Source: Bradyrhizobium arachidis (GTDB lineage: Bacteria; Pseudomonadota; Alphaproteobacteria; Rhizobiales; Xanthobacteraceae). From it: a DNA stretch of 64,000 nt. This document shows positions 1 to 64,000 of the stretch, in pieces; the stretch's first letter is position 1, and each line of letters opens with the position of its first letter. Below the pieces are notes generated by a model. It was not told the origin of the DNA, made no database searches, and worked only from the letters and a program-made list of their open reading frames with translations. The stretch lies in NCBI RefSeq assembly GCF_015291705.1, contig NZ_CP030050.1, forward strand, positions 8,742,001 through 8,806,000. Direction: 5' to 3'. The position numbers and the translations under genes are program-made.

Positions 1-639
1 GAACCGTGACCAGCAGTTAACGGCAATCCTGTCTACATCGTCCTGAAGGTCGTTTCGGGCAACGTGATGAGCAATCTGTAGCGTAATGGCTGGCACATAG
101 CGCCGAAGGACCGCCTCGGCGTCCCTCTTGGCCGGCGCGCGCTTGCTGTCTTGTCGCACCACCGAAGCGTCAGGCAGCGATGGCACGCATTGGTTCACTT
201 GAAGCACTCGGTCTTGCTGATCGTAAAGCACTTCCCACGGATAGTCGTCGGGGATGGGCAAGGTGATGTTGCACAGCGCAAGCTCAAAGTGGCCGCGTAC
301 ACCATCATTGCTTCGCCCGCGATAACGCTGGTTGACCGCTCGAATGGGCTGAGTAGCCCGCTGGCAGTCCCTTTCGTAGGTCTCCTTTGTTTGCTCGTAG
401 TCTCGCAGGAGGGCAGTCTCAGCATCTCTCCACTTCAAACTCAGATCAGCGAGGTAAATCTCCATCAGATCGCGTGCTTCAAGCGCCGCCGCGTACTTCG
501 CGTGGAAGGTGGTGTGTAGCTGCCGCGCTTGCGAGTTGAGCAAGGCCACACGATGGATTTCCGCTTCGTATGCCTTTGCCTGCAGTCGGTCCTCAGCAAA
601 ACCGCGTATCCACTGTGCTCGGGAGAGCGGGTCGGTAGG
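1..639 (-). CDS. restriction-endonuclease-like protein, downstream part (runs off left edge; frame-shifted from 593..922)
   Basis: Reading the minus strand from about 639 to position 1 gives an uninterrupted frame with normal coding character: a Glu/Ala/Arg-rich, probably coiled-coil stretch (around FAEDRLQAKAYEAEIHR), then a domain containing FELALCNITLPIPDDYPWEV. The layout (TM, coiled coil, then this domain with a YD...RVL pattern) recalls N-terminal parts of membrane-anchored proteins annotated as Mrr-type restriction endonucleases; that match is from memory and the catalytic part would lie off the window. No convincing ATG opens this frame. It continues the frame of 593..922 after a +1 shift, so the two were probably one gene. 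It could instead be a separate overlapping gene using GTG. The coding character is solid; the function is tentative. Confidence 0.5.
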
Positions 640-922
640 CGCTTGCGGCGGCCACGTAGTCGTCCAGGAGAGCGAAGGCGCGGCGAAATGCGTCTGGGTT
701 GGGTATGCCGACCACTCTGACGGGGTTCTCTGCGCGGTACGACTGGCCCCGCTCGTATTCCTGCTGGGCCACACGTTCGGCCCTCTTGCTGGCCAGAGCT
801 TCTCGCTGGTCAGCGACGGCTTTCGAAGCAGCACCCAGACCTCTGAATAGCCCTTGAAGGACCAGAAAGGCCCCGTAGCCCACCACGAGCAGCACCGCAC
901 CTGCGAGGATTAGATAGTTCAT
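593..922 (-). CDS. membrane-anchored N-terminal part of the restriction-endonuclease-like gene
   Basis: The 109-residue reading starts with one clear transmembrane helix (residues 3-25, LILAGAVLLVVGYGAFLVL) followed by a charged, Ala/Gln/Arg-rich helical region that ends abruptly at a TGA in a low-quality tail. The ATG at 922 has a GGGGGA Shine-Dalgarno-like tract just upstream and overlaps the stop of a small ORF as ATGA. Coding quality fades after residue 90, exactly where the next frame becomes convincing, so I infer one gene interrupted by a single-base indel or a sequencing error, or less likely a programmed +1 shift. Part of the tRNA-His element. Confidence 0.5.
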   Translation of the reverse strand: MNYLILAGAVLLVVGYGAFLVLQGLFRGLGAASKAVADQREALASKRAERVAQQEYERGQSYRAENPVRVVGIPNPDAFRRAFALLDDYVAAASAYRPALPSTVDTRFC

Positions 923-1101
923 TCCCCCGAGCTTCTCCCCAATAGCCGGAGGACCTCCGCCCGAGCATCGCCCTCCACCCGCTTCGTTATATTAACGCCA
1001 CATCCGGAACTTGCGACACTTTCGACCCGAAATCTAAGGTGACATACCGCCCCAAGACTTCTGGGAAGACCACCGCGGGCGTTTGGGCGAGCCGCCCCCA
1101 A
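919..1101 (-). CDS. small ORF, 60 residues, doubtful
   Basis: This basic 60-residue reading (RFRVESVASSGCGVN, then TKRVEGDARAEVLRLLG) ends in an ATGA overlap with the membrane-anchored gene downstream, which would fit translational coupling. I recognise no family, see no membrane segment and find only a weak ribosome-binding site. It may be chance reading of the leader of the next gene. Confidence 0.2.
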   Translation of the reverse strand: MGAARPNARGGLPRSLGAVCHLRFRVESVASSGCGVNITKRVEGDARAEVLRLLGRSSGE

Positions 1102-1407
1102 GAAGCTGAAGGAGACACAAGCATCTCTTAAGTCACCGCTGGGCCGAATGGGCCTACTCCAGTCATAGGGCGACGTAGGGCCAACGGAGAGGACCTCCCG
1201 TACTGCGACATGAACAATAATGGTCCCAGTGTACCTATGTGTCTCCCGCGTTCGTCTCTCTCCTCCTCTCCCCTGTATCCTCTGTCTATTCTCCTATAAT
1301 TATTCTTCCTCCTCCCCCTCCATGTTGTCCCCTAAGTCTCCTTGGTGTCCTCTGTGTGCTCCCCTGTATCTTGTTATTAACTGTGTGGTGTGTGGCCTTC
1401 TTCAGGC
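1102..1407. other. intergenic region with strong pyrimidine/purine strand skew and short repeats
   Basis: No gene is visible here. Between about 1240 and 1375 the plus strand is nearly all pyrimidine (TCTCTCCTCCTCTCCCC, TTCCTCCTCCCCCTCC), so a transcript from the minus strand would be G/A-rich with many GGAG/AGGA words. CTCCCCTGTAT occurs twice, at 1268-1278 and 1359-1369, each beside a TCCTCTGT word. It lies directly downstream of the polymerase-like gene. Function unknown. Confidence 0.5.
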
Positions 1408-2790
1408 TCAGGCCAGTTTTGTCTTCAATCTGGGGGTCGCCTTCTGCTGGTCTTGAAACCTCCTCCTCAGCCTCTCGGTGGCGATTTCGGCCTTTGAGAC
1501 TGGAACGATCAGGCTGTCGTGGACAACAAGACTTGGGGTTTGGTGTTCGCGCATCAAATTCAGCATGGTCGAGAACATCACCTCGCTCTCAAGCCACATC
1601 AGGTCGGCCCAGCTGTAAGTGCGGCCATTGAACGGCTCGCCCCAGCTCCTCAGCACAGGGTATTTCGTGAATACGGCCTTGGAGATGTCGGCGACCCGGT
1701 GTTCCCGCAGACTGGGATCATCTGCGAGCATGTCCTCCGGCCATCGCCTGATTGGCTTTGCGCTGCCGAACGTCCCGACGAACCACTGCTTCACCGCTCC
1801 TCGGTGCTCCACCCCAAGCCCCGGAAGTAGATAGGGATCCTCCGTGAGGTCCAGTTGGAGCCCATAGAGCGATAGGAAGATTGTGAGGTAGCTTCCGCTA
1901 ATGTCGATTTCTGCCACCGGCTCGCCATTTATCGTCATCTTCTGCCGACGTGTTGCGGACTGGGTTTGGTAATTTCCGGCGTGCTGGCTGTAGAGCCTGC
2001 CTCCCTTATTCCAGTGAAAGTCTGGATCATCACCGTTCTGGAAGATGCGGACGTAGCCTTGATGCACTCCGCCGCGCAGCGTGTGCTTGGCGAAGAACTC
2101 GTTCAGCTCGGAAATGGCCCGCTCCATCCCCTCCACCATTGGTGTTCGTTCGAACTCCATCGGCTTCCCGACAGGTTCAGTCGTGCGGTAGGACGTCTTG
2201 AGTTTACGCTTTCGCAGCTGAACGGGGTGCTTGGGAAGCTCATACTCAAATTCGAAGTGATCCAGCACAGCGGCTGGTGGCACACCATGCTCAGTGCAGA
2301 ACCTGAGCAATTCCGGTGTTGCACGGAAACGTGCAGCGTACTTCCCAGTGTCCTCGCGCTCCTCCGAGACCTTGTGTCCCGGTACGTGCTGCAAGAAGCC
2401 CAGTCCCTCAAGCCCGTTGTACAACTGATTGAAAGCGTGCCGCCCCACGGGAGCGCGAGTGAAGGAGGCTTTGTTCAAGGACTTGTAAACCCAGCAGCCC
2501 TCGTGCTCCTCTACTTCGAACGGACGCAAAAGGTCAGCCAGGAATGCTCCGGTAGCGTATTGGAGCTTGCCCGCGGTGTCCCTGCGTTTCCTTTCCCGCA
2601 ATCCGGCGTGGATCGTGTACTCCTCCACCATCGACGCGAGCTTCGCGACAAGGGCTTGGGCTTGCTCGGATGTTGGGTGTGCTCTTAGGGTGGCGTAGGT
2701 GGCTGCTTGTAGCTCTTCTCGATTGATCATTATCTGCCCGACAGACCCAAGGCGGATGTCACGCCTTTCCCCTGATACGATTGAATTCAT
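1408..2790 (-). CDS. protein with divergent family-A polymerase-like palm; putative replication protein of the element
   Basis: 460 residues from the first ATG. The C-terminal half has the landmarks of a family-A/T7-like polymerase palm in order: a GGRLY motif (263-267), INGEPVAEIDISGSYLTI (287-304) with the motif-A-type aspartate at 296, a motif-B/O-helix-like VKQWFVGTFG (333-342, Lys334), and VVHDSLIVPV (422-431), a motif-C-type His-Asp. The N-terminal half has a winged-helix-like segment (about 118-137, HAFNQLYNGLEGLGFL) and RATPELLRF (156-164). No exonuclease domain is visible. I recall similar uncharacterised proteins in mobile elements, but polymerase activity is inference. The first ATG overlaps the upstream gene by 32 bases; Met21 (ATG at 2730) is an alternative start just beyond that gene. 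It sits in the integrase operon. Confidence 0.75.
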   Translation of the reverse strand: MNSIVSGERRDIRLGSVGQIMINREELQAATYATLRAHPTSEQAQALVAKLASMVEEYTIHAGLRERKRRDTAGKLQYATGAFLADLLRPFEVEEHEGCWVYKSLNKASFTRAPVGRHAFNQLYNGLEGLGFLQHVPGHKVSEEREDTGKYAARFRATPELLRFCTEHGVPPAAVLDHFEFEYELPKHPVQLRKRKLKTSYRTTEPVGKPMEFERTPMVEGMERAISELNEFFAKHTLRGGVHQGYVRIFQNGDDPDFHWNKGGRLYSQHAGNYQTQSATRRQKMTINGEPVAEIDISGSYLTIFLSLYGLQLDLTEDPYLLPGLGVEHRGAVKQWFVGTFGSAKPIRRWPEDMLADDPSLREHRVADISKAVFTKYPVLRSWGEPFNGRTYSWADLMWLESEVMFSTMLNLMREHQTPSLVVHDSLIVPVSKAEIATERLRRRFQDQQKATPRLKTKLA

Positions 2791-3169
2791 CGATTTGGCG
2801 GACCAGCTCCTTCGTGCGCCTCGTCAGCAAGCTTCCTTGAGTGTAACCGGACGCCTCAATCATGCACGTGATGGCCGCCCGGCAAATCCGATCAAGCGCC
2901 TTCTCGTATTCGCTGCTGGGCTCTTCTTGCCAGCCGACCCGTTGTGACGCTCTATCCACCAACTCCATGGCGGGCATCTTCGGTTTGAGTGCTAAGGTTT
3001 CGAGGAAGGCGCGCAGGCTATCCACGGCTTGAACCCGGTAATGTCGATCAGGACTTCGCGAGCAACGCAGGAGATTTACATATAGATCACCGAGGTCTCT
3101 AACGACAGAGTACTCCTTGTTTGCCTCTAAGGTGAGAGCAACGACCTTTTCTAATTCTTCCTTATCCAT
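2759..3169 (-). CDS. conserved-looking hypothetical protein between integrase and polymerase-like gene
   Basis: 136 residues, soluble, predicted mostly helical, no signal peptide, membrane segment or motif I recognise. It starts MDKEELEKVVALTLEANK and ends in a basic segment, LLTRRTKELVRQ. The ATG lies 34 bases after the integrase stop, and its 3' end overlaps or abuts the polymerase-like gene, so the three are probably one transcript. The context suggests an accessory factor in excision, replication or regulation of the element; nothing in the sequence decides between these. Confidence 0.65.
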   Translation of the reverse strand: MDKEELEKVVALTLEANKEYSVVRDLGDLYVNLLRCSRSPDRHYRVQAVDSLRAFLETLALKPKMPAMELVDRASQRVGWQEEPSSEYEKALDRICRAAITCMIEASGYTQGSLLTRRTKELVRQIDEFNRIRGKA

Positions 3170-3203
3170 CGCATCAGCTCCGTCTGATCGTTTACTGGCC
3201 TGT

Positions 3204-4829
3204 TCAATCCAGCGAGTAGCGGGGAAACTTCTTGAGTGCCTCGGCCATGTCGGTCACGGTGGGTTGTCCGTACTTGCGACCTTCGGTGGCCGGCGTGTGA
3301 CCCGTTATCGCGTCGTGGACCTTCTCCGTGATCCCCACGGCCTCAGCGATGCGTTTGAACGTATGTCTCCAGCTATGGTTCGGACTAATTCCCGGATCGG
3401 TGATCCCCAACCCTCGCACCCATTCCCCGAGGTGTGCCCGCGCCGTGCCTGCTCGACTGCGTGTCGGCTTCAAGGGATCATTGCTTACGGGCTGGGGCGT
3501 GGCGTCATTGTAGAACAGAGCACCCTTTCCGACTGAATGCACCAATGCGAGGAAACCCTGCGCTATGAGGTGTTCGTGAAGCGGCACGACCCGTATCTTG
3601 CGGTTCTTCACTGTGCCGGCATCGGGCGTCAGTTTCATCACGTACATCCCCTGCCTGTCCTCAATGTCGGCGCCGCGCAACTGAGTGATTTCGCCGGGGC
3701 GGGCACCAGAGTAAGCGCAAAGCCAAGGCGTCCAACGTCGTGTCCTCTCGGTGGGCGTAGCCGGAGCTTCGTAGGCCAAGCTCGCCATCAGGATGGTGCG
3801 CGCCTCCTCGTCGGTGAAAGACCTGCCATGCTCCCGCGTCTGCGCTCTCCGCGGCACGTCCACCTTGACCTCGGCGAACGGGTTCTTGCGAATGCGCTTG
3901 TGTTCCTTGGCCCAGTTGAACACTCGCCGAGACGCGGAGAGCCAGATTTCACGGACGGTCTGTGCAGTCCTGTCTGCGGTGATCAAGCCGTGTATCCACG
4001 AGCGCGCGGCTTCCTCGGCAATACCATCGGCACCCACCTCCGCAAATTCACGCTGCATTTCGAGAAACACGGCGCGCCAGCGCTGCACTGTCGTATCCGC
4101 TGGTTTGGTGGCCTTCACAAAGGCATCGAACAGATCCCAGCAGCTTACGTCTGCGCGGCGTGTGTGGCCGTTCGTAAATATCGGAAACGCGTCGGGCGTG
4201 TCGTCTCGGGAATAGTCACCATTGGCGCGCTTCTCCAGCAGCGAGAACGCAGGCAAGAGATTGTCGCTGACAGCATCCACGAAGAGCGCATGCGCCGTAG
4301 GGTTCAGGGCGATGCCTTCGCTGGCAAGAAACGTCGCCACCCGCGCCTGCTCGGCGACCCGTGGCCGCACCGCCTCGCGAACGTTGGGTTCCTTGGCCCA
4401 ATCCCAGTTGGGATCGGACCTTTGATCCTCCTCGTAGCTGTCAGGGGCCTCGGGACGGATCACTTCCCACACGAACAGGTCGCTCAATTCCCGCCAGACC
4501 TTCGCCGGTCCGGGATCATTCTCGTACTGCGCGACAAACCAGCTGTACCAGCGGCCAGCGAGCGCGATTGCGTTTATGCGAGTAAGAGGCTGACCCTCGC
4601 CATTCCTCTGAGCCCGAAGCGTTGCAATGCGTGTTTCGATTTCAGCTGCCCACTCTCCGAGACGCGCTTTTGCCTCGGGGCGAGGGGTGCCTGCAGGGAG
4701 CTTGAGGTGAGCCTCTCGCCTGACACCATAGAGCCGCTGGTACTCCTCGCGGACATCCGCAGGAATGCCTTTGCGGGCAAACCATCGACCATCAGCAGCA
4801 CGACTTAACGCGACCATCCGCAATGCCAT
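3204..4829 (-). CDS. tyrosine-type site-specific integrase of the tRNA-His element
   Basis: 541 residues. The N-terminus (RWFARKGIPADVREEYQRLY) resembles the DUF6538-type domain of phage and island integrases; a SAM-like core-binding domain follows (about 215-310); the catalytic domain carries the expected residues: Arg in CAYSGARPGEITQLRG, a Lys in the beta-hairpin after it, HSWRHTF (box II, HxxR), ITGHTP, and Tyr in EGRKYGQP. It would insert and excise the element by recombination at the 3' end of tRNA-His, only 84 bases upstream of its start. ATG at 4829 is preceded by AAAAGG at a usable distance. No frameshift or missing catalytic residue is seen, so it is probably functional. Confidence 0.93.
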   Translation of the reverse strand: MALRMVALSRAADGRWFARKGIPADVREEYQRLYGVRREAHLKLPAGTPRPEAKARLGEWAAEIETRIATLRAQRNGEGQPLTRINAIALAGRWYSWFVAQYENDPGPAKVWRELSDLFVWEVIRPEAPDSYEEDQRSDPNWDWAKEPNVREAVRPRVAEQARVATFLASEGIALNPTAHALFVDAVSDNLLPAFSLLEKRANGDYSRDDTPDAFPIFTNGHTRRADVSCWDLFDAFVKATKPADTTVQRWRAVFLEMQREFAEVGADGIAEEAARSWIHGLITADRTAQTVREIWLSASRRVFNWAKEHKRIRKNPFAEVKVDVPRRAQTREHGRSFTDEEARTILMASLAYEAPATPTERTRRWTPWLCAYSGARPGEITQLRGADIEDRQGMYVMKLTPDAGTVKNRKIRVVPLHEHLIAQGFLALVHSVGKGALFYNDATPQPVSNDPLKPTRSRAGTARAHLGEWVRGLGITDPGISPNHSWRHTFKRIAEAVGITEKVHDAITGHTPATEGRKYGQPTVTDMAEALKKFPRYSLD

Positions 4830-4913
4830 TTGTAGCGCCTTTTGTATTTTATAGGGCGCAAAAACGTCTGGTCTATCAGTAAGATGCCGGGATTGCGGGA
4901 AGATTTGCTACGT

Positions 4914-4940
4914 TGGTACAGTTGGGTGGGCTCGAACCAC
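4914..4940 (-). other. probable attachment-site end (3' part of tRNA-His)
   Basis: Integrases of this kind usually recombine within the T-arm and 3' end of a tRNA gene. Here the complete tRNA, including encoded CCA, stops at the boundary with the integrase-bearing DNA. I found no second copy of the tRNA 3' end within 1-4900, so the partner repeat should lie left of the window. The exact core is inferred. Confidence 0.55.
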
Positions 4941-4990
4941 CGACCTCCTGTTCCACAGACAGGCGCTCTAACCAACTGAGCTACAACTGC
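4914..4990 (-). tRNA. tRNA-His (anticodon GTG)
   Basis: The minus strand folds into a full cloverleaf: acceptor GCAGTTG pairing with CAACTGT, D-arm GCTCAGTTGGTTAGAGC, anticodon stem CCTGT/ACAGG around loop CTGTGGA (anticodon GTG), T-arm with GGTTCGAGCC, and an encoded CCA. The discriminator is A73, the first pair is G1-U72 and the base before G1 is T, so the G-1 typical of bacterial tRNA-His is absent. This is the arrangement known from many alphaproteobacteria, whose HisRS is adapted to it. Confidence 0.97.
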
Positions 4991-5135
4991 ATCCTTGCGA
5001 GCCGCGCCTTGGGACGCCCTGGGAGGGCCGGTTACCGAGGGGGCTGGACGGGGCGGAAACTAGGTGCAACGGGGGTTTTTGGCAAGGCCGCAAAACCCGA
5101 TAATTCCCGCCTTAAGCAACGTTATTTCCAGAACA

Positions 5136-5161
5136 AAACCCGGGCCTCGCGGCCCGGGTTT
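5136..5161 (-). terminator. intrinsic terminator downstream of phasin gene
   Basis: A perfect 11-bp GC-rich stem (AAACCCGGGCC / GGCCCGGGTTT) with a four-base loop; on the minus strand it is followed by TTTTG. It lies 27 bases after the phasin stop codon. Confidence 0.85.
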
Positions 5162-5188
5162 CCTAGAGCGTGCGATCCGCCGTTTTGA

Positions 5189-5623
5189 TCAGGCGGCGGG
5201 CTTGTAGAGCTTCGAGGCGCTGGCCTTGATCGGCTCGGCGGTCTCGTTGGCGATGCGCTGGGTCAGCTCGACCAGCTCCTTGGCCTGGGCCTGGAAGGTC
5301 TCGAGCTGGGTGCGGGCGTGGCCGGTCCACAGCGTGAACGCATCGGCGGGGTTCTTGGCGGCGAGCAGCTCCTGGGCGAAGTCCAGCGAGGCCGAAGAGT
5401 TGGCCTTCATGAACTCGACCAGCTTGGCGGTGTACTCGCTCGCGCCCTTGCTGGCGGTGGTGAACACGGCCTCGACGGTGCCGTTGTGGGTCTCGGCGGC
5501 ATCCTTGAACTTGGCGTAGTTCTCGCGGGCCTGCGACACGCCCTTCTCGGCGAACGCACGCATCTGCTCGGGGACCTCGAACGGAATGATCGAGGCAGAA
5601 AACGGATCAGTCGCACCTGTCAT
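5189..5623 (-). CDS. phasin family protein
   Basis: 144 residues, almost wholly alpha-helical, with the phasin_2-type core (ARENYAKFKDAAETHNGTVE, then SLDFAQELLAAKNPADAF and a C-terminal amphipathic helix rich in Ala/Gln/Glu). Phasins coat polyhydroxybutyrate granules and influence their size and number. The length is normal for the family. It has its own terminator and a promoter-like region with an inverted repeat upstream. A second phasin-like gene lies about 460 bases upstream on the same strand. Confidence 0.9.
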   Translation of the reverse strand: MTGATDPFSASIIPFEVPEQMRAFAEKGVSQARENYAKFKDAAETHNGTVEAVFTTASKGASEYTAKLVEFMKANSSASLDFAQELLAAKNPADAFTLWTGHARTQLETFQAQAKELVELTQRIANETAEPIKASASKLYKPAA

Positions 5624-5771
5624 GGTCGTCCCTCACGATGATGAAAAAATGGAGTGAGCCTTCTGGCGCGCCCGCCGGGCCCCGAAGGCCTGACATTCAG
5701 CGGGTACGAAAGACTGGAAACGCGAAACAAAGAGATGGCTCGCCCAGCGCCCAGACTATTGCGCTCCATCA

Positions 5772-5793
5772 TGTCAACATTGTGCACCGCAAT
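5772..5793 (-). promoter_or_regulatory. possible phasin promoter/operator
   Basis: On the minus strand an imperfect inverted repeat ATTGCGGTGCACAAT (5793-5779) is followed directly by TTGACA (5777-5772). Phasin genes are commonly repressed by PhaR at TGC-containing inverted sites, so a PhaR-type operator over a -35 box is plausible, but no clear -10 box is visible and the start codon is about 150 bases away. Confidence 0.3.
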
Positions 5794-5895
5794 GTGATCC
5801 GGAGGTGCGACGCGATAATTTAATCTTGAAGATGAGGTTCCCCGGATGGGGAACTCTGGGTTGCGGTATTTTGATGCTGACCATGGACCCGGTTC

Positions 5896-6042
5896 ACTCC
5901 CTCTCCCGCTTGCGGGAGAGGGTTGGGGAGAGGGGTGCCACACGGGGATTCTGTCGTTCGCGCACTTTCCGGTGCATCAACCGGCACCTTTTCCAGGGCC
6001 ACCCCTCTCCCTAGCCCTCCCCCACAAGGGGGGAGGGAACGC
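5896..6042. repeat. CTCTCCC-type palindromic repeat with long-range inverted ends
   Basis: The left part contains a hairpin (CCCTCTCCCGCTTGCGGGAGAG) and GGGTTGGGGAGAGGGGTG; the right part (CACCCCTCTCCC, then CCTCCCCC...GGGGGAGGG) is its inverted counterpart, so the unit looks like a small MITE with hairpin ends. Related copies lie near 13566, 31121, 35521, 44868 and 51583. No gene is visible in 5624-6080 apart from this and the promoter region. Confidence 0.8.
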
Positions 6043-6080
6043 ACCACCGTCGGGGCGCGAGTGCCTCATCCGATCAGGCT

Positions 6081-6464
6081 TCAGTGCTTCGCCCGGGTCG
6101 CGTCCATCGCGGCGCGGCTGACGATCTGGCCCATTTCGCTGGCCTGCTCGGCCAGGGTCTTCATCTGGCCCTGGACGTATTCGCCGTGCAGCCGCATCAC
6201 CTCGGACAGATCCCTGGCGTGGACCAGCGACTGGGCGTAGTCGAGCGAGGCCTGCACATTGGTCTCGGCGAAGGCGATCGCGCGGGCGCCGATGTCCCTG
6301 GCGCCGGAGCGCATGCTGGCGCCGCGCTCCTCGATCGAGCCGGCGGCGGCCTCGGCATTGGCGAGCAGCTTCTCAAAGGCCTCGCGCGCCTGCCTGAAGC
6401 TCGTTTCCGCCATCGAGCGCATCTCCGGCGGAAGCTCGAAACGCTCGTGTCCCTGGTCGGTCAT
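6081..6464 (-). CDS. phasin family protein, second copy
   Basis: 127 residues from the ATG at 6464, chosen because AGGAG lies 8 bases upstream; a longer reading to 6527 has no such site. The sequence is helical (EMRSMAETSFRQAREAFEKL, NVQASLDYAQSLVHARDLSE) and parallels the neighbouring phasin, with the same SLDYAQ-type motif. It probably binds PHB granules or acts as a regulatory phasin. Divergence from 5189..5623 is large, so this is an old paralogue rather than a recent duplication. Confidence 0.82.
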   Translation of the reverse strand: MTDQGHERFELPPEMRSMAETSFRQAREAFEKLLANAEAAAGSIEERGASMRSGARDIGARAIAFAETNVQASLDYAQSLVHARDLSEVMRLHGEYVQGQMKTLAEQASEMGQIVSRAAMDATRAKH

Positions 6465-6771
6465 CCCATCCACTCCTGTCCTGCTGCTGTCGGCCATGTC
6501 GGCCGTCCCCCGGCGCGCCCACGCCAAGACTAGCGGCCGACGGTATTGCCGGTATGACGCGAGCCACCCGTCTCGCCGATTCCTGCGGATGCAACCGGGC
6601 TTCGCCTTGCGGGTTCAGCCAGATTAAGGTTATCGCGGCTTAAGGCCGCCCCTGCGGACGGGGGGCCGTGGACCTGCCCGCGCCCGCGGGCGATACTAAC
6701 CCTTTCTTAAGGCTGCCATTCCCGGCATCCTTGCCTCCTGAAGCTGATACGCAGGACTTAAAGCCGGTCGG

Positions 6772-10182
<3,411 letters not shown>

Positions 10183-10202
10183 GAGGGGAATTCGAGCACA
10201 GC

Positions 10203-10308
10203 GTCATTCCGGGGCGCGCCTCTTGGCGCGAGCCCGGAATCCATCAGGCTGCAACGACGGTGGCACGATGGATTCCGGGCTCGTCGCTTCGCGACGCCCC
10301 GGAATGAC
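10203..10308. repeat. CATTCCGGGG-type inverted repeat
   Basis: Two imperfectly inverted arms, CATTCCGGGGCGCGCC...GAGCCCGGAATCCAT and ATGGATTCCGGGCTC...GACGCCCCGGAATGAC, form a long hairpin between two converging genes. Copies or fragments of this family recur at 37825, 49762, 56411 and, as a variant, 59300 and 63376. Confidence 0.85.
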
Positions 10309-10331
10309 GCGCACAAGTACCACCCAAACAA

Positions 10332-10359
10332 AAAGGGCACAGCGCGCGCCGTGCCCTTT
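10332..10359 (-). terminator. intrinsic terminator of the thiolase gene
   Basis: A 9-bp stem (AAAGGGCAC / GTGCCCTTT) around a GC-rich loop, followed on the minus strand by TTTTTG; it lies about 20 bases past the thiolase stop. Confidence 0.85.
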
Positions 10360-10379
10360 CGCATTCGTATCGCCTGCTC

Positions 10380-11552
10380 TCAGCTGTAGATCTCGAACAG
10401 CCCCGCGCCGCCCTGGCCGCCGCCGATGCACATCGTCACCACGCCCCATTTAGCCTTGCGGCGGGCGCCTTCCTGGAGCAGGTGGCCGGTGAGACGGGCG
10501 CCGGTCATGCCGAAGGGATGGCCGATCGCGATCGAGCCGCCGTTGACGTTGTACTTGGCGGGATCGATCTCGAGCTGGTCGCGACAATAGAGGCACTGGC
10601 TGGCGAAGGCCTCGTTGAGCTCCCACAGATCGATGTCGTCGATCTTGAGACCGGTGCGCTTCAAAAGCTTCGGGATCGCGAACACGGGACCGATGCCCAT
10701 CTCGTCGGGCTCGCAGCCGGCGGTCGCCCAGGCGACGAAGCGGCCGAGCGGCTTGAGGCCGCGCTTCTCGGCGTCCTTGGCTTCCATCAGCACCACGGCG
10801 GCCGCGCCGTCGGAGAGCTGGCTGGCATTGCCGGCGGTGACGAACTTGCCGGGGCCCTTCACCGGCTCGAGCTTGGCCAATCCTTCCATCGTGGTCTCAG
10901 GCCGGTTGCATTCGTCGCGGTCGACGACGTAGTCGACGATGCTCTCGGCCTTGGTCTGCTTGTCCACGACCTTCATCTTGGTCTTCATCGGGACGATCTC
11001 GTCCTTGAACTTGTTCGCCTGCTGCGCCGCGGCCATGCGGCGCTGCGATTCCAGCGAGAACTCGTCCTGATATTCGCGGCTGAGCTTGTAGCGCTCGGCG
11101 ACGATGTCGGCGGTGTCGATCATCGCCATGAAGATATCGGGCGCGACCTTGAGCAATTCAGGATCGATCGATTCCTTCGGCGTGCCGCCGCCCGGCATCG
11201 AGATGCTCTCGACGCCGCCGGCGACGATGCAGTCGGCGCCATCCGAGCGGATCGAGTTGGCGGCCATCGCGATGGTCTGCAGCCCCGACGAGCAAAAGCG
11301 GTTCACCGAGACGCCGGCGGTGGTCTTCGGCAAGCCGGCGAGCAGCGCGGCCTGGCGGCCGATGTTCGGCGCGCCATGGGCGCAATTGCCGAGATAGCAG
11401 TCCTCGACATAGTCCTTGTCGACGCCGGCGCGATCGACCGCGTGCTGGATGGCGTGTGCCGCCAGCGACATCGGCGGCGTGATGTTGAACCCGCCGCGGC
11501 CGGATTTCGCGAGGCCCGTGCGTGCATAGGAAACGATGACGGCTTCACGCAT
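10380..11552 (-). CDS. acetyl-CoA acyltransferase (thiolase)
   Basis: 390 residues from the ATG at 11552, which has AAGGGAG six bases upstream; longer readings lack a site. All thiolase residues are present: nucleophile Cys87 in NRFCSSGLQ, the His in GHPFGMTGAR, and the C-terminal Cys in MCIGGGQGGA. It exchanges acyl groups with CoA, either cleaving 3-ketoacyl-CoA in beta-oxidation (FadA-like) or condensing acetyl-CoA; the N-terminus MREAVIVSYARTG is typical of the degradative FadA/acetyl-CoA acetyltransferase group. No fadB partner is adjacent, so the pathway cannot be fixed from context. Confidence 0.93.
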   Translation of the reverse strand: MREAVIVSYARTGLAKSGRGGFNITPPMSLAAHAIQHAVDRAGVDKDYVEDCYLGNCAHGAPNIGRQAALLAGLPKTTAGVSVNRFCSSGLQTIAMAANSIRSDGADCIVAGGVESISMPGGGTPKESIDPELLKVAPDIFMAMIDTADIVAERYKLSREYQDEFSLESQRRMAAAQQANKFKDEIVPMKTKMKVVDKQTKAESIVDYVVDRDECNRPETTMEGLAKLEPVKGPGKFVTAGNASQLSDGAAAVVLMEAKDAEKRGLKPLGRFVAWATAGCEPDEMGIGPVFAIPKLLKRTGLKIDDIDLWELNEAFASQCLYCRDQLEIDPAKYNVNGGSIAIGHPFGMTGARLTGHLLQEGARRKAKWGVVTMCIGGGQGGAGLFEIYS

Positions 11553-11652
11553 TGTTTTCTCCCTTCGACGATTTTGAACAGAGCGTCCTGGGCGCCATTG
11601 GTACACAAAGTTGGGGAGCGCGGGGAGAAATAAAGCGCGCCAGTCGATCAAC

Positions 11653-11685
11653 AAAAACGCCGCTCCTTACGAAAAGGGCGGCGCT
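11653..11685 (-). terminator. terminator-like hairpin downstream of serA
   Basis: On the minus strand AGCGCCGCCC and GGAGCGGCGTT pair around a TTTTCGTAA loop and are followed by TTTTTGTT. It lies between the serA stop and the thiolase start, on the strand that serA is read from. Confidence 0.6.
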
Positions 11686-11755
11686 GTTCCGCAGCTCGGA
11701 ATATATGATATGATGATCGTCATCCCGCAGGTTGCGGGCGCCGCTCTATCCACTC

Positions 11756-11877
11756 GTCATGCCCGGGCTTGACCCGGGCATCCACGTTCTTCGTGCCGCG
11801 AGGAAGCGCGTGGATGGCCGGGTCATAGGCGAGCGGAAGCGACGCCGTCCTTCGGACGGCTATGCCCGGCCATGACG
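11756..11877. repeat. TCATGCCCGGGCTTG-type repeat, full copy
   Basis: About 120 bases with ends GTCATGCCCGGGC and GCCCGGCCATGACG in inverted orientation and an internal hairpin (GACGCCGTCCTTCGGACGGC). It matches 32841-32962 with only about ten differences by eye, so the two are recent copies. A shorter relative is at 57663. Confidence 0.88.
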
Positions 11878-11896
11878 GCGAGAGGTGAAGGCGCGG

Positions 11897-13486
11897 CTAG
11901 AACGTCAGCGCCTTGACCTGCTTGACCTGCGGCAGGGCCTGCACCTTGGCGAGCAGGTCGGCCGGCACGGCGCCGTCGACTTCGACGAGGGCGATGGCAT
12001 CGCTGCCGGGCGCGGCGCGGCCGAGATGGAAGGTCGCGATGTTGATCTTGGCATCGCCGAGGAGGCTTGCGAACCTGCCGATGAAGCCCGGCTTGTCCTC
12101 GTTCGTGATGTAGATCATCGACTTGCCGAACTCGGCATCGATGCGGATGCCCTTGACGTCGACGAGGCGCGGCTTGCCGTCATGGTACACGGTGCCGGAG
12201 ACCGAGCGCTCCTGGCGTTCGGTCGCCACGGTGACGGTGATCAGGCTCTCGTAATCGCTCTGCGCGGCGCGCACGATCTCGTCCACCACCATGCCGCGCT
12301 CCTTGGCGACGACGGGCGCGGACACCACGTTGACCTCACCCAGCATCGGCCGCAGCAGGCCTGACAGCACGGCCGAGGTGATCGCCTTGATCTTCATCTC
12401 GGCGACGTGGCCCTCATAGGTGATCTCGACCTTGAGGATGCCGCTTTCAGTCAGCTGGCCGGCGAACGAGCCGAGCTTCTCGGCGAGCGCGATGAACGGC
12501 TTGAGCTTCGGCGCTTCTTCGGCGGTAATCGAGGGGAAGTTGACCGCGTTCGAGATCGCGCCGGTGAGCAGATAGTCCGACATTTGTTCTGCGACCTGGA
12601 GCGCGACATTCTCCTGCGCTTCCGTGGTGGAGGCGCCGAGATGCGGCGTGCAGATCACGTTGGGATGGCCGAACAGCACGTTGGTATTGGCGGGCTCCTC
12701 GACGAAGACGTCGAAGGCGGCACCCGCAATGTGCTTTGAATTGAGCGCATCGACCACCGCCTGCTCGTCGACGAGGCCGCCGCGGGCGCAGTTGATCAGG
12801 CGCACGCCCTTCTTCATCTTGGCGATCGCGGCTGCGTCGATGATGTTCCTGGTCTTCTCGGTCAGCGGCGTGTGCAGCGTGATGAAGTCGGCACGCTTGA
12901 GCAGCTCATCGAGGTCGACCTTCTCGACACCGATGTCCTTGGCGCGCTCCGGCGACAGGAACGGATCGAACGCGACCACCTTCATGCGCAGGCCGAGCGC
13001 GCGATCGGCGACGATCGAGCCGATATTGCCGCAGCCGACGACACCGAGCACCTTGCCGGTGATCTCGACGCCCATGAAGCGGTTCTTCTCCCACTTGCCG
13101 GCCTGGGTCGAAGCGTCGGCCTGCGGGATCTCGCGGGCCAGCGCCAGCATCAGGGTGATGGCATGCTCGGCGGTCGTGATCGAATTGCCGAACGGCGTGT
13201 TCATCACGATGATGCCCTTGGCGGTCGCCGCGGGAATCTCGACATTGTCGACGCCGATGCCGGCGCGGCCGATCACCTTGAGATTGGTCGCCTTCTCCAG
13301 GATCTTTGCGGTGGCCTTGGTCGCGGAGCGGATCGCAAGGCCGTCGTAATTGCCGATGATTTCGGCGAGCTTGTCCTTGTCCTTGCCGAGATTGGGCTGG
13401 AAGTCGACCTCGACGCCGCGATCCCTGAAGATCTGCACGGCGGCGGGAGACAGAGCGTCGGAAATGAGAACTTTGGGTTTGGTCAT
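11897..13486 (-). CDS. serA: D-3-phosphoglycerate dehydrogenase
   Basis: 529 residues, the standard length of the long (ASB plus ACT) SerA form. It oxidises 3-phosphoglycerate with NAD to 3-phosphohydroxypyruvate, the first step of serine synthesis. Visible are the Rossmann motif VVGCGNIGSIVADRA, the substrate/catalytic motif INCARGGLVDE with Arg, an acidic residue in VEEPA, the catalytic His in TPHLGASTTEA, and a C-terminal ACT domain (TNEDKPGFIGRFASLLGD) for serine feedback. The ATG at 13486 opens directly on MTKPKVLISD; the longer reading to 13669 runs into a repeat. It lies downstream of serC on the same strand, as in other alphaproteobacteria, separated by a repeat. Confidence 0.97.
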   Translation of the reverse strand: MTKPKVLISDALSPAAVQIFRDRGVEVDFQPNLGKDKDKLAEIIGNYDGLAIRSATKATAKILEKATNLKVIGRAGIGVDNVEIPAATAKGIIVMNTPFGNSITTAEHAITLMLALAREIPQADASTQAGKWEKNRFMGVEITGKVLGVVGCGNIGSIVADRALGLRMKVVAFDPFLSPERAKDIGVEKVDLDELLKRADFITLHTPLTEKTRNIIDAAAIAKMKKGVRLINCARGGLVDEQAVVDALNSKHIAGAAFDVFVEEPANTNVLFGHPNVICTPHLGASTTEAQENVALQVAEQMSDYLLTGAISNAVNFPSITAEEAPKLKPFIALAEKLGSFAGQLTESGILKVEITYEGHVAEMKIKAITSAVLSGLLRPMLGEVNVVSAPVVAKERGMVVDEIVRAAQSDYESLITVTVATERQERSVSGTVYHDGKPRLVDVKGIRIDAEFGKSMIYITNEDKPGFIGRFASLLGDAKINIATFHLGRAAPGSDAIALVEVDGAVPADLLAKVQALPQVKQVKALTF

Positions 13487-13565
13487 GGGGATGTGTCCTT
13501 CACCGTCCCTAAGGGAGGATCGGCCCGAGAGCCGGAAATCGTGAGTGACTTGGAAGCTTGTTGCT

Positions 13566-13748
13566 CTCCCTCTCCCCGTCCTTACGGGGAGAGGGCATAG
13601 GCGGCCTTCGGCCGCCGTTTTTAGAAAGGACGCCGATGCAAAGCACCGGCTATGGTGAGGGGCAGCCACAGGCGAAGTGCTCGCGGAGAGAGCCCCTCAC
13701 CCGGATCGCTGCGCGACCCGGCCTCTCCCCGTAAGAACGGGGAGAGGC
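13566..13748. repeat. CTCTCCCCG-type repeat between serC and serA
   Basis: Left arm CTCTCCCCGTCCTTACGGGG, right arm CCTCACCCGGATCGCTGCG followed by CTCTCCCCGTAAGAACGGGG, each a hairpin and together inverted. It fills the 273 bases between serC and serA, so any serCA transcript carries it. Confidence 0.82.
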
Positions 13749-13759
13749 GAAGAAAACAA

Positions 13760-14932
13760 CTACGCCGCCTTGGCGAGCGAAGCCTTGGTCTCGGCAAAGG
13801 CCCAGTCGATCCACTGCGTCAGCAGCTCGACGTCCTTTGCTTCCACCGTGGCGCCGCACCAGATGCGCAGGCCGGCCGGCGCATCGCGGTAATAGGCGAA
13901 GTCGTAGCCGGCGCCTTCCTTCTCGACCAGCGCGACCAGCTTCTTCGAGAAGTCGGCCTGCGCGTCGTCGGAGAGCGAGGTGATCGCGGGATCGGTGAAT
14001 TTCAGGCACACCGAGGTGTTGGAGCGGATCGAGGCGTCCTTGGCCAGGAAGTCGATCCACGGCGTCTTCGCCTTCCAGTCGGCGAGCACCTTGGTGTTGG
14101 CGTCGGCACGCGCGATCAGCGCCTTGAGGCCGCCGATCGACTTGGCCCAGTTCAGCGCGTCGAGATAGTCCTCGACGCAGAGCATCGACGGCGTGTTGAT
14201 GGTCTCGCCGACGAAGATGCCTTCGTTGAGCTTGCCGCCCTTGGTCATGCGGAAGATCTTCGGCAGCGGCCAGGCCGGCTTGTAGGTCTCGAGCCGTTCA
14301 ACGGCGCGCGGCGACAGGATCAGCATGCCGTGCGCGGCTTCGCCGCCGAGCGCCTTCTGCCAGGAGAAGGTGACGACATCGAGCTTGGCCCAGTCGAGCG
14401 GCTGGGCGAACGCGGCGGAGGTCGCGTCGCAGATGGTCAGGCCTTCGCGGGTCGCGCTGATCCAGTCGGCGTTCGGCACGCGCACGCCCGAGGTGGTGCC
14501 GTTCCACGTGAAGACGACGTCGCTCGCAGGGTCCACCTTCGAGAGGTCGGGGATCTCACCGTAAGCCGCGTTCAGCTTGGTGACGTCCTTGAGCTTCAAT
14601 TCCTTGACGATGTCGCTGACCCAGCCCTCGCCGAAGGATTCCCAGGCGAGCGTGGTGACGGGCCGTGCACCGAGCAGCGACCACAGTGCCATCTCGACCG
14701 CGCCGGTGTCGGACGCCGGCACGATGCCGATGCGATAATCGGCGGGCACCTCGAGCACTTCGCGCGTCAGATCGATCGCGAGCTTGAGCTTGGTCTTGCC
14801 GACCTTCGCGCGATGCGAACGGCCGAGCGCTGCGTCCTTGAGATTTTGGGCGTTCCAGCCGGGGCGCTTGGCGCAGGGGCCGGAGGAGAAATGCGGCACG
14901 GTCGGCCGCGAAGCGGGCTTCGCTACAGTCAT
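13760..14932 (-). CDS. serC: phosphoserine aminotransferase
   Basis: 390 residues, the alphaproteobacterial SerC length. It transfers the amino group of glutamate to 3-phosphohydroxypyruvate using PLP. The PLP lysine is in [15 protein letters not shown], the N-terminal motif is [12 protein letters not shown], and a substrate-binding GTTSGVRVP segment is present. The ATG at 14932 follows GGAAGGGTAG. With serA downstream this is the first two steps of serine synthesis from 3-phosphoglycerate; a structured leader precedes it. Confidence 0.96.
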
Positions 14933-15000
14933 GATCTACCCTTCCAGATAGTAAGCCTCCCGTTGGGGGGAGGTGTCCCGCCGCGGCTGATACGGGAATC
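14933..15000 (-). promoter_or_regulatory. candidate serC leader RNA
   Basis: Upstream of serC the minus strand reads a short hairpin CCTCCC-CCCAAC-GGGAGG followed by CTTACTATCTGGAAGGG and the start codon; a GC-rich segment with GCCGCGGCGGG precedes it. A conserved serC RNA motif in front of serC-serA operons of alphaproteobacteria has been described. Position and wording fit my memory of it, but I could not align it to a model. Confidence 0.5.
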
Positions 15001-15011
15001 GGGCAGACCAG

Positions 15012-15218
15012 TCAAGAAAGTTCCGGCGGCTCACGGCGGAGTGATGGCGGCTCGGCTGCGATATCGGGGGATTCAACCGGCGTGAGCGCATTCAGCAAGT
15101 CCGTGGCCTCGCTGATCAATTGCGCGGCCCGGCGGCGGCTGCTCACTTTCAGAATGCACTTGTCATTGGCCTGCACAACGTAGCCGTTGCCGACCTTGAT
15201 CATGGAATAGCTTGTCAT
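15012..15218 (-). CDS. small hypothetical protein
   Basis: 68 residues: MIKVGNGYVVQANDKCIL, a beta-rich start, then KVSSRRRAAQLISEATDLLNAL, an amphipathic helix, then an acidic/proline tail. No signal peptide or membrane segment. Small proteins with this fold pattern are common in Bradyrhizobium but have no function I know. ATG at 15218 has GGGGAT upstream; Met6 is an alternative. It ends 80 bases before serC on the same strand. Confidence 0.6.
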   Translation of the reverse strand: MTSYSMIKVGNGYVVQANDKCILKVSSRRRAAQLISEATDLLNALTPVESPDIAAEPPSLRREPPELS

Positions 15219-15366
15219 CGAAATCCCCGAACCGACCGAGCCCGGTGTCTGACGCTGCCTAGCACCGTTCGTTCCTGCTGAAAGGTGAACGACGGGCGGG
15301 TAGTTTATCAGCTCTTAAGATGAACGAACGCGCGATCCGATTGTGCAGCTTATGCAATGTCCGCGA

Positions 15367-15470
15367 CCAGAGCCCCATTCCGATACAATCGGAATGGGGC
15401 TCTGGATTTTTCTATTGACGCGTTTTCTTGATGCGAACCGGTATCCACTTCGCTCGAAAACGCTCCTGCT
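15367..15470. repeat. hairpin plus GCGTTTTCTTGATGCG element
   Basis: An 18-bp perfect stem (CCAGAGCCCCATTCCGAT / ATCGGAATGGGGCTCTGG) followed by ATTTTTCT and then GACGCGTTTTCTTGATGCGAACCGGTATCCACTTCGCTCGAAAACGCT in two blocks. The same composite is at 34443-34544. The hairpin looks like a plus-strand terminator, but no plus-strand gene ends here. Confidence 0.8.
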
Positions 15471-15473
15471 GCC

Positions 15474-15938
15474 TCAAAAGCGGACAGTCATGCCGACGTG
15501 ACTGCGTGAGAATCCGAGACGCTCGTAAAAGCGCTGTGCATCGACGCGGCTCGCATGCGTCAGCAATTCGACCAGATTGCAGCCGCGCGCCTTCGCTTCC
15601 GCGATCGCCCATTGCACCAATTGCTCGCCGATGCCGCGGCTGCGGCAATCCGAAGCAACGCGGACATCCTCGAGCAGTCCGCGCACGCCGCCTTGCGAGC
15701 TGATGCCTGCGAGCACCGCGAGTTGCAGGCAGCCGACCACCCTGCCCTCGCTCTCGGCCACCACGAGCGTCAGGTTCGGATCGTGCGCGACCCGCTCGAA
15801 CGCCGCGTAATAGGACGCAGGCAGCGGATCCTCGACGCGCTCACGCCCGCGCCCGAGATGATCGTCGGCGAGCATCTCAACGATCGCCGCGACGTCCTCG
15901 CGGCGCGCGGGACGGATGGAGACGGACTTTTCGTTCAT
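15474..15938 (-). CDS. GNAT family N-acetyltransferase
   Basis: 154 residues. The acetyl-CoA-binding signature is clear: LLEDVRVASDCRSRGIGEQL (motif A, with RSRGIG for Q/RxxGxG/A), then WAIAEAKARGC and a C-terminal YERLGFSRSH typical of the fold's last strands. The acceptor substrate is not predictable. It starts at the ATG at 15938 with no strong ribosome-binding site. It stands between repeats and is probably transcribed alone. Confidence 0.9.
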   Translation of the reverse strand: MNEKSVSIRPARREDVAAIVEMLADDHLGRGRERVEDPLPASYYAAFERVAHDPNLTLVVAESEGRVVGCLQLAVLAGISSQGGVRGLLEDVRVASDCRSRGIGEQLVQWAIAEAKARGCNLVELLTHASRVDAQRFYERLGFSRSHVGMTVRF

Positions 15939-15953
15939 ATCGAAACTCCAGCC

Positions 15954-16079
15954 TAGAGCGCGATGAGATCAGGATCGTCATCTCGCTTAGCTTGTTGTTT
16001 GCGCATGATCTCCGCGCAAACGCGTTCCGCGTTTGTCGCGAGGGAAAACCGCTGCGCACTTTTCCGGATCATGCTTTAG
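15954..16079. repeat. GCATGATC-type rhizobial repeat
   Basis: AGAGCGCGATGAGATCAGG, then GCGCATGATCTCCGCGCAAACGC and GGAAAACCGCTGCGCAC ending in TTTTCCGGATCATGCT. The pattern AGCATGATCCGGAAAAGTGCG...GGTTTTCC is a widespread dispersed repeat in rhizobia. Its last four bases overlap the stop region of the next gene. Confidence 0.75.
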
Positions 16080-16666
16080 CGTGCCGGCGGCAGGCCGAGA
16101 AAAGCCTCGGCCTCGCCGATCCAGCGGCGGACGGCCGCATGACGGCCGAGATCGAAGCCGCCTTCATGCGCAACGCGGGTATAGGCGAGCAACGAGACGT
16201 CGGCGAGCGACATTGCCTCACCGGCGAAGAAGCGGCTGCCGGAAAGATGCTGCTCCATGCGGTCGAGTGCCGCATAGCCGCGCTTGACCTTTTCAGGGTC
16301 GAGCTCGGAGGCAGCCTTGCCGAGATAGACGATGAGGAAGCGGCACACCGCGATGTAGGGCTCGTGACTGTACTGCTCCCAGAACAGCCATTCGTCCATC
16401 TTGGCCGCCGTGAAGACCTCGCGCGGGATCAGCGCGCTGTCGCGGGCGAGGTAGCGGATGATGGCGTTGGACTGCGCCAGCGTGCGGCCGTCGTCGAAGG
16501 CGACGGTCGGCACCTGGCCGGCGCCGTTCATCGCCAGAAATTGCGGCGTGCGCGTCTCGCCTTTGCGGGTGTCGATCTCGATCCACTGATAGGGCACCGC
16601 GAGCTTGTCGCAGACCCACTTCACCTTCAGACAATTGCCGGAATTGCTGTCGCCGTAGATCTTCAT
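16076..16666 (-). CDS. glutathione S-transferase family protein
   Basis: 196 residues from ATG at 16666; the reading to 16720 adds 18 atypical residues. The N-terminal thioredoxin-like domain shows MKIYGDSNSGNCLKVKW, GQVPTVAFDDG (cis-Pro) and LAQSNAIIRYLA; the helical C-terminal domain has FFAGEAMSLADVSLLAYT. It would conjugate glutathione to electrophiles or act as a related reductase. The beginning SNSGNC suggests a Ser or Cys at the catalytic position. Two further GST genes lie at 33233 and 41166. Confidence 0.92.
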   Translation of the reverse strand: MKIYGDSNSGNCLKVKWVCDKLAVPYQWIEIDTRKGETRTPQFLAMNGAGQVPTVAFDDGRTLAQSNAIIRYLARDSALIPREVFTAAKMDEWLFWEQYSHEPYIAVCRFLIVYLGKAASELDPEKVKRGYAALDRMEQHLSGSRFFAGEAMSLADVSLLAYTRVAHEGGFDLGRHAAVRRWIGEAEAFLGLPPAR

Positions 16667-16741
16667 CGCTGCCGCCCCATTTTGGAACGACAGAGCATCA
16701 GGACAAGGAGAGCCTGTCAACCGCGGCGCAGCGAGGCCGTG

Positions 16742-17632
16742 TCAGAACTTGTAGCCAACGCCGAGGCGCGCATTGTTCAGCGTCACCGACGTGTTCATGA
16801 CGGGCGAGAACCGGACGTACTCGTACTCGATGCGGGCGAAGAGCCCATCCCAGATGCAGTATTCGAGGCCGAGGCCGGCGGTCCAGCCGACCGCGAAGGT
16901 GTTGGTCCGATGCTGGCCCTGCGTACCCGATTGCGACGGAACAGGTACCCACGTCGTTCCGATCGTGGTGTTCTGGTTGCCGAAGATGTCCGTTGTCGTC
17001 ACGTCCGTGCGCAACCGCACGTCGCTCGTCACCGTGCGGGTGATGTCCATCCGTCCGACGGCAGCGCCAAAGAACGCGTAGGGCATGAAGGGTCCGCCGT
17101 CCCAACCGGCGCGGCCGCGCAGCGTGATCATGTCCTTGACCTGGGCCGTGGCGGTGCCGGTGAGCGAGACGGCATAATTGTGGGTGATGCCGGCCGGCCG
17201 TACCTCGCCGGCCGGGTTGACGATCACGAGCGCGTTGGAGCCGGTCGATCCCGTCGAGAGGTTGCCGAAATAGCTGTAGGTGCCTTCGAGACTGAGAATG
17301 GCATCGTACCACTGCCAATTGCGGCCGATGAAGCCGCCGTAATTGACGCCTTGCGTGTTGGCCTTTTGCAGCAGCGACCACGTTGACGTCGGCCCCTGCA
17401 GCACACTGTCGCGGAAGATGTAGTTGGTCAGGCCGACGACGCTCTGGCCGAAATCGGTCGCGTCGGCCGTGTAGCCGGCGGTGCCGCCGACATAGAAGCC
17501 ATCCCAATTGTGGCTCGTCCTCGACAAACCGTCGGTGACGCTGCCGCGCAGGATCGGCAGATCCGGCATGTCGGCCGCGTGCGCGGCAGATACCGTCCCC
17601 AACATCGCCGCCGCCAACAAAAGCCCACGCAT
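16742..17632 (-). CDS. outer-membrane beta-barrel protein
   Basis: 296 residues with a cleavable signal peptide (MRGLLLAAAMLGTVSAAHA, cut before ADMP). The mature part starts with WDGFYVGGTAGYT and ends with an aromatic residue in NNARLGVGYKF, both marks of the Omp25/Omp31-like eight-stranded barrels abundant in Rhizobiales. Alternating strands (IGRNWQWYDAILSLEGTYSY, LGLEYCIWDGLFARIEYEYV) support this. Its role is probably structural or porin-like. A second barrel gene lies upstream on the same strand, with a terminator between. Confidence 0.88.
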   Translation of the reverse strand: MRGLLLAAAMLGTVSAAHAADMPDLPILRGSVTDGLSRTSHNWDGFYVGGTAGYTADATDFGQSVVGLTNYIFRDSVLQGPTSTWSLLQKANTQGVNYGGFIGRNWQWYDAILSLEGTYSYFGNLSTGSTGSNALVIVNPAGEVRPAGITHNYAVSLTGTATAQVKDMITLRGRAGWDGGPFMPYAFFGAAVGRMDITRTVTSDVRLRTDVTTTDIFGNQNTTIGTTWVPVPSQSGTQGQHRTNTFAVGWTAGLGLEYCIWDGLFARIEYEYVRFSPVMNTSVTLNNARLGVGYKF

Positions 17633-17746
17633 CGCAACGCTCCAAATAAACTCGAACTTTCGCCATGATCATGGCTCGTTAACCTTAACCAATGGTTGCG
17701 CTGGAGCTTTTCGTCGCCGCGAAGCCATGAAAAATACGCAAAGCAA

Positions 17747-17773
17747 AACGGCGCGGGATGATCCCGCGCCGTT
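17747..17773 (-). terminator. intrinsic terminator after the second barrel gene
   Basis: Near-perfect palindrome AACGGCGCGGGAT / ATCCCGCGCCGTT; on the minus strand it runs into GTTTTGC. It lies 30 bases past the stop of 17803..18633. Confidence 0.85.
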
Positions 17774-17802
17774 AAGAGAGTTTAACCGGTGGGCTTGAAG
17801 GA

Positions 17803-18633
17803 TCAGCCCTTGGTGACGAGCGGCGGCGGCACGTAGGCCGGCGGGCTGTTGAGATCCCAGCGCACGCCGAGCTTGACGTCGTGCGACGTGAGCTCCTTGA
17901 TCTTGATCGTGGTCGGGCCTGACTGGAGGCCGTCGAATGTATGGAAGTTGCCGGGCGCCGCGTCGCCGAGGTTCATGTAGCTGTACGCCAGTTCGACGGT
18001 GAACCCGGGATTGACCTTGTAGGCCAGACCGGCGTGAGCGGCCCAGGCGAAGTTCCACTTTCCGTTGTCGGCGAAGTAAGCGACGCTGTTGTTGAGTCCC
18101 GGGCTGTATGAGATGCCGTCGTCGCGGAAGCCGCTGATCTTGTTGTACGAGCCGCCGACACCGGCGCCGATGAACGGAGTGATGCACCACCAGGTGCCGA
18201 GATCGACATAGGCATTCGCCATGACGACCCACTCGGACTTGCTGCCGCTGTAATTGTTGACGCCGACGAAGCCGGGGCCGACGACGGTGTCGCTGCCGTG
18301 CAGGGTGGCTTTGCCGCGGTACTGGCCGATCACGTCCGCACGAAACCAGTTGTTGAAGCGATAGCCGACGCCGAGATCGAACAGCGGCGAGGAGTCGAAG
18401 CCGAGACCCTCCGTCGTCTTCGAATACCCAGCCGGCAAGGCGCTATCGAGGCTCTTGGCGCTCTGGTTGGTCATGCCGATGTCGCCACGGAGATACCAGC
18501 CACCGAAATCGGCGGGCGGAGCCGGCGGCGCGTACATGGGAGGCGGCGCCGCGATCGGCATATCGGCGGCAAACGCCATCGACGAGATCAGGGATGCCGC
18601 ACCCGCGGCAAGGAGAGACTTAACGCTACGCAT
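17803..18633 (-). CDS. outer-membrane beta-barrel protein
   Basis: 276 residues from the ATG at 18633, chosen because the signal peptide (MRSVKSLLAAGAASLISSMAFA) begins there and AAGGA lies upstream; a reading to 18792 adds 53 basic residues of no use. After a Pro-rich spacer (PPPMYAPPAPPA) come DFGGWYLRGDIGMT and a barrel with PLFDLGVGYRFNNWFRADV and TPFIGAGVGGSYN, as in Omp25/Omp31-like proteins. The C-terminus PPAYVPPPLVTKG is unusual, since such barrels normally end in an aromatic residue. Confidence 0.87.
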   Translation of the reverse strand: MRSVKSLLAAGAASLISSMAFAADMPIAAPPPMYAPPAPPADFGGWYLRGDIGMTNQSAKSLDSALPAGYSKTTEGLGFDSSPLFDLGVGYRFNNWFRADVIGQYRGKATLHGSDTVVGPGFVGVNNYSGSKSEWVVMANAYVDLGTWWCITPFIGAGVGGSYNKISGFRDDGISYSPGLNNSVAYFADNGKWNFAWAAHAGLAYKVNPGFTVELAYSYMNLGDAAPGNFHTFDGLQSGPTTIKIKELTSHDVKLGVRWDLNSPPAYVPPPLVTKG

Positions 18634-18860
18634 TGGCTTCGTCCTTATGGCCGGTGAGGCAAAATGCAGACGCCCCACGTTCTGGAAACTCACGGGAGGA
18701 CGATGGCACCAAATGCTTAAGCGCCACTTAACCCTAATTTTTAAGGTTGATATTTTCTCACTGCACACGCGGATGCAGCGCGAGCGTTGCAAAAATGCCA
18801 GCGCTCAGGACCGCAATTGCTAAGGATGTATGAAGCCGCAACGCTGCGGCGCAGATTTTG

Positions 18861-20150
18861 TTAACGCGCGTGCTGCGGCAGTTTTGGCAGGAACACGGCA
18901 AGCAGGCCGATCGCCGGCAGGTACGCGCAGACCTGATAGACGAACGCGATCGAGGTGTGGTCGGCGAGCTTGCCGAGCACGGCGGCGCCGAGGCCGCCGA
19001 TGCCGAAGGCGACGCCGAAGAACACGCCGGAGATCATGCCGAAGCGGTGCGGCACCAGCTCCTGCGCGAACACGATGATCGACGACGTCGTCGAGGAGAT
19101 GATGAGGCCGATGATCACTGACAGCACCGCGCTGGTGTAGAGCCCGGCATAGGGCAGCGCCAGCGTGAACGGCAACGCGCCGAGGATCGAGATCCAGATC
19201 ACGATCTTGCGGCCGAAGCGATCGCCCAGCGGACCGCCGAAGAAGGCGCCGACCGCATTCGCTGCGAGGAAGATGAAGAGATAGATCTGGGCGGCCTGCG
19301 TCGACACGCCGAAACGATCGATCAGGTAGAAGATGTAGTAGCTCGACAGGCTTGAGACATAGAGCTGCTTCGAGAACAGCAGCGCCACCAGCACGAGCAG
19401 TGCCACCGCGACGCGGCGCGAGCTCGGGCCGCCTGGCTGGGTGTGGGCCGGCGCAGCTTTCTTCGCCGTGATCTGCGGCGCGTACCAGCGGCCGATGCGC
19501 CAGAGAATGACAATGGCGAGAAACGCGATCGACGAGAACCAGGCGATGCTGCCCTGCCCGAACGGCACCACGATCAGCGCGGCCAGCACCGGCCCCATCG
19601 AGGTGCCGAAGCTGCCGCCGAGCTGAAACACCGATTGCGCAAAGCCGTAGCGGCCGCCCGAGGCGAGCCGCGCGATGCGCGCCGATTCCGGGTGAAACAC
19701 CGCCGAGCCGAGACCGACCAGCGCGGCGGCGACGAGGATGACGAGATATTGGTGGGCGGCGCTGAGCAGCAGCAGGCCGAAGAAGGTCGAAGCCATGCCG
19801 ATCGCCAGTGAATAAGGCTGCGCCTTCTTGTCAGTGTAATGCCCGACCACCGGCTGCAGCAGCGAGGCCGTGAACTGGAACGCCAGCGTGATCATGCCGA
19901 TCTGCGCGAAGTCGAGCGCATAGGTGTCCTTCAGGATCGGATACACCGAGGCGATCAGCGACTGCATGGTGTCGTTGAGGAAGTGCGAGAAGCTGATGCC
20001 GGCGAGCACAACATAGGCCGGCCCCGCCGCCTTGGCGACGGCGGGCGCGACATCGCTGACGACGACGGGCTCGGTCAGCGTTTCCTTGGAGACGACGACA
20101 GGCTTGTTCAATGGAGCATCCCGGCAGGCGCGGCGAACCGCCGCATCCAC
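18861..20150 (-). CDS. MFS exporter, fosmidomycin-resistance (Fsr) type
   Basis: 429 residues from a GTG at 20150; a TTG 13 codons later (MNKPVVV) is an alternative. About twelve membrane helices are visible. HFLNDTMQSLIASVYPILKD in helix 1 and VFHPESARIARLASGGRYG are signatures of the Fsr branch of the major facilitator superfamily, and GGPLGDRFGRK is the loop motif repeated in the second half. It would export a small molecule by proton antiport; the substrate is unknown. It is followed by no other gene on its strand before the barrel gene. Confidence 0.88.
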   Translation of the reverse strand: MDAAVRRACRDAPLNKPVVVSKETLTEPVVVSDVAPAVAKAAGPAYVVLAGISFSHFLNDTMQSLIASVYPILKDTYALDFAQIGMITLAFQFTASLLQPVVGHYTDKKAQPYSLAIGMASTFFGLLLLSAAHQYLVILVAAALVGLGSAVFHPESARIARLASGGRYGFAQSVFQLGGSFGTSMGPVLAALIVVPFGQGSIAWFSSIAFLAIVILWRIGRWYAPQITAKKAAPAHTQPGGPSSRRVAVALLVLVALLFSKQLYVSSLSSYYIFYLIDRFGVSTQAAQIYLFIFLAANAVGAFFGGPLGDRFGRKIVIWISILGALPFTLALPYAGLYTSAVLSVIIGLIISSTTSSIIVFAQELVPHRFGMISGVFFGVAFGIGGLGAAVLGKLADHTSIAFVYQVCAYLPAIGLLAVFLPKLPQHAR

Positions 20151-20236
20151 TCATTACGATGCAGGCGGTGGCGGAACCAGCGCCAATCGCAAATGGCTGG
20201 AATGCGTGGGTCTTACCCTCTCCGCGAGTCCGATAT

Positions 20237-20328
20237 CGTAGGGTGGGCAAAGGCGCATTTGCGCCGTGCCCACCATCTCTCTGATACGGCGACAGACGTG
20301 GGCACGCTTCGCTTTGCCCACCCTACGA
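20237..20328. repeat. GTAGGGTGGGCAAAG-type inverted repeat
   Basis: Ends CGTAGGGTGGGC and GCCCACCCTACG form inverted termini of a 92-base unit with an inner hairpin (GGCGCATTTGCGCC). A second copy is at 23379-23471. Confidence 0.88.
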
Positions 20329-20377
20329 TACTGCCCGTGGGATGAGATCGCCCCACGCCGCTCGCGCTTGAAGGACC

Positions 20378-21724
20378 TTACGCCGCCGCGGCCTGGCCCA
20401 GCGCGGAGACGATGGTGTCGACGACGTCCTCGACCAGGATGCGGTCCTCGCCCTCGCCCATGACGCGGATCACGGGCTCGGTGCCGGAGGAGCGGATCAG
20501 GAGGCGGCCGTGGCCGTTGAGGCGCTTCTCGCCGTCGGAGATCGCTGACTTGACCTCGGAATCGTCGAGCGGCTTGCCGCCCTTGTGGCGGACGTTCTTG
20601 AGGATCTGCGGCAGCGGATCGAAGCGGTGGCAGACTTCCGACACCGGGCGGCGCAGCTTCTGCACCACCGCCAACACTTGCAGTGCGGCGACAAAACCGT
20701 CGCCGGTGGTGGCATAGTCGGACAGGATGATGTGGCCGGACTGCTCGCCGCCGAGATTGTAGCCGCCGCCCAGCATCTGCTCGAGCACGTAGCGGTCGCC
20801 GACCGGCGTGCGCACGAGATCGAGCCCCTGCCCTTTCAGGAAGCGCTCGAGGCCGAGATTGGACATCACGGTCGCGACGATGCCGGGCCGCGACAGGCGT
20901 CCGTCTTCCTTCCAGCTCTGGGCGATCACCGCGAGCAGCTGGTCGCCGTCGACGACATGGCCGCGCTCGTCGACCAGGATGACGCGATCGGCATCGCCGT
21001 CGAGCGCGATGCCGATGTCGGCGCGCATCTCGCGCACCTTCTTCGACAGCGCTTCCGGCGAGGTCGAGCCGCAATCCTTGTTGATGTTGAAACCATCGGG
21101 ATCGACCCCGATCGGCACCACGTCGGCGCCCAGCTCCCACAGCGCTTCCGGCACCACCTTGTAGGCGGCGCCATGGGCGCAGTCGACCACGACGCGCAAG
21201 CCGTCGAGCGAGAGGTCGCGCGGCAGCGTGCGCTTGGCGAATTCGATGTAGCGGTCATGCACGCCGTCGATGCGGCGGGCGCGGCCGAGGCTCGCGCTCT
21301 GCGCAAGACGCTTCTCGATGGGCTCGTCGAGCAGCTGCTCGATCTGCTTCTCGACGTCGTCGGAGAGCTTGAAGCCCTGCGGGCCGAACAGCTTGATGCC
21401 GTTGTCCTCGAACAGATTGTGCGAGGCCGAGATCATCACGCCGAGATCGGCGCGCATCGATTTGGTCAGCATCGCCACCGCCGGCGTCGGCATCGGGCCG
21501 ACCAGCAGCACGTCCATGCCCACCGAGGTGAAGCCCGCGACCATCGCATATTCGATCATGTAGCCGGACAGGCGGGTATCCTTGCCGATCACGACGCGGT
21601 GGCGGTGATCACCGCGCTGGAATGCAAGGCCCGCGGCCTGGCCGACCTTGAGCGCGAGCTCCGGCGTGATCAGTCCGTTGGCGCGGCCCCGGATCCCGTC
21701 CGTCCCGAAATATTTGCGACTCAT
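20378..21724 (-). CDS. glmM: phosphoglucosamine mutase
   Basis: 448 residues, normal for GlmM. It interconverts glucosamine-6-phosphate and glucosamine-1-phosphate for UDP-GlcNAc, peptidoglycan and LPS synthesis. The phosphoserine loop is [15 protein letters not shown], the metal-binding loop DGDADR, the N-terminus [13 protein letters not shown], and the C-terminal phosphate loop [12 protein letters not shown]. In many bacteria glmM follows folP and ftsH; here it stands alone on its strand with no such neighbours. Confidence 0.97.
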
Positions 21725-21946
21725 ATCGTCCCCCAGAGCAACAACCAGGGGACCCCTCTACAACCACGGGCTGCCCGTTCGGGCCCCGCATCCCTGATTT
21801 GCTGAGGGTCTTATAAGCCCAACGCGGTCAACTTGGCTTCAAAAAATGTGATCAATCGTTACGGAACAGGGGTACTCCCTCCGTCGATAAGGGGTTGTTA
21901 ACATTATATTTCCTGCCGCAGCGCCGCAATCGGAGTGGAACCCGGC

Positions 21947-22126
<180 letters not shown>

Positions 22127-22218
22127 TCAAACGATTTGGCTGTGCATCCAACCATGCTAGATGACCCCTCAATCATCCGATGCAAGACTTCCGAGACGAG
22201 ACGGGCCGGGGAACGTTC

Positions 22219-23355
22219 ATGAAGCACATCACCTGTATCGACGATCTTCGCGCGCTGCATAAGCGCCGCGTGCCGAAGGCGTTCTTCGACTATTGCGACC
22301 GCGGTTCCTATGCCGAGGAAACGCTGCGCGCCAACCGCGAGGACCTGCAGGCGATCAAATTCCGCCAGCGCATCCTGGTCGACGTCTCCAAGCGCGACAC
22401 CTCGACCACGATTTTGGGCGAGCCCTCGACCATGCCGCTGATCCTCGCGCCGGTGGGCCTGCTCGGCATGCAGCATGGCGACGGCGAGATTTACGCCTGC
22501 CGCGCCGCGCAGGCCGCCGGCATCCCGTTCACGCAATCGACCATGTCGATCTGCTCGATCGAGGACATCGCCGCCAATGTCGAGAAGCCGTTCTGGTTCC
22601 AGCTCTACGTCATGAAGGACCGCGGCTTCATCAAGGAGCTGATCCAGCGCGCCGCCGCCGCCAAGTGCAGCGCACTGGTGCTCACCGTCGACCTGCAGGT
22701 GATCGGCCAGCGCCATGCCGACATCAAGAACGGCATGACGGTGCCACCGGAATGGTCGCTATCGAAGCTTTTGGATTTCGCCAGCAAGCCGGCCTGGGTC
22801 TCGGGCGTGCTGCAAGGCAAGCGCCGCACCTTCGGCAACATCGCAGGCCACGTGAAGAACACCGAGGATCTCAACCGTCTCGCCGAATGGACGGCATCGC
22901 AATTCGACACGTCGTTGAACTGGAAGGACGTCGAGTGGGTCCGCAGCATCTGGCCGGGCAAGCTCATCATCAAGGGCATTTTGGACGTCGAAGACGCCGA
23001 GGAAGCGGCGAAGACCGGGGCGCAGGCGCTGGTGGTGTCGAACCATGGCGGCCGCCAGCTCGACGGCGCGCCATCCTCGATCGAGGTGCTGCCGGAGATC
23101 GCGGATGCGGTCGGCGACAAGATGGAGATCATGTTCGACGGCGGCATCCGCTCCGGCCAGGACGTGATGCGCGCGCTCGCGCTCGGCGCCAAGTCCTGCA
23201 TGATCGGCCGTGCCTATGCCTATGGGCTCGGCGCCGGCGGCCAGGCCGGCGTCGCCAAGGCGATCGACATCATCCAGAAGGAGCTGCTGACCACGATGGG
23301 TCTGTGCGGCGTCAACCGGATCGACGAGATCGACGATCATATCATTGCGGTGTAG
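22219..23355 (+). CDS. lldD: FMN-dependent alpha-hydroxy acid dehydrogenase, L-lactate dehydrogenase-like
   Basis: 378 residues from the ATG at 22219, which has GGGGAA upstream; an ATG 13 codons earlier is less well placed. The (S)-2-hydroxy-acid oxidase fold shows ITCIDDLRALHKRRVPKAFFDYCDRGSY (N-terminal flavin segment in two parts), LTVDLQVIGQRHADIKNG, the catalytic His in VVSNHGGRQLDGAPS, and the phosphate-binding GGIRSGQDVMRALALGA. It oxidises L-lactate or a similar 2-hydroxy acid, passing electrons to the quinone pool. A membrane-binding insertion is not obvious, so glycolate or mandelate-like substrates cannot be excluded. Confidence 0.88.
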   Translation: MKHITCIDDLRALHKRRVPKAFFDYCDRGSYAEETLRANREDLQAIKFRQRILVDVSKRDTSTTILGEPSTMPLILAPVGLLGMQHGDGEIYACRAAQAAGIPFTQSTMSICSIEDIAANVEKPFWFQLYVMKDRGFIKELIQRAAAAKCSALVLTVDLQVIGQRHADIKNGMTVPPEWSLSKLLDFASKPAWVSGVLQGKRRTFGNIAGHVKNTEDLNRLAEWTASQFDTSLNWKDVEWVRSIWPGKLIIKGILDVEDAEEAAKTGAQALVVSNHGGRQLDGAPSSIEVLPEIADAVGDKMEIMFDGGIRSGQDVMRALALGAKSCMIGRAYAYGLGAGGQAGVAKAIDIIQKELLTTMGLCGVNRIDEIDDHIIAV

Positions 23356-23378
23356 CCGCAGCGGCGGTGCCGCAGTGC

Positions 23379-23471
23379 CGTAGGGTGGGCAAAGCGTAAG
23401 CGTGCCCACCAATTTTCTCGGAGCGAGAGAAGACGTGGGCGCGGCGCAAGTGCGCCTTTGCCCACCCTACG
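23379..23471. repeat. GTAGGGTGGGCAAAG-type inverted repeat, second copy
   Basis: CGTAGGGTGGGCAAAGCG at one end and GCGCCTTTGCCCACCCTACGG near the other, in inverted orientation, same family as 20237-20328. It lies between converging genes and may serve as a terminator for both. Confidence 0.87.
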
Positions 23472-23490
23472 GGTTCAGCGCTCGCACCCC

Positions 23491-24117
23491 TCACATCGGC
23501 GGCGTGATCCCGTCCCGCCCGACATTCACCCGGTTCGCCTCCAGCGAGCCGTCCTCCTTCTTCGCCGCGCCGAAGATGATCAGCTTGGCGCCGGGCTTCA
23601 CTTCCGATTTGTCGCTGGCAACGAAGGTAACGATGGGCGTCTCCGGCGGCACCACGACTTTCTTCTCGCCGTCCTTGTATTTCACCGTGATGTTCTGGCC
23701 GTCGGTGCCCTTCACCGTCTGCGCCACGGTGGCGTTGGTCATCGTCGAGTTGGCGCGGGCGTCCCAGGGGCGGAAACCTTCGGCGGCGCCGCGCTGGTTC
23801 TCCGGGAAGATGTGCACGGCGATCGCCTTCTGGGTGCCGTCCGGCTCGGGCATGGCGGTGACGCCGATATAGGAGCCTTCCTTGATCTCGGACAGCTCGG
23901 TCTTCACCACGGCGAAGACCGCGACGTTGTCGGTCATCTTCACCTTCACGTCGCTGCCCTCGCGGGTCTTGATGCCGAGCATGTTGCCATCGACGCTCTC
24001 GATGGTGCCGCGGATGCGGACCGTCGGCGCCTGCTGCGCGGAGGCGGATGAAACGGCGATAAAGGTGGCGAATGCAGCCACGGCGGCGCGTGGCATCCAG
24101 TTGGTCGGTGTCGGCAT
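23491..24117 (-). CDS. secreted DUF5666-like protein, copy 1
   Basis: 208 residues from ATG at 24117 with AGGGACAAGG upstream; signal peptide AAVAAFATFIAVSSASA. The mature part is beta-rich: RIRGTIESVDGNMLGIKTRE, then VKVKYKDGEKKVVVPPETP-like strands, a pattern seen in DUF5666-type (OB-like) periplasmic proteins. Function unknown. The adjacent gene upstream is a clear tandem paralogue of exactly the same length, and both end in TPPM. Confidence 0.75.
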   Translation of the reverse strand: MPTPTNWMPRAAVAAFATFIAVSSASAQQAPTVRIRGTIESVDGNMLGIKTREGSDVKVKMTDNVAVFAVVKTELSEIKEGSYIGVTAMPEPDGTQKAIAVHIFPENQRGAAEGFRPWDARANSTMTNATVAQTVKGTDGQNITVKYKDGEKKVVVPPETPIVTFVASDKSEVKPGAKLIIFGAAKKEDGSLEANRVNVGRDGITPPM

Positions 24118-24194
24118 GGCCTTGTCCCTCCAGGACGTTGCGGTGGTCAGACACGGCAACCCCGCGTAACCACCGCTATTCCATGCTCCGCCGA

Positions 24195-24821
24195 TCACAT
24201 CGGCGGGGTCAGGCCGTCGCGGCCGACGCTGACGCGGTTGGTCTCGAACGAGCCGTCGGGCAGTTGCTTCATGAAGGCGATGACTTTCGCGCCGGCCTTC
24301 AAATCGGATTTGTCGCCGGGCACGAAGGTCACGACCGGCGTGTTGTCGGCGACGAACACCTTCTTCTCGCCGTCCTTGTACTTGACCAGCAGCGTGTGGC
24401 CGTCATTGCCGACGACGCTCTCCGAGACCGTCGCGTTGGTCATGCTGGAGTTGGGCTTGAGGTCATAGGGCCGCGAACCTTCGCCGGTGCCGCGCATGCT
24501 CTCAGGAAACACATGCACCTCGACCGCGTTCTGGCCGCCGTCCGGTCCCGGCACGGTGGTGGCGCCGACGAAAGAGCCGACCTTGATGTCGGCGAGTGAA
24601 ATCTTTGTAATGCCTGAAACGTTGACGTCAGGCGCGATGCGCAGCTTGACGTCTTCGCCGCTGCGCGACTTGACCTGCATGGTATCGCCGTTGACGCTCT
24701 CGATCGTGCCGCGCACGCGCGTCGGCACCGGCGCCTTCTGCGCGAAAGCATAGAGGGTGGAAGCGGCCACCATCGCAACAGCGATGAGCGGGTGCGTGAA
24801 AGTTTGGCGTTGAACGGTCAT
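24195..24821 (-). CDS. secreted DUF5666-like protein, copy 2
   Basis: 208 residues with signal peptide LIAVAMVAASTLYAFA. Aligned by eye, it shares with copy 1 the stretches RVRGTIESVNGDTMQVKSR, HVFPESMRGTGEG, NSSMTNATV and VKYKDGEKKV, roughly half of all residues. The 77-base gap to copy 1 suggests a two-gene operon that arose by tandem duplication. Probably periplasmic; no catalytic motif seen. Confidence 0.75.
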   Translation of the reverse strand: MTVQRQTFTHPLIAVAMVAASTLYAFAQKAPVPTRVRGTIESVNGDTMQVKSRSGEDVKLRIAPDVNVSGITKISLADIKVGSFVGATTVPGPDGGQNAVEVHVFPESMRGTGEGSRPYDLKPNSSMTNATVSESVVGNDGHTLLVKYKDGEKKVFVADNTPVVTFVPGDKSDLKAGAKVIAFMKQLPDGSFETNRVSVGRDGLTPPM

Positions 24822-24877
24822 GACGGTCTCCGATTGTCCCCACGGATGGAGAACGCCGAAGAGCGCTGACTATTCTC

Positions 24878-25711
24878 TCAAGTCTTTGTGAGATCAGCCT
24901 CGACCAATGCGCGCAGCTCGGCCGTCACCTCGGGCCTGCGGCCGAACCACAATTCAAAGCCGCGCACCGCCTGGTGCAAGAGCATGCCGAGCCCGTCGGC
25001 GGTCTTGAGCCCGCGCGCTTGGGCGGCCCCTAGCAGCGGCGTCACCAGCGGGACATAGACGAGATCGGCGACGACGGCCTCGCTCGGCAAGCGCGCGACA
25101 TCGACATCGAGTGACGGCTGGCCGTGCATGCCGAGCGAGGTCGTGTTCACGAGAAGTTTTGCGCGCGGCAGCACGTCGTTGACCGCGTCCCACGTAACGG
25201 GATGCACGTTCGGCCCGAACTGTCCTGCGAGAGTCTCGGCCCGCGCGATGGTGCGATTGGCGAGATGGATGCGCTTGATGCCGCGTTCGCGCAAGCCGAA
25301 CACGACCGCGCGCGAGGAACCGCCGGCCCCGAGTACCAGCGCTTCCTCCGCCCTGTCCCAGCCGGGCGCGCTGGCATCGAGATTGCCGATGAAACCCTCG
25401 ACATCGGTGTTGGTCGAACGCAACTCGCCGTCTTCGAACCACAGCGTGTTGGCTGCGCCGACGGCTTTCGCACGCGCATCGGGTGTCGAGAGCGCGAGCA
25501 CCGCTTCCTTGTGCGGGATGGTGACATTGGCGCCGACAAAACCGCGCAGCGACAGCCGCAGCACGAAATCGCGCAAATCGTCGGGCGGAACCGCCTCGAT
25601 GACATAGCCGCCGGCGATGCCGAGCGTGCGCAGCCAGTAATGATGGATCAGCGGCGAGCGCGAATGCGCGGCCGGCCATCCGATCAAGCAGGCTGCGGGA
25701 GCCTTGGTCAC
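24878..25711 (-). CDS. aroE: shikimate dehydrogenase
   Basis: 277 residues, typical length. It reduces 3-dehydroshikimate to shikimate with NADPH in aromatic amino-acid synthesis. Shikimate-binding SRSPLIHHYWL, the catalytic Lys in NVTIPHKEAVL, the Asp in STNTDVEGF, the nucleotide-binding GAGGSSRAVVFGL, and NRTIARAE are all present. Start is GTG at 25711 with AAGGAG upstream. In many alphaproteobacteria aroE is next to maf, coaE and dnaQ; none is here. Confidence 0.95.
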   Translation of the reverse strand: MTKAPAACLIGWPAAHSRSPLIHHYWLRTLGIAGGYVIEAVPPDDLRDFVLRLSLRGFVGANVTIPHKEAVLALSTPDARAKAVGAANTLWFEDGELRSTNTDVEGFIGNLDASAPGWDRAEEALVLGAGGSSRAVVFGLRERGIKRIHLANRTIARAETLAGQFGPNVHPVTWDAVNDVLPRAKLLVNTTSLGMHGQPSLDVDVARLPSEAVVADLVYVPLVTPLLGAAQARGLKTADGLGMLLHQAVRGFELWFGRRPEVTAELRALVEADLTKT

Positions 25712-25796
25712 TGTCGTCGTCTCCTTGGGGTCGTATTTGGAGGCGATCCATTTCGCGTCCCGCGGGCTCTGTCAAGCCGGGAGGCTCAGTACGACA

Positions 25797-27551
25797 TCAG
25801 CTCCCGGCCACATCATCGGCCACGGGCCGCGCCGCACCGCCCTTGATGTCCGAGACCGCGCGCTCGATCGTCTCGCGATAGCGGGCGCGCGGCGGCGTCA
25901 CGCCATGGGTGAGCAGCGCGCGGCGGACCGCGGGCGTGGCTCCGGTGATGAACAGGCGGATGCCCTGGCGATGCGCCTTGGCGGCGACGCGGCCGAGCAC
26001 GTTGGCCGCGGTCGAATCCAGGAACGGCACCGCGGCGAAATCGACCACAAATCCCTTGCGCTTGTCGGCGACGCCGTCGAGCACGTTGCCGATGGCCGAG
26101 GCCGCGCCGAAGAAGAACGCGCCGGTGATGCGATAGACCAGCACGTCGCGATCGACCGCGAGCGCGGGATCGTAAGGCACACGCTCGCCATTGCCGTCAT
26201 CGGGGCGGTCGGCGGCCACGAGCGGCGTGCGCTCCTCAATGCCGGTCATCTCCGCCATGCGATGGATGAACAGCACCGCGCCGAGCGAAAAGCCGACCAG
26301 AATGCCTTCGGTGAGATCGCGGAAGATCGTGAGCAGGAAGGTTGAGAGCAGCACGATGGCGTCGCCCCAGGACGAGCGCAAGAGTGTCGCGAACTCCTGC
26401 TTCTCCGCCATGGTCCAGGACACCACCACCAACACGGCGGCAAGCGCGGCAAGCGGGATGTAGCTCGCAAGCGGTGCCGCGATCAGCATGAACAGCAGCA
26501 GGAACACCGCATGCAGCATGCCCGCGAGCGGCCCGCGCGCGCCGGCGCGGATGTTGGTCGCGGTGCGCGCGATCAGACCGGTAACGCAGATGCCGCCGAA
26601 CAGCGCCGAGCCAATATTGGCAACGCCTTGCGCCACCAGCTCGCAATTGGAGCGGTGACGGCGTCCGGTCATGCCGTCAGCCACCACCGCCGAGAGCAGC
26701 GATTCGATCGCGGCGAGCAGCGCGAAGGCGATCGCATCGGGCAACACGCCTTTCGCCTTCTCCAGCGAGAATGCGGGCAACGCGGGTGACGGCAGTTCGC
26801 GCGGGATGCCGCCGAAGCGGCTGCCGATGGTTTCGACCGGCAGCGAGAATACCGCGCACGCAATCGCCGCGAACACGACCGCGATCAGGATGCCGGGCCA
26901 AGTCGGACGCCAGATCCGCAAAGCACCGATGATGGCGATGCTGACGATCGCAACGGCAACCGCGGACGGGTTGATCGTGTGCAGGCCGCCCGCGAGCGCA
27001 ATGATCTTTGGCACGAATTCGCTGGGCTCTTTCCCCGCCAGCGTGATGCCGCCGAGATCGTGCAGCTGGCTGGCGAAGATGATCACGGCGATGCCGGCGG
27101 TGAAGCCGACGGTGACGGGATAGGGAATGAACTTGATATAGGTGCCGATCCGCAGCAGGCCCGCGGCGATCAGGATGACGCCCGCCATCATGGTGGCGAG
27201 GATGACGCCGTCGACGCCGTGCCGCTCCGCGGTCACCGCGACCAGCACGATGAAGGCGCCGGCGGGCCCGCCGATCTGGAAGCGGCTGCCGCCGAGCAGC
27301 GAGACGATGAAGCCGCCGACGACGGCGGTGTAGAGGCCGCGGTCCGGCGTCACGCCGGAAGCGATCGCGATCGCCATCGACAATGGCAGCGCGACGATCG
27401 CGACGGTGAGGCCCGCGAACACGTCAGCGCGGAAATCCGACAGGCCATAGCCCTCGCGCCAGACCGTGACGAGCTTTGGCAGGTACAGTTCAGCGAAGGT
27501 TGGCCGGCGCAGCCGATGCAGCCCGCTTGCGTGATCGCTTGTGATGCTCAT
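25797..27551 (-). CDS. SulP family anion transporter with STAS domain
   Basis: 584 residues from ATG at 27551 (MSITSDHASG). The membrane part begins with DFRADVFAGLTVAIVALPLS and SRFQIGGPAGAFIVLV, both SulP signatures, and has about 11-12 helices; FGGICVTGLIARTATNIRAG is the conserved loop region. The STAS domain covers about the last 130 residues with VDFAAVPFLDSTAANVL, which keeps the Ser in the DST motif that can be phosphorylated in related proteins. It probably carries sulfate, bicarbonate or a dicarboxylate. A 90-residue regulator lies downstream in opposite position in the order of transcription. Confidence 0.92.
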   Translation of the reverse strand: MSITSDHASGLHRLRRPTFAELYLPKLVTVWREGYGLSDFRADVFAGLTVAIVALPLSMAIAIASGVTPDRGLYTAVVGGFIVSLLGGSRFQIGGPAGAFIVLVAVTAERHGVDGVILATMMAGVILIAAGLLRIGTYIKFIPYPVTVGFTAGIAVIIFASQLHDLGGITLAGKEPSEFVPKIIALAGGLHTINPSAVAVAIVSIAIIGALRIWRPTWPGILIAVVFAAIACAVFSLPVETIGSRFGGIPRELPSPALPAFSLEKAKGVLPDAIAFALLAAIESLLSAVVADGMTGRRHRSNCELVAQGVANIGSALFGGICVTGLIARTATNIRAGARGPLAGMLHAVFLLLFMLIAAPLASYIPLAALAAVLVVVSWTMAEKQEFATLLRSSWGDAIVLLSTFLLTIFRDLTEGILVGFSLGAVLFIHRMAEMTGIEERTPLVAADRPDDGNGERVPYDPALAVDRDVLVYRITGAFFFGAASAIGNVLDGVADKRKGFVVDFAAVPFLDSTAANVLGRVAAKAHRQGIRLFITGATPAVRRALLTHGVTPPRARYRETIERAVSDIKGGAARPVADDVAGS

Positions 27552-27633
27552 GTCCCACAATGCTCCATGCATCGTGCGGCGTATTGCGCAGCGATGCGCT
27601 AGCTCATCCTGATCCCAAGCACGACCAATGCGA

Positions 27634-27906
27634 TCATGCCCCCACGCGGCGCGGCGGCCCCGGCTCCTTCAGGCGAACGCCGCGTCCGCCGCTGTCGCTG
27701 CGCGCCTGCTCGCCGATCAGCTCGACACCGGCTCGGTCGAACGCCTCGACCACCTTGATCAAGGTCTCGACCACGCCGCGCACATTGCCGGTCGAGGCCT
27801 CCATCCGCTGGATGGTCGGCAGCGACACGCCGGCGAGCTCGGCCAGGGTTTTCTGGTCAATGCCGAGCAGTGCGCGGGCTGCCCGCATCTGGAACGACGT
27901 GATCAC
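27634..27906 (-). CDS. XRE family HTH regulator
   Basis: 90 residues from GTG at 27906 (GAGG upstream); Met7 is an alternative. The helix-turn-helix is RAARALLGIDQKTLAELAGV followed by SLPTIQRMEAS; the C-terminus (FDRAGVELIGE) matches small Rhizobiales XRE proteins. It is 82 bases away from, and co-directional with, the SulP gene whose start is at 27551 upstream of... this gene being transcribed first toward lower coordinates. Autoregulation is plausible through the palindrome 50 bases upstream. Confidence 0.88.
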   Translation of the reverse strand: MITSFQMRAARALLGIDQKTLAELAGVSLPTIQRMEASTGNVRGVVETLIKVVEAFDRAGVELIGEQARSDSGGRGVRLKEPGPPRRVGA

Positions 27907-27955
27907 CGTGGCCTCACGTATCAGGAGTTATAAGTGATATCTGGAGTGTGTACAA

Positions 27956-27972
27956 TGATGTAAAATACATCA
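27956..27972. promoter_or_regulatory. palindromic candidate operator upstream of XRE gene
   Basis: TGATGTA-AAA-TACATCA is a perfect 7-3-7 palindrome, AT-rich in a GC-rich background, 50 bases before the XRE start codon. Spacing and size suit a dimeric helix-turn-helix protein. Binding by the XRE protein is inferred. Confidence 0.5.
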
Positions 27973-28029
27973 TCAGGAGGCGAACGCAAGCATCCTCTCC
28001 GCCTCCTCCGTGATTGCGACCCCTCGCCG

Positions 28030-28161
28030 TCACCCTGAGGTTGGCCGCTTCTTTAGCGGCCCTCGAAGGGCGACGGCCCGGCTGCAGCAGCGGGGCCGAG
28101 CATCCTTCGAGGCTCCCCATGTGGCGCTCTGCGCCCCATGGCTCGCACCTCAGGATGACGG
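28030..28161. repeat. CACCCTGAGG...CTCAGGATGACG repeat
   Basis: Ends CACCCTGAGG and CCTCAGGATGACG are inverted; inner hairpins are GGCCGCTTCTTTAGCGGCC and GGGGCGCAGAGCGCC-like arms. It resembles 53577-53706 (CTGAGGGCGC, CTCGAAGGAT, GGGGCC). It occupies most of the gap 27973-28266, where no gene is visible. Confidence 0.8.
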
Positions 28162-28213
28162 AGTTTAAGACTTTGCTGCGCTCGCAATGACGAATGAAGA
28201 GGGCCCGAACTTA

Positions 28214-28249
28214 CGTCTCCTCTCCCCGCAAGAGCGAGGAGAGGAGAAA
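28214..28249. repeat. short CTCTCCCCG hairpin after the EF-G-like gene
   Basis: CTCCTCTCCCCGCAAG and CGAGGAGAGGAG form a hairpin about 20 bases past the stop of the EF-G-like gene. It looks like one arm of the CTCTCCCCG repeat family and could act as a transcription end, although no T-run follows. Confidence 0.6.
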
Positions 28250-28266
28250 GCAGCGCTCGTATCTGA

Positions 28267-30315
28267 TCACGCCGCGTGCTGATGCGCGGCGATGATCTGG
28301 TCGGCGGCGCGGCCGGTGACTTCGGCCATGTGGTCGAACTGGCGGGTGAAGCTGCCCGCCCCTGCCGTGGCCGAGCGCAGCTCGACGATCAGCTCGCCGA
28401 TCTCCGCTTCCGGCATCATGGCACGGACGCAGTCCCATCCGCTCCAGCCGTCGCGGGTGTCGAAGCCGAGGATCTGGCCGCGCCGTGCCGACAGGATCGC
28501 GTTGATCTTGGCGGTGGCGTCGGTCGGACAGACGATCTCGACCACGTGGATCGGCTCCAGCAACACCGGCTGGCATTGCGGCAGGCCTTCGTTCAATCCG
28601 ATCCGCGCCGCGGTGCGGAAGGCGAGATCGGAGCTGTCGACGCTGTGATAGGAGCCGTCGGTCAACGTTACCTGCACGTCGGTGACGGGGAAGCCGAGCG
28701 GACCGCGCGTCAATCCGTCGACGACGCCCTCCTCCACCGCCGGGATGTAGTTGCGCGGCACCGCGCCGCCGACCACCTTCTCGGCGAACTTGAAGCCGTC
28801 GCCGCGCGGCAGCGGCTTGATGTCGAGCACGACGTCGCCGAACTGGCCGTGGCCGCCGGACTGCTTCTTGTGGCGGCCGCGCTGGGTGATCGGCTTGCGG
28901 ATGGTCTCCTGATAGCCGATGGCGGGCGGATGCGAAGAGATCTTCACGCCGAAGCGGTCGCGCAAGCGCTCGACCTCGACGCGCAGATGCATCTCGCCTT
29001 GCCCCCACAGCACGGTGTCGTGGGTCTGGGGATTCTGCACGACAACCAGCGAGGGATCCTCCTCGTGCAGGCGGGCCAGCGCCTGGCCGAGCTTCACATC
29101 GTCCTTACGGTCGGTGGACGCGATCGACATCGCGAGCACCGGCGACGTCGGCTCGGGGGCGGTGAGCGCGGCCGGCGCGGTCTTGCCGTTCGAGACCGTG
29201 TCACCGGTCTTGAACGGGTCCAGCTTGGCGAGCGCGACGGTGTCGCCGGCGTCCGCCGCGGCACGCTTGGTGTCGTAGGCGCCGTTGACGGCGAGGATGC
29301 CGGAAATGCGGCTGGTCCCGCCGGAGGAGCATTGCAGCGTCGCGCCGTCGTCGAGATGGCCGGCGAGCAATCGCGTCAGCGACAGCTTTCCGCCATGCTG
29401 CGAATGCAGCGTCTTGAAGACGTAGCCGACCGCATCCTTGCTCTCGGGAACGCCGAGCCGCTTCGCGGTCTCCGCAACACCAGGCGCCTCGTGGCGCAAC
29501 GCCTTCATCAGCCGCAGCACGCCGTTTTCGCGCGCCGCCGAACCCAGCAGCACGGGGCAGATCTGCCCTTCGCGGAGTTCGCGGGCGAGGTCGTCGAACA
29601 CGGCATCGCGCGGCGGCTGGATGTCTTCGAGCAGCTGCTCCATCAGCGCATCGTCGTGGTCGGCGAGCTTCTCCAGCATCGAGAAGCGCGCCTCCTTCTC
29701 GCGATCGAGATCGCCGCCTTCGAGTGCGACCACCTCGGAGGCCTTGTGCTCGCGATAGACGAACGCGCGCTCCAGCGCGAGATCGACAAAGCCCTCGATC
29801 AGATCGCCCTTCCAGATCGGGATCTGGCGCAGCACCAGCGGCACGCGCGAGGCGGGCTGGAGCATCGCGAGCGTCTCGCGGATGCGCTGGCTGGCGCGAT
29901 CGATCTTGTTGAGGAACAGGAAACGCGGAATCTTCAGCTCTTCCAGCTCGCGCAGGATGATCTGAAGCTGCGGCAGCTTCTTCTCGTCGGCCTCGCAGAC
30001 CACGACCGCGGCATCGACCGCGGGCAGCGCGGCGCGCATGTCGTGGGCGAATTCGACGGAACCGGGACAATCCAGGAAGGTGTAGCTGTCGCCCATGAAA
30101 CTCGTGGTGGCGGCAGTGAGGCCGACGGTCATCTTGTGATGACGGGCCTCGGCTGTGGCGTCGCCGACGGATGTTCCGGCATCGACGCTGCCGGCGCGCG
30201 GGATTGCGCCCGTTCGCGCCAGTATTGCTTCGAGAAGTGTGGTTTTACCGCTTTGGAAAGGGCCCACCAGTGCAATGCACCGTGGACCTCGGGGACTTCT
30301 GACGTCTTGTCCCAT
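28267..30315 (-). CDS. EF-G-like translational GTPase (paralogue)
   Basis: 682 residues from ATG at 30315 with AAGGAGG 7 bases upstream. GTPase motifs are G1 GPFQSGKTT, G3 DCPGSVEF and G4 NKID; EF-G domains II-V follow, with domain IV beginning at KKQSGGHGQFGDVVL and the C-terminal RRGQILGFDTR. The usual AHIDAGKTT and RGITI switch sequences of true EF-G are replaced (ARHHKMTVGLTAATTS at switch I), as in the EF-G-like/FusA2 paralogues of bacteria. Its exact job, perhaps translation under stress, is unknown. It is not in a str operon. Confidence 0.88.
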   Translation of the reverse strand: MGQDVRSPRGPRCIALVGPFQSGKTTLLEAILARTGAIPRAGSVDAGTSVGDATAEARHHKMTVGLTAATTSFMGDSYTFLDCPGSVEFAHDMRAALPAVDAAVVVCEADEKKLPQLQIILRELEELKIPRFLFLNKIDRASQRIRETLAMLQPASRVPLVLRQIPIWKGDLIEGFVDLALERAFVYREHKASEVVALEGGDLDREKEARFSMLEKLADHDDALMEQLLEDIQPPRDAVFDDLARELREGQICPVLLGSAARENGVLRLMKALRHEAPGVAETAKRLGVPESKDAVGYVFKTLHSQHGGKLSLTRLLAGHLDDGATLQCSSGGTSRISGILAVNGAYDTKRAAADAGDTVALAKLDPFKTGDTVSNGKTAPAALTAPEPTSPVLAMSIASTDRKDDVKLGQALARLHEEDPSLVVVQNPQTHDTVLWGQGEMHLRVEVERLRDRFGVKISSHPPAIGYQETIRKPITQRGRHKKQSGGHGQFGDVVLDIKPLPRGDGFKFAEKVVGGAVPRNYIPAVEEGVVDGLTRGPLGFPVTDVQVTLTDGSYHSVDSSDLAFRTAARIGLNEGLPQCQPVLLEPIHVVEIVCPTDATAKINAILSARRGQILGFDTRDGWSGWDCVRAMMPEAEIGELIVELRSATAGAGSFTRQFDHMAEVTGRAADQIIAAHQHAA

Positions 30316-30515
30316 TCGCCGCCTCCTTGGTGTGGAGCTCGGCCCATGATTGGGTCGGCAAACGGTGATGCTCTGCCCGTCCCAAAGATTTGGCAAGCAT
30401 CAAACGTCGCTGCGGTGCGTCGTCGGTTAGATCCGGTGTAACGTCTTGGAGATGAGCCGCGGTGTTCCACCTCTCCCCGACGGGAAGAGGTGGAAAACAG
30501 CACTGCCCTTGGCGC

Positions 30516-30998
30516 TTAGCGTCCGGGGCGGAGTTCCAGGCTCTCGAGGCCGGCGGCGACGTTGAGGCCGACCTGGCCCTGCACGCTGAGCGGCTGGAGC
30601 GCGATCGAATTGTTGGAGCCGCCGACCAGCACGTTGCCGCCGAGGCCGACGCCGACCGAGGCGCTGCCCTGCGCGCCCGCATAATTGCCGGAGAGATCGC
30701 CGGGGCCCAGCCGGTCGACCGGCGCGAACACGCCCCAGGCCAGCGTGGTCTCCTGGGTGATGCCGATGTCGAGGCCCACTTTCCGGATCGTCGCGACGTA
30801 GCGATCTTCGGGCACGCCCTCGGCGCGCAGCACGCAGCCGAGATTGGTCACCGATCCCACGATGAAGCCAACGCTGGCGCCGCCGCGGCATTCGAGCACG
30901 CCGACGCGAACCATCCGCTGCTGCTGCGCATCGCTGTTTGCGACGGAGGCAACGAGGCTGGCGGCAGCGAGCCCGGCGAAGATGAACGAACGGCGCAT
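30516..30998 (-). CDS. DUF992 secreted protein
   Basis: 160 residues from ATG at 30998 (signal peptide FAGLAAASLVASVANSDA); the longer reading to 31046 is upstream of the natural start. VGVLECRGGASVGFIVGSVTNLGCVL is the DUF992 signature with two Cys that could form a disulfide. DUF992 proteins occur widely in Rhizobiales, are exported, and have no established function. It lies upstream of the EF-G-like gene with a 200-base gap containing a short CTCTCCCC-type hairpin at 30463-30492. Confidence 0.85.
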   Translation of the reverse strand: MRRSFIFAGLAAASLVASVANSDAQQQRMVRVGVLECRGGASVGFIVGSVTNLGCVLRAEGVPEDRYVATIRKVGLDIGITQETTLAWGVFAPVDRLGPGDLSGNYAGAQGSASVGVGLGGNVLVGGSNNSIALQPLSVQGQVGLNVAAGLESLELRPGR

Positions 30999-31120
30999 GA
31001 AACGTCTCCGGCTATGAATGTGATGCGAGCAGGAAGGGCACGGCACACGCCGCGCGATGGTCTATGCCACAAGAGTCCTGGGGGTGCCAGATCGAACGCA
31101 TCTAAAAGCGGGCGTGTAGA

Positions 31121-31276
31121 GAGAGCCCCTCACCCCACCCTCTCCCCGTAAGAACGGGGCGAGGGAGCGCACGCGCCGCGCGTCCCTCACGATGAACAAC
31201 GGTCGGACGCTTCCTTAACCTCTCCCCGCTCTTTGCGGGGAGAGGTCGGATTGCGAAGCAATCCGGGTGAGGGGCA
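31121..31276. repeat. CTCTCCCCG-type repeat
   Basis: GAGCCCCTCACCCCACCCTC with CCCCGTAAGAACGGGGCGAGGG on the left, and CTCTCCCCGCTCTTTGCGGGG then TCGGATTGCGAAGCAATCCGG with GTGAGGGGC on the right. It makes up most of the 384-base gap between DUF992 and the aspartate aminotransferase; no gene is visible there. Confidence 0.82.
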
Positions 31277-31336
31277 AGGCACAACGCCAACCAAAGCAAT
31301 AGTCCATCCGACTCCACCTCATCGAGCCACCAAATA

Positions 31337-31362
31337 AAAAGGCCCGCGCGAAGCGGGCCTTT
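31337..31362 (-). terminator. intrinsic terminator of the aspartate aminotransferase gene
   Basis: AAAAGGCCCGC / GCGGGCCTTTT stem with a short loop; on the minus strand it ends in TTTTTATTTGG. It lies 20 bases past the stop. Confidence 0.9.
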
Positions 31363-31382
31363 TCGTTTCGATTGCGACAGCC

Positions 31383-32621
<1,239 letters not shown>

Positions 32622-32840
32622 TCACGACTCTGATTGTGGGAATGTGACCACCCTAAAACGTGTGCCGCTGCGCCGCAAGAAACTTCGGCCCGATCTCGCA
32701 AAAGTTTACGGATTTGGAGCGTTTCAAGGCGCGATTTCCCGCAATTTTCCGCAACTTTGCCGGGCAAACCCCTCATATCCGGCAAGGCTTGTCCTCGGAG
32801 CAATTTTGCGTGTTGCGTGCCGTTATGAAAGCAGCACGCC

Positions 32841-32962
32841 GTCATGCCCGGGCTTGTCCCGGGCATCCACGTTCTTCTTGCCGCGTGGCAAGGCGTGGAT
32901 GGCCGGGTCATAGGCGAGCGGAAGCGACGCCGTCCTTCGGACGGCTATGCCCGGCCATGACG
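32841..32962. repeat. TCATGCCCGGGCTTG-type repeat, second full copy
   Basis: Nearly identical to 11756-11877 in the same orientation. It is the only recognisable item in the 647-base gap between the aspartate aminotransferase and the GST; the rest (32586-32840 and 32963-33232) shows neither a coding frame with normal bias nor an obvious hairpin. Confidence 0.88.
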
Positions 32963-33232
32963 ATCGTGGAGGCGTCAACGCCCCGCCTCAACTGGATCGA
33001 TCAACCCTCTCGCACCAATGCACGGTCGAATGCGTCCACGCGTTGACGCAAGCGTGAACTCATTTGCATCGTCGCGCGAAAATGATCTTCCGCGGCGTTG
33101 CAGTGCGGTAGGGTTTTCGAGTTTTTCTATCGGCTGGCTCTTGCGGCGGATTCGCATCGGCATCATTGTTTATCCGCGCTGCGGGGCAACACGTGCCGCG
33201 CCTTTCCCAACCACGGATTCGAAACTCCCCGA

Positions 33233-33883
33233 ATGTACAAGCTCTATTCGATGCAACGCTCGGGCAACAGCTACAAGGTCCGCCTTGCGCTGGCGCTGCT
33301 CAACGTGCCCTACGAAGCGATCGAGGTGGACATTCTGCGCGGCGAAAGCCGCACGCCGGATTTTCTGACCAAGAATCCGTCGGGCCAGGTGCCGCTGCTC
33401 GATGTCGGCGACGACCGCTTTCTCGCCGAGTCCAACGCCATCCTCTGGTACGTCGCCGTCGGCACGCCGCTCGCGCCGGAGAACCGCATCGATCGCGCCG
33501 AGGCGCTGCAATGGATGTTCTTCGAGCAGCACGCGCTCGAGCCGAACATCGGCGCCGCCTATTTCTGGCTGTCGCTGGTCAAGGGCGGCCGCGACCTGCA
33601 GACGCACGCGCTGGAGGACTGGATGGAGCGCGGCTATGGCGCGCTGCAGGTGATGGAGAACCATCTCAAGACCAACGCCTATTTCGCCGCCCGCCAGCTC
33701 ACGGTCGCCGACATCGCGCTGTACGGCTACACCCACCTCGCCGATCGCTGCGACTTCGACCTCTCGACCTTCCCGGCGATTCGGGACTGGCTGAAGCGGG
33801 TAGAAGCCACGCCCGGCTTCGTGTCGATGGACTGGCGGCCAGCCGACATCGACGATCCCGCCAGCATCGCCGCGGGCGCCTGA
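33233..33883 (+). CDS. glutathione S-transferase family protein
   Basis: 216 residues from ATG at 33233; the reading from 33098 adds 45 residues without coding character. The N-terminal half has MYKLYSMQRSGNSYKVRLAL, GQVPLLDVGDDRFLAESNAI with the cis-Pro and Glu-Ser glutathione site; the C-terminal half has AARQLTVADIALYGYTHL. The catalytic position is Ser in QRSGNSYK. It resembles the GST at 16076 in N-terminal layout (YGDSNSGN versus YSMQRSGNS). Confidence 0.92.
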   Translation: MYKLYSMQRSGNSYKVRLALALLNVPYEAIEVDILRGESRTPDFLTKNPSGQVPLLDVGDDRFLAESNAILWYVAVGTPLAPENRIDRAEALQWMFFEQHALEPNIGAAYFWLSLVKGGRDLQTHALEDWMERGYGALQVMENHLKTNAYFAARQLTVADIALYGYTHLADRCDFDLSTFPAIRDWLKRVEATPGFVSMDWRPADIDDPASIAAGA

Positions 33884-34037
33884 GGGCGCGCCCGCGCTGG
33901 CGAATAACGGGTATAAGGTTCATCCTCGCCGCAATCTCGCCATTTTCGGCGCGATAGCCGCCGCAATATTGCCCGTTGAAATAGTGAAATTGTTCGATGT
34001 CGCGGGTGATTCGCTCGCACGTTGAAGGATTTAGACC

Positions 34038-34214
34038 ATGATTCGGGCGTCCGGCACGGCAGGCTTTCAGGGCCATACCGATACCGTTTCGTCTTCCCGG
34101 CTGACCAACGCGGTCGCGGCCTCGCTCGCCGTCGCCGCGCTCTCGCTGTGCCTGATCGTCACCCTGACGGTGCTGTCGACCAAGGCGACCATGGCGATGG
34201 GCCTGCCGGTCTGA
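34038..34214 (+). CDS. single-TM microprotein
   Basis: 58 residues, ATG at 34038 with AAGGAT upstream. A Ser/Thr-rich N-terminus leads into one membrane helix (AVAASLAVAALSLCLIVTLTVL) and a short Met-rich tail ending GLPV. No homologue I can name. It is followed 73 bases on by another one-helix microprotein, so the two may be an operon. Confidence 0.6.
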   Translation: MIRASGTAGFQGHTDTVSSSRLTNAVAASLAVAALSLCLIVTLTVLSTKATMAMGLPV

Positions 34215-34287
34215 TTCCCGTCTCATCCTCGACCAGCCTTCAAGGCGCCGCGTGGCCCCCGCCAACCGGCATCGCGACAGGACGTCG

Positions 34288-34446
34288 ATGAAATCACCTG
34301 TGGTCATCGTTGCAATCACCCTGACCGCGGCCATCCTGGTCGCAGCGTCGCTGCTGATCTTGGTCGGCACGCGCAAGGGTCCGGGAACGTCGACGCTCAA
34401 TGTCCCGGCGCAGCAACAGCGCGTGAAGCAGATGCATTTGGGCTAG
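34288..34446 (+). CDS. single-TM microprotein
   Basis: 52 residues from ATG at 34288 (AGGA seven bases upstream); an earlier ATG at 34252 is less likely. The helix VVIVAITLTAAILVAASLLI is followed by a Gln-rich tail (NVPAQQQRVKQMHLG). Unknown function. The stop codon touches the next repeat. Confidence 0.6.
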   Translation: MKSPVVIVAITLTAAILVAASLLILVGTRKGPGTSTLNVPAQQQRVKQMHLG

Positions 34447-34544
34447 AGCCCCGCTCCGCCGGAATCGGAACCGGGCTCCGGATTCTTGTGTTGACGCGTT
34501 TTCTTGACGCGAACCGGTATCCACTTCGCTCGAAAACGCTCTAA
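34443..34544. repeat. hairpin plus GCGTTTTCTTGACGCG element, second copy
   Basis: AGAGCCCCGCTCCGCCGGAA pairs partly with CGGGCTCCGG, then comes GTTGACGCGTTTTCTTGACG with CGAACCGGTATCCACTTCGC and TCGAAAACGCTCT, matching 15367-15470. Here it lies immediately after the microprotein stop and may act as its transcription end. Confidence 0.8.
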
Positions 34545-34663
34545 ATCATCCGAAAGCTTTGCCCGGAACCACAAGCGCCTCTTAAGCGCATCGCACGAAA
34601 TCGGATTGCGCTCGCGCAACGGTAGGTCAGTCTGACCGCCTTACTCGTTCAGGGAGGAACGAG

Positions 34664-35470
34664 ATGCGGTTCGGATGGCGTGCGATCTCCGGTCCGGTGC
34701 TGACGGCAGCGATTGCGCTGCTCGCGATCCTGCTCGATCGCACCATTCCCCTTCCCTCGCCTGCGCCGGTGTTCGTCTGTGTCGTCGCGCTTGCCGGCGC
34801 CTTGTCGGGTTTCGCCTCCGCGATGACCAGCGCGGCGCTCGCCGTGATCGGCGCGGCGCTGTTCTGCCTTGGCCACCGCGCCATGTCCCTCCATGCCGCG
34901 GCCGACCTGGTCGGCCTCCTCGCCGTGACCGCCTTCGGCACTGCAGGCATCACCGGCCTGATGCGCGAGCGGCTGCTCGCCACCTTCGCCGCCGAGCGCC
35001 AGAGCCACGCCACCGCCGCGCGGCTGTCGGCCGCGCTCGACCAGGTCGACATCGGCATCGTGCTGCTCGATGCCGAGACGCGGGCCGAATTCATCAACCG
35101 CGCGTTCCGCGATTATTTTGCGCTGCCGGACGAGATCGCCGACGGCAAGCCGCCGTTCATCGCGCTGATGTATCACGGCCGCGACACCGGCGCGTTCGAG
35201 CTGCCCGAGGACGAGCTCAGCACCTTCATCGCGCAGCGCATGGAGATGGTACGGGTCGGCGATGCCACGCCGATCAACATCAAGCTGCGCAATGGCGAGG
35301 TGCTGCGCTTCGTCTGCAACGTGCTGCCCGACGGCGGCCGCATGCTGAGCTACACGCCAGTGACCGACCTCGTCCGCCACACCGACGCGCCGGGGCGCGC
35401 CGACTACTACCGTTCGCTGCGCGATCCCGCGAACCGCAAGCTGATCCGATATCTGCGCGTCGCGGAGTGA
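34664..35470 (+). CDS. membrane PAS-domain protein without output domain
   Basis: 268 residues; ATG at 34664 has AGGGAGG. Four membrane helices fill residues 8-105 (VLTAAIALLAILLD, VFVCVVALAGALSGF, AALAVIGAALFCLG, LVGLLAVTAFGTAGITGLM), like the DUF4118-type sensor module of KdpD-like kinases. After a helical linker a PAS-like domain starts at SAALDQVDIGIVLLDAETRAEFINRAF. The protein stops there: no kinase, cyclase or HTH follows. It may be a sensor that works with a separate partner, or a truncated kinase. Neighbours give no hint. Confidence 0.75.
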   Translation: MRFGWRAISGPVLTAAIALLAILLDRTIPLPSPAPVFVCVVALAGALSGFASAMTSAALAVIGAALFCLGHRAMSLHAAADLVGLLAVTAFGTAGITGLMRERLLATFAAERQSHATAARLSAALDQVDIGIVLLDAETRAEFINRAFRDYFALPDEIADGKPPFIALMYHGRDTGAFELPEDELSTFIAQRMEMVRVGDATPINIKLRNGEVLRFVCNVLPDGGRMLSYTPVTDLVRHTDAPGRADYYRSLRDPANRKLIRYLRVAE

Positions 35471-35520
35471 TGCGACTGCGCCATCCGCTGCGTTACAATC
35501 CGAACCGGCGCTCGCGGAGA

Positions 35521-35670
35521 CAGCCCCTCACCCCACCCTCTCCCCGCAAGAGCGGGGCGAGGGGTGAGAGAGCCGCACGTCCCTTACCCAAGCGAGCGTT
35601 GCTCGTCTTAACCTCTCCCCGCCTTTCCGCGGAGAGAGGTCGGATTGCGAAGCAATCCGGGTGAGGGGCA
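35521..35670. repeat. CTCTCCCCG-type repeat
   Basis: CAGCCCCTCACCCCACCCTC with CCCCGCAAGAGCGGGGCGAGGGG, and on the right CTCTCCCCGCCTTTCCGCGG then GGATTGCGAAGCAATCCGG with GTGAGGGGC. It fills most of the 306-base gap 35471-35776. Confidence 0.82.
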
Positions 35671-35776
35671 TGGCACACTGTCGCCACGACTGAATATCCA
35701 TCCGTCTCGCAAGACATTTGATCATCTGCACGAACATCCCGTATGAATGACGTTCAATCTCTCGCGGAATTCTCAC

Positions 35777-36232
35777 ATGTCGCTCACCATTCGCGCCGTC
35801 ACGAAGCAGGACTACGACCAATGGCTGCCGCTGTGGGACGGCTACAACGCCTTCTACGGCCGCTCCGGCCCGACCGCGCTCGCGCCCGAAATCACGAAGG
35901 TGACGTGGCAGCGCTTCTTCGATGCCTATGAGCCGGTGCATGCGCTGGTCGCCGAGAGCGACGGCAAGTTGCTCGGACTGACGCACTATCTGTTCCACCG
36001 CAGCACCACCGCAATCGAGCCGTCCTGCTATCTGCAGGACCTGTTCACGCTGGAAGCCGCGCGCGGCAAAGGCGTCGCCTCGGCGCTGATTTATGGCGTC
36101 TACGAGCGCGCGAAGCTTGCGGGATCCCCGCGCGTCTATTGGCAGACGCACGAGACCAACGTCACCGCGCAGAGCCTGTACGACAAGGTCGCCGAGCGCT
36201 CCGGCTTCATCGTCTATCGCAAGATCTTCTGA
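35777..36232 (+). CDS. GNAT family N-acetyltransferase
   Basis: 151 residues from ATG at 35777 (GGAA eight bases upstream); a reading from 35747 is less likely. SLTIRAVTKQDYDQWLPLWD opens the fold, and motif A is FTLEAARGKGVASALIYGV (RGKGVA). VYWQTHETNVTAQSLYDKVAERSGFIVY gives the C-terminal strands in typical wording. Substrate unknown. A strong terminator lies 130 bases downstream. Confidence 0.9.
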   Translation: MSLTIRAVTKQDYDQWLPLWDGYNAFYGRSGPTALAPEITKVTWQRFFDAYEPVHALVAESDGKLLGLTHYLFHRSTTAIEPSCYLQDLFTLEAARGKGVASALIYGVYERAKLAGSPRVYWQTHETNVTAQSLYDKVAERSGFIVYRKIF

Positions 36233-36359
36233 TTTTTGCCGGCTTTTCCCGGATCACGCGGCCTGTGGATAACTTTGCCTGTCACTGGCGCGTAACACAC
36301 CGGGATTAAGTTGCAGCTGCGTCTGATCAGGCCCCCCGTCACCGATCAAGCGCCCCAAA

Positions 36360-36404
36360 GCGGTCCCCGTCAGTCGCCGCGTCTGACAGGGGCCGCATTT
36401 TTTT
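36360..36404 (+). terminator. strong intrinsic terminator
   Basis: GCGGTCCCCGTCA pairs with TGACAGGGGCCGC (13 bp, one mismatch) around GTCGCCGCGTC and is followed by ATTTTTTTT. It lies 128 bases after the GNAT stop, so it ends either that transcript or a separate small RNA, and precedes the aldo/keto reductase. Confidence 0.8.
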
Positions 36405-36495
36405 GGCCGCATGGCAGCAGCGCAGGTGGGCTCCTTGCCGGTCGCGTGCACCGCGGTCACAATACACCGCTGTAGACTTCTGACAGGGATCTCCC

Positions 36496-37437
36496 ATGGA
36501 AATTCGTAATCTCGGCGCCTCCGGCCTTCGCGTGTCCGCGGTCGGGCTCGGCTGCAACAATTTCGGCCAGCGCACCGACCTCGAGGCCTCGCGCAAGGTG
36601 ATCCATCGCGCGCTCGATCTCGGCATCACGCTGTTCGACACCGCCGACATCTATTCCAACATGGGCGGCTCGGAAAACGTGCTCGGCACCGTGCTGGGCG
36701 ATCGCCGCAAGGACATCGTGCTGGCGACGAAATATTCCAAGCCGATGGCGGAGGACGGCACCAAGCAGGGCGCCTCGCGCCGCTACATCATGGAGGCCGT
36801 GGAAGCGAGCCTGAAGCGGCTGAAGACCGACTACATCGATCTCTACCAGCAGCACGATTACGATCCGCTGACGCCGATCGAGGAGAGCCTGCGCGCGCTC
36901 GACGATCTCGTCCGCCAGGGCAAGGTGCGCTACATCGGCAATTCGAACTTCCCGGCCTGGCGCATCGCGGAAGCCGAATACGTCGCGCGCGCGATGAATG
37001 TCAGCCGCTTCGTCTCCTGCCAGGACGAATATTCACTCGTCGTGCGCGACATCGAGAAGGACCTGCTGCCGGCAGCCGTGGAATACAAGCTCGGCCTGTT
37101 GCCGTTCTTCCCGCTCGCGAGCGGCCTTCTCACCGGCAAATACCGGAAGGGCGAGGCCGCGCCCGGCGACACCCGCTTCGGCCAGACGCCGCGATTGCGC
37201 GACCGCTACGTCACGCCGCGCAACGAGGCGATCGTCGAGAAGCTGCAGGCATTTGCGACCGCGCGCGGGCACAGCATGCTGGAGCTCGCCTTCTCCTGGC
37301 TCGCCGCCCGCCCGCAGGTGTCGAGCGTGATCGCGGGTGCGACCCGCGTCGAGCAGATCGAGCAGAACGTCAAGGCGATCGCCTGGAAGCTCAGCGCGGA
37401 GGAGATGGCGGAGATCGACAGGATCACGCTGGGCTGA
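36496..37437 (+). CDS. aldo/keto reductase
   Basis: 313 residues, ATG at 36496 after GACAGGGA. The catalytic tetrad is visible: Asp and Tyr in LFDTADIYSN, Lys in IVLATKYSK, His in LYQQHDYDP. LDDLVRQGKVRYIGNSNFPAW and the C-terminal NADPH-binding VIAGATRVEQIEQNV complete the family. It would reduce aldehydes or ketones with NADPH; the physiological substrate is not predictable. It ends 31 bases from the convergent haem-monooxygenase-like gene. Confidence 0.93.
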   Translation: MEIRNLGASGLRVSAVGLGCNNFGQRTDLEASRKVIHRALDLGITLFDTADIYSNMGGSENVLGTVLGDRRKDIVLATKYSKPMAEDGTKQGASRRYIMEAVEASLKRLKTDYIDLYQQHDYDPLTPIEESLRALDDLVRQGKVRYIGNSNFPAWRIAEAEYVARAMNVSRFVSCQDEYSLVVRDIEKDLLPAAVEYKLGLLPFFPLASGLLTGKYRKGEAAPGDTRFGQTPRLRDRYVTPRNEAIVEKLQAFATARGHSMLELAFSWLAARPQVSSVIAGATRVEQIEQNVKAIAWKLSAEEMAEIDRITLG

Positions 37438-37468
37438 TTTTTGCGGCGCTGATCTCTCCGGCGCGGCG

Positions 37469-37792
37469 CTATTTGGCGCCGCGTCCCACCGTCTGCATCA
37501 CCTCAAAACCCTCGAATTGGGGATGGCCGAGATAAAGCGGCTTGTTGTCGCCGGCCTTATGATGCGCGGCGCGAAACGCCTCCGATTTGGTCCACGCTTC
37601 GAACGCGGCGTGGTTCGCCCACACCGTGTGCGAGGCGTAGAGCGTGTGGTCCTCCAGCTCCGGCCCGCGCAGCAGATGGAATTCGACGAAGCCCGGCACC
37701 TTGTCCAGATGCGTGTCGCGCGTGAGCCAGACCTGCTCGAAGGCGGCCTCGGAGCCTTTGGCGACGCGGAAGCGGTTCATGGCGATGTACAT
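37469..37792 (-). CDS. IsdG/HmuD-like haem-degrading monooxygenase (ABM fold)
   Basis: 107 residues from ATG at 37792 with AGGAG 8 bases upstream. It is one antibiotic-biosynthesis-monooxygenase domain. MYIAMNRFRV, HLLRGPELEDHTLYASHTVW and FEAWTKSEAFRAAHHKA place Asn, Trp and His where IsdG-type haem oxygenases have their Asn-Trp-His triad, and the wording resembles HmuD/HmuQ of Bradyrhizobium. It would open the haem ring to release iron. No haem transporter or Irr box is next to it, so a general ABM role cannot be excluded. Confidence 0.75.
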   Translation of the reverse strand: MYIAMNRFRVAKGSEAAFEQVWLTRDTHLDKVPGFVEFHLLRGPELEDHTLYASHTVWANHAAFEAWTKSEAFRAAHHKAGDNKPLYLGHPQFEGFEVMQTVGRGAK

Positions 37793-37824
37793 GCGGTGAT
37801 CTCCTGATGTCCGGCTCATCATGT

Positions 37825-37866
37825 CGTCATTCCGGGACGCGCCGCAAGGCGCGGGCCCGGAATGAC
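37825..37866. repeat. CATTCCGGG-type hairpin
   Basis: GTCATTCCGGGACGCGCCGC pairs with GCGGGCCCGGAATGACG. One hairpin arm of the same family as 10203-10308, here just downstream of the DUF1501 stop. Confidence 0.8.
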
Positions 37867-37879
37867 GAGCGTTTGTGGG

Positions 37880-39097
37880 TTAGGCAACCAATCCCTTCAT
37901 CGGCCTTGCGCTTGCGCTATCCGGAAACACCGTTTCCGCCAGCACGCGATCGGACAGACCGAACTGCCCCTGCAGCACGCCCTTGATCACCGAGCGCAGA
38001 TCTGTGGTCGGCTTGAGGTCGCGGCCCTCGTAGAGATTGGCGAGCTTGAGGCCGGGCCAGTCGGAAATGACGCGGCCGCCTTTCACGGCGCCGCCGGCGA
38101 GCAGCGCGATGGTGCCGGTGCCGTGATCGGTGCCGTCGGTGCCGTTGATGCGCGCGGTGCGGCCGAACTCGGTGGCGACGACGACGACGGTATCGCGCCA
38201 GCGATCAGCGAGGCCGCTTTCGAATTCGGCGAGCGCACCGTCGAGCCCGCCAAGCAGGAAGGCGAGACGCCCGACCGGGCCGCCTTCATTGGCATGCGTG
38301 TCCCAACCGTCGAAGGCGAGCGCGGCGATGCGCGGGCCGTCGTCGGCCGCCATCAGTTTTGCCGCGCCGCGCGCGACCTGGCGCATCTGCACGACCTGGT
38401 TGCCGGGCTTGCGCTTCATGTCGTCGCCATTCGCTGCCTTCTCGAGCTGGAGGCCTTGCGACAATGCCGCAGCCAGCGCGGGATCGCGGTGGCGGTAGAG
38501 ATCGGCGAGGCGCATCGCGGTGTCGTCATCGGCCTGCGGCAGCGCGACCGGCGCCCAGCCGACGGTCGGCGCGTTGCCGCGCAGCACCAGCGGCGTGGTG
38601 GGGCCGACCGCAAGCCCGCTCGATACGCGCTCGCCGCGCGGCAGCGCTTCCAGCGCGCGGTTGAGCCAGCCGGACTGCACGCGGCCCGGGCCGGCATAGC
38701 CGCTTTCGAGCACGTCCTGCCCGTCGAAATGCGAGCGGTCGCGATAGGGCGTTGCGACCGCGTGGATCACTGCGGCATGCCTGTCGCGATACATGCGCGC
38801 GAATTCCGGCATCGACGGATGCAGCGCGAAGAAAGGATCGAGCATGATCGCGGGATGCGCGCCGTCGGCCGCGAGCGCGATCGAACCGTGCAGGCCGGCA
38901 TAGTCGGGATCGCCCACCGGTGCGACGGTCGAGAGCCCGTCGAGCGCGCCGCGCAGGATCACGACAATCAACCTGGGATCGCGCCCGTCGGCCGCGCGCG
39001 CGAATTTCGGCAAATAGGCCCAGGCCGCGAACGATGCGCCGCCGAGCAGGAGGCCGCGGCGCGAGGTGAGGAGCCTGTTCTCGACGCAGTCGATCAT
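37880..39097 (-). CDS. DUF1501 family Tat-exported protein
   Basis: 405 residues from the third of three consecutive ATGs (39097), which has the right distance to AGAGGAG. The N-terminus has a Tat signal, LTSRRGLLLGGASFAAW. The body belongs to the alkaline-phosphatase-like DUF1501 family: LIVVILRGALDGLSTVAP, SHFDGQDVLESG, DGWDTHAN, VVVVATEFGRTARINGT and DHGTGTIALLAGG. Metal-type ligands (Asp, His) are visible, but no activity is established. The start overlaps the stop of the DUF1800 gene, so the two are translationally coupled, as in many bacteria. Confidence 0.9.
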   Translation of the reverse strand: MIDCVENRLLTSRRGLLLGGASFAAWAYLPKFARAADGRDPRLIVVILRGALDGLSTVAPVGDPDYAGLHGSIALAADGAHPAIMLDPFFALHPSMPEFARMYRDRHAAVIHAVATPYRDRSHFDGQDVLESGYAGPGRVQSGWLNRALEALPRGERVSSGLAVGPTTPLVLRGNAPTVGWAPVALPQADDDTAMRLADLYRHRDPALAAALSQGLQLEKAANGDDMKRKPGNQVVQMRQVARGAAKLMAADDGPRIAALAFDGWDTHANEGGPVGRLAFLLGGLDGALAEFESGLADRWRDTVVVVATEFGRTARINGTDGTDHGTGTIALLAGGAVKGGRVISDWPGLKLANLYEGRDLKPTTDLRSVIKGVLQGQFGLSDRVLAETVFPDSASARPMKGLVA

Positions 39098-39099
39098 CA

Positions 39100-40656
39100 T
39101 CATCTCCTCTGCATTTCCGGCGACATCAGCAAGAGTGCCAGCGCCTGCTGGCGCGACTCCGCGCGCTCGATGGTCTTGCGCGTCTCGACGGACGCCGCAT
39201 CCGCCGCGGCAAATTCGAGCAGGTCGAGCGGATCGATGTTGTTGCCGAGCCGCGCGCCCATTTGCGCGGCGATGTCGAGCCGGAGCTTGATGCCTTCCGG
39301 CGCAGCCCATGCGGCGCTGGTGTCAGGGAAACCGTTGGGGCCGGCCGGCGACCACAGCGGCTGTCCCAGCAGATTGAGATTGTTGAGGTAGGCGCCGGGA
39401 TCCTCCGGCACGCGCGCGAGCAGCCGGCCGCTTGCGATGAGGAAATCGTAAGGGCTGCGCATCTTGGTCAGCGGCGCTTTCCAGGCTTCGTCGGAATCGA
39501 CCAGCGCGGTCGCAAGCGCCTTGAGGTCGCCATCGGTCCTGACGAAGACGTCGCGCAGCCGCGCCACCAGCGCCGGCGGCGGATCATCGGCGACGAAGTG
39601 GCGGACGAACTTTGTCACGATGAAATTCGCGGTCGAGGGATGGCGCGCGATGTCGGCGAGCGCGGCCTCGCCTTGCGCGAGGCCCGCCGGCTCGTAGGTC
39701 TTGCCGAGCAGCACCTGCGGGCCGGGCTGATGCGCATTGGTGTTGAACACGAAGGAGCCTGGTGTGCCGAGCTGCCCCTGCCGCCCGGCAAAGGTCCACC
39801 CCGTGATGATGCGCGCGAGCGAGGTGACGTCCTCCTGCGTATAGCCGCCGCCGACGCCGAGCGTATGCAGCTCCATGATCTCGCGCGCGAGATTTTCATT
39901 CAGCCCGCGCTTGCGGTTTTGCCCCGCGCGCGAATCCGGGCCGAGCGATTGCTGGTTGTCGAGGAAGAACAGCATCGCCGGATGCTGCTCGACGGCTTTC
40001 AACATGTCGGCGAAGCGCCCGAGCACGTGCGGGCGGATCGCCTCGCGCTCGAACGCGCCGGCCCAGATCCGCGCCAGCTCGCCCTTGCTGGCGGAGATGC
40101 AGAAATGATTGGACCAGAACACGACGAGCCGCTCGGTGAAACCGCACTCGACCAGCGTCGCGCGCTGCAACCGCGCCAGCGCCTCGGCGCGAAAGGTCTT
40201 TTGGATGACGTTGAGCGGCTGCGGTGCAGGCTTTGCGGCCGGCGGCGCGGCAGCGCCCGGCTGCATCATCTCGGGCTTCGCCGCAGTGTCGGCCGGCTTC
40301 GCCTCCGTCATCTGGCCGGCAATCTCGGTTGCGACCGCATTCAGCGAGAGGTTTCTGCGGAGGCCCGGCTTCTGGTCGGCCGGCGCCGGCTGTGGCGCTT
40401 CAGCGGGCGCGGCGGCCTTCGCCGCCTCACGCGCCTGCTTGACCTGGTCCTGATAGGCAAACACCGCCTGCCCGAGCTGCGGCGTCGATTGCAGGCCCGG
40501 CGCTTCCAGCAGCACGCCGTTGGGGCGCGCCAGTTCCGCCTTCACGAAGCCTCTGGGATCGGAGGCCGCATTGATGAGATCGCCGGATGCGCCGCCGCGG
40601 GCGCCGAAACCGAAGCGGTTGAGCGCGACGAGGGCGGCTTGCGAATCGCGGGCCAT
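39100..40656 (-). CDS. DUF1800 family protein
   Basis: 518 residues. The N-terminus AALVALNRFGFGARGG and the segments NHFCISASKGELARIWAG, FEREAIRPHVLGRFADML, LNENLAREIMELHTLGVGGG and ITGWTFAGRQG are signatures of DUF1800. A low-complexity Ala/Pro-rich insert (about 90-175) follows the first domain. There is no obvious signal peptide. DUF1800 and DUF1501 genes are usually paired; the pair's role (often guessed to be outer-membrane or exopolymer-related) is unknown. Confidence 0.9.
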   Translation of the reverse strand: MARDSQAALVALNRFGFGARGGASGDLINAASDPRGFVKAELARPNGVLLEAPGLQSTPQLGQAVFAYQDQVKQAREAAKAAAPAEAPQPAPADQKPGLRRNLSLNAVATEIAGQMTEAKPADTAAKPEMMQPGAAAPPAAKPAPQPLNVIQKTFRAEALARLQRATLVECGFTERLVVFWSNHFCISASKGELARIWAGAFEREAIRPHVLGRFADMLKAVEQHPAMLFFLDNQQSLGPDSRAGQNRKRGLNENLAREIMELHTLGVGGGYTQEDVTSLARIITGWTFAGRQGQLGTPGSFVFNTNAHQPGPQVLLGKTYEPAGLAQGEAALADIARHPSTANFIVTKFVRHFVADDPPPALVARLRDVFVRTDGDLKALATALVDSDEAWKAPLTKMRSPYDFLIASGRLLARVPEDPGAYLNNLNLLGQPLWSPAGPNGFPDTSAAWAAPEGIKLRLDIAAQMGARLGNNIDPLDLLEFAAADAASVETRKTIERAESRQQALALLLMSPEMQRR

Positions 40657-40770
40657 CGATTTGTCCTTCGCGCCTTGCCAACCGCTTTCCTGAAACGTGC
40701 GCGGCGCCTAATATACCGCAGCGGCAGATGAACCCGACATGAAAATGACGCCGAAGCTTTTGCGTAAATC

Positions 40771-40974
40771 ATGACAATCCCGAAAGAATCCCCGGCGCCG
40801 GAACCGCGCCGCCTCACCTGCTCCCGCTGCGGCACCGAGTTCGGCTGCGACCTCTCGGGCAATTGCTGGTGCGCGGAGGAGACCGCAAAGCTGCCGATGC
40901 CGGTCGAGGGCGAGGATTGTCTGTGCCGGGAGTGTTTGCGGAAGGCGGCGGGCGCGGCGAGCGCTGCTCGTTAA
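40771..40974 (+). CDS. cysteine-rich CWC family protein
   Basis: 67 residues with CSRCGTEFGCDLSGNCWC and DCLCRECL, giving eight Cys in the arrangement of the cysteine-rich CWC family, probably a zinc-binding fold. ATG at 40771. Function unknown. It diverges from the DUF1800 gene with 114 bases between. Confidence 0.82.
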   Translation: MTIPKESPAPEPRRLTCSRCGTEFGCDLSGNCWCAEETAKLPMPVEGEDCLCRECLRKAAGAASAAR

Positions 40975-41000
40975 GTGCGAGAAGGCCACCACACCCTAGC

Positions 41001-41152
41001 TGTCGTCCCTGCCCAGTGCGCAATTGCGCACGTGACGCAGGGACCCATAACCACAGGGAGAAGTTTGGCGAAAGACCGTCGCTCGGTACTCATACCAAGC
41101 ACGCTCGATAGATCACGCGGTATGGGTCCCTGCGTTCGCAGGGACGACAGTG
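41001..41152. repeat. GTCCCTGCG-type inverted repeat
   Basis: GTCGTCCCTGCCCAGTGCGC, GCGCAATTGCGCACGTGACG and CAGGGACCCATA on the left face TATGGGTCCCTGCG and CGCAGGGACGACAG on the right. The 150-base unit lies between a plus-strand gene and the converging GST. Confidence 0.8.
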
Positions 41153-41165
41153 GAGAGAGTGTGCC

Positions 41166-41864
41166 CTACACCGCGTGCCCCGGCGACTTGCGCGCCATGC
41201 CGTCGAACGCATCGAGCAGCTTCTCGCGCCAGGCGTAGACCGGATCATCCGCTTCGAGCAGCTTGAACGGGCTCGTCACCCGCGCCCATTGGAAGCCGCC
41301 GAACACGATGTAGTCGGCATAGTTCGGCGCGCTGCCGCCGATAAAGGGCTGCTTCTTCAGGGTCTGCCGCATCACCTCCAGCGACTTGCGGAACGCGACC
41401 ACGCCGGTATCGCGGTTCGCCATCACCTGTTCCAGGCTCTTGCCGCCAAAACGCGCCTCGCGCGACTGGCGGAAATAGGCGGCGTCGACGTCGGCGAGAT
41501 TGTGCGGGATGTCGGCGACGATCAGCGGAAAGATGCCGCCGACGATGGCGATGTCGCCCCAGGCATTGAGCATGCGCGCCATGGCGCGGCCGCCCTCACC
41601 GCCGAACAGCGATGGGCGATCCGGAAAATTGTCCTCGAGATAATTCGCGATCGCCCAGGAATCGATTACCGGCTTGTCGTGATGCAAGAGCACCGGAACC
41701 TTTTCCGAGCCGTGCGGCGCGATCGCGCTCTTCTCGGTGAAGCGCCAGGGCAGCGATTCCGCCGCAAGGCCCTTATGCGCTAGCGCCATCCGCGTGCGCC
41801 AGCAATACGGGCTGAAGGGGCGCGCCGCGTCGGTGCCGACGAGTTCGAACAGTTTGAGTGACAT
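41166..41864 (-). CDS. glutathione S-transferase family protein
   Basis: 232 residues from ATG at 41864 (GGAA eight bases upstream); an ATG four codons earlier is possible. KLFELVGTDAARPFSPYCWR has the SPYCWR segment common in a GST group with a Cys or Ser at the active site; KVPVLLHHDKPVIDSWAIANYL is the glutathione-binding part; the C-terminal domain has SAPNYADYIVFGGFQWAR. Probably cytoplasmic. Substrate unknown. Third GST in the window. Confidence 0.88.
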   Translation of the reverse strand: MSLKLFELVGTDAARPFSPYCWRTRMALAHKGLAAESLPWRFTEKSAIAPHGSEKVPVLLHHDKPVIDSWAIANYLEDNFPDRPSLFGGEGGRAMARMLNAWGDIAIVGGIFPLIVADIPHNLADVDAAYFRQSREARFGGKSLEQVMANRDTGVVAFRKSLEVMRQTLKKQPFIGGSAPNYADYIVFGGFQWARVTSPFKLLEADDPVYAWREKLLDAFDGMARKSPGHAV

Positions 41865-42057
41865 GATCAATTCCATTGCTGCAACTGCCGAGCACAGTAG
41901 CCTTCACGGCAGGGAGCGCAAGAAAGCCGTCCCGTCGCCGGTGCCGGGGTGTGACCCGACGGCCTCGCTGGCCCTCGCGCCGGACCGGCTGCTGCGTGTT
42001 GAGCCGGTCCCGGATTGGACTTAAGCTCGGGCATTTCAAACAGCGGGAGGCATTGCA

Positions 42058-43173
42058 ATGACCAGAACCATTCCACGGCGCGATTTCCTGCTCGGCTCGG
42101 CGGCACTCGCGGGAGCAGCGGCCGCAAATGCCTTCACCTGTGTCGAGATCGCGAACGCTGCGCCGATGGCTGTTCCGACCGTCGACAAGCTTTCGGTCCG
42201 CGTTCTCGTGGATTCGAGCTTCGACCTGTTCTTCCGCCCCAAGCAGATCAACGGCGTCTCGATCGCACCGGCCGCGCGCGGTGGCGATTTCCGCAAATCG
42301 CTGCACAATGAATGGGGCCTGTCGCTCTGGCTGGAATCCGAAGGCGGCGGCAACCAGCGCACGCTGATGCTGGACTACGGCTACACGCCCGAGGTGCTGC
42401 TCAACAACATGGCGCTGATCGGCGTCGATCCGGCCAAGCTCAACGCGCTGATCGTCAGCCACGGCCATTACGATCATTTCGGCGGCCTGAACGGCTTCCT
42501 CGACAAGTTCCGCGACAAGCTGCCCGCCGACCTCAAGCTCTATGCGGGCGGCGAGGATAATTTCTGCCACCGCGTCAACCCGACGCCGACGCAGGGGCAG
42601 TTCGCCGATTTCGGCACGCTCGACCGCCGCCAGCTCGCGGCGCAGAAGGTGACGACCGTGCTGTGCGAAACGCCGACCGTGATCGCGGACCATGCCTTCA
42701 CCACCGGCAAGATCACCCGCCGCAGCAGCGAGCGCGTGCTGCCGAACACCCTGGTCGAGTTCGGCATCAAGGACGGGCTGGGCTGCAATGTCGGCCACTA
42801 TTTGCCCGCGGAGATGGAGGGCAAGATCGTGCCGGACGAGCACATCCACGAGCACGCCACCTGCTTCAACGTGCGGGATCTCGGCCTCGTCGTGATCTCG
42901 TCCTGCGGCCATGTCGGCATCGTCAACTCGGTGAAGCAGGCGCAGGAGGTGTCGGGCATTCAGAAGGTGCACGCCATCGTCGGCGGCTTCCATCTCGGCC
43001 CGGCGCCCAAGGACTACCTCACGCAGGTCGTGAGCGAGATCAAGGCGCTCAATCCTGACGTCGTGGTGCCCATGCATTGCAGTGGCCTCAACTTCGCACA
43101 GGAAGCCAATGCCCAGATGGAGGGCAAGGTGGTGGTGACGACGACGGGCAGCCGCCTCACCTTCGGGCTGTGA
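42058..43173 (+). CDS. Tat-exported metallo-beta-lactamase-fold hydrolase
   Basis: 371 residues with GGGAGG before the ATG. The Tat signal is TIPRRDFLLGSAALAGAAAA. The zinc motif SHGHYDHFGG fits the HxHxDH pattern; further His residues are in GFHLGPAP and PMHCSG. It belongs to the MBL group that includes methanopterin-pathway-like (4-hydroxybenzenesulfonate/7,8-dihydropterin) enzymes, judging from the long central insert. The stop codon overlaps the ATG of the SCO-like gene (TGATG), so the two are coupled. Confidence 0.85.
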   Translation: MTRTIPRRDFLLGSAALAGAAAANAFTCVEIANAAPMAVPTVDKLSVRVLVDSSFDLFFRPKQINGVSIAPAARGGDFRKSLHNEWGLSLWLESEGGGNQRTLMLDYGYTPEVLLNNMALIGVDPAKLNALIVSHGHYDHFGGLNGFLDKFRDKLPADLKLYAGGEDNFCHRVNPTPTQGQFADFGTLDRRQLAAQKVTTVLCETPTVIADHAFTTGKITRRSSERVLPNTLVEFGIKDGLGCNVGHYLPAEMEGKIVPDEHIHEHATCFNVRDLGLVVISSCGHVGIVNSVKQAQEVSGIQKVHAIVGGFHLGPAPKDYLTQVVSEIKALNPDVVVPMHCSGLNFAQEANAQMEGKVVVTTTGSRLTFGL

Positions 43174-43772
43174 TGCGAGGCGCCTGGCTTTGCGCGATGC
43201 TGGCGCTCGCCTGCGCGGGCGTGGCGCAGGCGCGCTCGGCTGCGGAGACCATGGACATCCTGATGTGGAATCGGGAGCCGGTCGGCGGCCCGTTCGAGCT
43301 GATCGACCAGACCGGCAAGCCGCGCAGCGACCGCGACTTTCGCGGGCGGCTGATGCTGGTCTATTTCGGCTTCACCTACTGCCCCGATGTCTGCCCGACC
43401 GACCTGATGGCGATCGGACAGGCGCTCGAGCAGCTCGGCCCGGACGCCGACGCCGTACAGCCGGTCTTCATCACGCTCGATCCCGAACGCGACACGGCTG
43501 AGCATCTCGCCGAATACGTGCCGCTGTTTCATCCGCGGCTGCTCGGGCTGACCGGCAGCCTCGACGCCATCGAGGCGACGGCAGAGGCCTACAAGGTTTA
43601 TTTTGCCAAGATCCCGATCGGCAAGGACGCCGGCGAATACACGGTCGACCACACGTCCTTCATCTATCTCATGGATCGCGACGGAAAATATCTCGGCTTC
43701 TTTCCGCCGGGCACCTCGGCCGAGCGCATGGTCGAGATCATCCGGCCCCGACTGGCGGCGCCTTCGCGCTAG
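43173..43772 (+). CDS. SCO1/SenC family copper chaperone-like protein
   Basis: 199 residues with a signal peptide (LCAMLALACAGVAQA). Thioredoxin fold with copper ligands CPDVCP (Cys-x3-Cys) in YFGFTYCPDVCPTDLM and His in VDHTSFIYLM; TLDPERDTAEHLAEY is also typical. It would deliver copper to the Cu-A site of cytochrome oxidase or act as a thiol reductase. Start ATG 43173 overlaps the upstream stop. No cytochrome oxidase gene is near, so the partner may be the coupled metallo-enzyme. Confidence 0.92.
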   Translation: MRGAWLCAMLALACAGVAQARSAAETMDILMWNREPVGGPFELIDQTGKPRSDRDFRGRLMLVYFGFTYCPDVCPTDLMAIGQALEQLGPDADAVQPVFITLDPERDTAEHLAEYVPLFHPRLLGLTGSLDAIEATAEAYKVYFAKIPIGKDAGEYTVDHTSFIYLMDRDGKYLGFFPPGTSAERMVEIIRPRLAAPSR

Positions 43773-43804
43773 CACTCCGGCGGGAGCAAGTCGAAGCAAC
43801 GTGC

Positions 43805-44035
43805 TCACCGCCCGTTCGTGCGCAACAATTTCTCGCCGCCTTCGGTCACGGCGATGACGAGCCCAATGCCGGGCAGCGTCTCGCGGGCGACGTAGCCGCG
43901 CTCAGCGGCGTCCTCCCAGATGGTGAGGCGCGGGCACGAGGTCTTCCAGGTCGAAATCACCTCGGCATAGGCGCGCGGCTCGCGCGCGACCCATTCGACG
44001 AAATCCAGCACCAGCGGATCGGCGGTCTCGCTCAT
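43805..44035 (-). CDS. small hypothetical protein in operon with TSUP permease
   Basis: 76 residues from ATG at 44035 with GGGAGG at 6 bases. DPLVLDFVEWVAREPRAYAE and RLTIWEDAAERGYVARE read like a winged-helix-type small protein, ending VTEGGEKLLR, similar to C-terminal parts of MarR-like folds. No known function. It starts 13 bases after the permease stop on the same strand. Confidence 0.7.
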   Translation of the reverse strand: MSETADPLVLDFVEWVAREPRAYAEVISTWKTSCPRLTIWEDAAERGYVARETLPGIGLVIAVTEGGEKLLRTNGR

Positions 44036-44048
44036 TGCAAACCTCCCT

Positions 44049-44828
44049 TTACTGCAGGCCACCTTTGGCGAAGGCGGCCAGCACCGGCGCGCGAAGCTGG
44101 AGCCAGCCGCCATAGGCGATATAGTAGCAGGCGATGGTGGTGATCAGCTTGTTCGACCAGGCCACGAATTGCTGATCTGTCATGGCTTCGAGGATGCGCC
44201 GCGCCAGCGTGGTGCCGAGCATGGAGGCTGTGATCGCAACGCCCGCGAGCACGGGATCGAGGCTCGCGGCCTGATCGATCACGCCGCCGAAATAGATCAG
44301 TTTTGTGAAATGGCTGACGAGCTGGCACATCGCTTTCGTCGCGACCTTCTCGCGCCGGCCGAAATCGCCGCCGAGGAAGAAGGTGTCGAGCAGCGGGCCG
44401 GACACGCCGGTCATCAGCATCAGCCCCATGCAGATCGTGCCGTAGACCGTGCCCTGCCAGAGCCTATCGGGGTCCGGCTTGATGTTCGCCGGCAGCAGCC
44501 GCGCCATGAATGGCGTCGCGCCCAGCATCAGCAGCGCGACCGGCTTGTCCGGCACGTAGCGCGTGATCGACCAGGCCGCGAGCGCAATGGCAGCGCCGAC
44601 CATGTAGTTCGCGACCGGCCGCCAGCGGATATGCGCCCGCCACAGGAACGCGCGCCAGCCGTTCGAGGCCATCTGCGTGATCGCATGCAGCACCATCGCA
44701 GTCGGCAGCGGCATCAGGGCGAGCAGCACGCCGATCAGGATCAGCCCGCCCGCCATGCCGAACAGCCCCGACAGGAACGCGGTGGCGACCATCAGCAATC
44801 CAAGGGCAGCGATCATGAAGGGCGTCAC
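44049..44828 (-). CDS. TSUP (TauE/SafE) family membrane permease
   Basis: 259 residues from GTG at 44828, chosen since GGAG lies 6 bases upstream; a GTG at 44861 is possible. Eight or so membrane helices, with GLFGMAGGLILIGVLLALMP as the family motif and a second half starting VATKAMCQLVSHFTKLIYFG. These permeases move sulfite, sulfonates or organosulfur anions. Followed by a 76-residue gene; the LysR gene diverges from it across a repeat. Confidence 0.87.
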   Translation of the reverse strand: MTPFMIAALGLLMVATAFLSGLFGMAGGLILIGVLLALMPLPTAMVLHAITQMASNGWRAFLWRAHIRWRPVANYMVGAAIALAAWSITRYVPDKPVALLMLGATPFMARLLPANIKPDPDRLWQGTVYGTICMGLMLMTGVSGPLLDTFFLGGDFGRREKVATKAMCQLVSHFTKLIYFGGVIDQAASLDPVLAGVAITASMLGTTLARRILEAMTDQQFVAWSNKLITTIACYYIAYGGWLQLRAPVLAAFAKGGLQ

Positions 44829-44867
44829 GAGTATCTCCGGTGTGGCGAGTAAGGGACGCACGCTGTT

Positions 44868-45010
44868 TCACTCCCTCGCCCCGCTTGCGGGGAGAGGGTG
44901 GGGTGAGGGGGGTCTCTGCAGGGACGGAAGCAGTGAGACTCGCGGAGAGTCCCCCTCACCCGGAATTTGCTTGCGCAAATTCCGGCCTCTCCCCGCGCGC
45001 GGGGAGAGGC
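44868..45010. repeat. CTCTCCCCG-type repeat
   Basis: CTCGCCCCGCTTGCGGGGAG then GGGTGGGGTGAGGGGG on the left, and CCCCCTCACCCGG, AATTTGCTTGCGCAAATTCC, CTCTCCCCGCGCGCGGGGAG on the right. It sits between the divergent TSUP and LysR genes, where their promoters should be. Confidence 0.82.
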
Positions 45011-45133
45011 GAAGGGACCGCGCCCGCCTTCAACAAATCAGCCTGAATTACTCCCATTCTTGTGCCTCGCTTGCTCCCCCTCCGCAAACTGAGTTATCTT
45101 GGCCTGGCATCAGCTTTCCTGAGGGTCAGTCAT

Positions 45134-46048
45134 TTGCGGCGGCTGCTGTTTCTCAACGGCATCAAGGCATTCGAGGCGGCGGCGCGGACCGGCAGCTTTG
45201 CTGCGGCCGGGCTCGAACTCAGCGTGTCGGCGGCCGCGGTTAGCCGCATGGTGCATCTGCTCGAAGAGCGGCTCGGCGTCGCGCTGTTCGAGCGCAAGGC
45301 CAACAGGCTGGTGCTGACGCAGGCCGGCCGCGCCTATCAGAGCGGGCTGACGCCGATCTTCGATGCGCTGGCCAGCCTCACCGCGCAGGTGACGGCGCCC
45401 TCCGGCATGCGCGTACTCACCATCGGCGTCGGCCACACTTTCGCGATGCGCTGGCTGATCCCACGCCTGTCGGAGTTTCGCAGCGAGGAGCCGGACATCG
45501 AAGTGCGCTTCACCACCGGCGGCGCCTCGGTGCCGTTCGGCGAGGACTGGAGCTGCGGCATCAAGCTCGGCACCGGCGACTGGCCGGGGCTGGTCGCGGA
45601 GCCGCTGTTCGCCGGCGACCTCACGCCGGTCTGCGTGCCGCGCCTCGCCACCTCGTTGAAACGCCCGGCCGATCTCAAGGGCCCGACCCTGATCCGTGTC
45701 GAACATTCGCCGGAGGACTGGCCGATCTGGCTGAAGGCCGCGAACCTCACGCGCATCAATCCGCGCGGCCCCGAGTTCCAGTTCTATGGCCAGGCGCTGC
45801 AGGCCGCCGCCGACGGGCTCGGCATCGCCATGGGCATCCGGCCCTATATCGACGACGACATCGCCGCTGGCCGGCTGGTCGCGCCATTCGATCTCTCGGT
45901 GCCCAAGGGCATGCGCTGGTATCTCCTCTATCGCAGTTTTCAGACCGAGCAGCGCGACTTCGCCGCGTTCCGCCGCTGGATCATGCGCGCCGCGTCGGAA
46001 CCCGCCGCCCGCCCGCGGCGGCTGGGCCGGGCGGCCGCACGCGGCTAG
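45134..46048 (+). CDS. LysR family regulator, GcvA type
   Basis: 304 residues if started at the TTG at 45134 (GAGGG 8 bases upstream), which gives the usual beginning LRRLLFLNGIKAFEAAARTG; a GTG at 45062 would add 24 residues. The N-terminal winged HTH has SFAAAGLELSVSAAAVSRMV and LEERLGVALFERKANRLVLT. The effector domain has the GcvA-like LTIGVGHTFAMRWLIPRLSE. It diverges from the TSUP permease and could regulate it, as LysR genes often control the divergent neighbour. The C-terminus is Arg/Ala-rich. Confidence 0.9.
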   Translation: MRRLLFLNGIKAFEAAARTGSFAAAGLELSVSAAAVSRMVHLLEERLGVALFERKANRLVLTQAGRAYQSGLTPIFDALASLTAQVTAPSGMRVLTIGVGHTFAMRWLIPRLSEFRSEEPDIEVRFTTGGASVPFGEDWSCGIKLGTGDWPGLVAEPLFAGDLTPVCVPRLATSLKRPADLKGPTLIRVEHSPEDWPIWLKAANLTRINPRGPEFQFYGQALQAAADGLGIAMGIRPYIDDDIAAGRLVAPFDLSVPKGMRWYLLYRSFQTEQRDFAAFRRWIMRAASEPAARPRRLGRAAARG

Positions 46049-46185
46049 TTCCGTTCCACTCGCTCAAACGCTCTAGCCCTCACCCGTTCGGGTGAAAAAG
46101 CTGGACTGCATGTGAACGGCTTCACATACCGAAATCCTCAAACGTGGTCCTCTAACCCTCCGACACGAGCATTTGGGGACTACCT

Positions 46186-46410
46186 ATGACGACCATCTAC
46201 GACGGCTTTGACATTGAATCCTTCGAGGCCGGCAAAGGCCTCTGGCACGCCCGTATCCGGCGCGCCGATTTCAGCCCGCTTGCCATCGACGGCGTGCTGT
46301 TTCCGGCCATGGAAGTCGGCTTCGCCTGGCCCGACCGCGACGCCGCGATCGCCGACGCCAAGCACCACATCGATCGCTTCCGCCGGCGCGCCGACAGCGA
46401 CGACGAATAA
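46186..46410 (+). CDS. small hypothetical protein
   Basis: 74 residues: YDGFDIESFEAGKGLWHARI, then FSPLAIDGVLFPAMEVGFAW, ending in an acidic tail. It looks like a compact alpha/beta domain of the kind found in small Rhizobiales hypotheticals. ATG at 46186. Function unknown. A zinc-ribbon gene follows 49 bases on. Confidence 0.72.
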   Translation: MTTIYDGFDIESFEAGKGLWHARIRRADFSPLAIDGVLFPAMEVGFAWPDRDAAIADAKHHIDRFRRRADSDDE

Positions 46411-46459
46411 GCGGATTTCCGAGGGAACAGCTGCAGCGAGGTAAGACAGGGAACCGGTC

Positions 46460-46687
46460 ATGTCAGTGATGGAATTCGAAGACACACCGCGGCCTCGGAT
46501 CTACGCCCGCAGCGTGCTGTCGAAATGCCCGGAATGCGACGGCGATCTCACGGTGCTCCGTGTGATCGCCGGCCGCGCCGGATGCGAGTACTGGGCCATG
46601 CGCTGCACCGATTGCGGCGGCATCCATCTCGACATCCTGAAGCCGCATCAGGCCGGCGACGACAAGGGCCCGCGGCCGGCCGCGTGA
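46460..46687 (+). CDS. small zinc-ribbon protein
   Basis: 75 residues with CPECDGDLTVLRVIAGRAGC and MRCTDCGGIHLDIL, that is two CxxC pairs about 35 residues apart, typical of a zinc ribbon. The tail KPHQAGDDKGPRPAA is disordered. It could bind nucleic acid or a protein partner; unknown. It precedes uvrB by 93 bases but a shared transcript is not certain. Confidence 0.75.
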   Translation: MSVMEFEDTPRPRIYARSVLSKCPECDGDLTVLRVIAGRAGCEYWAMRCTDCGGIHLDILKPHQAGDDKGPRPAA

Positions 46688-46780
46688 CATCGCGGCCTGC
46701 TGCCAACCTGCTGTCAGCAGCCTGAACGGAGCCGGGCATTCGCCCTTTCCTGAGAGCCGGACTCGTCCCATATTCGCCTC

Positions 46781-49738
46781 ATGGCGAAGAAACCTGCTCC
46801 CCCAAAATCCCCCAAAACCAAGGCCCCGAACTCCAAAGCGCATCGACCCGATGTGCAGCCGATCGGGCCGGCGCTGGCCGAGCTGCTCAATCCCGCGATC
46901 AATCGCGGCGATGCCGGGCTGGGATCGGGCACCGGGCTGCAGCCGCCGCCGGACAATTCGCGCGACCGCCGCGCCGGGGGCGAGGCCGCCGCGCATCGCG
47001 CGCGCGCCTCGACGCCGAAGGAGTTTCCGCAGGACACGACGCGGCCGATGCCGCTGCGGCCCAATCCGCAGCCGCCGGGGGCGCGCGCCTCGACCGAAGG
47101 TTTCGACGAGGCGCCACAAGCCAATTACGGCACTGCCGCCACGATCCCGACGCTCGATCCGGAACTGGCGCGGCAGCTTGGCCTGCCCACCGAAGAAGAC
47201 GACGCGGAAGCGCTGGCGCGCCCGCCACGTTCCAAGATGGAGGCGCTCGGCGTCAAGGCGACCGCCGACGCGCTGGAATCGCTGATCCGCGAAGGACGGC
47301 CGGAGTTCCGCAAGGACGACGGCTCCATGAAGGTGTGGACGCCGCATCGCCCGCCGCGCCCGGAAAAGTCCGAAGGCGGCGTGCGCTTCGAGATCAAGTC
47401 ATCCTACGAGCCGCGCGGCGACCAGCCGACCGCGATCAAGGAGCTGGTCGAGGGCATCGAGCGCAACGACCGCTCGCAGGTGCTGCTCGGCGTCACCGGC
47501 TCCGGCAAGACCTACACCATGGCCAAGGTGATCGAGGCGACGCAGCGCCCCGCGCTGATCCTGGCGCCGAACAAGACGCTCGCCGCCCAGCTCTATGGCG
47601 AGTTCAAGAACTTTTTTCCTGATAACGCGGTCGAGTATTTTGTCAGTTATTACGACTACTACCAGCCTGAAGCGTATGTCCCTCGCACGGACACGTACAT
47701 AGAAAAGGACTCGTCCATCAACGAGCAGATCGACCGCATGCGCCACTCGGCGACGCGCGCGCTGCTCGAACGCGACGACGTCATTATCGTGGCGTCGGTG
47801 TCCTGCATCTACGGTATCGGCTCGGTCGAGACCTACACCGCGATGACCTTCGCGCTGAAGAAGGGCGAGCGCATCGACCAGCGCCAGCTGATCGCCGACC
47901 TCGTCGCACTCCAGTACAAGCGCACCCAGGCCGACTTTACCCGCGGCACGTTTCGCGTGCGCGGCGACGTCATCGACATCTTCCCGGCGCACTATGAGGA
48001 CCGCGCCTGGCGGGTGAATTTGTTCGGCGACACCATCGAACAGATCGAGGAATTCGATCCGCTCACCGGCCACAAGCAGGATGAGCTCGAATTCATCAAG
48101 ATGTACGCCAATTCCCACTACGTGACGCCGCGCCCGACGCTGGTGCAGGCGATCAAGTCGATCAAGTTCGAATTGAAGCAGCGGCTCGACCAGCTGCATG
48201 ATCAAGGCCGTCTGCTCGAAGCGCAGCGACTGGAGCAGCGCACCACGTTCGACCTCGAGATGATGGAGGCGACCGGAAGCTGCGCCGGCATCGAGAACTA
48301 TTCGCGCTATCTCACCGGGCGCCGCCCCGGCGAGCCGCCGCCGACGCTGTTCGAATACGTCCCCGACAACGCGCTGATCTTCGCCGACGAGAGCCACGTC
48401 ACCATCCCGCAGATCGGCGCCATGTTCCGCGGCGACTTCCGCCGCAAGGCGACGCTGGCCGAATACGGCTTCCGCCTGCCATCCTGCATGGACAACCGCC
48501 CCTTGCGCTTCGAGGAGTGGGACATGATGCGGCCGCAGACGGTTGCGGTGTCGGCGACGCCGAGCGGCTGGGAGCTCAACGAGAGCGGCGGCGTCTTTGT
48601 CGAGCAGGTCATCCGCCCGACCGGCTTGATCGATCCCCCTGTCGACATCCGCCCCGCCCGCACCCAGGTCGACGATCTCGTCGGCGAGGTCCGCGCCACC
48701 GCGCAGGCCGGCTATCGCTCGCTGATCACGGTGCTCACCAAGCGCATGGCGGAGGACCTCACCGAATATCTGCACGAGCAGGGCATTCGCGTCCGCTACA
48801 TGCACAGCGACATCGACACCATCGAGCGCATCGAGATCATCCGCGACCTCCGTCTCGGTGCGTTCGACGCGCTGGTCGGCATCAACCTGCTGCGCGAGGG
48901 TCTCGACATTCCCGAATGCGCGCTGGTCGCGATCCTCGACGCCGACAAGGAAGGCTTTTTGCGCAGCGAGACCTCGCTGATCCAGACCATCGGCCGCGCC
49001 GCGCGCAACGTCGACGGCAAGGTGATCCTCTATGCCGACAGCATGACCGGCTCGATGGAGCGCGCCATTGCGGAAACCAATCGGCGTCGCGAAAAACAGG
49101 TCGAGTACAACAACGCCAACGGCATCACGCCGGAGAGCGTGAAGAAGCAGATCGGCGACATCCTCAACTCCGTCTACGAGCGCGACCACGTGCTTGTCGA
49201 GGTCGGCGGCCACGACATGACCGACGACGTCATCTCGATCGGCCACAACTTTGAAGCCGTGCTCGCCGATCTGGAAACGCGGATGCGCGAGGCCGCTGCC
49301 GATTTGAACTTCGAGGAAGCCGCGCGCCTGCGCGACGAAGTCAAGCGCCTGCGCGCGACAGAGCTTGCGGTGGTCGACGACCCGACCGCGAAGCAGCGCG
49401 CCGTCGCGGGCAAGGCCGGCGCCTATGCGGGAGCGAAGAAGTATGGCGACGCCGCGAACCTGCCGGTGAGTGCCATGAAGAAAAAGACCGTGAGCTCTGC
49501 GCTGAAAGCCAGCGGCGGAGGCAGCGGATCGCGGGTGCACAAGCCGCATCTCGACGAGATGCACGGGCCGGAATCGCTGCCCTATCGCGCCAATCAGACG
49601 CTACCGTCAAAGCCGTTCGGCAGCACGAGCCGGATCATCCAGCCGACGGACTCAAGGCAGTCCGGGCCGGAGTTCGGGCCCGCGCCGAAGTCGACGGGTG
49701 GAGCGCCGGGACGACGCGGGGGCTGGAAGAAGCGGTAG
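46781..49738 (+). CDS. uvrB: excinuclease ABC subunit B with long extra tails
   Basis: 985 residues against about 670 in E. coli; the extra length is a disordered Pro/Ala/Arg-rich N-terminal part of about 200 residues and a C-terminal tail of about 110. UvrB takes the UvrA-scanned lesion, opens DNA and recruits UvrC. The core starts at [20 protein letters not shown]; Walker A is [10 protein letters not shown]; the beta-hairpin is [20 protein letters not shown]; the helicase motifs are [22 protein letters not shown] and QTIGRAARN; the UVR domain at about 840-880 has [15 protein letters not shown]. Around 47620-47710 the codon choice turns AT-rich (see findings). Confidence 0.97.
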
Positions 49739-49761
49739 GGACGCAGCGGCGCCAGTCGTGG

Positions 49762-49804
49762 CTATGGATTCCGGGCTCGCCGCTTTGCGGCGCCCGGAAT
49801 GACG
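49762..49804. repeat. GATTCCGGGC-type hairpin after uvrB
   Basis: ATGGATTCCGGGCTCGCCGC and GCGGCGCCCGGAATGACGG form a hairpin, one arm of the family at 10203. It may end the uvrB transcript. Confidence 0.75.
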
Positions 49805-49820
49805 GCGGAGAGATGTCCCC

Positions 49821-50210
49821 TTACCCCACACTCGCCGTCACCACCGCCATCACCGACAGCAGCAGTACGATCGTCATGAGCTGAAGTGACGCGACCGGCT
49901 GGGTGCGCCAGGCGGTGATCTTGTCGGACAGCGACAGATGGGCCTCGAAGAATTTCGGTTCGTAGACAGTCTTGAAGAAGCCGGGGAAGCTCGGGCCGAG
50001 AGTCACCGCGAGCAGCGCGTGCATCAGCGAGGCGATAGCGACGAAGATGGCGACGCCGGGGTCGCCGACGAGGTCGTGGTTGCCGATCAGCTTGAGCAGG
50101 AAGGCCGCGGCGGCGAAGGTCGGGAAGCTCTGCAGCGTGGCGGTCAGCGCGAGGCCTTCGAGCGCGTTGTGGAGGCGGGACTTTCTCGCGGCGGCGATGG
50201 TGGCGGCCAT
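49821..50210 (-). CDS. small membrane protein
   Basis: 129 residues from ATG at 50210 (GGGAG seven bases upstream); a reading to 50237 is less likely. Three or four hydrophobic segments: ATLQSFPTFAAAAFLLKL, GVAIFVAIASLMHALLAVTL, and VASLQLMTIVLLLSVMAVV. No signature I know. It overlaps a longer frame in another phase that has no coding character. Confidence 0.65.
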   Translation of the reverse strand: MAATIAAARKSRLHNALEGLALTATLQSFPTFAAAAFLLKLIGNHDLVGDPGVAIFVAIASLMHALLAVTLGPSFPGFFKTVYEPKFFEAHLSLSDKITAWRTQPVASLQLMTIVLLLSVMAVVTASVG

Positions 50211-50327
50211 GGCATGTCTCCCTGGTGACATGCACATGACGCTATCCGCACCGGCGAGGGCGTGATGTGAGATGGGTCACGCCAATGGCGGCAACCCTTC
50301 CCACGGCGGAGGGTGAGGCGAACGGCT

Positions 50328-50507
50328 TTAGAGCTGGCGGAAGAACACCAGGTAGATGGCGAGGCCCATTGTCGAGAACGACAGCAGGACGCCGAGCCAA
50401 TTGTATTTGACGCCTCGCGAGCGGAAGACGCTGACGACGAACGCGACGATGAAGCCGAGGAGCAAGGTGGCGAGGACGACACCCCACCGATACTTCACGA
50501 TATCCAT
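50328..50507 (-). CDS. two-TM microprotein
   Basis: 59 residues: MDIVKYRWGV leads into a helix (VLATLLLGFIVAFVVSVF), then RSRGVKYNWLG, a second helix (VLLSFSTMGLAIYLVFF) and the stop. ATG at 50507. It is a typical two-helix hairpin with positive-charged loop. Function unknown; it may belong with its membrane neighbour at 49821. Confidence 0.65.
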   Translation of the reverse strand: MDIVKYRWGVVLATLLLGFIVAFVVSVFRSRGVKYNWLGVLLSFSTMGLAIYLVFFRQL

Positions 50508-50594
50508 CGCCCGCTTCCGCTCAACCCCAGCGTTTGTGAGCGGAACTTACCATCAGGGCATGCCGAGTAGAAGGCGGGGAACGCGGTTTTCCGC

Positions 50595-50843
50595 CTACAG
50601 CTTGCCCTGCCCGTTCAGCTGCCCCTGCTGTTGTCGCTGCCTTTCCTGCTGCATTTGCTGTTCTTTCGCATGATGCCGGCCGTAGAGGCAGCCGGCGGCG
50701 GCGCCGAGCATGCCGTGATGGCCGGCATAGTGGCCGGCGACGCCGCCGACGACGGCGCCCTTGATGCAGCCCTTGGCGTTGGCGGCGGAGCTCGCGCCAA
50801 GCATCAAAAGTGCGGCGGCGATGGCGAGAAGCGGGGATTTCAT
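50595..50843 (-). CDS. secreted glycine-zipper-like protein
   Basis: 82 residues from ATG at 50843. Signal peptide LLAIAAALLMLGASSAANA, then KGCIKGAVVGGVAGHYAGHH with GMLGAAAGCLYGRH, a Gly-zipper region, then a Gln-rich, charged tail (QQMQQERQRQQQ). Small proteins of this shape are abundant in Bradyrhizobium; the role is unknown. Confidence 0.75.
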   Translation of the reverse strand: MKSPLLAIAAALLMLGASSAANAKGCIKGAVVGGVAGHYAGHHGMLGAAAGCLYGRHHAKEQQMQQERQRQQQGQLNGQGKL

Positions 50844-51113
50844 GGATCGTTGTCTCCGGATGCGATGTCTAGTTCTCAACGAGTGCAAGCGGGCCCGGGT
50901 TCCCTGGCGCGGCGCGCCCGCCGGTGTGCGCAGGGTGTCACCGGGTGCGGCCGAATTCGCGCATGCGGATGCAAACGCAATCCACAATTGCACCCCATGA
51001 ACCGGGTATTGCGCTCGCGCGTCATACCTTGTGCCCTGTGTTTTTGCGGATTGAAGCGCGCGCGAGCGGCGCGATAGCGTTTGCAATCCACGGCCGAGGA
51101 AAGGCGGCGCCGC

Positions 51114-51560
51114 ATGACGGTTGAAAAGCTGAACAGGCAGCGTGTGCTGCATCTGCTCGACGCCTTCGCGCGCGGCGATCTCGAGACCGCGCTGTCGTGC
51201 TGCACCGAGGACGTCGACTTCCTCACCCATGCGCCGATCGACGTGCTGCCGCACATGGTGCCGCGGCACGGCAAGGCCGAGCTGCGCGAGCTCTGGCAGA
51301 CGATCTGGTCGCGCTATTCGGAGATCCGCTACAAGGCGCCGCACATCCTCGCCGACGGCGACGAGGTCGCGACCTACATGCACAGCTATTTCAAGAAGCG
51401 CAGCAACGGCCGCATCGTGCAGTTCGACATGGCGGTATTCTACACCTTCCGCGGCGGGCAGGTCTCGCAGATCCGCGAGATCATCGATTCCTACGATCTG
51501 GTGCAGCAGGTGCTGGAGCGCGAGATCGGGCCGCTGATCATGGGGCGGCGGGTGGATTGA
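51114..51560 (+). CDS. NTF2-like (SnoaL-type) protein
   Basis: 148 residues from ATG at 51114. It is a single NTF2-like fold: RQRVLHLLDAFARGDLETAL opens the helical part and the sheet carries YMHSYFKKRSNGRIVQFDMA, with FRGGQVSQIREIIDSYDLVQ. Such proteins bind or isomerise small molecules; residues typical of steroid isomerases are not obvious. A divergent paralogue is at 51920, sharing the IDSYDLVQQVLER / IDTFDLVEQALGR ending. Confidence 0.8.
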   Translation: MTVEKLNRQRVLHLLDAFARGDLETALSCCTEDVDFLTHAPIDVLPHMVPRHGKAELRELWQTIWSRYSEIRYKAPHILADGDEVATYMHSYFKKRSNGRIVQFDMAVFYTFRGGQVSQIREIIDSYDLVQQVLEREIGPLIMGRRVD

Positions 51561-51582
51561 GTGTCGAGGCGATCACCGCTGC

Positions 51583-51719
51583 GCTCCCTCGCCCCGTTCT
51601 TACGGGGAGAGGGTGGGGGTGAGGGGCTCTCTCCACGCATCAGGTCGCAATGAGACCTGTACCCCCTCACCCGGATCGCAAGAGCGATCCGACCTCTCCC
51701 CGCTTGCGGGGAGAGGTGA
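51583..51719. repeat. CTCTCCCCG-type repeat
   Basis: CTCGCCCCGTTCTTACGGGG and AGGGTGGGGGTGAGGGG on the left; CCCCCTCACCCGGATCGC, GAGCGATCC and CTCTCCCCGCTTGCGGGG on the right. It lies between the two NTF2-like genes and is the main content of 51561-51919. Confidence 0.82.
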
Positions 51720-51919
51720 AGCAGAAACCGGAAAACTACGGGCTTCTATTGTAAATCTCACAAAACGCCATCAATTGTGCATTGCGAAAACGTGAATTGC
51801 GTTTTGGCCGAAATCCCTTACCTTGTTCGCATACAAATGAGTTGAACGCCCCGGGGCACATTGCGGTGCATGGGGCCGTTTTCCGTTTTTTCTGCAAGCC
51901 AGCTTCAGGACTGCCCCAA

Positions 51920-52360
51920 ATGACAGAGCACAGCCTCTGGCGTTTTTCGCGTGCGTTGCATCGCGCGATCAACGACCGGCATTTCGAGGACATCGAGTCC
52001 CTGATCGACGAGGACGTCGAGTGGGCGCTCTATGGTCCCATCGACATGTTTCCATTCCTCGGCGCACGCCAGGGCCGGGACGCCGTGCTCGAGGTCATCC
52101 GCCAGCTCGCCGACAATTTCCAGGTCCGTCGCTTCGACCGCGAGAGCATCATGCTGGGCGTGGATTCCGCCGCCTCGATGCTGCGCTATTCGCTGACGGC
52201 GCTCGATTCCAACAAGCCGATTTCCTTGCGGGTCGCCCAATTCGCCCAGTTCAAGGCAGGCAAGCTGATCAGCATGCGCGTGCTGATCGACACCTTCGAC
52301 CTGGTCGAGCAGGCACTCGGCCGCGCCATTCATCTGCCGAAGATGACCAGCGCCGGCTGA
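51920..52360 (+). CDS. NTF2-like (SnoaL-type) protein, second copy
   Basis: 146 residues from ATG at 51920; a reading to 51782 is not supported. FSRALHRAINDRHFEDIESL and VEWALYGPIDMFPFLGARQG align with the first copy (APIDVLPHMVPRHG). SLRVAQFAQFKAGKLISMRV is the central sheet. It may be an old paralogue; substrate unknown. Confidence 0.8.
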   Translation: MTEHSLWRFSRALHRAINDRHFEDIESLIDEDVEWALYGPIDMFPFLGARQGRDAVLEVIRQLADNFQVRRFDRESIMLGVDSAASMLRYSLTALDSNKPISLRVAQFAQFKAGKLISMRVLIDTFDLVEQALGRAIHLPKMTSAG

Positions 52361-52633
52361 GGGGGACGCCAACGGGCCCCGCTTTTCGGGATCGATGACG
52401 ACGCTTGACGCGACGTCCTGGCTTCCAGCCCCGCCGGATGCCGTCGTGTCACGAGCTCGTCATCGGGCGCGCGCCTTTTCGCGCGGCCCGTTGGTTCGCG
52501 TCCGCGCGAGTTGCCACAATTTCGCAACGATAGATCAGCATCTATGCCTGCGGACCGAATGGCGCATGGTCATCACCGAAGGCCGCCTTATATTATTGGC
52601 GGACGGCATGCGCCGGGGCTCGCGGGCAGGACG

Positions 52634-53554
52634 ATGGAATTCTCGACAGGTTTTGGCTGGACCAGGCTGCCGGTGCTGGCGGCCGCGTTCATTGTCGGCT
52701 CGGTGCTGACGGTCTCGGCGCAGATCATTCCGCCCTTCTCCCCCGGCCCGGCCGCAGCGCCCGACGACGAGGAAGCCGAGACGGCGGAGGCCCCCAGCGT
52801 CAATGATCCCGACATCATGAAGGGCATCGACGTCGACAAGCTCGACTGGAGCCAGCTCGCCATCGACGCCGGCACGCTCAACGACATCATCGCCGCCAAG
52901 AAACGCGCCCAGGCCACGGCCAATAACGGGCTGAACTGGTCGTCGAACGCCAACGCCAACGGCTCCTCCGCGGTGACCGTGAAGCAGTCGGTGTTCGAGT
53001 TCTGGGACACCAGGATCGGCGCCGACATGACGGTGGCGAGCGAGCCGCGGACGATGTCCGAGCTGCTGGCGCAGAAGGCCGCCAATGGCGGCAGCCTGCC
53101 GCAATCCTCCGGCAGCGCCTGGGCGACCGCGACCGCGCCGGGCGCGGGCGCGATCTGGGACAAGACCGCGGTCGAAGCGCGTGTCGATCCCGGCTCCGAA
53201 CAGAGCAAGCTCGGGGCATCGCTGACCAAGTCGATGCCGCTGTCGGGCGACACGTCGCTGACGCTGCAGAACGGCTACAGCGTCAACCAGCAGGGCACCA
53301 CCGCCGTGCCCGGCATCGGCGGCCACATCACGCGCAATTACGAGACCGACCAGAGCGCCAAGGTCACCATCACCGACACCGGCACCAGCATCAGCGCCGG
53401 CCAGTCGCTGTCGACCACCGACGACAAATGGCTGCGCAAGGTCGGCGCCGAGCAAAAGCTGTTCGACAACGTCACCGTCTCCGGCTCGGTCGGCGAGACC
53501 TCGCAGGGCGCGATCAACAAGAGCGTGACGGCGGGCTTCAAGAAGAGCTGGTAG
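52634..53554 (+). CDS. secreted protein, possible outer-membrane barrel-like
   Basis: 306 residues from ATG at 52634 (CAGGACG upstream). Signal peptide LPVLAAAFIVGSVLTVSAQ. An acidic spacer (DDEEAETAEAP) leads to alternating Ser/Thr/Asn-rich strands such as DTSLTLQNGYSVNQ and DNVTVSGSVGETSQG, ending in FKKSW with a C-terminal Trp, the terminal aromatic residue favoured by BAM-inserted barrels. No family I recognise; barrel is inference. Confidence 0.65.
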   Translation: MEFSTGFGWTRLPVLAAAFIVGSVLTVSAQIIPPFSPGPAAAPDDEEAETAEAPSVNDPDIMKGIDVDKLDWSQLAIDAGTLNDIIAAKKRAQATANNGLNWSSNANANGSSAVTVKQSVFEFWDTRIGADMTVASEPRTMSELLAQKAANGGSLPQSSGSAWATATAPGAGAIWDKTAVEARVDPGSEQSKLGASLTKSMPLSGDTSLTLQNGYSVNQQGTTAVPGIGGHITRNYETDQSAKVTITDTGTSISAGQSLSTTDDKWLRKVGAEQKLFDNVTVSGSVGETSQGAINKSVTAGFKKSW

Positions 53555-53576
53555 GCCTAGCCCCACTCTTTCCCCT

Positions 53577-53706
53577 TGTCCTGAGGGCGCTCCGAAGGAG
53601 CGCGTCTCGAAGGATCGAGGCCCCGCAGCGGCGGGGCCCGCATGGTTCTCGCGGCGATGCGCAGCATCGTCCGCTGCGCGCTTCGCGCTCCTCACCATGA
53701 GGGGAT
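53577..53706. repeat. CTGAGG...CTCACCATGAGG repeat
   Basis: CTGAGGGCGCTCCGAAGGAG and CTCGAAGGATCGAGGCC, with GCGGGGCCCGCATGG and CTCACCATGAGGGG at the far end. Same family as 28030-28161. It is the only recognisable content of 53555-53890. Confidence 0.75.
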
Positions 53707-53890
53707 AGGATCATCTTCACAGCAGCCGTTCACATTTCCCTAACCATACGCCACGGCAAAGCCCCCGAATGGTCCGCCCTTGCCGCATCTTGGCCCAGTT
53801 GCGGCCAAAATCGGGCGCCCTAGTCAGCCTACAGAACGCCGTCGTGCGGGGGACACTCGCGCTGCGCTCAACGCGATCAGGGGAACAACG

Positions 53891-54313
53891 ATGAACGCTA
53901 CTCGTCCGGAAAAGATCGAATCCACCGAGACCGAGACGGTCGACACCGACCTCGCCGCCGTGACCGAGGTCGAGGCCGGCATCCGCGACTTCGTCCGCAA
54001 TGACATCGCCTATCTGCGCCGGCCGGCGACGCCGACCACCGACGCGCCGCCGCTCGATCCGAGCGCGGAGGCCACCGTCACCAATGTCAACTCGCTGATC
54101 CAGCGCGTCGCCGGCACTTCGCTCGCCGAGATCGAGAACCTGATCTCCGAGCTCGAGAGCCTGCGCGACCTGCTCCATGCCGAAGGCCAGCGCGTCCAGC
54201 GCGAGATCTCCGGCTACGCCCAGCTCAGCCAGGCCGCGATGAAGTCGACCCGCATGATCTCCGACAACGTCGCGCAGTGGAAGCGCGCCGCCGACGGCCT
54301 GCGCAACAGCTAA
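53891..54313 (+). CDS. hypothetical coiled-coil protein
   Basis: 140 residues from ATG at 53891 (AGGGGAACAACG upstream). After a Thr/Glu-rich start, IRDFVRNDIAYLRRPATPTT, then a helical region with SLAEIENLISELESLRDLLH and EGQRVQREISGYAQLSQAA that looks like a coiled coil. No signal peptide. Function unknown. Followed by a clear terminator. Confidence 0.68.
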   Translation: MNATRPEKIESTETETVDTDLAAVTEVEAGIRDFVRNDIAYLRRPATPTTDAPPLDPSAEATVTNVNSLIQRVAGTSLAEIENLISELESLRDLLHAEGQRVQREISGYAQLSQAAMKSTRMISDNVAQWKRAADGLRNS

Positions 54314-54336
54314 GCGCCAGCTTCAAGCATCAGTGG

Positions 54337-54370
54337 CCGCCGCGTTCCCGGAAGGGAGCGCGGCGGTTTT
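54337..54370 (+). terminator. intrinsic terminator
   Basis: CCGCCGCG / CGCGGCGG stem with an inner TTCCCGGAAGGGAG loop that can also pair, followed by TTTTGATT. It lies 23 bases after the preceding gene. Confidence 0.85.
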
Positions 54371-54484
54371 GATTCGTGCAGGTCTCGTGCCCCGGACACG
54401 AGAGTCCACTTTGAACCCTCTCCCCCTCCCCGGCGACCAATGCCAAGCGCCCGTGCCGTCACGGCCGGGCCGGGGACATCTCAG

Positions 54485-54622
54485 ATGGAAAGCATTCGGC
54501 CCGACAACACGGACCCCATCCCGCTGCGGCCCGCGCCGAACCAGTTCGGCACGATCATGCTGCGCTTTGTCGGGCTGCTCGTGGTTGCGATCGCCATCTT
54601 GGCGTTCGTCTATAGCCGCTAA
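54485..54622 (+). CDS. single-TM microprotein
   Basis: 45 residues from ATG at 54485 (GGGGACATC upstream): IRPDNTDPIPLRPAPNQFG, then the helix IMLRFVGLLVVAIAILAFVY, stop SR. A tail-anchored shape with the N-terminus in the cytosol. No function known. It ends 37 bases from a convergent microprotein gene. Confidence 0.6.
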   Translation: MESIRPDNTDPIPLRPAPNQFGTIMLRFVGLLVVAIAILAFVYSR

Positions 54623-54658
54623 GCTGAAGGCCGGATCCGGCCGCGAAGATTTAAGATC

Positions 54659-54805
54659 TTACCGGGCCGCTTCCACGGTTGAGGCTTCCAGGGTGTAGGC
54701 GCCGTCGGCATAGCCCTTCACCACCATGCCGGCAACCAGCATCACGGCCAGCGTGGCGGTAGCAAAAATGAATCCGACCAGCTTGAGTGCGCCGCGGTCT
54801 GCCAT
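54659..54805 (-). CDS. single-TM microprotein
   Basis: 48 residues from ATG at 54805: MADRGALKLVG leads into one helix (FIFATATLAVMLVAGMVV) and a soluble tail (KGYADGAYTLEASTVEAAR). A longer reading in another phase there lacks coding character. Function unknown. Confidence 0.6.
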   Translation of the reverse strand: MADRGALKLVGFIFATATLAVMLVAGMVVKGYADGAYTLEASTVEAAR

Positions 54806-55003
54806 GGTCCTCGTCCCCTGTTCTCTGCCCATTTCGTTTCAATTAGACAGCGACAGGTTCATAATTGGTTAGCAACTCGATGGTTCCGCCGACTGCTTCG
54901 CGGGTAACCATGTTGAGCAGGCTTATGGCAGCCGCCCGGAATCGCGTCCATAGCGCGCGGGCAACACTCGCGCACTCATTTGCCCGTTCATCCTGGAACA
55001 GAT

Positions 55004-55483
55004 CTAAGCCTTCGCGCGCATCGGCACGAAGGCGCTGGCGGTGATGGAATAGACTTCCTCGCCGCGCTGGTTGGTGCCGGTGGTCTGGGCCGTCAAAATG
55101 CCCCAGCCGGGGCGCGAGGCGGAGGTGCGCTTGTCGATGACGACGTTGACGTAAGAGACCGTATCGCCGGCGAGCACCGGCTTGATCCAGCGCAAATCGC
55201 GAAAGCCCGGCGACGGGCCCCACACCGCGACCTCCTCGCCGCGCGCTGCGGCTTCCCGCGCCAGACGCTGGCCATCCGCGACAAGCAGGCTCATGCAGGC
55301 CGAGCCGACATGCCAGCCGGAAGCAGCGAGCCCGCCGAACAGCGAGTTCTTGCCCTCTTCCTCGTCGAGGTGGAAGCGCTGCGGATCGAACTTTGCGGCG
55401 AACGTCTTGATGGACTCCGCCGTGAACGTATAGGCGCCGATCTCGCGGCGCTGGCCGATCGCGATGTCTTCGAAGAACCGCAT
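55004..55483 (-). CDS. MaoC-like hydratase/dehydratase, second gene of pair
   Basis: 159 residues from ATG at 55483, one base overlapping the stop of the upstream gene (TGATG). Hot-dog fold with the R-hydratase pattern FAAKFDPQRFHLDEEEGK (Asp and His of the D-x4-H pair) and SLFGGLAASGWHVGSACM. It would hydrate enoyl-CoA compounds or related thioesters. Together with its partner it resembles two-chain or paired MaoC systems of alphaproteobacteria. Substrate unknown. Confidence 0.85.
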   Translation of the reverse strand: MRFFEDIAIGQRREIGAYTFTAESIKTFAAKFDPQRFHLDEEEGKNSLFGGLAASGWHVGSACMSLLVADGQRLAREAAARGEEVAVWGPSPGFRDLRWIKPVLAGDTVSYVNVVIDKRTSASRPGWGILTAQTTGTNQRGEEVYSITASAFVPMRAKA

Positions 55484-55935
55484 CAGACCGCTCCCTCGCG
55501 CCGCTTGATCAGGATCGGCGAGGTCATCTCGCAGAGCGCCTGCCCGGCCGCGTTGCGCACGGTGCATTTGAACTTGACGATGCCGAGTGTGGGGCGGCTC
55601 TTCGAGGCGCGCGCCTCCACGACATCGACGTCGAGCATAAGATCATCACCGGGCCTGAGCGGCGAGAGCCAGCGCACTTCGTCGACGCCGGGCGAGCCGA
55701 GCGAGGCGGCGCGGGTGATGAAGCCGTCGGCCATCATCCGCATCATCAGCGAGCACAGGTGCCAGCCGGAGCCGGACAGGCCGCGCAGCATGCTCTTGCT
55801 GGCAGCCTCCTCGTCGAGATGCATCGGCTGCGGATCGAACTCGGCGGCGAAGGCCAGGATCTCGTCGCGGGTGACATGGCGCGGGCCGAATGTGCCGTAC
55901 CGGCCGGGCGGGAAGTCTTCGAAGGTCAGGGTCAT
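55483..55935 (-). CDS. MaoC-like hydratase/dehydratase, first gene of pair
   Basis: 150 residues. FAAEFDPQPMHLDEEAASKS shows the D-x4-H motif; LRGLSGSGWHLCSLMMRMM is the second conserved segment. It is a paralogue of the gene downstream (HLDEE, GLSGSGWH versus GLAASGWH) and is coupled to it. The duplication is probably old. A possible heterodimer is inferred. Confidence 0.87.
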   Translation of the reverse strand: MTLTFEDFPPGRYGTFGPRHVTRDEILAFAAEFDPQPMHLDEEAASKSMLRGLSGSGWHLCSLMMRMMADGFITRAASLGSPGVDEVRWLSPLRPGDDLMLDVDVVEARASKSRPTLGIVKFKCTVRNAAGQALCEMTSPILIKRREGAV

Positions 55936-56110
55936 CTTGGGAGTGCGTTGCGGAAATGACAGATTGTGGCCGCAGTTTGCGGCAATCTCAACCCGCCGGC
56001 CCGCATGGCTCGTGCTACATAGGAGGCGGCTGTCTTGATTTGAGTCGGGTCAAGGCCGAGGCCCGAGTGACGTCCCGATCCGAAAGTCCCGATTTGCCCT
56101 GGGGAGAGCA

Positions 56111-56407
56111 ATGTTTTCATTCAGCGACCTGTTTCAATGGGACCGCTTCATCACGCCGACCATCATCAAGACCTTCTACTGGCTGGTGATCGCGCTGATC
56201 TGCCTGTTCGGCCTCTCCGGCGTCTTCTCGGGTCTGGCGACGATGGCCATCAGCCCGTTCGGCGGCTTCCTAGTGCTGCTGTCGTCGATCGCCAGCGTCG
56301 TCGTCGGCGTCGTGTTCTCGCGCATCGCCGCCGAGCTGATCCTGATCGTATTCCGCATCAACGAGCATCTCGGCGCGATCCGAGATCAGGGCGGCGGAAT
56401 GCGGTAG
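56111..56407 (+). CDS. DUF4282 membrane protein
   Basis: 98 residues; ATG at 56111 after GGGGAGAG. Starts FSDLFQWDRFITPTIIKTFY, then two helices (WLVIALICLFGLSGVF, PFGGFLVLLSSIASVVVGVVF), then RIAAELILIVFRINEHLG, the DUF4282 pattern. Function unknown; probably an inner-membrane protein. It diverges from the MaoC pair. Confidence 0.85.
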   Translation: MFSFSDLFQWDRFITPTIIKTFYWLVIALICLFGLSGVFSGLATMAISPFGGFLVLLSSIASVVVGVVFSRIAAELILIVFRINEHLGAIRDQGGGMR

Positions 56408-56410
56408 CCC

Positions 56411-56518
56411 CCGTCATTCCGGGGCGCCTCGAAGACACGAGCCCGGAATCCATTCATCCAATCATTCTGAGGCGCGATGGATTCCGGGCTCGCGCTTCGC
56501 GCGCCCCGGAATGACAGG
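56411..56518. repeat. CATTCCGGGG-type inverted repeat
   Basis: CGTCATTCCGGGGCGCC with GAGCCCGGAATCCATT faces GATGGATTCCGGGCTCGCG with GCGCCCCGGAATGACAGG. Complete two-arm copy of the family at 10203, between converging genes. Confidence 0.87.
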
Positions 56519-56520
56519 GC

Positions 56521-57618
56521 TTACGTATTGAACCGGAAATGCATCACGTCGCCGTCGGCGACGACATATTCCTTGCCTTCGAGGCGCAGCTTGCCGGCAT
56601 CGCGGGCGCCGGCTTCGCCGCCGAGCGCGACGTAGTCCTCATACGCGATGGTCTCGGCGCGGATGAAACCCTTCTCGAAGTCGGTGTGGATCACGCCGGC
56701 CGCGCCCGGCGCCTTGGTGCCGCGATGGATGGTCCAGGCACGCGCTTCCTTCGGGCCCACCGTGAAATAGGTGATGAGCTGGAGCAGCGAGTAGCCGGCG
56801 CGGATCAGGCGATCGAGGCCCGCCTCTTCAAGACCCAGCGTCTCCAGGAAGTCGGCGCGCTCTTCACGCGAGATGGTGGCGATCTCGGATTCGATCTTGG
56901 CGGAGATGACGACGGCGACGGCGCCTTCCTTCGCTGCCTGCTCCTCGACCGCCTTGGAGAAGGCGTTGCCGGTGGCGGCGGAGCCTTCTTCGACGTTGCA
57001 GACGTAGAGCACGGGCTTGGACGACAACAGGCCGAGCATGGAGAACGCCCGCTCCTCCTCCGCCTTGCGCTCGACGAGACGCGCGGGCTTGCCGTCGCGC
57101 AGCAGCACCAGCGTGCGGTTGACGAGGTCGAGCTGCTCCTTGGCGTCCTTGTCGTTGCCCTTGGCCTTCTTGGTGAGGTTGTCGACGCGCTTCTCGAGGC
57201 TGTCGAGGTCGGCGAGCATCAGCTCGGTCTCGATGGTCTCGATGTCGGCGAGCGGGGCGATCTTGCCCTCGACATGGGTGATGTCGGAGTCTTCAAAACA
57301 GCGCACGACATGCGCGATGGCGTCGACCTCGCGGATGTTGGCCAAAAACTGGTTGCCGAGGCCCTCGCCCTTGGACGCGCCGCGCACGAGGCCGGCGATG
57401 TCGACGAAGGTCAGCCGCGTCGGGATGATCTGCGCCGACTTGGCGATCGCCGCGAGCTTGTCGAGCCGCGGATCGGGCACGGCGACCTCGCCGACATTCG
57501 GCTCGATGGTGCAGAACGGATAGTTCGCGGCCTGCGCCGCGGCCGTCTCGGTCAGCGCGTTGAACAAGGTCGACTTGCCGACATTGGGCAATCCGACGAT
57601 CCCGCATTTGAATCCCAT
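56521..57618 (-). CDS. ychF: redox-regulated ATPase YchF (OLA1 family)
   Basis: 365 residues from ATG at 57618 with AGGA upstream; the reading to 57648 adds 10 residues. The P-loop is [15 protein letters not shown], switch II follows [18 protein letters not shown], and G4 is altered (YVCNVEEG, NxxE instead of NKxD), which explains its preference for ATP. The TGS domain is at the C-terminus ([20 protein letters not shown]). It binds ribosomes and affects stress responses. It starts the ychF-pth-rplY block, all on the minus strand. Confidence 0.97.
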
Positions 57619-57662
57619 AAGTCCTGGCCTCCGCGCTCCGCGCGTCAATGTCTTCCGAGTTC

Positions 57663-57735
57663 GTCATGCGCGGGCTTGACCCGCGCATCCATCGTCTTCG
57701 AAGGGATGGATCGCCGGATCAAGTCCGGCGATGAC
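57663..57735. repeat. short relative of the GCCCGGGCTTG repeat
   Basis: GTCATGCGCGGGCTTGACCC with GCGCATCCA and, at the other end, GATCAAGTCCGGCGATGAC. It sits between ychF and pth and shares arms with 11756-11877 but lacks the central block. Confidence 0.75.
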
Positions 57736-57740
57736 AAGTG

Positions 57741-58343
57741 TCATTCCTTGCCGTTCTCGTCCTTCAAAAATCCCTTCGCCTGCATGGCGAGATGCACCCT
57801 GTTGGCGAAGGTCGCATCCGTGCCCTTGGCGATCAGTGCGGCGTGCTCGGCGACCGCGTCGCAGAGCGTCGTCACCCAGTCGTTGTCGGCCTTGGCGAAG
57901 TCCGACAGCACGTGGCCGTGCACCATTTCCTTGACGCCGGGATGACCGATGCCGAGCCGCACCCGGCGATAGTCGTTGCCGATATGGGCGGAGATCGAGC
58001 GCAGGCCGTTGTGGCCGGCGATGCCACCGCCGATCTTCACCCGCACCTTGCCCGGTGGCAGCTCCAGCTCGTCGTGAAACACGGTGACGTCGCCCGGCGC
58101 GATCTTGAAGAAGCTCGCGGCCTCCTGAACGCTGCGGCCGGAATCGTTCATGTAGGTCGTGGGCTTGAGCAGGATCACGCGCTCAGTGCCGAGCGCACCT
58201 TCCGAGGTCTCGCCCTGAAAACGACGGCGCCATGGTGAAAAACCATGACGCCGCGCGATCTCGTCGACGGCCATGAAGCCGATATTGTGCCGGTTACGTG
58301 CGTATTTCGCGCCGGGATTGCCGAGCCCAACAAAGAGTCGCAT
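57741..58343 (-). CDS. pth: peptidyl-tRNA hydrolase
   Basis: 200 residues from ATG at 58343, normal length. It frees tRNA from peptidyl-tRNA dropped by ribosomes. [20 protein letters not shown] has the conserved N-terminal Asn and the catalytic His (NRHN), [11 protein letters not shown] is the second signature, and [21 protein letters not shown] holds the Asp and the HN pair. Upstream of ychF and just after rplY, the usual alphaproteobacterial order. Confidence 0.97.
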
Positions 58344-58401
58344 GACGCGGCGCGCCCCTCGCTCGGCGCGCGGCCAGAGACCGCGCGCCAGCTTTGAGAG
58401 A

Positions 58402-59127
58402 TTACTTCTTCTTGTCGCCGCCGGCGGGAGCCTTGGCAGCCGCCGGAGCAGCAGCACCAGCCGCCGCAGCAGCCGCGCCAGCCGCCGGAGCAGCAGCGCC
58501 CGCAGCCGGAGCCGCGCCACCAGCAGCAGCCGCAGCCGCAGCCTTCTGCTCTTCGGCGTAGCCGGACGGCGGCACGATGGTGACGAGGGTCGCGTCCTCA
58601 CGGGTCAGCGCCTTGACGCCGGCCGGCAGCTTGACGTCCGACAGATGCAGCGAGTGACCGATTTCGAGCGAGCCGACGTCGGCCTCGATGTACTGCGGAA
58701 TGCTCTCGACGCCGCATTCGAGCTCGATCGCGTGGGCGACGATGTTGACGGTGCCGCCGCGCTTCACGCCCGGGGAGCCTTCCGCCTTCACCACGTGCAG
58801 GGGCACGCTGATGCGGATGGTGGCGCCTTCGCCAAGACGCATGAAGTCGACATGGATCGGGAAGTCCTTGACCGGATCAAGATGATAGTCGCGCGGAATC
58901 ACGCGGTGCTTCTTGCCGTCGAGGTCGATGTCGACCAGCGTGGTCAGGAACCGGCCGGCGAGGATGCGCTGGCGCAGTTCACGATCTGCAATCGAGATCG
59001 TCAGCGGGGGCTGGTTGTCACCATAGATCACTCCGGGCACTCGCCCGGCGCGACGCTCAGCCCGGGCGGCCCCCTTGCCGCTCTTCGGACGTGCGGTCGC
59101 CTTCAATTCCTTGACGGTCGTCGCCAT
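58402..59127 (-). CDS. rplY: 50S ribosomal protein L25 (CTC form)
   Basis: 241 residues from ATG at 59127. It binds 5S rRNA. The N-terminal L25 domain has [20 protein letters not shown]; the C-terminal CTC domain has [20 protein letters not shown]. The tail of about 50 residues is Ala/Pro/Gly-rich with a repeated [13 protein letters not shown] unit, then KKK, as in many alphaproteobacterial CTC proteins. The stretch is reiterative in DNA too (GCAGCAGC, GCCGCAGC). Confidence 0.96.
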
Positions 59128-59299
59128 GTCGTTAAGTCCTTGTTTTTGCAAAAGTTAATGGGCCGCAGCGCGGCCCATGGCATAGTCCGCAGCAAGCCTC
59201 CAGGGGTGCGGGGGCCGCGGACGTGGCGGGCTTTTACCCGGAAGATGCGGAAATGACAAGGAAATGCGGGGATTTTTTGCGGGGGTGGGTTGCCATCCC

Positions 59300-59405
59300 G
59301 TACCCGTCGTTCCGGGGCGATGCGAAGCATCGAACCCGGAACCTCGAGATTCCCAGGTGCGCAATTGCGCACCGGGGTTCGCGACTTTGTCGCGCCCCGG
59401 AATGA
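59300..59405. repeat. variant CGTTCCGGGG repeat with GCGCAATTGCGC core
   Basis: GTCGTTCCGGGGCGATGCG and GAACCCGGAACCTCGAGATT, then GGTGCGCAATTGCGCACC as a perfect palindrome, and GTCGCGCCCCGGAATGACAC at the end. The same subfamily, in reverse, is at 63376-63473. Confidence 0.85.
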
Positions 59406-59417
59406 CACCGAGAGGCG

Positions 59418-59669
59418 TTACCCGCCGAGCTTGGCCTCCAGCGCCGCGATCCGCGCCTTCAGGGCCTCGTTCTCCTCGCGGGCGAGGCGCGCCATGTCCT
59501 TGACCGCCTCGAACTCCTCGCGCTTGACGAGGTCCATGTCGCGGAGGAATTTTTCGGCCTGCGTGCGCATCACCGTGTCGAACTCGCGCTTGACGCCCTG
59601 GGCCGCACCGGCGGCGTCGTTCATCAGGCGGCCGATCTCGTCGAAAAACCGGTTGCTGGTCTGGGTCAT
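59418..59669 (-). CDS. ubiK: ubiquinone biosynthesis accessory factor UbiK (BMFP)
   Basis: 83 residues from ATG at 59669 with CAGGAGA upstream. The amphipathic start SNRFFDEIGRLMNDAAGAAQ, the middle VMRTQAEKFLRDMDLVKREE and the C-terminal leucine-zipper-like EENEALKARIAALEAKLGG match the BMFP/YqiC family, shown in enterobacteria to support ubiquinone synthesis (UbiK). It is divergent from the hydrolase gene that follows. Confidence 0.9.
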   Translation of the reverse strand: MTQTSNRFFDEIGRLMNDAAGAAQGVKREFDTVMRTQAEKFLRDMDLVKREEFEAVKDMARLAREENEALKARIAALEAKLGG

Positions 59670-59849
59670 GTCGGTCTCCTGGCGGTCTTCCGATAAACTT
59701 TGCGCGAACGCTCGGAAAGACAATGGCAATCCGCACCTGATGGTTCAAGGGCGAAGCGGCGGTATCCTTGTCATGCCCCGGTTTCCTTGCAATCGTATTC
59801 AACGTCCCGGCATAAGAAGAATCAGAAGGTGCAAGAAAGGATCGAACAG

Positions 59850-60593
59850 ATGATCGACCAGCAGATCGCGATCCCGACCAAGGACGGCCACACCGCAACC
59901 TTCATCACCCATCCCGAACGTGGCGGGCCGTTTCCGGTCATCCTGTTCTACATGGACGCGCCGGCGATCCGCGAGGAGCTGCGTGACATGGCACGCCGGC
60001 TCGCGACCTCGGGCTATTACGTGATGCTGCCGAACCTCTATTACCGCTCCGGCGTGATGGAGCTCGGCGCGCTGCCGGCCGATCCGAACGCGCCCGAGCG
60101 CAAGCGCATGTTCGCCCTGATGGGCTCGCTCACCATTCCCATGATCATGGACGACACCCGCGCCCTGCTCACCTACGCCGAGGGCCAGGCCGCAGCGAAC
60201 ACGAAAATCGTCGGCACCGTCGGCTATTGCATGAGCGGCCGCTACGCGGTCAACGCCGCCACGCACTTCCCCGATCGGGTCAAGGCCGCCGCCTCGATCT
60301 ACGGCACCCATCTCGCAACCGACCAGGACGACAGCCCGCATCTTGCAGCAAGCAAGACCAGGGCCGAACTCTATTTCGCCTGCGCCGAGACCGACATCTA
60401 TGCGCCCATGGAGGTCATCGAAAAGGTCAGGCAGGGCATGAGCGGCGCCAAGAACGGCACGAAGGCCGAGGTCGAGATCTATCCCGGCACGCATCACGGT
60501 TTTGCCTTTCCCAAGCGCCCGGTCTACGACCGCGACGCCGCCGAGCGGCATTGGGAGCGCCTGCTGGCGCTCTATCGCCGCAATCTTGTCTAG
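59850..60593 (+). CDS. dienelactone hydrolase family protein
   Basis: 247 residues from ATG at 59850 (AAAGGA 8 bases upstream); the reading from 59700 is less likely. Alpha/beta-hydrolase fold with nucleophile Cys in [19 protein letters not shown], Asp in CAETDIYAP and His in [10 protein letters not shown], the DLH triad. It may hydrolyse dienelactone-like or other lactones in aromatic degradation; no ring-cleavage genes are near. It ends 14 bases before lgt. Confidence 0.9.
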
Positions 60594-60607
60594 ACATAGA
60601 AGGCCTG

Positions 60608-61453
60608 ATGCCCTTTCTGCTGATCGACTTCCCCGCCTTCAAGCCGATCGCGATCGAGATCGGCCCGTTCGCGATCCGCTGGTATGCGCTGGCCTATATC
60701 TGCGGCATCGTGTTCGGCTGGCTCTATGCGCGCTCGCTGCTGAAGAACGAGCGCCTGTGGGGCGGGCCGGCGCCGATCTCGCTGGCGCAGATCGACGACT
60801 TCATCCTGTGGGTCACGCTCGGCATCATCCTCGGCGGCCGCACCGGCTATGTGCTCTTCTACAATCTGCCCTTCTTCATGGAGCACCCCGCCGCGATCAT
60901 CCGGTTGTGGGAGGGCGGCATGTCGTTCCATGGCGGCTTTCTCGGCTGCGTCATCGCGGTGATGTGGTTCGCCTATCGCAACCGCATCTCGATCCTGTCG
61001 CTCGGCGACATCACCACCGCCGTCGCCCCGATCGGACTCCTGCTCGGGCGCATCGCCAATTTCATCAATGGCGAATTGTGGGGCCGCGCCACCGATCCCA
61101 GCCTGCCCTGGGCGATGATCTTCCCGAACGATCCCACCCAGCTGCCACGCCATCCAAGCCAGCTCTACGAAGCCGGCATGGAGGGCATCCTGCTCTTCAC
61201 CGTGCTCGCGATCATGATCCGCTGCGGTGCCCTGAAGCGACCCGGCATGATCCTCGGCGCCTTCATCCTGATCTATGGCCTGACCCGGATCGCCGGCGAG
61301 CACTTCCGCGAGCCGGACGTCCAGCTCGGGTTCCTCTGGGGCGGGTTAACCATGGGCATGCTGTTGTCGATCCCGATGCTTATTGTCGGGGGCATACTTA
61401 TTGTATGGGCAATCAGGCGCGGTGCGCCGGGGCCGATCAAGGTCGTTCGTTAA
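60608..61453 (+). CDS. lgt: prolipoprotein diacylglyceryl transferase
   Basis: 281 residues. It attaches diacylglycerol to the lipobox Cys of prolipoproteins at the inner membrane. [20 protein letters not shown] opens with the conserved RWYALAY, then [21 protein letters not shown], and the signature [14 protein letters not shown] with a following [10 protein letters not shown]. Seven membrane helices are visible. Adjacent to a methyltransferase and pgeF as in Bradyrhizobium; the lipoprotein at 63555 is a candidate client. Confidence 0.97.
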
Positions 61454-61474
61454 TTCATTTCGAGAAAGCACGCC

Positions 61475-62590
61475 GTGACCGACCAGCCGCTCCTCAACGA
61501 GATCAAGGCGCTGATCAAATCCTCGGGCCCGATGCCGGTCTGGCGGTACATGGAACTGTGCCTGATGCATCCGCGCTACGGCTACTACGTCTCGCGTGAC
61601 CCGCTCGGACGTGAAGGCGACTTCACCACCTCCCCGGAGGTCAGCCAGATGTTCGGCGAGCTCTTGGGCCTGTGGACCGCCTCGGTGTGGAAGCAGATGG
61701 GCTCCCCGCAATTCCTGCGGCTGATCGAGCTCGGCCCCGGCCGCGGCACCATGATGGCGGATGCGCTCCGTGCGCTGCGCGTGCTGCCGCCGCTCTACCA
61801 GGCTCTCCATGTCCACATGGTCGAGGTCAATCCCGTGCTGCGCGATCGGCAAAGTGCAACGCTGCAAGGCGTGCGCAACATCGAATGGCACGACAGCATC
61901 GACGACGTGCCGGAGGGGCCGAGCATCATCCTCGCCAACGAATATTTCGACGTGCTGCCGATTCACCAGATGGTTCGCTACGAGAACGGCTGGCACGAGC
62001 GCGTGATCGAGCTCGACCCCAACGGCAAGCTTCAATTCGGCGCGGCGGCCGAGCCGACGCCACGCTTCGACGTGCTGCTGCCGCCGCTGGTGCGCGCCGC
62101 CCCCGTTGGCGCGGTGTTCGAATGGCGGCCGGATGCCGAGATCATGAAGCTTGCGACGCGCGTGCGCGACCAGGACGGGGCGGCACTGATCATCGACTAC
62201 GGCCATCTGCGCAGCGATGCCGGCGACACCTTCCAGGCGATCGCGCGCCACACCTTCACCGATCCCTTGAAGGCGCCGGGACAGGCCGACGTCACCGCCC
62301 ATGTCGACTTCCAGGCGCTAGCGCGTGCGGCGGAAGACGTCGGCGCGCGCGTCCACGGTCCGGTGACGCAGGGCGACTTCCTCAAGCGCGTCGGCATCGA
62401 CACCCGCGCCGCCGCCCTGATGCAGAAGGCGACGCCGGAAGTCGCCACCGACATTTCCGTGGCGCTGAAGCGCCTCACTGATACCGGACGCAGCGGCATG
62501 GGCTCGATGTTCAAGGTGCTCGGCATCTCCGAGCCTCGGCTGTCGGGCATTGCCGGCCTCAGCGATCTCGAGCAGGCCGGAGGCAATTGA
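61475..62590 (+). CDS. SAM-dependent methyltransferase, MidA/NDUFAF7 family
   Basis: 371 residues from GTG at 61475. LMHPRYGYYVSRDPLGREGD and FTTSPEVSQMFGELLGLW are the COG1565 signatures; the SAM site is LIELGPGRGTMMADALRAL. In mitochondria the orthologue NDUFAF7 dimethylates an arginine of NDUFS2 in complex I; in bacteria its substrate is probably the same NuoD-type subunit, though unproved here. Its stop overlaps the ATG of pgeF (TGATG), so they are coupled. Confidence 0.93.
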   Translation: MTDQPLLNEIKALIKSSGPMPVWRYMELCLMHPRYGYYVSRDPLGREGDFTTSPEVSQMFGELLGLWTASVWKQMGSPQFLRLIELGPGRGTMMADALRALRVLPPLYQALHVHMVEVNPVLRDRQSATLQGVRNIEWHDSIDDVPEGPSIILANEYFDVLPIHQMVRYENGWHERVIELDPNGKLQFGAAAEPTPRFDVLLPPLVRAAPVGAVFEWRPDAEIMKLATRVRDQDGAALIIDYGHLRSDAGDTFQAIARHTFTDPLKAPGQADVTAHVDFQALARAAEDVGARVHGPVTQGDFLKRVGIDTRAAALMQKATPEVATDISVALKRLTDTGRSGMGSMFKVLGISEPRLSGIAGLSDLEQAGGN

Positions 62591-63357
62591 TGACTCTCAC
62601 TTCGTCGCTGCTCTCGGCGGTGCCCGGCCTGCGGCACGCCTTCTTCACCCGCGAGGGCGGCGTCTCCAGCGGCATCTATTCCGCGTTGAACGGCGGGCTC
62701 GGCTCCAACGACGATCAGGCCCTCGTCGCGGAGAACCGCCGCCGCATGGCCGAGCATGTCGGCGTCGCGCCGGAGCGCTTCCTCAGCCTGCACCAGATCC
62801 ATTCGCCCGACGTGCGCGTTGCCGAACTTCCGTGGCCGAGCGGGCCGCGCCCGAAGGGCGACGCGCTGGTGACGAACACGCCCGGCATCGCGCTCGGCGT
62901 CTCCACCGCCGATTGCGGCCCGGTGCTGTTCGTCGATCCCAACGCGCGCGTCATCGGCGGCGCGCATGCCGGCTGGAAGGGTGCGCTCACCGGCGTTCTG
63001 GAAGCAACGATCTCGGCGATGGAAAAACTCGGCGCCACGCGCGGCGGCATCATCGCCGCGATCGGCCCCTTGATCCGGCAGGAGAGCTATGAGGTGGGCA
63101 ACGAGTTCGTGGCGCGCTTCATCGAGGCCGATGCGGACAATGCCATGTTCTTCATCCCCTCGGTGCGCGAGGGACACGCGATGTTCGATCTCGCCGGCTT
63201 CATCCGCAAGCGGCTCGAAGCTGCCGGCATCCTGATGATCGACGATCTCGGCCTCGACACCTACGCCGATGAGCGCTTCTTCAGCTACCGCCGCTCGGTG
63301 CATCGCAAGGAGCCGGATTACGGCCGCCACATCCACGCGATCGCGCTGGAGGGGTGA
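62590..63357 (+). CDS. pgeF: peptidoglycan editing factor PgeF (laccase-domain, YfiH/LACC1)
   Basis: 255 residues from the ATG at 62590 overlapping the upstream stop. TREGGVSSGIYSALNGGLGS, LHQIHSPDVRVAEL, ADCGPVLFV and GAHAGWKGALTGVLE carry the His-Cys-His zinc site of this family. The E. coli enzyme removes misincorporated serine from UDP-MurNAc-peptide; LACC1 has purine-nucleoside activity. It follows lgt and the methyltransferase in one transcript. Confidence 0.95.
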   Translation: MTLTSSLLSAVPGLRHAFFTREGGVSSGIYSALNGGLGSNDDQALVAENRRRMAEHVGVAPERFLSLHQIHSPDVRVAELPWPSGPRPKGDALVTNTPGIALGVSTADCGPVLFVDPNARVIGGAHAGWKGALTGVLEATISAMEKLGATRGGIIAAIGPLIRQESYEVGNEFVARFIEADADNAMFFIPSVREGHAMFDLAGFIRKRLEAAGILMIDDLGLDTYADERFFSYRRSVHRKEPDYGRHIHAIALEG

Positions 63358-63375
63358 ACACAAGGGCAACCCTGT

Positions 63376-63473
63376 CATTTCGGGGCTCGCGTAGCGAGAA
63401 TATGGTGCGCAATTGCGCACCTGAGAATCTCGAGATTCCGGGTTCGATGCTTGCGCATCGCCCCGGAATGACG
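63376..63473. repeat. variant TTTCGGGG repeat with GCGCAATTGCGC core
   Basis: GTCATTTCGGGGCTCGCG, then GGTGCGCAATTGCGCACC, GAATCTCGAGATTCCGGG and CATCGCCCCGGAATGACGG. It is in the opposite orientation to 59300-59405 and shares the palindromic core and the CTCGAGATTCC segment. Confidence 0.85.
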
Positions 63474-63554
63474 GTGGACAGGCGCGACGACAGTGGTCTG
63501 TGTCGCCTCTGCCCTAGACGTTAATGCATTTTAACGATATCGCTGCCCTCCATA

Positions 63555-64000
63555 ATGAGGGATGCGTCATTCATCTTGGGCCGCGCGGGTTCGCGCGTGC
63601 TGGCGGTCATGCTGCTGGCAGCGGCGACCGCGCTTGGCGGCTGCGCCGGTGGCGGCGGCAGTGCGGCCAACTCCTACGCGATGGCGCCGAGCACCGGGTC
63701 AGGAGCGACGGTGGCCTTCGAATCGATCGACGGGCCGCCGCCACAGGTTTTCGACCGCATGGTCGGCGTGCTCGACAGCGAATCCAAGCTGCGCAGCCTG
63801 TCCGTGGTCTCCCGCGAGGGGACGGCCGCCTACCGTGTGCGCAGCTACCTCTCCGCCCAGGTCGTCCGCGGCAAGACCGTGATCGCCTGGGTCTGGGACG
63901 TCTACGACGCCAACCAGCAGCGGGCGCTGCGCCTCTCCGGCGAGGAACCTACCTCCGCCAAGGGCGGCCGCGATCCTTGGACTGCGGCCGACGACCTCGT
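63555..64000 (+). CDS. lipoprotein, cut by right edge
   Basis: 148 complete codons in the window, open at the edge. ATG at 63555 begins RDASFILGRAGSRVLAVMLL and the signal peptide ends in a lipobox, LGGC, before AGGGGSAANSYAM. After a linker the domain has VAFESIDGPPPQVFDRMVGV and VVRGKTVIAWVWDVYDANQQ. Probably an outer-membrane or periplasmic lipoprotein, processed through Lgt. Frames on other phases are noise. Function unknown; I recall similar lipoproteins in Bradyrhizobium near pgeF. Confidence 0.8.
   Translation, partial: MRDASFILGRAGSRVLAVMLLAAATALGGCAGGGGSAANSYAMAPSTGSGATVAFESIDGPPPQVFDRMVGVLDSESKLRSLSVVSREGTAAYRVRSYLSAQVVRGKTVIAWVWDVYDANQQRALRLSGEEPTSAKGGRDPWTAADDL

Follow-up and report, generated by a model that had tools for sequence, protein, structure and literature searches.

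TV-Pols were proposed by Iyer, Abhiman and Aravind in 2008 to lie near the root of the family-A DNA polymerases and T7-like RNA polymerases and to combine primase and polymerase activity (PMC2579912). They consist of a minimal family-A core with an absolutely conserved Arg in a beta-hairpin, two metal-binding Asp, a fingers Asp and an RxxxK motif, have no nuclease, reside in mobile elements including alphaproteobacterial ones, and in a subset carry an extra, all-helical N-terminal domain. Many pair with a D5-type helicase, which is not required of the integrase-linked subset, and those with integrase or resolvase neighbours were predicted to be primase-polymerases. For SCCmec CcPol, a distant member, priming of DNA in complex with MP has been shown (PMC7581432, 2020), and in the available sections of that paper the authors knew of no assayed TV-Pol besides CcPol-MP. 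According to the accessible parts of PMC7581432 and PMC10061031, CcPol-MP and PolA-SSB, primases of SCC elements, share a family-A polymerase, a mobile element and a nearby site-specific recombinase; primer-independent DNA synthesis is proven for CcPol-MP. CcPol itself closely resembles Pol I and retains a portion of the exonuclease domain; it depends on MP, an OB-fold partner, and its operon includes a helicase. In PolA-SSB primases the gene for the OB-fold partner stands between those for polymerase and helicase. In Barbavirus and related phages, a group named divPolA2 coexists with a regular polymerase, and its role was left as repair or RNA polymerase (PMC11348598, 2024; the term TV-Pol appears once in the accessible sections, in the background).

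The locus described here lies in a window of 64,000 nucleotides from the chromosome of Bradyrhizobium arachidis. Its polymerase has the TV-Pol core, without a nuclease, and sits in a mobile element with integrase and resolvase neighbours; its N-terminal domain looks winged-helix-like in the predicted model, whereas that of TV-Pols is all-helical, and no helicase, D5-like ones included, was seen in a scan of 11 ORFs from the window's island and 9 from three relatives. The family-A polymerase, the mobile element and the recombinase are also common to CcPol-MP and PolA-SSB, but neither an OB-fold partner nor a helicase was found here, and the adjacent 136-aa ORF is not conserved. Host PolA (Pol I, L025) shares fold and motif order with the window protein, which is about half as long, has HDS in place of HDE, lacks the motif-A Glu and shows no exonuclease. 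What is new is the particular member, together with the element that carries it; the kind of polymerase is already known. An earlier note on this DNA had placed the protein among uncharacterised proteins of mobile elements: relatives in mobile elements were indeed found, but the kind is in print as TV-Pol (PMC2579912), and the distant CcPol primes with MP (PMC7581432, available sections). As a whole, the reading given in that note was partly supported.

Polymerase fold and active site

The polymerase gene and its parts are as follows.

1408..2790, (-): TV-Pol-type family-A-like polymerase gene, 460-codon ORF, probable start ATG 2728-2730
2320..2583, (-): N-terminal winged-helix-like region, residues ~70-157
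1411..2238, (-): thumb/palm/fingers polymerase core, residues ~185-460
1996..1998, (-): Arg265 of the GGRLY stretch, the hairpin Arg of the TV-Pol definition (PMC2579912); 33/33 rows
1903..1905, (-): Asp296, motif A metal ligand; 33/33 rows
1789..1803, (-): R330xxxK334, fingers motif; 33/33 rows
1516..1521, (-): His424-Asp425, motif C; 33/33 rows

The protein is predicted to fold as a family-A polymerase, with palm, fingers and thumb matching Pol I or T7 RNA polymerase, and we are nearly certain that the window protein is a polymerase of this fold; the family-A or T7-like palm proposed earlier was thereby borne out. The check set in the earlier note, on whether the motifs lie near each other in space, was carried out indirectly by way of this fold match. 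The GGRLY stretch and the motifs INGEPVAEIDISGS, VKQWFVGTFG and VVHDSLIVPV follow each other in the order that had been claimed, each as a single copy, at residues 263, 287, 333 and 422. Because the rows of alignment A1 mostly begin near Met21 (31 of the 34 other rows; three are longer), the true start is probably ATG 2728-2730, so that the ~460 residues claimed earlier hold for the ORF but the protein itself probably has ~440 aa.

The catalytic residues are intact. Across a 33-row alignment comprising Bradyrhizobium, other alphaproteobacteria, SAR92/SAR116, a Sphingomonas plasmid, three phages and a Paracoccus/Rhodobacter group, N230, R265, Q275, R282, E294, D296, Y320, R330, K334, L397, H424 and D425 are invariant, in agreement with the assignment of Asp, Lys and His-Asp to the three motifs. 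D318 is Asp in 32 rows and Asn in one, and may be the fingers Asp meant in the TV-Pol definition of PMC2579912. The residue after His424-Asp425 is Ser in 31 rows and Gly in two, and Glu in 3 of 4 PolA checked. The thumb of TV-Pols is described as two antiparallel helices; a helix at 217-234 precedes the hairpin in the model, in which pLDDT is 45-71 over most of 191-220. There is weak structural support for the winged-helix-like N-terminus that had been proposed. No exonuclease region was seen, as noted before, the ORF being short and the Pol I match spanning only residues ~185-460, and a Pfam scan of the polymerase found no Pol I-type nuclease domain, fused or linked; the Mrr-type gene of the island is of another kind. 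The protein is predicted to be catalytically active as a polymerase.

A protein search (7190 scored candidates) returned 435 homologues at E <= 1e-3, described here through the 120 matches listed, among which the organism-named ones are mostly Bradyrhizobium. One homologue (P0113) is labelled 'DNA-directed DNA polym...' in UniRef, and a homologue 90% identical to the window polymerase exists elsewhere. The sole PHROG match is phrog_4756 (E 1e-21), annotated as of unknown function. At the level of sequence, the homologues, the PHROG 4756 match and the invariant residues confirm that the ORF is beyond chance. Searches of the polymerase against Pfam, NCBIfam and PADLOC gave no matches at E <= 1, a viral contig scan with the window protein as query gave none, and the PDB sequence search returned nothing meaningful with the single protein and nothing with the profile. 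Profile comparison with PolA gave P 0.007 (A2) and 0.06 (A1) only. A structure search matched the Zamilon replication protein, which presumably corresponds to Sputnik V13 (E 0.014, prob 0.97). Ma-LMM01 MAP_030, a candidate TV-Pol member, gave no significant direct sequence match, with HMM E values of 17 and 37 and hhalign P of 0.005 (A2) and 0.16 (A1); it was picked by its IS605 neighbour and motifs, as the text of PMC2579912 names no gene.

The island and its relatives

The polymerase gene is surrounded by the following features.

3204..4829, (-): tyrosine integrase, 541 aa, upstream of the polymerase in the same direction
4914..4990, (-): tRNA-His(gtg), probable integration target
4914..4930, no strand: 17-bp direct repeat marking the island's end at the tRNA; other copy at genome position 8737294, which is 4.7 kb to the left of where the window begins
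2759..3169, (-): 136-aa ORF between integrase and polymerase, without a match in the relatives examined
593..922, (-): 109-aa ORF downstream of the polymerase, with a hydrophobic start; the L082 counterpart is 80% identical in DNA over 330 bases
1..900, (-): 5' part of a gene extending beyond the window, with an uncertain start codon; its continuation in L022 has an Mrr_cat nuclease domain

The integrase neighbour named in the earlier note was recovered (PHROG integrase, E 1.3e-19; Pfam Phage_integrase, 2.5e-4, under Pfam's own cut-off), and so was the mobile-element context: the direct repeat, which marks the island ends, equals the last 17 bases of tRNA-His, and its copies lie 9.6 kb apart. 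Beyond the window the island carries a RES toxin with an Xre-type antitoxin, a serine resolvase, an Mrr-type nuclease domain, and ORFs of 191 and 237 aa without a Pfam match. No phage structural genes were recognised among the island ORFs scanned. The start of the 109-aa ORF looks by eye like a possible membrane anchor. This RES/Xre toxin-antitoxin and Mrr-type cargo of the window's island is seen at L022:16485-17638 and 19359-20000.

Repeats of tRNA 3' ends, 16-20 bp long, flank 7.8, 7.5 and 6.7 kb in L084, L089 and L094, and such a repeat flanks 12.9 kb in the more distant L006. The repeat in L102 comprises the greater part of a second tRNA-Glu gene and perhaps does not mark the end of an island, and L117 has several partial direct repeats. 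No direct repeats were found at the other tRNA-bearing loci, perhaps because ~7 kb per side was covered. A query of the joined flanks found matches in all 265 genomes; these did not demonstrate an empty site, as among the matches listed other genomes match the tRNA side only. The left flank, which among these was found in its own genome alone, may be another island.

Presence of the polymerase is patchy, with matches in 52 of 265 genomes of the genus and, with a narrower profile, in 23 of 391 genomes drawn from the family. From the matches listed for genus genomes, 40 loci were examined; counts out of 17 refer to the window and its 16 nearest loci (L082-L097), several of L082-L089 being apparently the same places as L002-L005, L011 and L013, which were left out of that count. 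The integrase lies upstream on the same strand at all 17 loci, fused to the polymerase in L096 and fragmented in L090, and a resolvase lies downstream on the opposite strand, 0.5-6.3 kb off, at 14 (the L096 copy is cut at the contig end). Such neighbourhoods are those that PMC2579912 gives for TV-Pols, in which a lambda-type integrase, a resolvase or a transposase adjoins the polymerase. The resolvase is absent in L083, L091 and L093, and L083 and L093 have <1.6 kb of contig left. Integrase and polymerase genes overlap by 4 bp in L083, L084 and L091, and gaps reach 537 bp among loci with an unbroken integrase. A tRNA gene (His, Arg or Glu) directly precedes the integrase at 11 of the 17. In L096 the fusion is one in-frame ORF of 1046 aa (5219-8359, +) with both parts complete, integrase at residues 6-596 and polymerase at 594-1038.

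A second arrangement, separated by gene order and not by a tree, occurs in L103-L121, where 14 of 19 loci have a resolvase upstream, on the polymerase strand, and 10 of 19 have an integrase downstream, on the opposite one. Seven of these loci (L105, L106, L107, L110, L112, L114 and L117) have a gene of ~220-280 aa with conserved Cys/His directly before the polymerase; the one scanned had no Pfam match, and it could be the stand-alone N-terminal domain of PMC2579912.

Identity to the window's counterpart is 77% for the polymerase and 21% for the integrase of L084, and 35% and 76%, respectively, for those of L088. Over 20 pairs, omitting L090 with its fragmented integrase, integrase and polymerase distances correlate at r 0.22, a value reached by 135 of 5000 permutations. 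That the gene order persists even where the integrase has been exchanged would seem to reflect shared expression more than fixed protein contact. An integrase as obligate polymerase partner was rejected, the distances being nearly uncorrelated and fusions rare. A search for long homologues (7998 scored candidates) gave at least 6 matches and one further integrase fusion, P0245, which links a truncated integrase to no more than the palm part of the polymerase and is likely a chimera. Five long homologues (P0043, P0074, P0242, P0243 and P0244) have an N-terminal extension of 150-220 aa that looks ParB-like by eye; the two scanned had no Pfam match. The 136-aa ORF was also rejected as a conserved partner, with no match at E <= 0.01 in L002-L021 (20 loci) and nothing alike where near relatives have ORFs of >=45 aa between integrase and polymerase.

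The non-coding region after the polymerase gene

923..1407, (-): non-coding stretch following the polymerase gene; tract with 78% purine over 150 bp, then AGGTACACTGGGACC; relatives have counterparts

Past the polymerase stop, the window and L082 and L084-L086 share a purine-rich tract, 70-81% purine across 150 bp, after which comes AGGTACAMTGGRAMC, and L083 has the same motif as the window with a weaker tract (63%). Other relatives instead show a stretch rich in AT, its GC content falling to 18% over 50 bp, together with the 23-bp motif CCATAWCGTGGAACGAATGTTTG. Allowing <=3 mismatches, this motif occurs 8 times in 17 genomes, 7 times within 140 bp after a polymerase match, and its reversed control has no occurrence in the same genomes; it is absent from 10 of the 17, the window's own genome included. 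By these features the region, which is conserved after the polymerase gene in L082-L096, is origin-like and a candidate origin. One copy of the 23-bp motif, with one mismatch, lies apart from the polymerase gene detected in the genome concerned (G255:C1:8146240-8146262), perhaps in a remnant element.

A structured RNA after the polymerase gene was considered and dropped, there being no clear covariation in five sets (covariation terms -4.7 to +6.8, where negative values would be support). Fold z values were -1.3, -2.7, -1.5 and -1.9 in four near-relative sets and -3.9 for six rows of the second arrangement; in Rfam, at E <= 1, positions 1-5200 of the window matched tRNA only.

Proposed role in island replication

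Because of the fold and its residues, the tRNA-bounded island of patchy presence, the gene order, and the TV-Pol and CcPol precedent, we propose a TV-Pol-type minimal family-A polymerase that serves island replication as a primase-polymerase, a reading that in our view has an even chance of being correct. The integrase would excise the island as a circle, and the winged-helix-like N-terminus would guide the polymerase to a site on the element, for which the non-coding region after its own gene is the best candidate. Once the circle is opened, the polymerase would start and/or extend a DNA strand on it, and the rest of the copying would fall to the host's helicase and replicase. The element-borne serine resolvase would convert multimers to monomers, and the integrase would put the circle back at the tRNA. 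That an element-borne family-A polymerase can prime is documented in the accessible parts of PMC7581432 and PMC10061031, with a partner not seen here; the open-licence literature, not probed for assays as such, yielded no assay of this polymerase branch.

We consider it doubtful that the element is a helicase-free self-priming replicon, whose N-terminus would bind an origin in the conserved post-polymerase region, whose core would start DNA unaided, and whose enzyme phages would use as divPolA2. If it were, an integrase, one polymerase, one DNA site and a resolvase would make up a complete replicate-and-reintegrate unit.

It is unlikely that the enzyme is instead a repair or end-processing polymerase, filling gaps or restoring duplex around integration, excision or single-stranded uptake, and not a starter of replication. 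The tight coupling of the integrase gene, including the 4-bp overlaps and one fusion, would fit such a task, as would the small size with neither exonuclease nor helicase seen, and the accessible sections of PMC11348598 suggest repair or RNA polymerases for phage divPolA2, which stands beside a regular polymerase. However, the free exchange of integrases (77%/21% in L084, 35%/76% in L088, r 0.22) argues against a specific physical partnership. Moreover, tyrosine recombinases leave no gaps that would need filling.

A T7-like transcription enzyme or RNA primase of the element appears quite improbable. At the position of the motif-A Glu, which was found in 2 of 4 PolA (DYSQIE) checked by regular expression, residue 301, five past D296, is Tyr in 20, His in 12 and Phe in one of the 33 rows, and such an aromatic side chain could exclude ribonucleotides; in family-B polymerases a Tyr does so. 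The N-terminal model shows nothing hinting at promoter recognition, which excludes little.

A defence or interference polymerase, copying or marking incoming single-stranded DNA against competitors by analogy with the proposal for Thermus ICETh2 Ppol, is very improbable here, even though the adjoining cargo is defence-like (Mrr-type nuclease, RES/Xre toxin-antitoxin) and an element primase-polymerase with such a phenotype is described in the available part of PMC7693054. Cargo varies among the elements examined, whereas the integrase, the polymerase and mostly the resolvase are kept, and no PADLOC model matched at E <= 1. A dead remnant without catalytic function, for which broken relatives might speak (integrase fragments in L090, a split polymerase in L095, short pieces in L098 and L100), is hardly credible given catalytic residues invariant in 33/33 rows, an intact window ORF and a 90% identical protein elsewhere.

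The elements are compact (6.7-12.9 kb in the five with repeats) and many are found in isolates of a soil genus; therefore the 2008 prediction is directly testable. The link to divPolA2 also gives the phage enzyme a mobile-element context. Homology between the window polymerase and divPolA2 is firm by sequence comparison: AUR84708, the divPolA2 protein modelled in PMC11348598, gave E 6e-8 against a profile without phage rows and 0.027 against the narrow A1. It has 430 aa, a palm, no exonuclease and an N-terminal domain of its own, and the best viral structure matches of the window polymerase include a Barba31A protein. Its motif C reads Phe-Asp-Glu, whereas the 33 rows have His-Asp-Ser/Gly, and divPolA2 genes belong to phages that also encode a regular polymerase, with neighbourhoods that vary, in contrast to the chromosomal integrase-resolvase island of the window gene. 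Three other PHROG 4756 phage proteins scored 8e-14 to 1.4e-10 against A1, and matches to the S4-7 phage protein occur in 239 phage records, of which 114 are Rheinheimera. Relatives in Aeromonas, Vibrio and Klebsiella phages (L018:5524-6789, L019:5515-6792, L021:5608-6891 and L122:25469-26761) are annotated as hypothetical protein; three belong to PHROG 4756 and the fourth is the divPolA2 modelled in PMC11348598.
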